Shown here piece after piece: positions 1-42,597 of a stretch of 42,597 nt of DNA (within the stretch, counting starts at the first letter, position 1; each line of letters begins with the position of its first letter). This DNA comes from Nanobdellota archaeon (GTDB lineage Archaea > Nanobdellota > Nanobdellia > Pacearchaeales > GW2011-AR1), in contig JAGWGZ010000004.1 in NCBI GenBank assembly GCA_028867075.1, forward strand, positions 1 to 42,597, read 5' to 3'. The position numbers and the translations under genes were made by a program. A model generated the notes under the pieces. That model searched no databases. It had not been told where the DNA came from and saw only the letters and a list, made by a program, of their open reading frames with translations.

Positions 1-828
1 TCTTATAGCCTCAAAAAATCCACCACTTGCGCTATTTGCATTTGTGGGAGAATTTGCAACTGCTGTAGAATTATAATCTCCTAATGCTCCATACAGAACT
101 ATTGATGTCAATCCGTTATTTTTTGTTTTATTAACTGTAAAATTAAATTTGTTATCTGAACCTGTTTGAATTATTGCAGGACTTGTTCCACTTGTTAAAA
201 GTTTTCCGTCAATAAGGGGAGTCACAATATCATCTGCAGGAATTGCAATGGGAGTTCCGCTTGAATTATTATAAACTGCAACAACCCCTGGAAGAGGGGT
301 AGAGACGTTTGTATCATCCTCAACACTACAAATTGCACCAGAAAAATCCGGCTTATTATAATCTGTAAATGTTGCATTTTGTGAGGACGAATTTCCCTTG
401 CTGTCCGTTACTGTTACTGTGAACGGATCAGTTTCATCTTGAGTTGTTGAATGGGCTGTTCCGGTTATCAAACCGCTTGATGACATTGACAGCCCTGATG
501 GAACATTTTTAGAAGAATATGTAAGTGCCCCAGAACCACCGCTAGCCTGAACCTGATAGCTAACCGGATCCCCTTCATTCTCTGAAAAGTCTATTGAACT
601 AACCACTATGCTGGAACTTGATGGGTCGCTTGGAGTTGTTGTCTGTTCTGTGGTTGTGGTCTTCGGCGGAATAGGGTTAAATGGGGGAGGACATCCTGTT
701 AATATACCAAAACCCGCAACAGAAAGAAGCAAGGCCCCAAGAGTTCTTCTGAATCTTCCTCTCTTTCCATACTTCTGATTATTGGAAATGTACTTTTCCT
801 GATAGCTATTTCCGGCCTTTTTCACCAT
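1..828 (-). CDS. Secreted lipoprotein with Ig-like/putative-Ig (He_PIG-like) repeats, C-terminus truncated by window edge
   Basis: Minus-strand reading frame open from ATG at 828 to the window edge. N-term MVKKAGNSYQEKY...RRTLGALLLSVAGFGILTGCPPPFNP has a lipobox-like LTGC. Downstream motif SFSENEGDPVSYQVQASGGSGALTYSSKNVPSGLSMSSSGLITGT is typical of putative-Ig domains. Not in the ORF track because it runs off the edge. Confidence 0.65.
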   Translation of the reverse strand, partial: MVKKAGNSYQEKYISNNQKYGKRGRFRRTLGALLLSVAGFGILTGCPPPFNPIPPKTTTTEQTTTPSDPSSSSIVVSSIDFSENEGDPVSYQVQASGGSGALTYSSKNVPSGLSMSSSGLITGTAHSTTQDETDPFTVTVTDSKGNSSSQNATFTDYNKPDFSGAICSVEDDTNVSTPLPGVVAVYNNSSGTPIAIPADDIVTPLIDGKLLTSGTSPAIIQTGSDNKFNFTVNKTKNNGLTSIVLYGALGDYNSTAVANSPTNANSASGGFFEAIR

Positions 829-972
829 AATTATAAGAGGGTTTCCTATTTATAAAACTTGTGAATCTGTAGTTACTAATAAGGAGGGACAAAAAAGAAT
901 TTACTTATCTATCTAAAGATTATTCTTCTTGGGACAGCTTTATGAATACTTTTTTTGGGTATAATTCCCGCC

Positions 973-1482
973 CTATTTTCTAGATAAAATAAGAAATTGA
1001 TTTAACTTCTCTGCAAATTCATATGCTTCAGTTTTGTCTATTAATATCTTATGTTTGGCCTCGTAAACTTCGGGTTTATAAAACTCTAAATTTCTTTTGG
1101 TTACTTGTTTGGTATCCGAGCTGCCATTCCAATTTTCTGTAACAGGAAAGCCCAATTCTTTTAATTTTAGATCCCAAGTGCAATCAACTTTGACCCATTT
1201 TCCACCAACTTTTACTTCTATAATGCTGTGGGGCCAGACAGTTCCAGATTTTTTTAGAATCTTTATCATGCTCTCTGGAAGTGGAAGATCTCTCCAGTCA
1301 AATATTACCTTGACAAGATGGACTTCGAATCCTTCTTTCTCTAGCAGGTTCTTTAAGATATAAGATTTATGCCTACAGTCTCCACAGGAGATATTTTCAT
1401 TCAATGCTGTCTCGTCGAATTTACAAACTTTATAAGGAATGCTCTGCACCTTCTCAAATAAATTAACAATTACAGGCTTCAT
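973..1482 (-). CDS. Transglutaminase-like (papain-like fold) protein
   Basis: ORF 169 aa with SCGDCRHKSYILKNLLEKEGFEVHLVKV...WPHSIIEVKVGGKWVKVDCTWD: Cys/His/Asp triad arrangement of transglutaminase-core proteins. Confidence 0.6.
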   Translation of the reverse strand: MKPVIVNLFEKVQSIPYKVCKFDETALNENISCGDCRHKSYILKNLLEKEGFEVHLVKVIFDWRDLPLPESMIKILKKSGTVWPHSIIEVKVGGKWVKVDCTWDLKLKELGFPVTENWNGSSDTKQVTKRNLEFYKPEVYEAKHKILIDKTEAYEFAEKLNQFLILSRK

Positions 1483-1533
1483 ACATTCCTAAAACTTACA
1501 AATCTTTATAAATTAATTTATCCCGTTAGGTGC

Positions 1534-1977
1534 ATGAAAGCCCCAACAAAGCTTAGAGCATCTGCGTTAATATTCATAGATAAGAAAGTTGTAATAACTA
1601 AACATGATGTTCCGGATTATGGGGTTTATTATTTGCTTCCTGGAGGGGGCGTGGAACTTGGAGAAAGTCCGGAGGAAGCACTTAGGCGCGAAGTTAAGGA
1701 AGAGTGTGGCATCGAGATAGATATAAAGAGGTTGGTTTATTACAAAAGCGGTTATACTGACCAAGAGAATTACCTTGATTTGATATTTTTATGTGAAGCT
1801 AAAGGGAGAGATATGATTGCAAAAGACCCTGATGGAAATGTCAAAGAAATAGAGACTGCTTCTCCTGATAGATTAAGAGAAATTCGATTTTTTCCAAAAC
1901 AGATTGTTAAATTCAATCTAAGCGATATTCCTCAAGAAGCTACGTTTCTTGGGAAATTCAAGTATCCTGAAGATTAG
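1534..1977 (+). CDS. NUDIX hydrolase
   Basis: Nudix box GGGVELGESPEEALRREVKEECGIEI. Confidence 0.85.
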   Translation: MKAPTKLRASALIFIDKKVVITKHDVPDYGVYYLLPGGGVELGESPEEALRREVKEECGIEIDIKRLVYYKSGYTDQENYLDLIFLCEAKGRDMIAKDPDGNVKEIETASPDRLREIRFFPKQIVKFNLSDIPQEATFLGKFKYPED

Positions 1978-2091
1978 TATAGCTTTGTTTGAGATTTCTA
2001 TTCATTTTAAGAAGTATAGTCTCTAATTACTCTTTTATTATAAAGTAGTAACAATAGAAACCTTTTTAAGAAAAGTTGGCACTTCTTCTAT

Positions 2092-3096
2092 ATGGGTTAT
2101 AGGGAACTGACGGAGAAGGTAATGTCTGGAGAATACCTAGATAAAAGCGAGATTATTGAGATAGTAAGTTTAATCAAAAACAGTTCTCTTTCGGACTTAG
2201 AGTTTGTTGCAATTCTCACAGCAATGCAAACCCGAGATCAACTAAAAGGTATATCTGTTGAAGAGTATAAAAATTTTGTAGAAGCATTCAGAACAAACGA
2301 ATGCCCGGACATTGATAATGCTTTGTGTAACTCTGGAACAGGAGGGGATAAGTTTGAAACTATAAATATAAGCACTATTGCATCTATTATTATAGCTAGC
2401 GGGGGGATTAATGTTCTTAAAAACGGATCCAAAGGTACCAGGGGCGGAAGAGGTTCCAAGGAAGCCTTTGAAGCTTTAGGGATAAATACATTGGAAGATA
2501 TAGATCAGGTATTCGGTGAGGCAAGAAAAGTTGGTATTGGATACTATGATTTTTCAAAGATAGTCCCCATAAAGGGTAGAGCGGGAGTGAAGTCTCCTCT
2601 TAATCTTCTTGGCCCCTTGTGTAACCCAGTACATTTAAAATATAAGGTTATGGGATGTTCTAATAAAGATTTTTCTGAAAAAATAGAACCAATACTCGAG
2701 CAGGTTTGTGAAAATTATATGATAACCTATAATCCTTCTATAGATGAAATTTCTCTGTGTGAGCCAACCATTATCTCTGAAAGGAGAAATCAAGTGAGGT
2801 CTAAGTATACGTTCAATCCAATAGAGCATGGTTTTACAGAGGTTAAGTATTCCGAGATATTATCTCCAAAAGACGATGGGGAAAATGTAGAATTAATGCT
2901 TTCTGTGCTGGGAGGGAAAGAGGGGCCAGCAAGAGAAATAGTCTGTCTAAATGCAGGTGCTGGATTATACCTTGCCTCAAAGGCAAATTCCGTAAGGGAA
3001 GGGTATAAATTAGCTATGGCGCTGATTGACAGCAGAAAGGCCATGAGAAAGCTTATAGAATGGAGAGAGCAACAGAAAGATGGGGCAACTCACTGA
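2092..3096 (+). CDS. TrpD-like anthranilate phosphoribosyltransferase family protein (substrate probably not anthranilate)
   Basis: NSGTGGDKFETINISTIASIIIASGG matches the TrpD GTGGD..T.NIST motif; SPLNLLGPLCNP matches the conserved NLLGPL.NP. The canonical KHGNRxxSS region reads KNGSKGTRGGRGS. Confidence 0.8.
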   Translation: MGYRELTEKVMSGEYLDKSEIIEIVSLIKNSSLSDLEFVAILTAMQTRDQLKGISVEEYKNFVEAFRTNECPDIDNALCNSGTGGDKFETINISTIASIIIASGGINVLKNGSKGTRGGRGSKEAFEALGINTLEDIDQVFGEARKVGIGYYDFSKIVPIKGRAGVKSPLNLLGPLCNPVHLKYKVMGCSNKDFSEKIEPILEQVCENYMITYNPSIDEISLCEPTIISERRNQVRSKYTFNPIEHGFTEVKYSEILSPKDDGENVELMLSVLGGKEGPAREIVCLNAGAGLYLASKANSVREGYKLAMALIDSRKAMRKLIEWREQQKDGATH

Positions 3097-4621
3097 GTTT
3101 AATGAGGTATACGAAAGACTGAGAGCCTCATCCAAGGACTGGAAGAGAATCTCGATAGTGAAGGAGAGTTTGAGTACAATTGTTAGAGATATTCTTAGGT
3201 ATTTACCTTCCCCAAAGGCATTCAAATATATCGGATCTACTGAATCAGGTAGTATGACTAAGATGGGGAGAGATATAGACTGCCTTTTAGCTTTTGAACC
3301 TTATAGCTCAGACTTATTTAGAGAGTCCTTAATGAACCACGGTACCCTTGAGAATATGGTCTTTAGAAAGAGCGATGTTGTACCAGACATAGCAACCGCA
3401 TTTTATGGGGGAGAGAAAATCGGGTTTATTGGAATTGAATACGGAAAAGATCCATTAAACGATCTCCAGGGAGATGTCTGGCTCCATCCTTCATTTAGTA
3501 GACAACATTTAGATCGAACTCAGGTAAGAGATGTTGTTCTAGGAAAAATATTATTTCACGTTCTTGGAATACCCAAAAAGCATTTTGGAGGAGGATTCAC
3601 AATAGAACAGCTTATCTCGCAATATGGAAATTTTGAAAATTTGCTTAATGAATTTTCTCGATCCAAAAAGATTTATGTGGACTTTTCAACAAAATACCGA
3701 GGTCAAAGCAATCTTCTTGTGGTAACATATCCATTTTGTGGTCTAAAGAATCTTGCAGAGAGTTTTACTGCTGAAGAATTGCAAGTCATTTCTGATTATT
3801 CTAAGAGAATTCTAGACTCTCCGAAGTTATTTCTTGAAGATTCCGTGACCATGTTTAATAGAAATCTATGGTCTGAAAGAGCGAAAAAACTTGGTAGTAG
3901 TGAGGCTTTTTCTTCTCCAGATATATACCTTACTAGGAAAGAAAACAGGATAGTTAACAAACTTTTAAGAAAAATTTTACCTAGAAGAATCTTGGATTTA
4001 GGGTGTGCTAATGGCTATAGCACTATTGGAATGACTCGAGGTCTAGATTCTGAGATTATAGGATTAGATAATAACTCCGATGCTATCAGGTTCGCAAAGA
4101 GGTTTGCAAGAGAAAAGCACAATACCTCTTTCGTTATTGGGAATATGGACTCTCTTGACTTTGAAAATGGTTATTTCGACGTTGTAATTCTTAAAAGAGC
4201 ATTAGAAAATATGACCTCAAGGGATTCTCAAAGTAGAGTTATTAACGAAGTTGGAAGAGTTCTTAAAGAAGGAGGAAAACTTTACTTGTTTGACGCTACT
4301 CAAGATAGTATTAATAAGATATCTGATTTAAGAGAAGCTTATGGACTCCCGGGTCTTACTCAACAGAACCACACCTATGTTCTCAGTGAGGAATTATTAC
4401 TCAAGATTGTAAAGGATTCATTTTATTTAGAAAGGATAATAGACAAGACCTCTACTTATCATTTTATAACCCGAATCTTATACCCCCTTGCATTTCGCGT
4501 AATGGGAAAAGACATGGATAAACTAAGATTTGATACCTCCCTACACAGAATATCCTCATTTCTTCCCTCATTGGGGGGTCTTGGGTTATATAAACTATAT
4601 CAATTCAGAAAAAATGAGTAG
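3080..4621 (+). CDS. Fusion: N-terminal archaeal CCA-adding-enzyme-like nucleotidyltransferase + C-terminal class I SAM-dependent methyltransferase
   Basis: N-term GSTESGSMTKMGRDIDCLLAF (NTase GS...DxD) and GGGFTIEQLISQYGNFENLL (cf. archaeal CCA enzyme GFSGYLCELLxxxYGSFxxLL). C-term RILDLGCANGYSTIGMTRGLDSEIIGLDNNSDAIRFAKR...FDVVILKRALENM is a Rossmann MTase. Overlaps the upstream gene by 17 bp. Confidence 0.8.
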   Translation: MGQLTEFNEVYERLRASSKDWKRISIVKESLSTIVRDILRYLPSPKAFKYIGSTESGSMTKMGRDIDCLLAFEPYSSDLFRESLMNHGTLENMVFRKSDVVPDIATAFYGGEKIGFIGIEYGKDPLNDLQGDVWLHPSFSRQHLDRTQVRDVVLGKILFHVLGIPKKHFGGGFTIEQLISQYGNFENLLNEFSRSKKIYVDFSTKYRGQSNLLVVTYPFCGLKNLAESFTAEELQVISDYSKRILDSPKLFLEDSVTMFNRNLWSERAKKLGSSEAFSSPDIYLTRKENRIVNKLLRKILPRRILDLGCANGYSTIGMTRGLDSEIIGLDNNSDAIRFAKRFAREKHNTSFVIGNMDSLDFENGYFDVVILKRALENMTSRDSQSRVINEVGRVLKEGGKLYLFDATQDSINKISDLREAYGLPGLTQQNHTYVLSEELLLKIVKDSFYLERIIDKTSTYHFITRILYPLAFRVMGKDMDKLRFDTSLHRISSFLPSLGGLGLYKLYQFRKNE

Positions 4622-5306
4622 AGTAAAGTCTATAGGATTTGATGGCCTTAATAGTTCTGGAAAGGGAACTCAGATAAGACTTTTCGGGTATTTCCTTGAA
4701 CAAGGGGGAATTCCAAGTATAATCCTTAGAGGAGATGGAACAAGATCTGGTCTCGGAAGAGAGGATTATGATCCCAGATCTGAATGGTGGAAAAGTAACT
4801 ATGAATTCCTTCTTGATAAATCTGATAATCCCATTGAGAAATTGAATCTTCAATATCAACGGCTTGCAAGGGAGTACAGAATTGTAAGAAAAAGAGTAGA
4901 AAAGAGTTGGGGCAGGAGTGTGATAATTCTGGATAGGTCCTATGTTTCCAGATATTTTACTCTTAAGCAGTTTATTCCTCAAATTTCTATGGAAGCCTCT
5001 TTGAAGAGTTATAATCCAAAGAATGGTGAGTTCATACCTCCAATAATTCCTGATCGCACAATAATCCTCAAAGTTCCTAAGTCAAGTTTAATTGAAAGGT
5101 TGCTTAAGAAAGAGGATTTGAGATCTCCAAGAGGGAAAGCGGTAATTAATATAATCGAAAAGAATTACGATCTTTTCATGGAGATCTTATTGGAACTCGA
5201 AGGAAGAAAAGACATAGTCATCATTGATGGTGACCGAGACGAGAAAGATATTAATAATGAGATTATTAGATTCTATGAGCATGAAACGAAAGGTACTCTT
5301 CCTTGA
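4614..5306 (+). CDS. Thymidylate-kinase-like P-loop nucleotide kinase
   Basis: MSRVKSIGFDGLNSSGKGTQIRLFGYFLEQGG (Walker A) and VIILDRSYVSRYFTLKQF (TMK DR-like motif). ATG at 4614 overlaps the upstream stop codon (8 bp), so the ORF-track start at 4530 is probably too early. Confidence 0.7.
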   Translation: MSRVKSIGFDGLNSSGKGTQIRLFGYFLEQGGIPSIILRGDGTRSGLGREDYDPRSEWWKSNYEFLLDKSDNPIEKLNLQYQRLAREYRIVRKRVEKSWGRSVIILDRSYVSRYFTLKQFIPQISMEASLKSYNPKNGEFIPPIIPDRTIILKVPKSSLIERLLKKEDLRSPRGKAVINIIEKNYDLFMEILLELEGRKDIVIIDGDRDEKDINNEIIRFYEHETKGTLP

Positions 5307-5934
5307 TATGGACGGGACACTCTACCCCATAGAGCAAGCATCTTTTTTATGTTCTCCTGTCCACGATCAGATAAGGGAAAGAACTATTAAGTATATCTGT
5401 GAGAAATCTGGGAAGAATTTAGAAGAGGCAAAAAAGATTTTTGAAAAACTTATGAAAGATTATCCGAAATGTTATAGCTTTGGACTTGAAGAGTGGTTTG
5501 GATTTAATCGAAAAGAGTATCTTGATTACTCTTGGAATATGGAAGCTTCAAAACTTATAAAACCTCAGCCTGAACTAAGATATCTGCTTAAAGATTTTTC
5601 TGAAAAATATGATATTTACTTGGTAAGTGATGCTCCCGGAATTTGGATAAAGAATGTAATTAATTTCCTTGGCATAGGCACCTTCCTTAAAGGTCAATTC
5701 AGTGGAACAGATTTGAACAAAAATAAGAAAGAGGGGCTCTTCCGGGAATTATTGATAAAAACCAGCTCGCCTCCCAGAGAGGCATATATGGTGGGAGACG
5801 AGGATGATATTGATATAATGCCGGCTAATAAAGAGGGGATAATAACAATTCATATCACCAAAGATAAGGGTTCTTCCGGCCATTATAAGGCAAATAACCT
5901 TAAAGAGGCAAGAGATATTCTGATGAGTAGTTAA
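5281..5934 (+). CDS. HAD-superfamily hydrolase (phosphatase)
   Basis: MKRKVLFLDMDGTLYP (motif I DxDGT), YLVSDAPG (motif II), VGDEDDIDIMPANKEG (motif IV). Confidence 0.85.
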   Translation: MKRKVLFLDMDGTLYPIEQASFLCSPVHDQIRERTIKYICEKSGKNLEEAKKIFEKLMKDYPKCYSFGLEEWFGFNRKEYLDYSWNMEASKLIKPQPELRYLLKDFSEKYDIYLVSDAPGIWIKNVINFLGIGTFLKGQFSGTDLNKNKKEGLFRELLIKTSSPPREAYMVGDEDDIDIMPANKEGIITIHITKDKGSSGHYKANNLKEARDILMSS

Positions 5935-6065
5935 CTCTAAATCTATAATGCTCCAGTAAGATTTTTTCTCTGCCAAACCTCATTCCTTTAAGACAGGTGA
6001 GAAATTGGCATATGACTCTTAGAAATTTCCTTAATCTTTATAAATTTCCCCTGTTTATTTCCAAA

Positions 6066-7235
6066 ATGGGCAAGAAGATTTTTGATTATTCCATCGGATC
6101 TGATGAGGCAACCGAGAGGCAGTTTAAGGAATGTTATTCCCAAAAATTCGTGCTTTCGGCAGCATTAATGCCTGATGCGCACCTTGGTTATGTGGCTCCG
6201 ATTGGCGCTGTTTTAGTTACAAAAGATTACATCGTCCCGTCCTGGGTGGGGTTTGATATTGGCTGCGGCATGATCGCTGTAAAACTTGAAGGAAAGAACA
6301 TTCTCGAAAAAATAAAAGAGAATAAAGACAGAGTTTATGAAATTGTTAAAACAGCAGTTCCGATGGGCCTTGGAAGGGCAAACAAGGGGCATGAAATTTC
6401 AGCAGACAGCAAAAGAAAATTTGAAGAGCTTCTTGGAAAGTTCCAAAAAGGGCCGCATGACAGGCAGGTGTATCAGTTCATAAAAAGCGTGGGTCTGCGT
6501 GACTTGGGGACGCTGGGCGCAGGGAATCACTTTCTTTCCCTGAATGAGGAAGAAAAACAAAAGAGCAGGGATTTTGCCTGGCTTATAATTCACTGCGGTT
6601 CCAGGGGCCTGGGGCATGAAGTTGCGAAGAGGTACATGATAAAATCTTCAGGGAGCAAAACTGAATTTGAAAAAACCCATCCCCTTAAAGCAAACTCTGA
6701 GACCGGAAAAGAATATTTGAATCTTCTTGATTTCGGGCTTGAATATTCCCTTTTGAACAGAATTGAAATAAGCAAAAGAGTTGCCAGATCATTAAGTTCC
6801 CTCTTCAATGAAGAAATAAAATCAAGATTTTGGGTGAATAAAACTCACAACCATGTAATATCCGAGAGCGGAAAATTTATTCATAGGAAAGGGGCCACTC
6901 CCGCAAAAAAAGGCGAGAAAGGAATAATTCCCGGGAACATGAGGGATGGCTCTTTTTTGGTCAGGGGGCTTGGGAACTCAAAATTCCTTAACTCTTCATC
7001 TCACGGTGCAGGAAGGGCAATGAGCAGGACGCAGGCAAAAAAAGAAATAACAATGGAGCAAATGAAAAAAGAAATGGACGGAATAAAAACAAACTTTGTG
7101 ATTGATGAGGCCCCTGAAGCATACAAGAATATTTTTGAAGTCATGGAAAAGCAAAGGTCATCTGTAAAAATCATGAAGCATCTTGTCCCCCTGATTAATT
7201 GGCAGGAATCATCAGGGCATTCAAGAGATTACTGA
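6066..7235 (+). CDS. rtcB: RtcB family RNA ligase (tRNA-splicing ligase)
   Basis: MPDAHLGYVAPIGAVL, GFDIGCGMIAVKL, LGAGNHF, NKTHNH, SSHGAGRAMSR are RtcB signatures. ATG at 6066 follows a TATA-like TTTATAAATTT; the track start (GTG at 5997) is less likely. Confidence 0.93.
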   Translation: MGKKIFDYSIGSDEATERQFKECYSQKFVLSAALMPDAHLGYVAPIGAVLVTKDYIVPSWVGFDIGCGMIAVKLEGKNILEKIKENKDRVYEIVKTAVPMGLGRANKGHEISADSKRKFEELLGKFQKGPHDRQVYQFIKSVGLRDLGTLGAGNHFLSLNEEEKQKSRDFAWLIIHCGSRGLGHEVAKRYMIKSSGSKTEFEKTHPLKANSETGKEYLNLLDFGLEYSLLNRIEISKRVARSLSSLFNEEIKSRFWVNKTHNHVISESGKFIHRKGATPAKKGEKGIIPGNMRDGSFLVRGLGNSKFLNSSSHGAGRAMSRTQAKKEITMEQMKKEMDGIKTNFVIDEAPEAYKNIFEVMEKQRSSVKIMKHLVPLINWQESSGHSRDY

Positions 7236-7694
7236 TCATTTCATCCAGCAAAAAATTTTCAGCTGCCTTGGATTGTACTGCTGGATTGTTGCGGTTATCA
7301 GGATTCCCTGCGAGTAAATGTCCTTTTTATCATTAAGATTTAGATTGCAATTGCTGTTGTACTTGCATATTTGTGAAATGCAGGTCATTGTGCCTGGGGT
7401 TAGTGCTGAAAGGGTTTTGTTAGTATATAGGGGAAATGCAGAATAAGTTGAGTTCACGGGGAGGCTGCTGTCGCTTATTGAGATTATCTCCCCTCTTAAG
7501 GTGTCATTCAGTTCCACGCTTCGTAGCATGTAAGCTTCATAATTATAAACCGCAGAACTTGATGTTTGTTGCGGAGCTTGCTGTTCAAGGACAATAAAAA
7601 GGACCGCCGCCACAAGCAGGATGGCAAAAAATGCCTCTATGATTCTTATCCATGCTTTCCTGTTCTTGTGCCAAAATATAAAATTGTCTACCAT
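7236..7694 (-). CDS. Pilin-like/minor component of archaeal type IV pilus locus
   Basis: Single N-terminal TM IRIIEAFFAILLVAAVLFIVLEQQ; overlaps next gene of pilus operon. Confidence 0.5.
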   Translation of the reverse strand: MVDNFIFWHKNRKAWIRIIEAFFAILLVAAVLFIVLEQQAPQQTSSSAVYNYEAYMLRSVELNDTLRGEIISISDSSLPVNSTYSAFPLYTNKTLSALTPGTMTCISQICKYNSNCNLNLNDKKDIYSQGILITATIQQYNPRQLKIFCWMK

Positions 7695-8476
7695 GCTCTT
7701 ATAACTAGTGCCCCTGCCTGCAGGCTTCCATTCATATCCATATAAACCACAGGGAATAATTCCGAATAAACCGACGTCAAACTTGAGATGTTATCATTTG
7801 TTCCCACTGAAGTCTGATTCTGATAAGTAAAATTAAATCCAAAATTATCTGACGGTGCAACATCAAAATAATTCTTTACAGTATTGTAATTATTGTCATA
7901 ATCTTTTATGAGACTGACCAGATTCACCTCAAGGGGAAATGCGGAGGAATAATTCACTTCCTGAAGAAGAGAGTAATATCCGTTTTGTTGATCTTGTTTG
8001 AGATTATTGCATCCATTCAGGTTATTCGGCGGAAGAGAAGGGTAGTAGGGAGAATAAACAGCATAAAAGGAACCTGTCAGGGCAGACCAATCAAACCATA
8101 AATCATTATCGGAAACATAAGCAGGAATAACATCGCCGTTAAGGTTCATGATTGTGACATTTGCTCCTATTCCCGCGGCCGTGAAAAAGTTGCTGAGGGA
8201 TACGCATTTCTGGCTTTGTTGATCTATGTTAAAATAAACCTTTGTGAAATTCCCCGTAGCATTCCCGATTATCTTATAATATAATGGGCTAAGCAATGAA
8301 TTCTTGTCCTGATGAGACGCGACTGTGGGTTGCAGGATTGCATAAAGAAAAACGATAAATCCGACAAAGATTATGAAAGAGATTATAACATCTATGTGTG
8401 AGCCCTTGCGATTTTCATGGAAAAGCGCTCCGGAGGACTTGTGAATCCCGAAGAAAAGTACCCTCTTTTGTTTCAT
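7688..8476 (-). CDS. Membrane-anchored secreted protein of pilus operon
   Basis: N-terminal TM HIDVIISFIIFVGFIVFLYAIL plus a long Asn/Ser-rich extracellular-type domain; co-oriented with the pilus operon. Confidence 0.5.
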   Translation of the reverse strand: MKQKRVLFFGIHKSSGALFHENRKGSHIDVIISFIIFVGFIVFLYAILQPTVASHQDKNSLLSPLYYKIIGNATGNFTKVYFNIDQQSQKCVSLSNFFTAAGIGANVTIMNLNGDVIPAYVSDNDLWFDWSALTGSFYAVYSPYYPSLPPNNLNGCNNLKQDQQNGYYSLLQEVNYSSAFPLEVNLVSLIKDYDNNYNTVKNYFDVAPSDNFGFNFTYQNQTSVGTNDNISSLTSVYSELFPVVYMDMNGSLQAGALVIRAW

Positions 8477-8506
8477 AAACCATTTTATCTCGGCAAATAT
8501 ATAAAA

Positions 8507-9370
8507 TTATCCGAAGAGCAGGTTTGCTCCTGTGGAAATAAGGAAAGAGAACAACATGAGCGCGAAAGAATGTTTTATTCCTGCCTTTACGCTTCCCTCT
8601 GACAATTTGCCTATTGTAAGCCCGCTGAACAATCCTTGAACCAAAAGCAGAAACAAGAATGCATTTGAAAGTTGTGAAGCCTGTATTGATGCACCGGAAG
8701 AGGCTGCTGATGCCCCGGCGCTCCCGCCAAGCAATCCGCCCAGGCCGCCCAACCCCCCCGCGCTGAAGCTTGAGATAAGGGGCAGAATCTTGAACTGCAT
8801 GACCAGGATGATTACAATAAATATAAAGAATATAACATATCCCTGGACAACAAGTGTGGATGCTGCTGATTTCCTTTCTTTGCCGAGTTTGTCAGACATA
8901 GTGACTGCGGAAGCGACAGACTCCAGGATTCTTCCTATGTCCCCTCCTGCCCTTTCTGCCTCCCCTATGAGGGTGAGCGCCCGTGAAATTGTCTTGTTGT
9001 TTACATCATCCGAAAAAATCTTAAGGGCATTCTTCAGGGGAATTCCGAGGGAGATCTGGTTCGCGAGTTTTTTTATGTTCATGCTCAGCGCTCCATAGGG
9101 CTTGTCTCTTGAGTTGATTATACTTCTGTTTATCGGGGTTCCGCTTTTTACGCTTTCAACAAGGTCTCTTGCAAATTCAAGGAACATTTCTTCCTTTTCA
9201 ACATCGGTTTTGTTTTCCTGTATGACTGAGAACACAAAAGGAGAAACAGCAACGATTATCCCTATTCCGAATACAAGAAAGAAAACTTTTGTATTGGCGA
9301 GCAGAAGGGAAAGCAGGATTATCAAAAGCCCCGCGCCTATTCCGACCCAGTGCGTCTTTTTTAATTCCAT
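8507..9370 (-). CDS. GspF/TadC-family pilus assembly membrane protein
   Basis: T2SSF-like segment MFLEFARDLVESVKSGTPINRSIINSRDKPYGALSMNIKKLANQISLGIPLKNALKIFSDDVNNKTISRALTLIGEAERAGGDIGRILESVA with TM segments. Confidence 0.85.
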   Translation of the reverse strand: MELKKTHWVGIGAGLLIILLSLLLANTKVFFLVFGIGIIVAVSPFVFSVIQENKTDVEKEEMFLEFARDLVESVKSGTPINRSIINSRDKPYGALSMNIKKLANQISLGIPLKNALKIFSDDVNNKTISRALTLIGEAERAGGDIGRILESVASAVTMSDKLGKERKSAASTLVVQGYVIFFIFIVIILVMQFKILPLISSFSAGGLGGLGGLLGGSAGASAASSGASIQASQLSNAFLFLLLVQGLFSGLTIGKLSEGSVKAGIKHSFALMLFSFLISTGANLLFG

Positions 9371-9391
9371 TATCTGTTTTTGTTAGTCATT

Positions 9392-10705
9392 TTATTTGCT
9401 TGGCTGCTTTAACTGAAGGAACATCAGGAAGACGAAATTTATCCCCGCGACTCCCAGCACCATCATGAGCGAGATTGTTGCAGGACTCAGTGATATTCCA
9501 AGTCCACTGACCTGAATCATCATGAGCAGGAGCATGAGTATCATCGGAGCTGCAATGACTATGCTGATGTAAACATCAATGAACGTCTCGGATGCCCTTG
9601 TGGACCTTTCTCTTTCAAGGCGGTAATCAAGAAGAAGGCTCTCTGACCTCTTTTCAAAGAATTCTCCGAGGTCTCCACCGGAAGTTATGTTTGTTGCGAG
9701 GCTGTTGTATAAATCTGCAAGCTTCTTGCTCGGGCAATTGTCTGCCGCATTTCTCAGCGAGGTCACAAGGTCGTGCCCGTAAACATTTATTTCGTTCATG
9801 ACTTTTGTGAATTGTGTTTTCAGGTTAGGGTATTCCCCGGTTGAAATTATTATGTGGAAGATATTTGTTGGTTCTATCCTTGATCCTGCTATTGCGGACA
9901 TATTTATAGTCGCAAAAGGAAGTTCCTGGTCTATCTTTGATTCCAGCGACTTTTTCTCCATCGTCGGATAAAAATAGAGGAAGATAAAAGTCACGAGGGG
10001 AAGAACAAATAATATCCAGAATATCTCAAGAAATCTTGTGATAATATCCGTCACCGGAGTTATGAACGGCGGGACTGAAGTTAAATTGAAAAAGAGCAGG
10101 AACATGAAGATGATGAATGCCAGCCCGGTTGCGATTAATGTTGACATGAGGATTACAGAAACATACGCGGAGGGAATGAATCCAAGATTTGTCTTCAGCA
10201 AATCATCTATCATGCCCTGGAAACTTTTACTCCCTACCATAGGCCGGGCAATTTCTGAAAAGACCTTGCTTGCAAGCCCGGTATAAACATGGGGTCTCTT
10301 CATCTTTTCTTTCTGCTTCGCTGTCTCCTTCTTTTTCTTTTCCAGCCTCCCCACCACTTCTTTTTCTGTTTTTGAAATTTTATATTCGCGAATGAGCCTC
10401 ATGGTCTCTTCCAGCTTTTTAGCAAAGCTCTCTTTTTGTTTCTTGGTCCCGGGATTTTGAACATTACCGCCAATGGAATTCACGCTCGCGAGTGTCCTGT
10501 TCAATTCAATTTTTTCAAGGATTGCGGAAATTTTGCTGTTTTCCTCGCCAAGCTGTTTTTTCAGCGCCTCTGCCTGAGCCGTAATGGAGCTTGCTGTTAC
10601 TTTAACACCGGAATGTACAAGGGAAGTCAATTCGTTGATGATCTTCTTTTCTTTTGAGATTATTTTTTTCAGTTCCAGGAAACTGTCCTCTCTTTTTTCA
10701 ATCAT
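9392..10705 (-). CDS. GspF/TadC-family pilus assembly membrane protein (second copy, with N-terminal coiled coil)
   Basis: DQELPFATINMSAIAGSRIEPTNIFHIIISTGEYPNLKTQFTKVMNEINVYGHDLVTSLRNAADNCPSKKLADLYNSLATNITSGGDLGEFFEKRSE is T2SSF-like; N-terminal charged coiled coil. Confidence 0.85.
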   Translation of the reverse strand: MIEKREDSFLELKKIISKEKKIINELTSLVHSGVKVTASSITAQAEALKKQLGEENSKISAILEKIELNRTLASVNSIGGNVQNPGTKKQKESFAKKLEETMRLIREYKISKTEKEVVGRLEKKKKETAKQKEKMKRPHVYTGLASKVFSEIARPMVGSKSFQGMIDDLLKTNLGFIPSAYVSVILMSTLIATGLAFIIFMFLLFFNLTSVPPFITPVTDIITRFLEIFWILFVLPLVTFIFLYFYPTMEKKSLESKIDQELPFATINMSAIAGSRIEPTNIFHIIISTGEYPNLKTQFTKVMNEINVYGHDLVTSLRNAADNCPSKKLADLYNSLATNITSGGDLGEFFEKRSESLLLDYRLERERSTRASETFIDVYISIVIAAPMILMLLLMMIQVSGLGISLSPATISLMMVLGVAGINFVFLMFLQLKQPSK

Positions 10706-10896
10706 TTCAGCGCCTCTGTCAATTTATTCTGAACTCCAGAAATGAACTTCTTCGCTGCATTGAACTTATCAACATCTCTTTTCCTGTATGCTTCCTCAAG
10801 ATTCTGCTCCGCCTCATCAAGCGAAAGAACAAGGTGTCTCAGTAATGATGATTCATCTGCTATTTTCTTTACAGAATCTGCCGCCTCTTTTTCCAT
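10702..10896 (-). CDS. Small coiled-coil protein of pilus operon
   Basis: 64-aa charged helical ORF overlapping the downstream TadC gene by 4 bp. Confidence 0.5.
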   Translation of the reverse strand: MEKEAADSVKKIADESSLLRHLVLSLDEAEQNLEEAYRKRDVDKFNAAKKFISGVQNKLTEALK

Positions 10897-10934
10897 GTCA
10901 TAAAAATGCCGAATGCATTATTAAATTTTTTCGT

Positions 10935-12503
10935 CTAGAATCGGATATTGTACATGCCGAGAACTTCCCGGGGTTTTTTGTAATATTCATTTACAATCTG
11001 CTGAACCTTTTTGAAATCAAACACCTTGTTCCTGAAAAGCTCATAAAGCAGTTGGGTTCTCCTCCTGAATTCAACCTCAAGTTCCTGCATGCTCAGTCCA
11101 TATCTCCCGGAGATTTTCTCAAACACCTTGCTGTTTCTTTTGAAATAAAAATTATCATCAACAGGGTTCCAGACAAAGGGGGTATTTGTGAGTGCAATTC
11201 CCTCGGGATTAACATCTATGACTTCTACAATCTCTCTCAACCGTCTTGTTTCTTCTTTGTTGACAATGGCGTGAGTCATGATACAGACGCAATCCAGGAC
11301 ATTGAGCAGCGTCGGAGGAAGCTCTATCGGGGGGGTTTCCAGCCTTCGGATAACACTCTCTACAGAGTCAGAGTGTATTGTGCTTACAGATGAGTGCCCG
11401 GATGCCATACCCTGGAATAGAACAGAAGCTTCTCTTCCCCTTACCTCTCCCACAATGACATAGTCCGGATTCTGCCTGAATGAGCTTCTCAGCAAATCAA
11501 AAAGGCTTACAGAACCAACCCCTCTTAATCCTGAAGATGATCTGGAAACGCTCGGAAGCCAGTTCTCCCTCGGAAGATTCAGTTCTCGTGTATCCTCAAT
11601 TGAAACTACTCTTGCTTCAGGAGGCATAAAGAATGCAATTGCATTTAGCAGGGTTGTTTTTCCGGACGAAGTCCCGCCGGTTATTAGGATATTCATTTTG
11701 TATTGTATAAGAAGCCACATGTATGCAAGCATTTCCGGGCTTAGCGTGTTGAATGAAATGAGCTGCATCGGGGTCCATGGCTCTTTAGTGAACTTTCTTA
11801 TGGTGAATGTAGGCCCTCTGCTTGTAATGTCTTTTGTATAGGTTGCATTTACTCTGCTTCCGTCGGGCAGGCTTCCGTCAAGGATAGGGTTTGCATATGA
11901 AATGTATTGCCCGGATCTCTGCGCGAGCTTTTCAACAAAACCTTCAAGCCGGTCAATGTCCCTGAATATCACGTTTGTTTTCATGTTCCTGTAAAGCCTG
12001 TGAACAATGTAAACCGGAGTGTCTGCGCCGTTGTTCTCAATGTCTTCTATAAAATAATCCCTAAGAAGAGGCTCTATCTCATTGAATCCAATGAAGTCCC
12101 GGCACAGGTAGTAATATATCTTCTTGTAGCTTTCATATGGGATGTCTATTCCGAGTTCTATTGCAAGAAACTTGAATCGCTGATCAATGTAATCCAGGAG
12201 CCCGTCGAGGTCCTTTTCAACTATGATATCAAAGCTTATCATTTCCCTCATCGCATTGAGAATTCTCCTTCTGAATTCCTCTTCAACTTTGTTAAGCATA
12301 GGCTCCTCTATTTCATAGACTATCTCGTAAATCTTGGGATCCCAGTACACGTGCGCAAATGCAAACGGGGAAATCAGGCAATATCTGATGTCAACTTTTG
12401 TCTTGTCGTCTATCCTGTTCATCTTGGGAATCTGGGGCGAGAAATCAATCTGGATTCTCGGATAATTCTCTATTCCTGATTTCGTTTCCTGTTGTGCTGC
12501 CAT
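10935..12503 (-). CDS. Type II/IV secretion system ATPase (GspE/VirB11-like pilus assembly ATPase)
   Basis: Walker A ITGGTSSGKTTLLNAIAFF, VVSIEDTRELNLP, Walker B-like NPDYVIVGEVRGREA, FQGMASGHSSVSTIHSDS. Confidence 0.95.
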   Translation of the reverse strand: MAAQQETKSGIENYPRIQIDFSPQIPKMNRIDDKTKVDIRYCLISPFAFAHVYWDPKIYEIVYEIEEPMLNKVEEEFRRRILNAMREMISFDIIVEKDLDGLLDYIDQRFKFLAIELGIDIPYESYKKIYYYLCRDFIGFNEIEPLLRDYFIEDIENNGADTPVYIVHRLYRNMKTNVIFRDIDRLEGFVEKLAQRSGQYISYANPILDGSLPDGSRVNATYTKDITSRGPTFTIRKFTKEPWTPMQLISFNTLSPEMLAYMWLLIQYKMNILITGGTSSGKTTLLNAIAFFMPPEARVVSIEDTRELNLPRENWLPSVSRSSSGLRGVGSVSLFDLLRSSFRQNPDYVIVGEVRGREASVLFQGMASGHSSVSTIHSDSVESVIRRLETPPIELPPTLLNVLDCVCIMTHAIVNKEETRRLREIVEVIDVNPEGIALTNTPFVWNPVDDNFYFKRNSKVFEKISGRYGLSMQELEVEFRRRTQLLYELFRNKVFDFKKVQQIVNEYYKKPREVLGMYNIRF

Positions 12504-13054
12504 TATCCTGATTCAAAATCTATATTCGGATTTGTGCCTCCCTGGTTTGATATGAAAATATTGTAAGGCGTTGATGACTGCGTCAGCGAATAAAGGGAGT
12601 CCTGTCCGTTGAATGTTATATTGTATTGTCTGCTGTAATTCAGCGTCATGTTTACAAGATTGAGATTATTCTGCGCGTGTGTCAGGACTATTATGCTGCC
12701 GTAATTTACAGGCGTGTCCGGCTCGCTGAACTGATAGTGGCTTGTCATGCTGAATGTAATCAAATCGTCTGCTCCGTCTATTGTCAGGGTACCGCTCCTC
12801 ACGCTTATCTGCATTTCTCTCTTGTTTCCAGCGCCTTCCTGAGAAAGTGAAATGATCGTGCTGTCAATGCTGTTCATCATTGAAATGGATTGCTGTAACA
12901 CAGACCTGTCCTGCAATTCCTGTATTTTTGGCTGTACAAATGAAAGGACGAGGCCAATTATAACGAGCGCGATTAGGGTGTAAATCACCGTTTCAATCCA
13001 AACCTGCCCCCTTCTGCTTATAGAAAATCTTTGGTTTGGGCCTCTTTTATTCAT
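12503..13054 (-). CDS. Pilin-like protein
   Basis: Class III-like leader followed by hydrophobic helix RRGQVWIETVIYTLIALVIIGLVLSFV. Confidence 0.65.
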   Translation of the reverse strand: MNKRGPNQRFSISRRGQVWIETVIYTLIALVIIGLVLSFVQPKIQELQDRSVLQQSISMMNSIDSTIISLSQEGAGNKREMQISVRSGTLTIDGADDLITFSMTSHYQFSEPDTPVNYGSIIVLTHAQNNLNLVNMTLNYSRQYNITFNGQDSLYSLTQSSTPYNIFISNQGGTNPNIDFESG

Positions 13055-13091
13055 TCAATCTGAAACAAAATTTAATTTAAATAATTAATTG

Positions 13092-13607
13092 TCAGGCAAG
13101 AAGTCTGCAGTCATCAAGTGAAGAGATTGAATCAGATGAAGAACATTGCTGGCCCTTCACGATTGGCGCTATTTGCACCGAATTTGCCACCCCGCCGCCG
13201 GTCCAGTCATAGACATAGGTCTTCCCAGCATTTTTCCCGGGAAGCTGAACCTCCTGCCCTGAACTTCCCCCAAGATATGTTAACCCGGAGATTATGGTAG
13301 GAGTATTTGTTATCGTAACACTTTCAGAACCCGCCGGTCCTGTCATTGAAACCAGAACGCCATCAACAGCCACGTCACCGATGTTGAGAGAGAACTGCAC
13401 TTTATTTGCGGAACTGTTAAAGCATGAATATTGGTTGTTCAATGTGATTGAATTGAAATTTCCAAAGCAGGCACTTGACTGGGTTATCTTTTGGCTTACC
13501 ATGTTATTGACAACCGTCCACACAACCGCCACGAGGGCAATCGTCAGGACGATGAGAAGCAGCGTTCCTATAATTGCCGATATTCCTCTTTTGCTTTTAT
13601 GTAACAT
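13092..13607 (-). CDS. Archaeal type IV pilin/archaellin-like protein
   Basis: MLHKSKRGISAIIGTLLLIVLTIALVAVVWTVVNNM: KRG/IS class III signal and hydrophobic N-terminal helix. Confidence 0.8.
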   Translation of the reverse strand: MLHKSKRGISAIIGTLLLIVLTIALVAVVWTVVNNMVSQKITQSSACFGNFNSITLNNQYSCFNSSANKVQFSLNIGDVAVDGVLVSMTGPAGSESVTITNTPTIISGLTYLGGSSGQEVQLPGKNAGKTYVYDWTGGGVANSVQIAPIVKGQQCSSSDSISSLDDCRLLA

Positions 13608-13608
13608 T

Positions 13609-14085
13609 TTAACTTCCGCTTACAGAAACCGTCTGGCCTTGGCTAGTGCATGTATAAGATTGTTCCTGCCCGTTGCTTAATGAGCCTCTTAATATTGGTA
13701 CAACGAGCAGACTTGTCACAGTTGTTCCGCTCGGGAAATTAAGAGCTCCGCCGAATGTTCCTCCTGACCTTAATCCTGTCTTGGGCCAATTGCCTGTAAG
13801 AGTTGTTATGTCCCCTGTTGAATAAGAACCGCCCGCACTGTTCATTTGTATACTGAAGCTGTATATCGGAACATTGCCTGCATTTTGCAATGCAAGTTGC
13901 CCCGATTGATAGTTTGCGCTGAACTGCACGTCGCCGCATACAAGTTGGATATTTTCTCCGCTGAATTTTGTGATTGCTTCCTGCGTGAATCCCCTGAACC
14001 AAAGAAAGACGACAAGACCGAGTGCAATGACGATTCCGATAAGCAAAACTGTTGCTATGACCGGAGACACTCCTCTTTTGTTCAT
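13609..14085 (-). CDS. Archaeal type IV pilin/archaellin-like protein
   Basis: MNKRGVSPVIATVLLIGIVIALGLVVFLWFRG: class III signal. Confidence 0.85.
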   Translation of the reverse strand: MNKRGVSPVIATVLLIGIVIALGLVVFLWFRGFTQEAITKFSGENIQLVCGDVQFSANYQSGQLALQNAGNVPIYSFSIQMNSAGGSYSTGDITTLTGNWPKTGLRSGGTFGGALNFPSGTTVTSLLVVPILRGSLSNGQEQSYTCTSQGQTVSVSGS

Positions 14086-14129
14086 GGGTTATACAATATG
14101 TTTTGATTTATAAATATGATGCAGGGAAC

Positions 14130-14699
14130 CTAAGAACATTGTATCGGAACTCTTATTTTCGAATTAGTGCAGCTTGCAAATGTCCCCCTGTTATTATATT
14201 CAACATACCTGAGCGGAATGATTTCTATCCACTGAATATGGTTCGTTGGTGAGGAAGGAATTGAAGGAGATACTGAAAGGTTGAATCCGTTGCTTGCCAG
14301 ATTGATTTCATTTCCCGGAGAAATTACGTTGAGATTTTTGCATTGCCCAGTGCACGTGAAGATAACCCCCCCGAGATTTCCTATGCTCGCTTGGCTATTT
14401 TTTATGTAATATGGTGTTAAGTCTGTTGCGGCAATCTGGTCATTGGAATTGTTTGAAGCATGTATGAAGTATCCCGCAATGCTGAATGTTCCTGTATTGC
14501 TTAACGTGAAATTTAATGTGTCTTTTGCGCAATCATATACAAAGTTTGTTACCGCCACTGAAACTCCGTCGGGGCAGGAGACCTGCTGTTGGGGGACATA
14601 TGACTTGAGCCACTGGTATACAAAAATGCTGATGACTATGACTATTGAAATAAGGAGAACATATCCAACAATCTCGCTTACTCCTTTCCTGTTTTTCAT
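14130..14699 (-). CDS. Archaeal type IV pilin-like protein
   Basis: MKNRKGVSEIVGYVLLISIVIVISIFVYQWLKSY: class III signal. Confidence 0.8.
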   Translation of the reverse strand: MKNRKGVSEIVGYVLLISIVIVISIFVYQWLKSYVPQQQVSCPDGVSVAVTNFVYDCAKDTLNFTLSNTGTFSIAGYFIHASNNSNDQIAATDLTPYYIKNSQASIGNLGGVIFTCTGQCKNLNVISPGNEINLASNGFNLSVSPSIPSSPTNHIQWIEIIPLRYVEYNNRGTFASCTNSKIRVPIQCS

Positions 14700-15217
14700 T
14701 GGCTGCTTATTGTGTAATTCTGGCCTCCCTTTTCATTTGATATTATGAAAAAAAAGTTTTCCCCGAGGTTTATGTCAAACACGTGAATATTTCCGTTGAG
14801 AATAGCGGTCACGCCGCCCCCTTGAGGGGTGAAACTCTGCGAGTAAATTGAGCCGGTCCCGATTAAGTCTGTGTAGTCATGTACACCTTCAATTGTTAAA
14901 TTAGACTTTACCGTCTGGTATGCAACAAGAGTCATATTCGTGCTGTTTCCAAGGAGAAAATAAAGATTTTCATTCTGGGATTCATTTATGTACGCCTCTG
15001 CAAGACTCGTCAGGTTTCCCTGAATCTGCAGGCTGTTGAAATTGTTATATATCCCATAATCAATGACTTTGGAACTCTCTATGCTTATTTCATCGCGCAG
15101 GTAATATATGTTCGGCGAACTTTGCGATGTCGCATAATTTGATATCAGAACAAAGCTTGCCATTATGGAGACAATTATTATTGCCGCAATGAAGTAGAAT
15201 TGCCCTCTTTTGTTCAT
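14696..15217 (-). CDS. Pilin-like/membrane-anchored protein, first gene of pilus operon
   Basis: MNKRGQFYFIAAIIIVSIMASFVLISNYA: class III-like leader. Confidence 0.65.
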   Translation of the reverse strand: MNKRGQFYFIAAIIIVSIMASFVLISNYATSQSSPNIYYLRDEISIESSKVIDYGIYNNFNSLQIQGNLTSLAEAYINESQNENLYFLLGNSTNMTLVAYQTVKSNLTIEGVHDYTDLIGTGSIYSQSFTPQGGGVTAILNGNIHVFDINLGENFFFIISNEKGGQNYTISSQ

Positions 15218-15401
15218 ATTAAAATTAGAAAAAAGAGATTTATTAATTTAGTGTTCTAAGCCGCCATAATAAATATCCGTATTAATAAACTTGGGATAAT
15301 CTCTTACCGGTCTCACTTAATTTTTGATATAATAACTTTAGCAATCTCCCTAACTTTTTGTGCTCATTGCGGGTTATCTTGCTATTTTTCATTTCAAAAT
15401 T

Positions 15402-15658
15402 GTAGACCGGAGAGTTGCCTGGAAATTCACAAAAAGTTTTTCCTAACCTTCCTCAACCCCGCGCTCTGTCAAGCACCTTAACAAATGTTTAGGGCTGCTC
15501 CGATCAAGGCCTGACCCGTTTCGCATATGCAAGATCGAGACAGACAGAGTCTCAATGTCTGGATTAGGGCTTCCTGTCAATATCCTCACGTCCCTCCTTG
15601 CAGTCTGCCATAAAGCCCGCTTGCAATCGGCGGAGGGCTAACCCGCCTACCTGTCTAC
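15402..15658 (-). ncRNA. Signal recognition particle (7S) RNA
   Basis: Minus strand carries helix-8 core GGGTCAGGCCTTGATCGGAGCAGCCC. A GAGAC/GTCTC hairpin (helix 6) lies 5' of it. The Alu-side GGCGGGTTAGCCCTCCGCC is near the 5' end. Terminal GTAGAC (15653-15658) pairs with GTCTAC (15402-15407), as expected for archaeal helix 1. Ends approximate. Confidence 0.85.
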
Positions 15659-15776
15659 GAAAATCAAAGCAACCAGGGGTATTTTAAGGTTATGTACTTT
15701 AACTTTCCAGTGATGTCATCACCAAACGGGAATAACAGTGCATAAGGTTTATATATGGGAAATAATTGAAATTATT

Positions 15777-16496
15777 ATGAAAAACGAGCTTGTAAAAAAG
15801 GTGGCAAGTGGGATAGGGAAAGGAATAGGCATCTCTGCTATAGTTGTAGCTTCGCTATTTGGAGGAGCAAAAGCATTTGCTAATCCCTCGATTCAGGATT
15901 TAAGAGCCCTTGAACAATATGCAAAACAGAATGGCAAGGAATACATTGATACTGGAAATGTACATCCCGGACCTTTCTATGTTATTAAGGAAGGCAATTA
16001 CTTCTTGCAAGCCGGCAAAGATTATCTGATGTTCGTAAGAGACTGGGCAGGAGGCACTGACATTTTATATGACAGCGGAAAAGATGGGGTTGCAGATGCA
16101 GAGATAAATGTAAATGGAAATGTTGACACGGGGTACGGGGGGATGTTGAAAGGTAGAGCCCTATTTGGAGTAAACCCCAATCAAATGGATATTGATATGC
16201 AGGGTGGATGGGCAGTTAAACAAGTAGATAAAGAAAACAAGGCATTCAATAATAGAACCGAGATTTACATGACAGATAAAGGAATAATCATGGAATTTTA
16301 TAAGGATAATAAAGCAATATTCATCCCAAAAGGAAGTAACCTTGCTCAGATATTTACGGCCGGTCATGGGCTTGGCAGTTATAAATCTCAAGAATGGAAA
16401 GATGCGGATAAATTTGCAGCAGGATTAAGAGATGCTCTTGGTAAAGATTATGATGGTTTTGTGAATGATATGATAAATCAGATTAACCAAAAATAA
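15777..16496 (+). CDS. Secreted protein of unknown function
   Basis: MKNELVKKVASGIGKGIGISAIVVASLFGGAKAFA signal peptide; ATG at 15777 preferred over the track's GTG at 15738. Confidence 0.6.
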   Translation: MKNELVKKVASGIGKGIGISAIVVASLFGGAKAFANPSIQDLRALEQYAKQNGKEYIDTGNVHPGPFYVIKEGNYFLQAGKDYLMFVRDWAGGTDILYDSGKDGVADAEINVNGNVDTGYGGMLKGRALFGVNPNQMDIDMQGGWAVKQVDKENKAFNNRTEIYMTDKGIIMEFYKDNKAIFIPKGSNLAQIFTAGHGLGSYKSQEWKDADKFAAGLRDALGKDYDGFVNDMINQINQK

Positions 16497-16518
16497 TAAC
16501 TAAAATTTACCGGATAAA

Positions 16519-16890
16519 ATGAGGAATAAATTACTTTAGAAAATAGCAACACCCTTCATTGCATTAGGTATAGCAACAGCCCCTCTGGCTTGTGCAACCT
16601 ATCCTTCACGTTCTATGTACCTGGATAATGGCTATACTGCTGAATCTTTGACAGTGAAATCAGAACTTGATTTTATAACCGCAGTACATCTTGGATATAT
16701 TAAGCTCGAAAAGGCAGAAAATGGAGAAATGATTGCAAAAAGCTCATACAATACTTTCGGAAAGAAGTGGAAAGGAGAATTTGACAAAGTCTGTAACATT
16801 ACAGATAAGACTAAGGATAAAGTTATTTCCGCATCCGAAGCTCATAATGAATTGACTTTGACTAATAAAGTTCTATTTGGATATCAGTAA
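16519..16890 (+). pseudogene. Small lipoprotein gene interrupted by an in-frame TAG at codon 7 (16537-16539)
   Basis: Reading frame MRNKLL[TAG]KIATPFIALGIATAPLACATYPSRSMYLDNGY...: signal peptide and lipobox-like PLAC continue in frame across the stop. Track ORF 16615-16890 is only the downstream part. Confidence 0.6.
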
Positions 16891-17681
16891 TTCTTCCAAA
16901 GCACCAGTTCATGATTCCTGTCTCTTAAAAATAAAGTGTCCCCACTTGAAGTCCAGATGTAATCATACCCTTTCCAGTATAATACTCTGTCGGTGTTTGT
17001 TTTATTTCCGACAATTATTGTTATATTCGTGTTACCTTGCAGAATAAAATTCGGAAAATTAAATTCTTTTCTTCCTTCATCTTTAATCTGCCAACCGGTG
17101 AGGTTACATGAAAAACTGCAGTTATTATGAAGGATAACCTCCTGGTCTTCATAATCCAGCTTTTCCAATGTTATACACAGTACACATGCATCATTTGATT
17201 TCCTGCAGAGGTTTATGTTTTTGTCAAGACAGGATTTCCATGCCTCAGAGAACTCCCGGTAATACAACTTTGCTGAAGTTGGAAAATAGAAATTAGCAAA
17301 CCCCGCCTCAATGAGCTTAATGTTGATGTTGGTGTTATTGATGAAAGCATATGCAAGCGTTCTCCCGTATAAGTCTGTTCCTTCTGTCTCCAGTTTTACT
17401 GTCTTATTGAACACAAGAGATGAAAGATACTGCTTTGCATCTAAAGAATAAGGTTCATTGCTGCTGGTCTCGGGAGCATTTATCCCCAGGAGCCTTATGT
17501 GTTCTCCATCTGTTGTCACTATTGTGTCCCCATCTATAACTCTCAAAACCTCAGCTGTTTTGTAATCCTTCAGGAATTGTGTTAATCGGTCGTCAAGATA
17601 ATTATAGTTAAGGATCACAAGAAGTAAGAAAACAGATATTGCAAACATAACTAGCAAACCTTTTTTCATTCTGTCATGCAT
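16884..17681 (-). CDS. Membrane-anchored/secreted SNase-like nuclease with C-terminal lamin-tail-like domain
   Basis: VIDGDTIVTTDGEHIRLLGINAPET...DLYGRTLAYAF (thermonuclease) and CNLTGWQIKDEGRKEFNFPNFILQGNTNITIIVG (LTD-like). Confidence 0.8.
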   Translation of the reverse strand: MHDRMKKGLLVMFAISVFLLLVILNYNYLDDRLTQFLKDYKTAEVLRVIDGDTIVTTDGEHIRLLGINAPETSSNEPYSLDAKQYLSSLVFNKTVKLETEGTDLYGRTLAYAFINNTNINIKLIEAGFANFYFPTSAKLYYREFSEAWKSCLDKNINLCRKSNDACVLCITLEKLDYEDQEVILHNNCSFSCNLTGWQIKDEGRKEFNFPNFILQGNTNITIIVGNKTNTDRVLYWKGYDYIWTSSGDTLFLRDRNHELVLWKNY

Positions 17682-17732
17682 TTCTCTTAAAGGAAGGGTT
17701 GTGAATTAAAAAGTGAACCCCGGTTCTCATTA

Positions 17733-17889
17733 TGCGGGAGGAAGGATTCGGACCTTCGCAGGCACTAAGCCACAGGATATCTTTGCCTTTTCTTTCTAGC
17801 ACTCATAGTTTCTTTGAGCGCTGAACTTTCTTTTCTAAAGAAAGTTGGGCACTTAAGTCCTGCCCGTTTGACCACTCCGGCACCCCCGC
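17733..17889 (-). tRNA. tRNA-Leu(TAA) with ~73-nt canonical 37/38 intron (about 17779-17851)
   Basis: Acceptor GCGGGGG/CTCCCGC; anticodon stem CAGGA/TCCTG with loop CTTAAG; variable arm TGGCTTAGTGCC; T-arm GAAGGTCCGAATCCTTC. Confidence 0.9.
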
Positions 17890-17929
17890 ATTTACAGAAG
17901 TGATGGATTGAGCCAATTTTATTGGCGAC

Positions 17930-17944
17930 CTCCGGCACCCCCGC
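17930..17944 (-). repeat. 15-bp exact copy of the tRNA-Leu 5' end, 55 bp upstream of the gene's own 5' end
   Basis: GCGGGGGTGCCGGAG (minus strand) at 17944-17930 identical to 17889-17875 of tRNA-Leu. Confidence 0.9.
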
Positions 17945-18051
17945 GACAATTTGCTTACAAATTGGAGCTGACAAAAATTCTTAGAATTTTTAGTCTAGCA
18001 TGAAAATCCGACATTAATTAGATTTAAAAAAGTTCTTGTGTTAATAGGAAA

Positions 18052-19767
18052 ATGGATGTGGGGGCTGCAAGAAAAGAGGCGATTGCATCAGCACTATTTG
18101 ACGCTCTTAAGAACAAAAAATTAAAGCTTGAGAAGGCAGATGTCCTGAAAAAGATTCAAACTCCCCCTTCTCCCGAATTAGGTGATTATTGTTTTCCATG
18201 TTTCTTTCTGGCTTCTTTGTTAAAGGAAGAGCCGGACGAAATTGCCCTTGAGCTGAGAAGCAATCTGAAACTTCCAAAGGGATTCAAGGATGTCCAGACG
18301 CAAGGGGCTTACATAAACTTTTTTATTGACAGGGAAAAGCTTGTTTCGGAGATAATTCCTGTGATTTTATCTAAAAAAGAGAAATTTGGAAGCTCTGATG
18401 AAGGGAAAAACAAAAAGATTATGGTGGAGTTCTCACAGGCGAATACGCATAAGGCATTTCACGTCGGGCACATAAGGGGGACTTCGCTGGGAGAAAGTCT
18501 TGCAAGAATAATTGAATTCAGCGGCAGCAGGGTAATCAGGGCAAACTATCAGGGAGATTCAGGAATGCATGTTGCAAAATGGATATGGTGCTTCAGGAAA
18601 TATCATGCGCGCGAGAAACTGAAAAATGATGAATCCTGGATAGCTTCAGTTTATGTGGATGCTGTAAGGAGACTGGAGAGAAACAAAAAGCTCCAGGAAG
18701 AGGTGAATGCAATAAACAAAAAACTTGAGTCCGGAGAGGACAAGGAACTTAATGAACTCTGGAAAAAGACCCGCGAGCTCAGCCTGAATTCCCTTGGTGC
18801 AATATACAAGCAGCTTAACACGCATTTTGATTTTTATTATTTTGAGAAAGACATGGAAGCCAAGGGGAAAGAAATTGTCGAATCCATGGTTAAGAAAAAA
18901 TTTGCCAGAAAAAGCGAAGGTGCTGTCATAATTGACCTGCAAGAATATAATCTTGGAATTTGGGTCCTCATAAGGCAGGACGGGACAATTCTGTATTCGG
19001 CAAAAGATTTGGCGCTTGCGGAAAAGAAATTCTCGGAACATCCTGATTTGGACAATTCCCTATATGTAATTGCGAGCGAACAGGATTTTCATTTCAAGCA
19101 GCTGGTCAAGACCCTTGACATAATCGGTTTCAGGCAGTCCGGTAAATTGGGGCACATCTCATATGGTGTGGTGCGCCTTCCCGAAGGGAAGATGTCATCT
19201 AGAACGGGTAACAACATTCTTTATTCTGACTTTCTTGAGAAAGTTGTGTCTCATGCAAAGAAAGAAATAAGAAAAAGAGAAAAAGGGCTTTCGGCAAAGG
19301 AACTTGGGGAGCGGGCATTGAAGGTTTCTATTGCCGCGATAAAATATGACATGCTGAAGCAGGATGAACATAAGAATATAATCTTTGACATAAAAGAGTC
19401 CCTGAATTTTGAGGGAAATTCAGGACCATACATCCAGTACAGCTATGCGCGCGCACGCTCTATACTTAAAAAATCCAAGAAACCTAATGCTTCAAAGCCA
19501 AAGGTTCTCGAATCAAAAGAGATAGAACTTATAAAAAAACTTTCAGAATTTCCCGAAATAGTTTCAAAAGCCTATAACTCGCTAAGCCCATCTTACATAG
19601 CGAATTACGCTTATCAGCTTTCGCAGGTATTCAATGAGTTTTATCATCAGTGCCCTGTTATAAAATCAAAGAATGAGGGGTTCAGACTTTCCCTAGTGGA
19701 ATCTTTCATGCATGTTGTAAAAAATTCATTATATCTCCTCGGAATTGATGTTCTTGAGAGGATGTAA
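18052..19767 (+). CDS. argS: Arginyl-tRNA synthetase
   Basis: VEFSQANTHKAFHVGHIRGTSLGESLARII; HISYGVVRLPEGKMSSRTGN; C-terminal DALR-type domain. Confidence 0.95.
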   Translation: MDVGAARKEAIASALFDALKNKKLKLEKADVLKKIQTPPSPELGDYCFPCFFLASLLKEEPDEIALELRSNLKLPKGFKDVQTQGAYINFFIDREKLVSEIIPVILSKKEKFGSSDEGKNKKIMVEFSQANTHKAFHVGHIRGTSLGESLARIIEFSGSRVIRANYQGDSGMHVAKWIWCFRKYHAREKLKNDESWIASVYVDAVRRLERNKKLQEEVNAINKKLESGEDKELNELWKKTRELSLNSLGAIYKQLNTHFDFYYFEKDMEAKGKEIVESMVKKKFARKSEGAVIIDLQEYNLGIWVLIRQDGTILYSAKDLALAEKKFSEHPDLDNSLYVIASEQDFHFKQLVKTLDIIGFRQSGKLGHISYGVVRLPEGKMSSRTGNNILYSDFLEKVVSHAKKEIRKREKGLSAKELGERALKVSIAAIKYDMLKQDEHKNIIFDIKESLNFEGNSGPYIQYSYARARSILKKSKKPNASKPKVLESKEIELIKKLSEFPEIVSKAYNSLSPSYIANYAYQLSQVFNEFYHQCPVIKSKNEGFRLSLVESFMHVVKNSLYLLGIDVLERM

Positions 19768-19792
19768 GGTTTATTAACTCAAGAATAATTGA

Positions 19793-20035
19793 ATGTATAA
19801 TAAAATGCCAAGACGAAAAATTCAAAGCCAACAGATGAGCCCGACAAAACATCTGATGGAATTTATAATTACTCTCGTGGGAATTCTCGTTTCCCTGTCG
19901 GTTGGATTTGCAATGTTCAGCGGCAACCTTCTTTTTCCAATCTGGCTCGGAGGGCTTCTTGCCTCGGTTATTGTGGGAGCGACAATCCTGGCTGCAACTC
20001 TGGCAGCTATAATACTTGTGATTATTAAGAAATAA
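19793..20035 (+). CDS. Small membrane protein, two TM segments
   Basis: Hydrophobic stretches LMEFIITLVGILVSLSVGFAMF and WLGGLLASVIVGATILAATLAAIILVII. Confidence 0.5.
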   Translation: MYNKMPRRKIQSQQMSPTKHLMEFIITLVGILVSLSVGFAMFSGNLLFPIWLGGLLASVIVGATILAATLAAIILVIIKK

Positions 20036-20090
20036 AATTATCTGCTTAAAATCTTCTGCAATTTGCTTGAAAACTATAACTGAACTAGAC

Positions 20091-20897
20091 TCATTTTATG
20101 GGTTTTAAGTCTTTCCAGGCAAGCTCAAAGAATTGTTCAAGCGCCTGAGCAAAGAATTCCGTGTTTATCCAGACGCCGACATCGTAGCTCGGGTGGAATT
20201 TTTCATCATCAAGAAGCATGAACATTATCTGGCTTGAATCTATTATCGCAAACCGTGCCCGTATCTCTCCTATATCCCTTACCTCTGCAATCTTTTTGAA
20301 TTCTCGTGCAACACTAATATTGTTGCTGTCTATCGGCGCTGCGATTCTTATCCGGACATTCCTCTTTTTTGCTTTTTCAAGACTGGGCATCAGGGCTTCC
20401 ATCTTCCTGTTCAATCCCTCATTAGTTGTAACTATTGTTATTGTCTTCTCAGCCCCGCGAATCATCATATCAAGCTGATTGTAAAGATTTTCCCTCCCCC
20501 TCAGGCTGCCTGACAATTCAGAGGGCTCAACAAACTTGACGCCTTTAGTAAAAAGACTGTTAAGTTCCTCAAGAACCTCGTCATCTTTCAGCTTTTCAAG
20601 GCGTTGGAGCCTTTCTTTTGTATAAGTTGCGAGATTTCTTTTCACTCTCTCAACAACCTCGTCCGGCTTTATTGCGACAAACTTTATCGGTTTGCCGAGC
20701 TTCATCACAATAAATCCCTTTTTCTCCAGGCTTTCTAGAATATCATAAGTTCGGCTTCGCGGAACTCCGGAAATATTGCTCAGTTCCCCCGCAGTGCTGT
20801 TGCCGCGCGATAATATTGCAGCCCAGACTTTCACCTCATAAAGATTCAGATCGAATATTTTTCTCAATCTGCTCAGAAATTCGTCTTTTACAATCAT
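20091..20897 (-). CDS. TrmB-family transcriptional regulator
   Basis: LYEVKVWAAILSRGNSTAGELSNISGVPRSRTYDILESLEKKGFIV wHTH followed by a TrmB-type effector domain. Confidence 0.85.
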   Translation of the reverse strand: MIVKDEFLSRLRKIFDLNLYEVKVWAAILSRGNSTAGELSNISGVPRSRTYDILESLEKKGFIVMKLGKPIKFVAIKPDEVVERVKRNLATYTKERLQRLEKLKDDEVLEELNSLFTKGVKFVEPSELSGSLRGRENLYNQLDMMIRGAEKTITIVTTNEGLNRKMEALMPSLEKAKKRNVRIRIAAPIDSNNISVAREFKKIAEVRDIGEIRARFAIIDSSQIMFMLLDDEKFHPSYDVGVWINTEFFAQALEQFFELAWKDLKPIK

Positions 20898-21080
20898 GGC
20901 TTTGGATGGTGGATTTTATTTTTAAATATTATTATAGTCAGGGGCTTGGGATTGATTAATCCGATATTGCAACAGTTATTTTCTATTATGACTATTACAC
21001 TCTTTTATCTTGAACTTTCAATGTCTGTTTTGTTTTTAAATCTTTCCTTGCCAGTTGTAACACTTCGGTTGTCGACGGTA

Positions 21081-23948
21081 TTATCTTGATTTATTAAAGA
21101 ATATTTTAAAATCCCTGTCTTTAACTCTGAATTCGGATTTATACTGTGAATTTCTGTCCCCCACCCCAAATACTTTATCCCCATACCTGATTTTTCCGTC
21201 AATGTCCACTGCACTCCAGCTCTTTGCATTCACCCTCTTTCTTATAAAATCGTACAGTTTATATTTTTCAAATTGATTCATTAGTTCTTTGTCCATTTTG
21301 ATTTGCAAAACAATCTGCTGGTCTTTAACAAGCCCGGCTTTCTTTCTTTCAGCCTGAATTGCCCTTGAGACTTCTCTTGCATATCCTTCTGCCTCAAGCC
21401 CCGGAGTTATCCTCGTATCCAGCTGTACCTTCCAATCTTTTGCATGTGCGGTCTTCCAGGTTATTTTCCTTACATTTAACTGCAACTTAATCAGTTCTTC
21501 AAGCTCTTTTAATTCATGATGGTAATAAATTACAGCAGATGCCAGGGGCCATTTCAGGCCAATCTGTGCTTTGTCTCTTTCTGAAAGGCCTTTTTCTATA
21601 ATTGAAAATGCTTCCAGAAAGCGATCTTCAGACTCTTTGTTGATATTTTTCTTTTCAACATTCAGGAAAGTTTCAAGATGTACCGATTCCCCGCCTTTCA
21701 TTTTCAGGTAAAGATTCTCCGAAATATATGGTGTTATCGGGGCCATCAAAAGCGCAACATTTGTCAGGATATAATTCAGGACCTCGCCGACTTTCTTGTC
21801 CTTTTCATTTATTCTCTCTCTGACAATTTGAATATAAGAGCGAGAAACGTCTTCAATCAAAAACCTAGACAACGCTTCCGAGTTTTTGTAGAACAGGTAT
21901 TTATTGTAATTTTCAACGGCCTCTTTTTTTAGATTTTCCAGTTTAGAGAGTATCCATTTGTCCTCAATTTTGTTTGATGAAACATCACGCGTGAATTTCA
22001 GCCCATATTCGCTTTCCGCAAGATTCTGCACGTTAAAGAGTATTGTGAAGAACTTATTAATATCCCTGAACAGATTCTCGTCGTATTTTATGTCATCTCC
22101 GGGATTTATAGTGGAAAGATAATATCTCAGCGCATCTCTCCCGAATTTTGCCATGACTTCCTGGGGAGTCACAATATTTCCTTCTGATTTTGACATTTTT
22201 CTTTTGCCGAGGTCAAGAACCATCCCATGGACATAAATATCCTCAAACGGCTTTTTGTCAAACGCGATAACAGATAATATCAGCTGGGAATTCCACCACC
22301 CCCTGAACTGGTCCGGGCCTTCAATGTTTAAATCAGCGGGCCAGTATCGGTCAAACAGGTCTTTTCTCCTCGGATAATCAAGGGCAGCCCAGCTTGCAAC
22401 TCCGGAATCAAACCATACGTCCAAAACCTCAGGCGTCCTTCTCATCTTTCCGCCGCACTTGCATTTTATTTCTATCTTGTCTATTTCAGGTTTGTGAATC
22501 TCTTTCACTTTCTGCCCCGAGATTTTTTCCAGCTCGCTCACGCTCTCAACAACAATCTTTTTTTCACATTTATCACATATCCAGATTGGAAGGGGTGTTC
22601 CCCAGTATCTGTCCCGTGATATTGGCCAGTCAGAGATTCCCTCGAGCCACGCTCTCATCCTGAGTTTTGCCCAGCTAGGAGTCCAGTTTATTTCATCATT
22701 CTCGCTAAGCAGCTTGTCATGGATTTCACTGATTTTGAAAAACCATTGGGGAATCGAAATCATGATTAACGGAGTTGAACATCTCCAGCATAGAGGGTAA
22801 TCATGAGAGTACCTGACATTAGCAACAAGGAAGTTTTCTCTTTTTAAGTCCTCAATGATCTCTTCATCAACAACGCGTGCTTTTTTTCCGGCATATTTTC
22901 CGGCCTGTTCTGTTAGATCCCCGTTTATTTTTACAGGACTAAGAATGTCTAGATTGTATTTTTTTGATGCATCATAGTCTTCCTTTCCGTGTCCCGGCGC
23001 GCAATGTACCAGCCCTGTTCCATCGTCGAGATTTACATACCTTGAAGAAAGAATCACCTTGTATGCATTTTTCAGCTTTCCTGTCTTAAGATGTTTTGAA
23101 AGGGGGTTTTCATATTCCAATCCTTCCAGTGAAGAACCTTTGAATGTTCTTACTGTCTTGTACTCTTTTCCCGCAAGGTGCATAACCTTATCCGCTAGTT
23201 CTTTTGCAAGAATCCATTTTTCACCATCAACAGAAATCTCGGCATAATCAAATCCGGGATTGACCATCACGCCCGTGTTCCCCGGAAGTGTCCATGGTGT
23301 TGTTGTCCAAATGATCAGAAATTTATTTTTCTCTTTTTTAAGCGGAAATTTTACATAGATCGATTTGTCCTCCTGTTTTGAATATTCAATTTCATTATAT
23401 GCAACAGCAGTCTCGCACCGAGGACAGACATGAATCGGATATTTTCCTAGATAAAGAAGATTCTTTTCAAATGCCCTTTTGAAAGTCCACCAGTTTGTTT
23501 CAATAAATTCTTTTTCAAGTGTTATATATGGATGTTCCCAGTCCATCCAGATACCCAAATCCATGAATTCGCTATTCATCACCCCTATAAATCTCGTTGC
23601 AAATTCCTTGCATTTCTCCACGAATTTCTTAACTCCGTATTTTTCAATATCTTTTTTTGATTTTACGCCAATCTCCTTTTCAACTTTATACTCGATGGGC
23701 ATCCCATGAGTATCATACCCCGGCTTATCAGAAACATCAAATCCCTGCATTCTCTTTCCTCTTATGACGATGTCCTTCAAGACTTTATTCAATGCAGTTC
23801 CCATGTGAATGTGCCCTGTTGCATATGGGGGGCCGTCCATGAAGTAAAATTTCTTTTTTCCGGAATTCTTGGTTCTTGCCTTATCGGGGATGCCTTTTTC
23901 CTTCCAATATTCTGTTATTTTGTCTTCACTTTCTTTGAAATTATACAT
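21081..23948 (-). CDS. ileS: Isoleucyl-tRNA synthetase
   Basis: YATGHIHMGTALNKVLKDIVIR, IWTTTPWTLPGNTG, GWWNSQL, KRKMSKSEGNIVTP; 955 aa with CP1 editing region. Confidence 0.95.
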   Translation of the reverse strand: MYNFKESEDKITEYWKEKGIPDKARTKNSGKKKFYFMDGPPYATGHIHMGTALNKVLKDIVIRGKRMQGFDVSDKPGYDTHGMPIEYKVEKEIGVKSKKDIEKYGVKKFVEKCKEFATRFIGVMNSEFMDLGIWMDWEHPYITLEKEFIETNWWTFKRAFEKNLLYLGKYPIHVCPRCETAVAYNEIEYSKQEDKSIYVKFPLKKEKNKFLIIWTTTPWTLPGNTGVMVNPGFDYAEISVDGEKWILAKELADKVMHLAGKEYKTVRTFKGSSLEGLEYENPLSKHLKTGKLKNAYKVILSSRYVNLDDGTGLVHCAPGHGKEDYDASKKYNLDILSPVKINGDLTEQAGKYAGKKARVVDEEIIEDLKRENFLVANVRYSHDYPLCWRCSTPLIMISIPQWFFKISEIHDKLLSENDEINWTPSWAKLRMRAWLEGISDWPISRDRYWGTPLPIWICDKCEKKIVVESVSELEKISGQKVKEIHKPEIDKIEIKCKCGGKMRRTPEVLDVWFDSGVASWAALDYPRRKDLFDRYWPADLNIEGPDQFRGWWNSQLILSVIAFDKKPFEDIYVHGMVLDLGKRKMSKSEGNIVTPQEVMAKFGRDALRYYLSTINPGDDIKYDENLFRDINKFFTILFNVQNLAESEYGLKFTRDVSSNKIEDKWILSKLENLKKEAVENYNKYLFYKNSEALSRFLIEDVSRSYIQIVRERINEKDKKVGEVLNYILTNVALLMAPITPYISENLYLKMKGGESVHLETFLNVEKKNINKESEDRFLEAFSIIEKGLSERDKAQIGLKWPLASAVIYYHHELKELEELIKLQLNVRKITWKTAHAKDWKVQLDTRITPGLEAEGYAREVSRAIQAERKKAGLVKDQQIVLQIKMDKELMNQFEKYKLYDFIRKRVNAKSWSAVDIDGKIRYGDKVFGVGDRNSQYKSEFRVKDRDFKIFFNKSR

Positions 23949-23971
23949 GGTCTTATTCAGTTCTTTCTGTT

Positions 23972-24697
23972 TTAAAATTTATTTATGCTGTACTTTTCCG
24001 CCATTTCCTTCTCAGCGAAGTGCATCTTTCCCGGGATTATAATGCAGAAAGGCGCTCTTATGTTCTTTTCTCTGAGGTTTTCTGTTTTATCAAAGAGGAT
24101 CTTTGAATCCTTTGTTCCGAGGCGCGAGCAGATTATCAGTTCAGGAATATCAATCTTATGTACCTCTGCAGATTCTTTGAGTTCGTAAAGTGCATCGTTA
24201 AACTCCAATCCAATATCTGCAAGAAGAAGGGTGTGGGCGCCTATGGATAGATTTTGCTTAATCGTCTCTGCAAAACTTGTCGGTCTGAAGTTCTTGCTCC
24301 ACCCGGGAATACTTGATATCTTTCCGAATTTGTAAAGCTGGAGGCCTGTCTGGGCAACAGCATCCAGAACAGATGCCCCGAAAATAATTTCAAATTTCAC
24401 TTTCTTTTTGATGCATTCCTGGACTATGGAAATATGGGTGGTAGCAGTAAGCGGGCTTCCATAAACAAGAAGCGCAACGTCCTTCCTCCTTGATTCATCA
24501 ACAATTTTCAGGCTTTCAACGAATTCCCGGTCTGCCGAGCAGATTTCTTTTTTCAGAAGGTCTTCTATTTTCTTCAATGGATATGGAAAATCAACAGTGT
24601 AATTTTCAAGATAAACCTTGCCGCATTTAACTGCTGCAATTTTCCCGCGTTCTGAAATTGAATCGAAATCAAGACCGAGTCCTATGAGATAAAGCAT
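23972..24697 (-). CDS. dphB: Diphthine synthase
   Basis: MLYLIGLGLDFDSIS...LLVYGSPLTATTHISI...SVLDAVAQTGLQLYKFGKISSIP: DphB tetrapyrrole-methylase-fold signatures. Confidence 0.93.
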   Translation of the reverse strand: MLYLIGLGLDFDSISERGKIAAVKCGKVYLENYTVDFPYPLKKIEDLLKKEICSADREFVESLKIVDESRRKDVALLVYGSPLTATTHISIVQECIKKKVKFEIIFGASVLDAVAQTGLQLYKFGKISSIPGWSKNFRPTSFAETIKQNLSIGAHTLLLADIGLEFNDALYELKESAEVHKIDIPELIICSRLGTKDSKILFDKTENLREKNIRAPFCIIIPGKMHFAEKEMAEKYSINKF

Positions 24698-24805
24698 AGA
24701 GAACAGACAGAATCATGAAATAAAAACTTATTGTTTCAAAACTCAAAACGATAAATATAAAAATACTTTAGTGCTAGTTTTAACAATAAAAAGAGGTGTT
24801 GGAGC

Positions 24806-24835
24806 ATGCCAAAGAAAAAGAAAAAGAAGAAATAG
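24806..24835 (+). CDS. Possible micro-ORF encoding MPKKKKKKK
   Basis: ATGCCAAAGAAAAAGAAAAAGAAGAAATAG; upstream GAGGTGTTGGAGC Shine-Dalgarno-like, and AT-rich TATA-like ATAAATATAAAAATAC ~55 bp upstream. Confidence 0.35.
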   Translation: MPKKKKKKK

Positions 24836-24916
24836 TCCTTCTCTGATGCTTGTTCAAGATGGAACAAAAACTAATTTCTAAACATCTTGATTTAATTTTT
24901 AATCAAAAATTTAATT

Positions 24917-25162
24917 TTACTTCTTCTCTTTTTTTAAGCTCCTGCTTGTAGCTATCATAAAGAACAGAAAGCTGAAGAAAAGTGCGTCGCTGCCGAATAT
25001 CAGAGAGGCTGTTGCTCCAAGAGCGCAGATTATTATGATTGTTCTGAACCAAATCTGGCCTTTTTCCAATTCATCGCGATTCATTCTCGCAAGAAAATTT
25101 CCGGCCGGAATTCCCAGTAATAACACACAAATTCCGATGAGAAGCGTATAAATTTGTTGCAT
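24917..25162 (-). CDS. Small membrane protein
   Basis: 81 aa with two or three hydrophobic segments (LLIGICVLLLGIPAGNF, TIIIICALGATASLIFG, LFFSFLFFMIATS). Confidence 0.5.
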   Translation of the reverse strand: MQQIYTLLIGICVLLLGIPAGNFLARMNRDELEKGQIWFRTIIIICALGATASLIFGSDALFFSFLFFMIATSRSLKKEKK

Positions 25163-25198
25163 AAACTATTTAAGAAAAGCCATTTTTTATATTTAATC

Positions 25199-25468
25199 AT
25201 GAAGAAATATTGGTCTGCTGAGGCCGGGAAAAAAAGCGATGCTCTTGACCTTGAAGAAGTTGTTTTTACTTTCAAAGACCCCGCAAAAATAGCGCTTTCA
25301 TTGAAGCGCTCCGCGCTTGAAAGTCCAAGAAGAAAAGGAACCCCGTTTCAGTCTGCAATGTCTATGCTGAATTTTTACATAAATCGCGCCGGAAAGAATC
25401 TCGCGGTTTCAAGAAAGAGGATCCTTGAAGAAGCAAAGGAAGAACTAAGGAAATCATTCAAAAAATAA
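25199..25468 (+). CDS. DUF3175-like protein
   Basis: YWSAEAGKKSDALDLEEVVFTFKDPAKIALSLKRSALESPRRKGTPFQSAMSMLNFYINRAGKNL matches recalled DUF3175 consensus; ATG at 25199. Confidence 0.75.
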   Translation: MKKYWSAEAGKKSDALDLEEVVFTFKDPAKIALSLKRSALESPRRKGTPFQSAMSMLNFYINRAGKNLAVSRKRILEEAKEELRKSFKK

Positions 25469-25469
25469 A

Positions 25470-26303
25470 ATGAGATATGAGAAATTTCTTGTTGTGGCAA
25501 GCAAAAAAGACAAGGCAGGGATAAATATTACCACCAGACTTTCACAATTCCGGGAAAATCCGCTTTTAGCATCCATGAAGCAGCAGCCGAGTTTCGATTT
25601 TTATCTTGCTGATGAAGAGATAATCTATACGCAGAGTCTTAATCTGGAGAAAATAAATAAATATGATTTCATAATCTTTGCCTCGCGCCATAATTCAGAG
25701 CAAAAAGAAAAAACCCTGTCTGTTCACGCTCCGGGAAACTGGAGAAATGCTGAATTCGGAGGGGAGGACAGAAAGGTCTGCAGAGCTTCTGCAATATTCA
25801 TGAAGCAGATTTTTGAAAAACTTGCCGAAAATGCAAAGCAATATCATCTTGACAAGGACTATAAGGTTACCATGGAAGCGACTCATCACGGCCCTTTGAT
25901 AGACAAGCCCTGCCTTTTCATTGAAATAGGCTCAACAGAAACAGAATGGAATGACAGGCGGGCAGGATTTGTGGTCGCAAAGACAATAAATGAAATAATA
26001 AAAGACTATAAGGAAAACGAATATAATGAAGTCGCGATTGCAATCGGAGGTCCGCACTATTGTCCCAGCTTCAATAATGTACAGGTTGGTTCCAATGTCG
26101 CAATTTCCCATGTCATCCCCAAATATGTTTTTCCGATTTCAGAGGAGATGATAAAAGAGGCAGTTCAAAAAACAGAAGAGGAAATTGATTTTGTGCTCTT
26201 GGACTGGAAGGGCCTCGGCCCAAAAGAAGAGCGCGACAGGATTCTGGAAATACTTGACAGATGGTATCTGCATTATAAAAAGGTCGGAGAGATTAAGAAA
26301 TAA
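25470..26303 (+). CDS. dtdA: Archaeal D-aminoacyl-tRNA deacylase
   Basis: EATHHGPLIDKPCLFIEIGSTETEWNDRRAG and AIGGPHYCPSFNNVQVGSNVAISHVIPKY, LLDWKGL: DtdA family. Confidence 0.93.
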   Translation: MRYEKFLVVASKKDKAGINITTRLSQFRENPLLASMKQQPSFDFYLADEEIIYTQSLNLEKINKYDFIIFASRHNSEQKEKTLSVHAPGNWRNAEFGGEDRKVCRASAIFMKQIFEKLAENAKQYHLDKDYKVTMEATHHGPLIDKPCLFIEIGSTETEWNDRRAGFVVAKTINEIIKDYKENEYNEVAIAIGGPHYCPSFNNVQVGSNVAISHVIPKYVFPISEEMIKEAVQKTEEEIDFVLLDWKGLGPKEERDRILEILDRWYLHYKKVGEIKK

Positions 26304-26341
26304 TTGCAAACATTTATATTTTAATTCCGCTTTAAGTGATA

Positions 26342-26944
26342 ATGACTTTCCTGTTTGACGAGGACATAAAACAAAAAGTCTCGGCGCTTGACCCTAAATT
26401 TCGCGAGAAAATCTCAGAGATGTTTGAGGCAATGCACAAGTCAATCAACATGCTTTATGATGCCGCAATCCGCGATGAAAAAACTGGATTGTACAACAAC
26501 AAGTTCTTTGAGACTGTTTTGGACATGGAAATGGAGAAAGCGAAAAGGGGAAAAGAAAAACTTTCATTAGTGATAACAGACATAGATCATTTCAAGAAGA
26601 TCAACGATACACACGGCCATGTGAAAGCAGACGAACTTCTTGCCAAACTCGCAAAAGTAATCAGCAGTTGCGCAAGGAAATCGGATGTTGTGGCAAGATT
26701 CGGTGGCGAGGAATTTTTCATACTTCTTCCCGAGACTACCATTGAAAAAGCGAAAAGATTCGCAGCACGAATCAAAAAAGCGATTCACTCCGATCCAACT
26801 CTGAAAAAGTATTCTCTCACCGTAAGCGGAGGAATAGCCCAATATAAGAAAGGCGATAACAGAGAAAAGTTCAAGGACAGGGCCGATAAAGCCCTTTACA
26901 GGGCAAAGGAAGGCGGCAGAGACCGATTTGAATTTTCAAAATAA
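26342..26944 (+). CDS. GGDEF-domain protein (putative diguanylate cyclase)
   Basis: VITDIDHFKKINDTHGHVKADELL...ARFGGEEFFILLPETT...LTVSGGIAQY...ADKALYRAKEGGRDRFEF. ATG 26342 preferred over GTG 26336. Confidence 0.9.
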   Translation: MTFLFDEDIKQKVSALDPKFREKISEMFEAMHKSINMLYDAAIRDEKTGLYNNKFFETVLDMEMEKAKRGKEKLSLVITDIDHFKKINDTHGHVKADELLAKLAKVISSCARKSDVVARFGGEEFFILLPETTIEKAKRFAARIKKAIHSDPTLKKYSLTVSGGIAQYKKGDNREKFKDRADKALYRAKEGGRDRFEFSK

Positions 26945-26984
26945 CCTACAAAATGAATATAAATCTGTTTCGCGAAGATAATTA

Positions 26985-29525
26985 ATGCAAAACGAGGCTG
27001 AAGTTGAATACTGGAGCAAGAACAAGGATGAAGTCCTCACTGCATTCCAGACATCCCAGAGTGGCCTTTCTGAAAGAGAAATTCTGACACGAAGAAAAAA
27101 ATATGGTTATAATCAACTGAGAAGAAAAAAATATGTTCTCTTAATTTTGCTGAGGCAGTTCAAGAATCCTCTTCTTTGGTTGTTGATTGTCGCCAGTGTG
27201 CTCTCAATGTTCTTCGGGGAATTAATAGGTGGAATAATAATTATCACGCTTATTGTTCTCTCTGCTCTTGTAACATTTATCCAGGAATATCGTTCTGAGA
27301 AAATAATAGAGGATTTGAACAAGAAGATTTCACATAAGGTCATTGTAATACGCAATGGTGAAAAGATTGAGACTGATGTTAAACTGCTCGTGCCGGGAGA
27401 CCTTGTGCATCTTGACATCGGGACAAAGGTGCCTGCTGATTTGAGAATAATTGATGCGGAGAATTTCGAGATAAACGAGTCTGTTCTCACGGGAGAATCA
27501 ATGCCTGCCCGTAAGATTTCTGACGCTTTAAGCAGGGATGATAAAAGCGGAAATTATCAGAATTATGCTTTTGCCGGAACTATTGTCTCTGATGGTGAAG
27601 CGCTTGGGGTTGTTCTTGCAACAGGAAACCAGACAAGGCTGGGGAAACTTTCAAAGGAAGTTGTCCAGGAAAAGCCGCAGATTGAATTTCAGAAGGGAAT
27701 AAGCAAGTTTGTGAATTTCCTCATAAAAGTAGTCCTGATACTCACGGTCGTGATTTTCGCGGCCAATGCAATTCTGAAGCAGAATGTTCTTGATTCTCTG
27801 CTTTTCGCTTTGGCTATCGCAATAGGCATGGCTCCTGAGATGCTGCCGGTTATCCTGACCGTAAGCATGTCCCTCGGAGCAAAGATAATGTCAAAGAAAG
27901 AAGTCATTGTCAAGAGGCTGATCTCTATAGAAGATTTTGGAAATATGGACGTTCTCTGCACAGACAAGACCGGAACAATCACGGAGGGAAATATAAAACT
28001 TGATGATTATTTTGATATTAACAATAGGCAAAATGAAGATATCCTCTTGTATGGTCTTCTGTGCAATTCCGCAATATCCCACGGGAAAAAGATTTCTGGA
28101 AATCCGATAGATGCCGCGATTCTTCAGCACTCAAATGAAAAATTGAATGAGCAGCTGCATCATTACTCAAAGGTTGAAGAAATTCCGTTTGATTATGAAA
28201 GAAAGAGAATGTCCGTAGTCGTCAGCCACGGAAAAAGCAAAATGTTGATAACAAAAGGTGCTGTATTGCCTGTTCTGAATGCATGCTCAAAAATAAATCT
28301 GGGCGGAAGAGTGAGCGGAATAGCAAGCCACAAAAAGAAGATTGGGAAGAAGTTCATGGACCTGTCAAACCAGGGGCTGAGGGTCATTTCCGTTGCATAC
28401 AAGCCCACAACAAAAAACAGCCATACAAAAAATGATGAAAAAGAGATGATCTTCCTTGGATTCCTGGTTCTTTCAGACCCTCCGAGAAAAGACGCGCGCG
28501 AAGCCTTGGAAAAGCTCAAATCCCTTAATATCAATTTCAAGATTCTCACAGGAGATAATGAAATTGTGACTAAGAAGATAGCGGAAGAAGTGGGGATTTC
28601 TGTTTCTGCTATTGTTCTTGGAGAGGATATAGAGAAGGCGAGCGGCGAGAAATTAAACGGAATTGTAGAGAGCGCAAACATTTTCTGCAGACTGACTCCA
28701 GAGCAAAAACAAAAGATAATAAAGACTTTGAAAGATCTCGATCATGATGTGGGGTATATGGGGGACGGGGTGAATGACATTGCTGCTTTGCACGAGGCAG
28801 ACGTCGGTATTTCTGTCGATTCTGCAGTTGATGTTGCAAAAGACGCTTCTGACATAATCCTCCTCAAAAAGAGCCTCGGAACGCTTGCAGACGGCGTTTT
28901 GGAAGGCAGAAAAATATTCGGGAACTCAATAAAATACATCCTGATGGGCGTTAGTTCTGATTTCGGGAACATGTTGAGCATGTCAATTTCTTCATTCTTC
29001 CTTCCATTCTTGCCAATGCTCCCAACCCAGGTTCTTTTGAATGATCTGCTTTATGATTTCTCCCAGTTCCCGATATCAAGTGATAATGTTGATTCAGAGT
29101 ATATGAAACGGCCCAAGAAGTTCAATCTAAGCCTGATACGCAGATTCATGCTTTGGTTTGGACCGATTAGCTCACTTTATGATTTCATTACATTCGGGGT
29201 AATGATTTTCTTGCTGAAATTCTCAGATGTTGCGTTCAGGACAGGATGGTTTATTGAATCAGTTGCAACACAGACACTTATTGTTTTTGTAATTCGCACG
29301 AGGCGTTCTCCGTTCTGGAAGAGCAGACCCGCAAAAGGCATTTTGATAAGCTGCCTAAGCATTGTCGCAGCAGCGCTGATAATCCCTTACACGCCGCTTG
29401 GAACTTTGTTCGGATTAGAACCAATGCCTCTGTTTTATTTTATCTTCCTTATTGGAGCAGTTATAACATATATCCTTCTGGTTGAAGTCGGAAAGAGAAT
29501 TTTCTTCAAGAAGTATGAAATATGA
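26985..29525 (+). CDS. P-type ATPase, MgtA-like cation transporter
   Basis: VLCTDKTGTITEG, TGDN, MGDGVNDIAALHEADVGISVDSAVDVAKDASDIILL, and C-terminal QVLLNDLLYDFSQFPISSDNVD typical of MgtA-type pumps. Confidence 0.88.
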   Translation: MQNEAEVEYWSKNKDEVLTAFQTSQSGLSEREILTRRKKYGYNQLRRKKYVLLILLRQFKNPLLWLLIVASVLSMFFGELIGGIIIITLIVLSALVTFIQEYRSEKIIEDLNKKISHKVIVIRNGEKIETDVKLLVPGDLVHLDIGTKVPADLRIIDAENFEINESVLTGESMPARKISDALSRDDKSGNYQNYAFAGTIVSDGEALGVVLATGNQTRLGKLSKEVVQEKPQIEFQKGISKFVNFLIKVVLILTVVIFAANAILKQNVLDSLLFALAIAIGMAPEMLPVILTVSMSLGAKIMSKKEVIVKRLISIEDFGNMDVLCTDKTGTITEGNIKLDDYFDINNRQNEDILLYGLLCNSAISHGKKISGNPIDAAILQHSNEKLNEQLHHYSKVEEIPFDYERKRMSVVVSHGKSKMLITKGAVLPVLNACSKINLGGRVSGIASHKKKIGKKFMDLSNQGLRVISVAYKPTTKNSHTKNDEKEMIFLGFLVLSDPPRKDAREALEKLKSLNINFKILTGDNEIVTKKIAEEVGISVSAIVLGEDIEKASGEKLNGIVESANIFCRLTPEQKQKIIKTLKDLDHDVGYMGDGVNDIAALHEADVGISVDSAVDVAKDASDIILLKKSLGTLADGVLEGRKIFGNSIKYILMGVSSDFGNMLSMSISSFFLPFLPMLPTQVLLNDLLYDFSQFPISSDNVDSEYMKRPKKFNLSLIRRFMLWFGPISSLYDFITFGVMIFLLKFSDVAFRTGWFIESVATQTLIVFVIRTRRSPFWKSRPAKGILISCLSIVAAALIIPYTPLGTLFGLEPMPLFYFIFLIGAVITYILLVEVGKRIFFKKYEI

Positions 29526-31526
29526 TCATATCTTATTTCTCCTAAGCAAATTTGCATTGCTGACAACTGTTATTGATGATAGGGCCATTGCAATTTCCGC
29601 AACAACCGGATTTAACAGGCCAGCTATAGCGAGAGGAATTGCAATTGTATTGTATGCAAAAGCCCAGAAGAGATTTTGCTTTATTTTCCTGAATGTAGCC
29701 TTGCTTAAGTTTATTGCTGAGACAACATTTGATAGCGAACCATTTGCAAGAACAATATCTCCCGATTCTATTGCGATGTCGGTTCCTGTTCCAATTGCAA
29801 TTCCCACGTTTGCCTGTTTTAATGCAGGCGCATCATTTATTCCATCGCCTATGAATGCGACCATCCCGGATCTTTGCAGGTCTATCACCTTTTTTTCTTT
29901 GTCTTCAGGAAGAACATTAGCAATCACCTCCTTTATTCCGACTTTCTCAGCTATTGTCTTTGCTGTTTTCAGATTATCGCCTGTTATCATCACGGTCCTG
30001 TAACCCCTTTCATTGAGGCTCTTGATGGCACTGATGGAGTCTTCCTTTAAGGCATCTGCAACGCCTATAATTCCAAGAATCTTTTTATTTTCCGCGACGA
30101 TCATGGTTGTGTATCCTCTTTCCCCAAACTCTTCTATCTCATCTCTAAATTTTTCGAGAGAGATACCCCTTTCTTTCATCAAATCCAGGTTCCCTATTAC
30201 AACTTCCTTTCCGGATAAATCCCCCTCAAGACCCCTGCCTCTTAAAATCTTAAATCCAGAAACCTTCTTGAAATTGCGTATTCCTATTTTCTCTGCTTCA
30301 GAAACAATTGCCCTTGCAATAGGGTGTTCAGAAAGATTTTCAAGACTTGCGCTTACTTCAATGATTCTTTCCTTGCTTTTTTCAGGATATATTCGGATAA
30401 CTTCCGGCTTCCCCTGGGTTATTGTCCCTGTTTTGTCAAATACGATTGTCTTTACTTCCTTCATTGTCTGAATCGCCTCGCCCTTTCTTATCAGTATTCC
30501 CCTCTTGGCTCCCATCCCGGAACTAACCATCAGGGAAATTGGAGTTGCTAACCCAAGGGCGCACGGGCATGCGATGACCAAAACAGATATCCCTATGCCA
30601 ACAGCCTTGCTTATGTCTCGTGAGAGAACAGCCCATACCGCAAAAGAAGAAATAGCTATGATTAAGATTGCAGGAACAAATATATTTGTTATTCTGTCCG
30701 CAAGTTTTTGTATCGGGATTTTTGTGCCCTGCGCCTCTTCAATGAGGTTTATTATATGTGCAAGAAAAGTATCCTTCCCTATTTTTGTGGCTTTTACGTA
30801 AAGAATCCCGTCCTGATTAATAGTTGCACCGATAACATTTGATTTTATTATCTTGTCAACAGGCAGGGATTCTCCGGTTATCATGGATTCGTCAACACTG
30901 CTCTCTCCTCTTACAACTATCCCGTCTGTCGGAATTTTCTCACCGGGTCTTACAATCATCACATCTCCGAACTTTATTTCTGATACGGGGATTTCAATTT
31001 CATTCTTTCCCCTCAAAATCCTTGCATTTTTTGCGCCCAACTCAAGGAGTTTTCTTATTTCACTTGTTGCCTTTCCGCGTGCAAGGGCTTCAACATACTT
31101 TCCGGTTATGAAGAAAGCCATTATCATTGCGGATATTCCCGAATAATCCTTCACAAATCCAAAATAACTGAAGATTCCTGTGAGGTAAGCTATGATTGTC
31201 CCAAGAGATATAAGGGAATCCATGTTAAAATAGAAATGAGACACTCCTGTCAAGCCGCCCTTTATCGTCCCAAATCCGATTATGAAAATTACGGGAAATG
31301 CCAGGATAAGGATCAGAATCCCGGTGACTTGTTCATTAAATAAAAAAATCCCAAATAGCCTTTCCGAGAACATAAACAGTGCAATAGGGATGGCAAGTAT
31401 CCATGCCCAGATTAATTTCCTTCTCCATTGAATTAGTTCTTTCTCCTCTGATGATTCCATCTCTTCATCTATTTCCAGATTATGGTGATGGAGTTCATCG
31501 TGTTCTTTCATCTTCTCTTTGTCCAT
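29526..31526 (-). CDS. Cu+/heavy-metal P1B-type ATPase (CopA/CopB-like)
   Basis: [69 protein letters not shown]; His-containing N-terminus [10 protein letters not shown]. Confidence 0.93.
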
Positions 31527-31531
31527 TTTGC

Positions 31532-31747
31532 CTATTCTCCCTCAATTTTTTCCAGCCTGTATCCGGTTCTTGCAACAGCCTTTCTTATCTCATCATCTGA
31601 AATATCCTCATCAGATTCAACAAAACCTTTTTTTGTCAGTAAACTTACTGATGCACTTTTTACTCCGTTGATCTTTTTGAGGCTCCTTTCAACATTTGCC
31701 GCGCAGGAAGCGCAATGCATTCCGGAAATTGTCAGCTTTTTTTTCAT
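31532..31747 (-). CDS. HMA-domain copper chaperone (CopZ-like)
   Basis: [39 protein letters not shown] (GMxCxxC). Confidence 0.92.
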
Positions 31748-31753
31748 TTTTCC

Positions 31754-31915
31754 CTATTTTATTTTAATTGCATGCTTGGCTATTCTCAGATTACAGGCAT
31801 TATGCCTGCTGCAGTAGATTTCACATCTCTCAGCCCACTTTTTATCTTCATACATCCACCCGCATTTCATGCACTTGAAGACTATTCTCTTATTAAAATT
31901 TGTTTCTTCGACCAT
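31754..31915 (-). CDS. 53-aa Cys-rich metal-binding protein
   Basis: Hand-translated MVEETNFNKRIVFKCMKCGWMYEDKKWAERCEIYCSRHNACNLRIAKHAIKIK; CxxC...C..C....C pattern; below ORF-track length threshold; in copper gene cluster. Confidence 0.8.
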   Translation of the reverse strand: MVEETNFNKRIVFKCMKCGWMYEDKKWAERCEIYCSRHNACNLRIAKHAIKIK

Positions 31916-31919
31916 TTAT

Positions 31920-32318
31920 TTATTCTACAATCAAAGTTCCATATCCCATGCCCATGCCGCACTGGAATCTGTAAGTTCCTTTTTGCGTGGGCGTGAAATC
32001 CAGAGTGTCTGACGGTGTTGGGAGGGCTTTTCCCAGATTTAATTGGGGGATTGCGAAATATCTATAGCACCCTTGGATGCTGTTATCCAAGCTTATGCTT
32101 ACAGGCTCTCCTGCTTTGACCGTTATCATGTTCGGGTAATAATTATAGTTCTTCAGGGATAACACGACCTTTTGCACATTTCCGTTTTGACTTGCCTGGC
32201 TAGTATTTGAATTTTGATTATTATAATCTCCGGAGATCGATTGAGCATTTGCAAAAAAGAATATACCTCCGATAACTAGTACCAATCCGATTATGACAGC
32301 GATAGTTGTATTTTTCAT
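31920..32318 (-). CDS. Secreted cupredoxin-domain protein
   Basis: Signal sequence plus VVLSLKNYNYYPNMITVKAGEPVSISLDN...FTPTQKGTYRFQCGMGMGYGTLIVE (cupredoxin Cys/Met ligand region). Confidence 0.85.
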   Translation of the reverse strand: MKNTTIAVIIGLVLVIGGIFFFANAQSISGDYNNQNSNTSQASQNGNVQKVVLSLKNYNYYPNMITVKAGEPVSISLDNSIQGCYRYFAIPQLNLGKALPTPSDTLDFTPTQKGTYRFQCGMGMGYGTLIVE

Positions 32319-32388
32319 TATGCAAAATCTCCTGATTTTGTATCCGCAGGTTTCCTGCCGAAGACATAAGAAAATTTCCTATTTTCCA

Positions 32389-33069
32389 TCACGCAAATAT
32401 ACCTCCTCTTGGTCCGAAGACAATGAACCATGTTGTTATCGCCATTAGAACAAAAGTCAAGACTATAACCGAAAAGTAACCTTCTTTGATTTCCCTCTCT
32501 CTTTCTTTTGTTTCTTTGTAAACCATGTAATTTAACCCGACCATAATTATTGCCGAAATGATAAATACAAGAATAAATGCGATTTTTAGATGGTCATTGA
32601 TCAACATAAAAGCGGTCATGGCACCCATCAATCCTCCCATGAATGCAGCCATCATCCCCTCCATTATCCCCATGATGCCGCAGCATTTTCCATTCCAGAT
32701 TCCGAATAAAAATCCGACTGCTATCCCGAAGAATCCTCCGAAGAACATTCCATTTATTGATGCAACATAGAATCCGATTAAGAATGAAGAAATCATTCCC
32801 AGTGTCATGCCAATCATCATACCGGACATGCACGCAAACTCTTTGTATGCCCTTATTTGCCTTACAACGAGAATTATCAATGCATAACTCAGAGAAATAA
32901 AGAATAAGTCCAGACCATATTTTGGAATGAACTCGCTTATGTTCTTAAGGGACAAAAAATAAATCCCTATTAAAAATATTGCAGAAGTTAGAAGAGAGAC
33001 AACTGCAGTTTTAAGCATTTCACCTTCAACTCTCCTGCCATTCAGTTCTTTCAGGAATTCTTTAAACAT
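32389..33069 (-). CDS. Polytopic membrane protein of copper cluster
   Basis: Several TM segments and Met/Gly-rich NGKCCGIMGIMEGMMAAFMGGLMGAMTAFM. Confidence 0.65.
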   Translation of the reverse strand: MFKEFLKELNGRRVEGEMLKTAVVSLLTSAIFLIGIYFLSLKNISEFIPKYGLDLFFISLSYALIILVVRQIRAYKEFACMSGMMIGMTLGMISSFLIGFYVASINGMFFGGFFGIAVGFLFGIWNGKCCGIMGIMEGMMAAFMGGLMGAMTAFMLINDHLKIAFILVFIISAIIMVGLNYMVYKETKEREREIKEGYFSVIVLTFVLMAITTWFIVFGPRGGIFA

Positions 33070-33262
33070 GAAGAGCTCAGAAGAGGGATCATTATAATCG
33101 CTTTGGTGAAACTGGTTTCAAGAAATTAATTTGTTTTTCAGTTCGTTTAATAAATAAAAACTCCCGATGAAATCTTTGAGAAGCACGTTTATTTATTATT
33201 AACAAATTAATATATGCGAACAGGGTGAAGCAGTAAATTAGCGAGGGCATGAGCCTGAGCAT

Positions 33263-33739
33263 TTAGTCTTTCAACACGACAATATTATTCATTCCCCTTC
33301 TCTTCCTTTCAATAATCTGTTTTGCTTCAAGTTTGTCCAATAACCTTGTCATGCCGACTTTTCCTATTTCTAACTTCTCCATTAAAGAACTTTGGAACAT
33401 TGCCTTTCCTTCCTGCAAAAGAAGTTCAACGACCTTTCTCTCATCTTTGTCTAATTTTTCCAAGTCAATCTTTCTGCTTTTTTCTTTAACCTTTTTTACA
33501 ATTATTCTTTCCTTAGGCTTTGCGAATATTAGGATTAATCCTAGAATGAACAATATCCCGACAATTGACAAGGCAAGATAAGTCTGAGTATCTATAGTAG
33601 TATACATTGGACAGGCTGTTTTTTCCATAGAACATCCGCTGTTCGCTATTTGTATCAGCGCGCCTTGAAAAAGAAAAATTATAACTACAATTAATGCAGA
33701 GATTCCCAGAATCAAAAATCCTACATGTTTGTTCTCCAT
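33263..33739 (-). CDS. Membrane-anchored winged-helix transcriptional regulator
   Basis: Two TM segments then LDKDERKVVELLLQEGKAMFQSSLMEKLEIGKVGMTRLLDKLEAKQIIERKRRGMNNIVVL. ATG at 33739; the track's upstream extension runs through tRNA-Ser. Confidence 0.8.
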   Translation of the reverse strand: MENKHVGFLILGISALIVVIIFLFQGALIQIANSGCSMEKTACPMYTTIDTQTYLALSIVGILFILGLILIFAKPKERIIVKKVKEKSRKIDLEKLDKDERKVVELLLQEGKAMFQSSLMEKLEIGKVGMTRLLDKLEAKQIIERKRRGMNNIVVLKD

Positions 33740-33747
33740 TTTATGAG

Positions 33748-33828
33748 CGCCCAGTGCAGGAATCGAACCTGCGGGCCCCGAAGGGCTCGGATTAGCAATC
33801 CGATGCAATACCACTATGCGAACTGGGC
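33748..33828 (-). tRNA. tRNA-Ser(GCT)
   Basis: Acceptor GCCCAGT/ACTGGGC; anticodon arm TCGGA TTGCTAA TCCGA; long variable arm GCCCTTCGGGGC; T-arm GCAGGTTCGATTCCTGC; G73 discriminator. Confidence 0.95.
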
Positions 33829-33870
33829 TTTTAGACCATGAGCATTTAGCCAAATCTTCCTGATTTGAGC

Positions 33871-33885
33871 CTATGCGAACTTGGC
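33871..33885 (-). repeat. 15-bp near-copy (14/15) of the tRNA-Ser 5' end, 57 bp upstream of the gene's own 5' end
   Basis: GCCAAGTTCGCATAG (minus strand, 33885-33871) vs GCCCAGTTCGCATAG (33828-33814). Confidence 0.85.
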
Positions 33886-34014
33886 ATGATAAAATGATAA
33901 ATTTAGGACTTTTAAGCTTTCCCACAACCCAATTTAATGAGTAAGAAATCATAAATTTGATTATAATCTTTGTGATATCAAAATAAATATAAATCGCATT
34001 TTTTATAATGGATT

Positions 34015-34302
34015 ATGAATCAAAAAGAATCTTACACTCCAAACGAAGTGGCTCAAATTGTTGCCGCTTATCAGAGAATTCATGCTTATGCTACAACCAC
34101 TGGAAAAGAGGTAGGCCTTTATGAGCAGTTTGTCCCAAATAATGTTAGAATTTCTATAGATAGGTTAATGGAAGCACAGAATCAGTTTTACGGGAGAGCT
34201 CAGCGTCATAATCAAGTTGAATCTATAAGAGAACTTGAAGGGAGAGTAAGTGCTTACCAAGATTTTGAGGAATTCCTTCACCTTCATGGAATGCTGAAAT
34301 AA
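34015..34302 (+). CDS. Hypothetical protein, 95 aa
   Basis: Isolated ORF with good start context; helical charged protein. Confidence 0.5.
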   Translation: MNQKESYTPNEVAQIVAAYQRIHAYATTTGKEVGLYEQFVPNNVRISIDRLMEAQNQFYGRAQRHNQVESIRELEGRVSAYQDFEEFLHLHGMLK

Positions 34303-34391
34303 TTTTCTTGTCTCACTGAATCACTTACCCATTAACATTAATATCAATCCTGCGAATGAAGTGGGCAGATCCTTAAAATAAGTGTGAGAAA

Positions 34392-35762
34392 TTATCGGTA
34401 AAAAGTTTGCGCCGAAGAACTAAAGCTCCACGGGCCGGCAGCACAGGAACCGGAATTTAATTTTTCTATTTTTAATTCATCCGGAGAAACAAGCTGAAGG
34501 ATTATTGCAACGGTTGGCGCTGCAGATTCGATATTTGAATAAAGTTTTTCCGTAGCCTGATAGCAATACACATTTCCATCAGGTTTTACATTACTGAAAT
34601 CTGTATCTGTTAATCCTGAATTTGAAGGCGTAAAATAATAAGCTCCGCCGTCCAGCCCGCTTGAAGACATGGAAGTTCCTACAGAAAATATTCCAATATT
34701 CGTGTTAATATCGTCATGTATCAAGGCTAGATTAGGCTCTTCGCTGAACATTGAAGGCGATGCGCCCCCAACAAACCAGTTGCCCTGAGCAGTTCCAAGA
34801 ATATCCTGCGCTGTTGTTCCGCATAATGGGCCCGCTGTTCTTTTTGAAATCGTGGTGAAGGGATTGTCTATGGCATATCCTCCAAGAAACCCGTAAAGGG
34901 AGTTCTGCAAATCGCCGGTAAAATAATCAAGCGGGCAGACAATATAACGGGAATAATCCTGTCCTGTGCTTTCAGAAAACCTTGAGTCGTTTGCATATTC
35001 CAGAGGTTTTATTCTAAAGTCTTCCAAGACCCAATCCAAAGCCTGCGAACCCTGAGGCTGTCCTCCCGCGGTTCCTATATTCTCACCCGCATTAATCTTT
35101 ACATCAACATACTTGCCGCATGATTGAAAAATCTCGTCCCCCGCAGTAACATTATTGCAGTAATCAAACGGAGATGTAAAGCTATTGAGAATCTTATCTG
35201 ATAGAGAAGTCAAATGATAAAAGAATCCTGAAATGTCTGAGCATGGCGCAAAGCTTAGGGTGTAATCTGTCCTTGAAATTGTTGTGCGGCTTGAATCTGT
35301 GTAATACTGGAATCTTTCTATCTTGAAAATTGTAATATTTCCCGGCGAGGACACTTCTGTTTTCAGTGCAGTTCTCTGAGAATCCAGGGGCAAATAAAGG
35401 TATAAGTGATTAATGGGAAAGACGTGGCCCGGAGGGTTTACATGTCCTAATGGCTCAATGTAAGAAATGGAAGACAAGGGAATTGGAGAGACTGAGAAAA
35501 CAGCATTCCCATTTCCGCAGGAAGCAACATCCGAAGGCATGTTTGGAATATAATTCCCGTTATTATTCTGGCTTGAATTTTCTGCAGAATAGTTGCCGTA
35601 AGAATAATCAGTATAATTTGAATTATTTCCCGAATATTGATAATTCGATGAGGACTTATTCCTATTTGTAAAAAAATGAAAACCAGCGATGATAACAAGG
35701 AGGGACGCTATAATAATAGCTCCGACGATAAGAATTTTTGGCAGCCTCTTTTTATTCTGCAT
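34392..35762 (-). CDS. Membrane-anchored extracellular protein of unknown function
   Basis: N-terminal TM ILIVGAIIIASLLVIIAGFHFF then Asn/Ser/Tyr-rich linker and large domain. Confidence 0.6.
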   Translation of the reverse strand: MQNKKRLPKILIVGAIIIASLLVIIAGFHFFTNRNKSSSNYQYSGNNSNYTDYSYGNYSAENSSQNNNGNYIPNMPSDVASCGNGNAVFSVSPIPLSSISYIEPLGHVNPPGHVFPINHLYLYLPLDSQRTALKTEVSSPGNITIFKIERFQYYTDSSRTTISRTDYTLSFAPCSDISGFFYHLTSLSDKILNSFTSPFDYCNNVTAGDEIFQSCGKYVDVKINAGENIGTAGGQPQGSQALDWVLEDFRIKPLEYANDSRFSESTGQDYSRYIVCPLDYFTGDLQNSLYGFLGGYAIDNPFTTISKRTAGPLCGTTAQDILGTAQGNWFVGGASPSMFSEEPNLALIHDDINTNIGIFSVGTSMSSSGLDGGAYYFTPSNSGLTDTDFSNVKPDGNVYCYQATEKLYSNIESAAPTVAIILQLVSPDELKIEKLNSGSCAAGPWSFSSSAQTFYR

Positions 35763-35839
35763 AGATGATTTTATTCATCAGGTTATATAAATATTTTGAG
35801 AAGGTTCTTGAAGTTCGATTCATGCTGTGGGTGCTCTAA

Positions 35840-36358
35840 TCAGATTATTTTTTTTAACTCCTTCTTAATCTTCTCAAAATCGCAATAATCATGGGTATTT
35901 CCCGTAAATTTCACAAACCTAAAATCCTTGTTTGGTATCTTTGACAAAAGATTAAACAATTCGTCAAAACTCATAAGTGGATCGTTGTTATTTTGTATAA
36001 AAATTGTAGGGATATTATAAGAATTAAGCAAGCCTAGAATGTTAATCCTATTGTTTTTTGTCCATGAATAAGGAAGCCCCATAAAAATACATCCTTTTGG
36101 ATGAAGATTTCCTTCATTTATAGATTTGAGAGCAAGAACCACCCCTGCAGATTTTGCTATTATTACATAATCTTTTTTGTTACTTAAATAATTCTTCAGT
36201 ATACCACTTTCCACATCAAAATTTATTGCTGGCGTTTCATCCGTCCAATGTTTATAATACTGAATATGTGTTCTTCCGAAAGATTTTATGGAGTCTGACA
36301 AATTCTCTATCCAATCTTTTGTATTGGCATTATTTCCCGATAATAATATTATCTCCAT
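35840..36358 (-). CDS. Small alpha/beta-hydrolase-like protein
   Basis: VIIAKSAGVVLALKSI (nucleophile elbow-like), IPTIFIQNNNDPLMSFDEL, TGNTHDY; overlaps upstream gene by 10 bp. Confidence 0.65.
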   Translation of the reverse strand: MEIILLSGNNANTKDWIENLSDSIKSFGRTHIQYYKHWTDETPAINFDVESGILKNYLSNKKDYVIIAKSAGVVLALKSINEGNLHPKGCIFMGLPYSWTKNNRINILGLLNSYNIPTIFIQNNNDPLMSFDELFNLLSKIPNKDFRFVKFTGNTHDYCDFEKIKKELKKII

Positions 36359-37014
36359 ATTTTATTAGATCTTATATATTTTTTATTATTTTTTAACATT
36401 TCTTTATTATCAAACTCAGGGGGAGCTTTTGAAATAACTCCTCTTATGCTCTTAACACGGGACAATCTTTTCAATGTCTCTTCAAGCTTATTGGCATATT
36501 TTTCTTCCTCTTGGAACTTTATAATCTCATCAGAGATGATCATAGGATGCTGTAAGACTAGCTCTTCTTTTTGAGAGATTATGTTGTTCTCAGATAGAGA
36601 TACTTTCGAGTTTTCGGTTGAAATTTCTGGAGGATATAAGGATACTACCCAGTCTCCAGTTTTGTCATGCATTTTTATTATCTTCTTTAGATGATTGGAA
36701 GAAATCGGCTGATTTCCTGCTAGAAGAAGAAAAGGACCATTCAAATGTTCTTCTGAAATCTTAATTCCTTTTCTGAAGCTCTCTGGAGAATTGATTAATA
36801 CTATATTAGGACCAAAGTAATTTAATGCTTCTCTTTTTATGAGTTCTCTGTTTTTTTTATTGCAGACAAGTATTATCTCTTTTATATTTAAGTCTTTCAG
36901 TGAACTCAACAAATAAGAGATTATACTTCTACCTTTATAGATATAAAGGGATTTGTCTACTCCACCAAATCTCGTAGATTTTCCGCCACACATTATAATG
37001 GCCTTGTATATCAT
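36349..37014 (-). CDS. MobA/CobY-like nucleotidyltransferase
   Basis: MIYKAIIMCGGKSTRFGGVDKSLYIYKGRSIISYLLSSLKDLNIKEIILVCNKKN: GGxSxRxG-K signature. Confidence 0.8.
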   Translation of the reverse strand: MIYKAIIMCGGKSTRFGGVDKSLYIYKGRSIISYLLSSLKDLNIKEIILVCNKKNRELIKREALNYFGPNIVLINSPESFRKGIKISEEHLNGPFLLLAGNQPISSNHLKKIIKMHDKTGDWVVSLYPPEISTENSKVSLSENNIISQKEELVLQHPMIISDEIIKFQEEEKYANKLEETLKRLSRVKSIRGVISKAPPEFDNKEMLKNNKKYIRSNKIWR

Positions 37015-38210
37015 CTCAGATAATCATTCACCAATTTAGCTGTTGAGGGGGTTATGGGCTCACTCATATTTACTGCCTTCAGATATTCTTTGCCAAGGAT
37101 TTCTTTATTTGAATCTGTCCAGTCTTTATTATCTCGGTAATGGTTTATTTTATTGCTTATTCTCCTAAATTCTTGATTCAATTCAGCTAACACTTTAGGA
37201 AAATCAAAATTATCCATATCTTTAATATAACTTTCACTCGGTTTTTGCTGAGAAGAAGCAATTCCCTTAAACGGTTTCCTCATGTTAGCTACAAGATACA
37301 CAAAATTTCTTGCAGATTTAAGTTTGTTTTTTTCTAAGAAGACTTTTTGTTTGGACTCTGAATAAGATGACAATAATAAATACCTTATCATATCAGAATG
37401 GTACTCATCTTTTATTATCTCCTTAAGATCCCATTCACTTATGCCCCCTTCCGGAATAATTTTAGGCCAAATTATAATCTCGTCCATTCCAGGAGAAGAT
37501 TCCAGAGCTGATCTGCATAAAATTCTGAGGAAGATATATTTTGTCATGACACTATTTGATCCCGCAATAGTATAATCTGACTCTGGATATTTATGATCCC
37601 ACAAATTTGCCAAAACAAAAAGAGGCCCTATATTCTGCCCTCTTAATGGATTTTTCAAAGAGTAACCTGTGGGTTTGGAAATTTGAATTAAATTAGAGGT
37701 ATTCTCTCTAATCATCCTCTCAAGTTCTCCTTCAATTCGGGAAGGATGGAGCTTTATCCCTTTAATAAATCCCTGAAGATCGCTGTGACTTTTTATATCT
37801 GCAGGACTTAAAAAATAGGATCCATTAATTCTCTTTATATATCCTGATTCATAAAGTTCTTTGAAATCTTCACTTACTCCTTCGCCAACATTTTTGTCTG
37901 TGTCGGTAAGCAAATCCAAAGAAGAAAGGTTTAACATACCCCGTACAGTATCACTGTAGACTGTATTCAGATTTGCTATTTCTAAATCTTCCGCAGAGTT
38001 AATACCTGAGCCTGAATCTTTTAATAGTAAGTCTCCCCGTCTTCCATAGAAATTATAAGATCTTCCTGGAAAAATTGATTCTTGACCTTTGAATTTTCTT
38101 CTATACCTACTTACAACATCAAGTAAAACCAAAAAGAAAGCATGTCCTATATGTGTTTTGGCATTTGTATAGATTCCCAGTGGAGGATTAGCAATAATTC
38201 TTTGCTTCAT
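37011..38210 (-). CDS. Divergent truncated class I aminoacyl-tRNA synthetase-like protein (Met/Leu/Ile/Val-type fold, HIGH present, KMSKS absent)
   Basis: IANPPLGIYTNAKTHIGHAFFLVLLDVVSRYRRKFKG and DYTIAGSNSVMTKYIFLRILCRS...DMIRYLLLSS...KLKSARNFVYLVANMRKPF; position expected for KMSKS reads PEGGISEWDLKEI. Confidence 0.75.
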   Translation of the reverse strand: MKQRIIANPPLGIYTNAKTHIGHAFFLVLLDVVSRYRRKFKGQESIFPGRSYNFYGRRGDLLLKDSGSGINSAEDLEIANLNTVYSDTVRGMLNLSSLDLLTDTDKNVGEGVSEDFKELYESGYIKRINGSYFLSPADIKSHSDLQGFIKGIKLHPSRIEGELERMIRENTSNLIQISKPTGYSLKNPLRGQNIGPLFVLANLWDHKYPESDYTIAGSNSVMTKYIFLRILCRSALESSPGMDEIIIWPKIIPEGGISEWDLKEIIKDEYHSDMIRYLLLSSYSESKQKVFLEKNKLKSARNFVYLVANMRKPFKGIASSQQKPSESYIKDMDNFDFPKVLAELNQEFRRISNKINHYRDNKDWTDSNKEILGKEYLKAVNMSEPITPSTAKLVNDYLR

Positions 38211-38211
38211 A

Positions 38212-40098
38212 CTATAGACTTTTTTCTACTAATTTAGATATCCCCTCTCCGTCAAATTCAAAATATTTAATCAAATCCTCCAAATCTCCTGAAGTTCCGA
38301 ATTCAAAACCATGAGATACTATCTTTGAAGGATAATTACGTCCAGATTTCAAGATTGCTTCAGATATTGGATAAGATAATGATCTCGGATTTCCATTGTA
38401 GACACTAACTAATGGAGCCTGTGGAACAACATTACTTACGAAGTATTCGCCCAGAGTTTCACGATTTATCACATTTATTAGCCTTGATTCTATTCCTTTT
38501 GATTCCAAGATATCTGCTGCATCAAGACATCCTTTCATTGTTAGACCATTTGATACGATCGTCACACTCGGATTTCTTCCCTCCCTCACTACATAGTCAG
38601 TTGTATTTCTTTTATCTGAAGTTATATTAGGCAAAGGGCCATTATGGACCCTGATGTAGGTGGGACCCAATCTGTAATTAAAGGCAGCATTCAAGGAATT
38701 GAACAAATCAGGAGCATCCGCGGGTTCAAGGCATCTGATGCCTGGCATAAGAGTCAACATTCCAGATTGCCCAGATGGCTGATGGGTCTGACCATTCTTA
38801 GCACCCCCTATACCTCCCATATTACCTATAATGACAATTGGAGATTTCCCTTGAGAAAGAACATTCAATTGGTCTGCATTTCTGTACAAAAACTCTTCTC
38901 CGGCGTCAATTAATATTCCCGAACTTTTATCTGTGACTGCTAATCCATGAGCCATTGCAGTCATATGTTGCTCCCTTAATCCCACATCAATAAATCTTGT
39001 TTTGGGATTGTCAAGACCCAATACTGGGATTACATCCTCTCTTATTAAATCAGCAGTCAATACATAGAGATTATTGTCAGAATTTGCGAAAGTATAGTTT
39101 AGTTCTCGTATATAATCAACTAAAGCACCAAGGAGATTATGATAATCCACCCTTGCGACATTAAAGTCCAGTTCAAGAGGTTTAGGATTTTTCAAGAAGA
39201 CTTCATTAGGTTGAGGAATATCTCTACGAACTCGACTCAATATCTGTTTAATATCCTTCCCTTCTAGGAGAAGGTTTTGGTTGTTTATTGCAGATTCCAC
39301 ATCTTCTATTTTTGCGGTACTCACTGTATGATAACCGCTATAGTGGTTTTCACATCCTCCTATGCCCTTCCCCTTTATTGTATTCGCAATAATCATTGTG
39401 GGAGATCTCTGACCTGAGTTGACCGAATTAAATACATCTTCGATATCCTCAAAGTCATGGCCATCCAAGATCTCTCTTACATCCCACCCATATCCTTCCC
39501 AGATTTTCTTAATATCAGAAAGATTGTCGGAGTAGCTTGTAGGATGCGAAAGCTGTTTTTTATTTTTGTCAATTATCACAATTAAGTTATCAAGACCAAG
39601 GTTTCCCGCGTGCCGCGCAGCTTCGCTTACATTTCCTTCCTGTTCCTCCCCATCTCCAAGAAATACATAGGTCTTAAAATCCAGATTATTGGTCTTTGCT
39701 GCAAAAGAGGCTCCTACTCCATAAGAAAGAAGCATTCCGAGAGACCCGCTTGGAGTGATATCAACCCCCGGGACTTTACTCATATCCTCATGACCTTGTA
39801 GTCTGGAATTCAAACTTCTGTAAGTTAATAATTCAGAAGGATCTATCCATCCAAGCATTGAGAAAATCTTGTATCTAAGAGGGCCAAGATGGCCTCTTAC
39901 CAGTACCCTATCCCTATTTGGGTCATTAGGATTTTCAGGATTGTACCTAAGAATTCCTCCAAAATAGAGGGATGTCATAAGTTCAACGGAAGAAGAACAA
40001 CCCCCGGTATGGCCACTTTTTGCATTTTTTGTGATAAAGAAGATATCTCTTCTTATCTCTTGACTTAGAGATTCTAACTCAAGTTTACTTAAACTCAT
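38212..40098 (-). CDS. Transketolase (full-length, single chain)
   Basis: SGHTGGCSSSVELMTSLYFGGILRY, GDGEEQEGNVSEAARHAGNLGLDNLIVIIDKNK (TPP motif), GLREQHMTAMAHGLAV, IGGAKNGQTHQPSGQSGML. Confidence 0.93.
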   Translation of the reverse strand: MSLSKLELESLSQEIRRDIFFITKNAKSGHTGGCSSSVELMTSLYFGGILRYNPENPNDPNRDRVLVRGHLGPLRYKIFSMLGWIDPSELLTYRSLNSRLQGHEDMSKVPGVDITPSGSLGMLLSYGVGASFAAKTNNLDFKTYVFLGDGEEQEGNVSEAARHAGNLGLDNLIVIIDKNKKQLSHPTSYSDNLSDIKKIWEGYGWDVREILDGHDFEDIEDVFNSVNSGQRSPTMIIANTIKGKGIGGCENHYSGYHTVSTAKIEDVESAINNQNLLLEGKDIKQILSRVRRDIPQPNEVFLKNPKPLELDFNVARVDYHNLLGALVDYIRELNYTFANSDNNLYVLTADLIREDVIPVLGLDNPKTRFIDVGLREQHMTAMAHGLAVTDKSSGILIDAGEEFLYRNADQLNVLSQGKSPIVIIGNMGGIGGAKNGQTHQPSGQSGMLTLMPGIRCLEPADAPDLFNSLNAAFNYRLGPTYIRVHNGPLPNITSDKRNTTDYVVREGRNPSVTIVSNGLTMKGCLDAADILESKGIESRLINVINRETLGEYFVSNVVPQAPLVSVYNGNPRSLSYPISEAILKSGRNYPSKIVSHGFEFGTSGDLEDLIKYFEFDGEGISKLVEKSL

Positions 40099-40114
40099 TT
40101 AATGTGAAATAAAT

Positions 40115-40135
40115 AGTGATTTATAAATATTCACT
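40115..40135. promoter_or_regulatory. Palindromic element overlapping the TATA region of the transketolase operon
   Basis: AGTGATTTATAAATATTCACT: AGTGA/TCACT half-sites flanking a TATA-like core, ~17-37 bp upstream of the 40098 start codon. Confidence 0.45.
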
Positions 40136-40265
40136 TTAGAAGAGTAACATAATGACACTAATAATTTTGTCAAAAAGTTAGGGAACAATAGCAAGAGTTA
40201 TATCTGTGGAAGCCCATGGTCCTTTTCCCAAAGCCTTAAAAACAATTCCGAATAGGTTTTATCAT

Positions 40266-40382
40266 AGCGGGGTAGAGCAGCCTGGAGTGCTCGCGAGGCC
40301 CATAAGTGAATTCGCGGAATTCCCATTCCACGTCAAGACGCGGAAACCTCGAGGTCGTGCGGTTCAAATCCCACCCCCGCTA
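40266..40382 (+). tRNA. tRNA-Met(CAT), probably initiator, with ~41-nt intron at 37/38 (about 40305-40345)
   Basis: Acceptor AGCGGGG/CCCCGCT with A1-U72; D-arm GAGC/GCTC; anticodon stem CGAGG/CCTCG with loop CCCATAA; TTCAAAT T-loop; A73. T-stem requires one bulged C. Confidence 0.8.
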
Positions 40383-40409
40383 TGTTTTGAAAAATAAGAA
40401 TATAAAAGC

Positions 40410-40589
40410 ATGAAAGACGGCGATTATTGCAACCATAACTATCAACAGGTACAGGCAGAAGAATCAGATTTTTTTAGAGATTTCCCTGTTCTTTCCCCAA
40501 TAGGAGAATTTAAGGGCATTCCTGAAGAAAGATCTCTGGAATACGAATGCACAAAATGTGGAGATCGGCTTGGAGTCCGTTTCAAATAA
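40410..40589 (+). CDS. 59-aa putative zinc-ribbon-like small protein
   Basis: Hand-translated MKDGDYCNHNYQQVQAEESDFFRDFPVLSPIGEFKGIPEERSLEYECTKCGDRLGVRFK; below ORF-track threshold. Confidence 0.55.
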   Translation: MKDGDYCNHNYQQVQAEESDFFRDFPVLSPIGEFKGIPEERSLEYECTKCGDRLGVRFK

Positions 40590-40592
40590 GTA

Positions 40593-41312
40593 TTATTCAG
40601 AAAAGAAATCAATTATCTCTGCCAAAATAGAATCAGGAATTTTGCTTAAAGTAATATGCCCTGAATCGCATACTCTGACCTTAATGGAGTTTTTTTTACC
40701 AAATTCAGTCACATCCTTCTCTTTGATTTGATCATCATCTTTTCCAGCTATTATCATGATATTGGAAGGGTTTATTATCTTGCAGTTTTCCAAATTCCAG
40801 ATTTTATCCTCTATAAGTCTCTGCCAATCTCTTGAATCAAAGCGATAATTCTCTACCTCGGAAGTTTTTAGATGATTTCCGAGACTCTCTATCCCCTCGA
40901 CTTTCCTAAAGCTTATTACGGGAGAGACAACGCAAATTTTATTAGGGGGAAATTTGGTGGCAATGTCAAGTGCGACTCCTCCTCCAAAACTTGATCCCAA
41001 AAGAAAAACTTTTCCCGCCTTATATTTTTTGTTTTCCAGATTTCTGCCTCTTTTTAACATTTCAATAAACTCTATGATTGCTTCACTCGGCGCCCTTTCC
41101 AAAAATCTACCTCCTGATTCCCATGTACCTTCATATCTTGGAAAAAATATATCATAATCCTGCTCTGACAATTTTTTCATTAACTGGTTCTTGCTTAACG
41201 GATTGCTGGGCAGACCATCTAACAAGATTATCGTTCCTCTTGAAGGAACTTCCTCGGATAGTGCATAAGCAAAAAACAAGTTCTTATATTCCGATGAATT
41301 TATTATTGTCAT
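40593..41312 (-). CDS. Alpha/beta hydrolase (serine-hydrolase type)
   Basis: GKVFLLGSSFGGGVALDIATKF (GxSxGG), IMIIAGKDDDQI (Asp), CDSGHITLSK (His). Confidence 0.8.
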   Translation of the reverse strand: MTIINSSEYKNLFFAYALSEEVPSRGTIILLDGLPSNPLSKNQLMKKLSEQDYDIFFPRYEGTWESGGRFLERAPSEAIIEFIEMLKRGRNLENKKYKAGKVFLLGSSFGGGVALDIATKFPPNKICVVSPVISFRKVEGIESLGNHLKTSEVENYRFDSRDWQRLIEDKIWNLENCKIINPSNIMIIAGKDDDQIKEKDVTEFGKKNSIKVRVCDSGHITLSKIPDSILAEIIDFFSE

Positions 41313-41501
41313 ATTTTTTCTCCCTTAATTTTAGATATTGCTGGTACAACCGTCCTACAATCTTCCCTAAGATATTTAGGTCCATCCCCGAATCAGACAA
41401 GAATTTTGATATTAAATTCTTTATGTTTTCATCCAATGCATCTGAAGACTTCACCAAATTAGATATTATGTGAGTATAATGATAATTGCAGTTGGATTGT
41501 T

Positions 41502-41825
41502 TTATAAATAATCAATTGCCTTCTTTACCTTAGATTTCTTCCCAATAATGAACCTTTGCGAAGCGCTCAACTTCTTGTCCTTCCTGTGAACACAGCCCGG
41601 CCAGCAGCATGGGCGTCTCATGCCTTCTTTAAGTTCCGAAACGACTCTTCCGACATGTTCCTTTCTTGTCTTATCGGTTTTAACCGAGATCGTCCAGCAA
41701 ATCCACTCATTTCTTGCCAGCGGAGTAATGTCTTCCCATTTTTCCAGCGCCTTTTTGTCAGAACTAAGAGCTTTCTTCAAATCATCAGGCAGTTTGTGCA
41801 CTGTGCCTTCTGAAATCTTTGTCAT
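41502..41825 (-). CDS. YdeI/OmpD-associated family protein
   Basis: LPDDLKKALSSDKKALEKWEDITPLARNEWICWTISVKTDKTRKEHVGRVVSELKEGMRRPCCWPGCVHR. Confidence 0.8.
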   Translation of the reverse strand: MTKISEGTVHKLPDDLKKALSSDKKALEKWEDITPLARNEWICWTISVKTDKTRKEHVGRVVSELKEGMRRPCCWPGCVHRKDKKLSASQRFIIGKKSKVKKAIDYL

Positions 41826-41876
41826 AAAATAGAATAATTGTTATAAGTTTATAAAACATGATGAATTTTGATAGAT

Positions 41877-42179
41877 ATGATCCCCCAATTCTATCAAAAA
41901 GTTTATTCATTGCTCAGAAAAGTCCCGCGCGGGCGTATCACAACATATCGTGACTTAGCTCATGCCGCTCACAGCAAAGCATATCGCGCGGTCGGAACAG
42001 CCATGAATAAAAATCCTTACGCTCCCGAAGTGCCTTGCCACAGAGTTATAAATTCTGACGGTAGGGTTGGTGGTTATGCATCAGGAACGAAAAAGAAAAT
42101 TGAAATGCTGAAACGCGAAGGAATTCCAATAAAAAATGGAAAAGTTGTGAACTTTGAGAAATATTTGCATAAGTTTTAA
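41877..42179 (+). CDS. ogt: O6-alkylguanine-DNA alkyltransferase domain protein
   Basis: VYSLLRKVPRGRITTYRDLAHAAHSKAYRAVGTAMNKNPYAPEVPCHRVINSDGRVGGYASGTKKKIEMLKREGI with active-site PCHRV. ATG at 41877; track start 41868 is TTG. Confidence 0.9.
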   Translation: MIPQFYQKVYSLLRKVPRGRITTYRDLAHAAHSKAYRAVGTAMNKNPYAPEVPCHRVINSDGRVGGYASGTKKKIEMLKREGIPIKNGKVVNFEKYLHKF

Positions 42180-42376
42180 TCCATTCGCTCGGCGCATGCG
42201 CCTCGCTCATCCCTCCAACTCCCAACTAACTCGCCCACCCTCGGAAGAAGTTAATGCAAAAACAATTTTAATAATAAACAAAAACGCTGAACCTTACTTT
42301 CAGTTCCTATTCCTTATCATGGGGCGGGAAAACATTACATCGCAATATTTTTATATCGGCAATTAGGAGGATTTAC

Positions 42377-42597
42377 ATGGTATTAAAACTCGGAATAGAT
42401 GAAGCTGGTCGCGGACCTGTTGTCGGCCCTCTCGTCATAGCGGGCTGTCTGATAGATGAGAAATTTGAAAAAAAGCTGAAGAAACTCGGGGTAAAAGATT
42501 CAAAAAGGCTCACGAAGCAAAAGCGCGAGGAACTTGAGGATGAAATAAAAGCCCTTGCAGAGACTTTTGAAATAACAATTATTCCGCCTCTGGAAAT
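42377..42597 (+). CDS. rnhB: Ribonuclease HII, N-terminal part (truncated by window end)
   Basis: [53 protein letters not shown]: RNase [10 protein letters not shown] motif. Confidence 0.93.

Follow-up and report, generated by a model that had tools for sequence, protein, structure and literature searches.

Paralogs of aminoacyl-tRNA synthetases (aaRS) that have been recruited to metabolism are already known. MshC, of mycothiol synthesis, is derived from CysRS and has its catalytic motifs intact, and the cyclodipeptide synthases consist of TyrRS/TrpRS-like catalytic domains only. The MetRS paralogs PyrN, Spb40 and Tri28 belong to hydrazine/N-N bond pathways (Iyer and Aravind 2010, PMC2922099; PMC8664883). 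They retain the adenylation residues and always occur with a cupin and a lysine N6-hydroxylase. The aaRS-like family described here resembles these three in being MetRS-derived, in sharing its genome with an intact MetRS, and in being apparently mobile and carried in variable biosynthetic operons, but it has lost KMSKS, has Asn at the Asp52 position, and is partnered by a hydrolase and a nucleotidyltransferase (NTase). As with MshC, small-molecule metabolism would here have taken over a class I aaRS fold, found alongside sugar enzymes, although its origin is MetRS and its motifs are degenerate. It shares with the cyclodipeptide synthases a class I aaRS-derived fold that lacks the HIGH/KMSKS pair, but retains the C-terminal helical region of MetRS.

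ORF calling in the window (the whole 42,597-nucleotide stretch analysed here, from a Woesearchaeota-type DPANN MAG of 575 kb and 88.7% completeness) bore out the four-gene minus-strand operon of the earlier note, coordinates included (Table 1). The genes abut or overlap, with junctions in operon order of a 1 bp gap, a 4 bp overlap and a 10 bp overlap. Ahead of the transketolase (TK)-like gene lies TTTATAAAT, a candidate TATA box spaced as expected where an archaeal TATA box drives a leaderless mRNA; because the window contains 8 copies of this 9-mer (1.9 expected), its role as the promoter is suggestive only. The three downstream genes have a G+C content of 0.303–0.341, lower than in any of the window's 30 other long ORFs (minimum 0.345, mean 0.404). 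Rfam models detected no RNA in the interval between the TK-like gene and the hydrolase gene upstream of it.

Table 1. Coordinates of the operon genes, the candidate promoter element and the additional hydrolase gene.
Feature	Position	Strand	Length and characteristics
Transketolase-like ThDP enzyme	38212..40098	(-)	628 aa; subfamily without sugar-phosphate site
MetRS-derived class I aaRS-like protein	37011..38210	(-)	399 aa; HIGH present, KMSKS deleted, Asp52->Asn53
MobA-like NTP transferase	36349..37014	(-)	221 aa; GGKSTRFGGxDK loop intact, GDxP -> GNQP
Short alpha/beta hydrolase	35840..36358	(-)	172 aa; weak Abhydrolase_11
Alpha/beta hydrolase outside the four-gene operon	40593..41312	(-)	239 aa; PxxxGxxxSxGxF signature, GxSFG nucleophile
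TATA-like element TTTATAAAT	40119..40127	(-)	Ends 20 bases upstream of TK ATG

The aaRS-like protein matches Pfam tRNA-synt_1g (1e-6), and profile comparison places MetRS first (1.2e-7). A Foldseek search with its AlphaFold model, which is of low confidence (mean pLDDT 55), reached 3e-10, and the 32 best matches were all MetRS; according to this model the predicted MetRS fold spans the whole length of the protein. That the gene might be a decayed synthetase, a possibility raised in the earlier note, is ruled out: the reading frames are open at ten loci, a true MetRS with HIGH and KISKS is intact elsewhere in the host genome, and dN/dS is approximately 0.2 in the closest pair, indicating purifying selection on a conserved paralog. 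Between G013 and G501, dN/dS is 0.13/0.68 for the aaRS-like gene, 0.09/0.98 for the neighbouring hydrolase and 0.19/0.62 for the Pol-beta gene. Searches of genome contigs gave no match with a single-sequence query; an alignment query recovered three relatives, titled Woesearchaeota or Nanoarchaeota. A phage collection contained no match to the aaRS-like protein, which speaks against a phage origin. The 462-aa unknown protein in the G195 cluster was also considered as a possible member, and was rejected by profile comparison.

Aligned with the host genome's own MetRS, the seven close members, including the window copy, lack the KMSKS segment, the Met-pocket Trp/His pair (Trp253/His301), the zinc knuckle and the anticodon-reading Asn391/Trp461. 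Overall, KMSKS has been lost in nine of ten members, HIGH is exact in the window copy only, and a CxxC..CxxC knuckle is kept by a single member, G474. At the position of Asp52, which binds the substrate amino group, every one of the ten members has Asn, and this residue (N53) is one of only three that are invariant, together with G22 and D31. The best reading of these residues is that the protein has probably ceased to function as an aminoacyl-tRNA synthetase. A tRNA- or Met-specific function is likewise unsupported, the recognition residues being gone and tRNA genes having no consistent position near the aaRS-like loci. It is conceivable, though unlikely, that the protein still handles an aminoacyl group and joins it to a sugar or peptide product; the group would come either as free aminoacyl-AMP, following PyrN/Spb40 and MshC, or from charged tRNA, following the cyclodipeptide synthases. 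MetRS paralogs offer a natural-product precedent for this (PMC2922099; PMC8664883), and it accords with the exact HIGH of the window copy and with a Ser/Cys two residues ahead of N53 in the seven close members. ATP may still be used by some members, since HLGN and a motif resembling KMSKY are kept in the divergent member of G172. The amino-acid ligation suggested in the earlier note, with MshC as its example, is nevertheless made doubtful, and models other than an MshC-like ligase are preferable, because the protein has a deletion at KMSKS, HIGH varies between members and Asn has taken the place of the amino-group Asp throughout; the lost Met-pocket and anticodon residues and the scattered tRNA genes also count against aminoacyl chemistry. 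A cupin/hydrazine pathway is rejected, as neither a cupin nor a lysine N6-hydroxylase occurs among the Pfam-scanned neighbours of the aaRS-like loci.

One esterase-like alpha/beta-hydrolase family, represented in the window by the 239-aa protein that the earlier note did not include, adjoins six of the seven aaRS-like genes at loci found via the aaRS search, and a Pol-beta NTase adjoins four of these seven; in the window a MobA-type enzyme is found instead. The remaining neighbours vary. A search led by the hydrolase gave additional, divergent aaRS-like neighbours (G172, G474, G406/G436), the three most divergent of which show weak pairwise homology to the core family (E from 2e-4 to 0.02 in single comparisons). 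G490 and G474 carry the same aaRS/NTase/hydrolase/aldolase set, and hydrolase family members in G106, G135, G343 and G413 have no aaRS-like neighbour. No Pol-beta NTase was found elsewhere in the host genome, an empty answer that is weak evidence. The transketolase lies beside an aaRS-like gene at one of ten aaRS-like loci and one of three TK-like loci, and a MobA-like NTase, too, adjoins the aaRS-like gene in the window only. The neighbourhood that the earlier note expected to be conserved is thus conserved with respect to the 239-aa type of hydrolase and an NTase, but not the transketolase, which is ruled out as a conserved partner by its absence from the other nine aaRS-like loci.

The TK-like protein (Transketolase_N 2e-37, Transket_pyr 2e-19) shares with TktA/TKT the full three-domain ThDP architecture and the ThDP-binding and catalytic residues (His30, His70, His103, GDG, Glu376, His257), but lacks equivalents of the residues used for phosphosugar binding. 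All five phosphate/acceptor residues (R318, S345, H416, D424 and R474, human numbering) are replaced in the window copy, and the loss of the first four is common to two relatives, G195 (47% identical) and G484, the latter located among glycosyltransferases and sugar kinases. By comparison, the phosphate set is intact in 27 other full-length transketolases from DPANN archaea, except that one has Lys at R474. The residues support the view that this enzyme is specialised and is probably not a pentose-phosphate enzyme. An everyday explanation would be that a pentose-phosphate transketolase has diverged and has come by chance to share an operon with a MetRS duplicate that is drifting. No other Transketolase_N protein was found in the incomplete MAG, so that this one could be forced into housekeeping, and its lack of linkage to the aaRS-like gene elsewhere also fits such an arrangement. 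The shared loss of residues that other DPANN transketolases keep, together with purifying selection and recurring partners in the aaRS-like family, makes this quite improbable.

The NTase matches NTP_transf_3 (1e-12) and has the NTP-binding loop of MobA/CobY-like enzymes, but GDxP is replaced by GNQP and the protein scores below every NCBIfam equivalog cut-off (MobA, 42 bits against 164). The 172-aa hydrolase matches Abhydrolase_11 weakly (4e-4, below cut-off) and has a readable Ser/Asp/His set. The 239-aa protein scores above the Hydrolase_4 cut-off and, with its GSSFG elbow, Asp193 and a His placed by alignment, belongs to the alpha/beta hydrolase superfamily. The low G+C content and a patchy, probably mobile distribution would also suit a defence or conflict cassette, in which a signalling nucleotide is made or answered, or RNA is modified, by the aaRS-like protein together with the NTase and the hydrolase. 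PADLOC candidate or viperin models are weakly matched by a radical SAM protein and by the Pol-beta NTases; however, neither the hydrolase nor the MobA-like NTase has a PADLOC match, the only match for the aaRS-like protein is Csn2 at 19.6 bits, phage records are without a match, and the class II aldolase, transketolase and NUDIX partners fit biosynthesis better. A defence role is therefore considered very unlikely.

With about even confidence, the operon can be regarded as a local form of an accessory cassette that is patchy among DPANN archaea and has probably moved horizontally, with a core of a MetRS-derived non-aaRS protein, an NTase (Pol-beta elsewhere, MobA-type here) and an alpha/beta hydrolase; its product is best read as a small molecule of modified sugar-like or acid-like character. 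The TK-like enzyme would make or extend a carbon skeleton of ketose type that carries no phosphate handle, and the NTase would activate this skeleton with a nucleotide. The MetRS-fold protein may then bind or couple a nucleotide-linked or adenylated acid, one without a free alpha-amino group given that Asn replaces the amino-binding Asp, and the hydrolase would release or transfer an acyl or ester group. The resulting sugar-like or hydroxy-acid compound might be destined for a surface glycan, with tailoring enzymes that vary by lineage. Of the cryptic pathway in the earlier note, a dedicated, non-translational cassette survives (conserved paralog, specialised transketolase, glycan context in G484), and ligation of an amino acid does not. 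A more specific proposal, advanced tentatively and somewhat unlikely as it stands, is that a new MetRS-derived family, marked by the invariant Asn, acts on a non-amino hydroxy- or sugar-acid or its nucleotide adduct and, with an NTase and a dedicated alpha/beta hydrolase, forms a three-part module of DPANN archaea, to which the window adds a transketolase for non-phosphorylated sugars.

The cassette would add one more independent example of metabolism having recruited an aminoacyl-tRNA synthetase, and the Asp-to-Asn switch predicts a substrate that lacks a free alpha-amino group. The defining residues should ease detection of the family and prevent misannotation of its members as MetRS, or of the associated enzyme as transketolase. 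Genome-reduced DPANN archaea are thought to have little biosynthetic capacity; the cassette is nevertheless maintained by selection and seems to pass from lineage to lineage.

The four minus-strand genes lie where the earlier note placed them (see table), with its 1-bp gap, 4-bp overlap and 10-bp overlap reproduced. A TATA-like motif, TTTATAAAT, ends 20 bases ahead of the transketolase ATG, a placement compatible with a leaderless archaeal transcript, although only suggestive because the motif is frequent in the window. GC content is 0.303 in the short hydrolase gene, 0.315 in the NTase gene and 0.341 in the aaRS-like gene, each below all 30 other long window ORFs, which suggests that the three were acquired. 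The window carries a second low-GC operon. The host genome (575 kb, 88.7% complete) has Woesearchaeota/Nanoarchaeota MAGs as its relatives in the named collection.

Features of the window and of stretches of relatives' DNA (L numbers)
Feature	Location	Strand	Remarks
Second low-GC operon	window 2092-5934	+	Genes overlap at ends; products: Glycos_transf_3 (nucleoside phosphorylase/phosphoribosyltransferase type); 513 aa, weak CCA-transferase-like domain and SAM methyltransferase; 230 aa, without Pfam match; HAD phosphatase
Short hydrolase	window 35840-36358	-	172 aa
MobA-like NTase	window 36349-37014	-	
aaRS-like protein	window 37011-38210	-	399 aa
Transketolase-like protein	window 38212-40098	-	
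Probable intron-bearing tRNA gene	window 40264-40384	+	Between transketolase and 239-aa hydrolase
Alpha/beta hydrolase	window 40593-41312	-	239 aa
Mostly overlapping genes	L082:5633-11174		NUDIX, transketolase-like, histone-deacetylase-fold, 462-aa unknown, alpha/beta hydrolase
185-aa, then 326-aa Pol-beta protein	L085:9838-11365		G419, after aaRS-like gene
Broken copies	L114:7534-8280; L119:2828-4013		
Hydrolase overlapping a 542-aa protein	L120:5971-8368		Hydrolase of same family; 542-aa protein without Pfam match

The aaRS-like protein matches tRNA-synt_1g (MetRS) at 1e-6, a profile built from six relatives finds MetRS as its top match among solved structures, and an AlphaFold model of low confidence (pLDDT 55) gives a full-length MetRS match (Foldseek 3e-10). 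An intact MetRS with HIGH and KISKS is encoded separately in the window genome, and to this were aligned seven close members, i.e. the window copy and its orthologs in the relatives' genomes G124, G013, G379, G490, G419 and G501. The KMSKS segment is absent from all seven, exact HIGH survives in the window copy only, and none retains the methionine pocket, the zinc knuckle or the residues that read the anticodon. In MetRS, Asp52 holds the alpha-amino group. At its column all seven, and three more divergent relatives as well, have Asn, with a Ser or Cys two residues before it in the seven; across the ten sequences only columns G22, D31 and N53 are invariant. Between the G013 and G501 genes dN is 0.13 and dS 0.68. 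The gene is thus real and under constraint, but judged by the residues that define a tRNA synthetase it does not encode one.

The transketolase-like enzyme, the sole Transketolase_N protein found in the window MAG (88.7% complete), was compared with its human counterpart and with 27 DPANN transketolases of full length. It retains the ThDP histidines, GDG, the catalytic Glu and His257, but the equivalents of human R318, S345, H416, D424 and R474, which grip substrate phosphate and hydroxyls, are replaced. Most of these replacements are common to the copies in G195 (47% identical) and G484, each of which retains an Arg close to the position of R474. The G484 gene adjoins two glycosyltransferases, a GHMP kinase, an APH-type kinase and an NDP-sugar epimerase; that of G195 is grouped with a NUDIX protein, a histone-deacetylase-fold protein, a 462-aa unknown and another hydrolase. 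The enzyme probably carries out a C2- or acyl-transfer reaction on a substrate that lacks a terminal phosphate.

The earlier note had read the operon as a cryptic small-molecule or glycoconjugate pathway. Its grouping of aaRS-like gene, transketolase and MobA-like NTase did not hold among relatives, the latter two adjoining the aaRS-like gene in the window only. The family of the 239-aa hydrolase, with membership judged from pair comparisons and alignment, adjoins the aaRS-like gene directly or nearly in six of the seven loci from the aaRS search; this figure is unbiased, unlike counts made after the hydrolase-led search, which itself favours such pairs. In four loci (G490, G013, G501, G419) a Pol-beta-type NTase lies next to the aaRS-like gene or one gene away, and in G124 and G379 the locus includes a DUF62 protein and a radical SAM protein of MoaA-like type. 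The recurring unit is therefore aaRS-like protein, NTase and hydrolase, with transketolase and MobA-type NTase local to the window. The 185-aa protein of G419 has no Pfam match and a start that is nucleoside-diphosphate-kinase-like by eye. In the window the gene for the 239-aa hydrolase shares the operon's strand and is found 0.5 kb upstream of it, the probable tRNA gene falling in between. ARAGORN calls this tRNA only with introns allowed (default ARAGORN and Rfam gave no call), and its anticodon is uncertain, CAU on manual reading versus CGA by ARAGORN.

The hydrolase profile was also run against 382 genomes of the class, and ORFs around the matches were clustered. This gave more divergent aaRS-like neighbours in G474, G172 and G406/G436, weakly similar to the core family in pairwise comparison and with a clean alignment register around the Asn; a joint profile finds them strongly, but by construction. 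The G474 set equals that of G490 (Pol-beta, aaRS-like, hydrolase, class II aldolase), and the G172 neighbour retains HLGN and KMSKY beside a radical SAM and a Pol-beta/NUDIX fusion. Some hydrolases, e.g. in G106 and G135, have no aaRS-like neighbour. Relic hydrolases occur in G160 (seven stops) and G050 (with Pol-beta remnants), these broken copies suggesting cassette loss. The 542-aa protein of L120 has a faintly HIGH-like N-terminus, LLNTNIGEIILAKQIADSAG. G406 and G436 have near-identical DNA in common across family borders, which may reflect mis-binning. In L112 and L110, cassette-bearing stretches of 2.6 kb and 0.9 kb show 99-100% DNA identity between MAGs of different families, from either recent transfer or mis-binning.

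The closest precedent comes from hydrazine pathways, whose MetRS paralog keeps its adenylation residues and is always accompanied by a cupin and a lysine hydroxylase (PMC2922099; PMC8664883); these features are not seen in the aaRS-like family and its Pfam-scanned neighbours. MshC and cyclodipeptide synthases are analogies. The protein works like a recruited aaRS outside these three families, and the limited library searched gave no account of this family. Phylogenetic sampling was small and drawn from MAGs. Gene structure, residue losses, constraint and recurring partners were established here; in the proposed pathway, the ThDP enzyme would build a ketose-like skeleton, the NTase would activate it, the MetRS-fold protein would bind or couple an acid without alpha-amino group, and the hydrolase would remove or transfer an acyl group. 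The window genome has five glycosyltransferase-2 matches, none within the operon, and a surface glycan is a plausible destination of the product.
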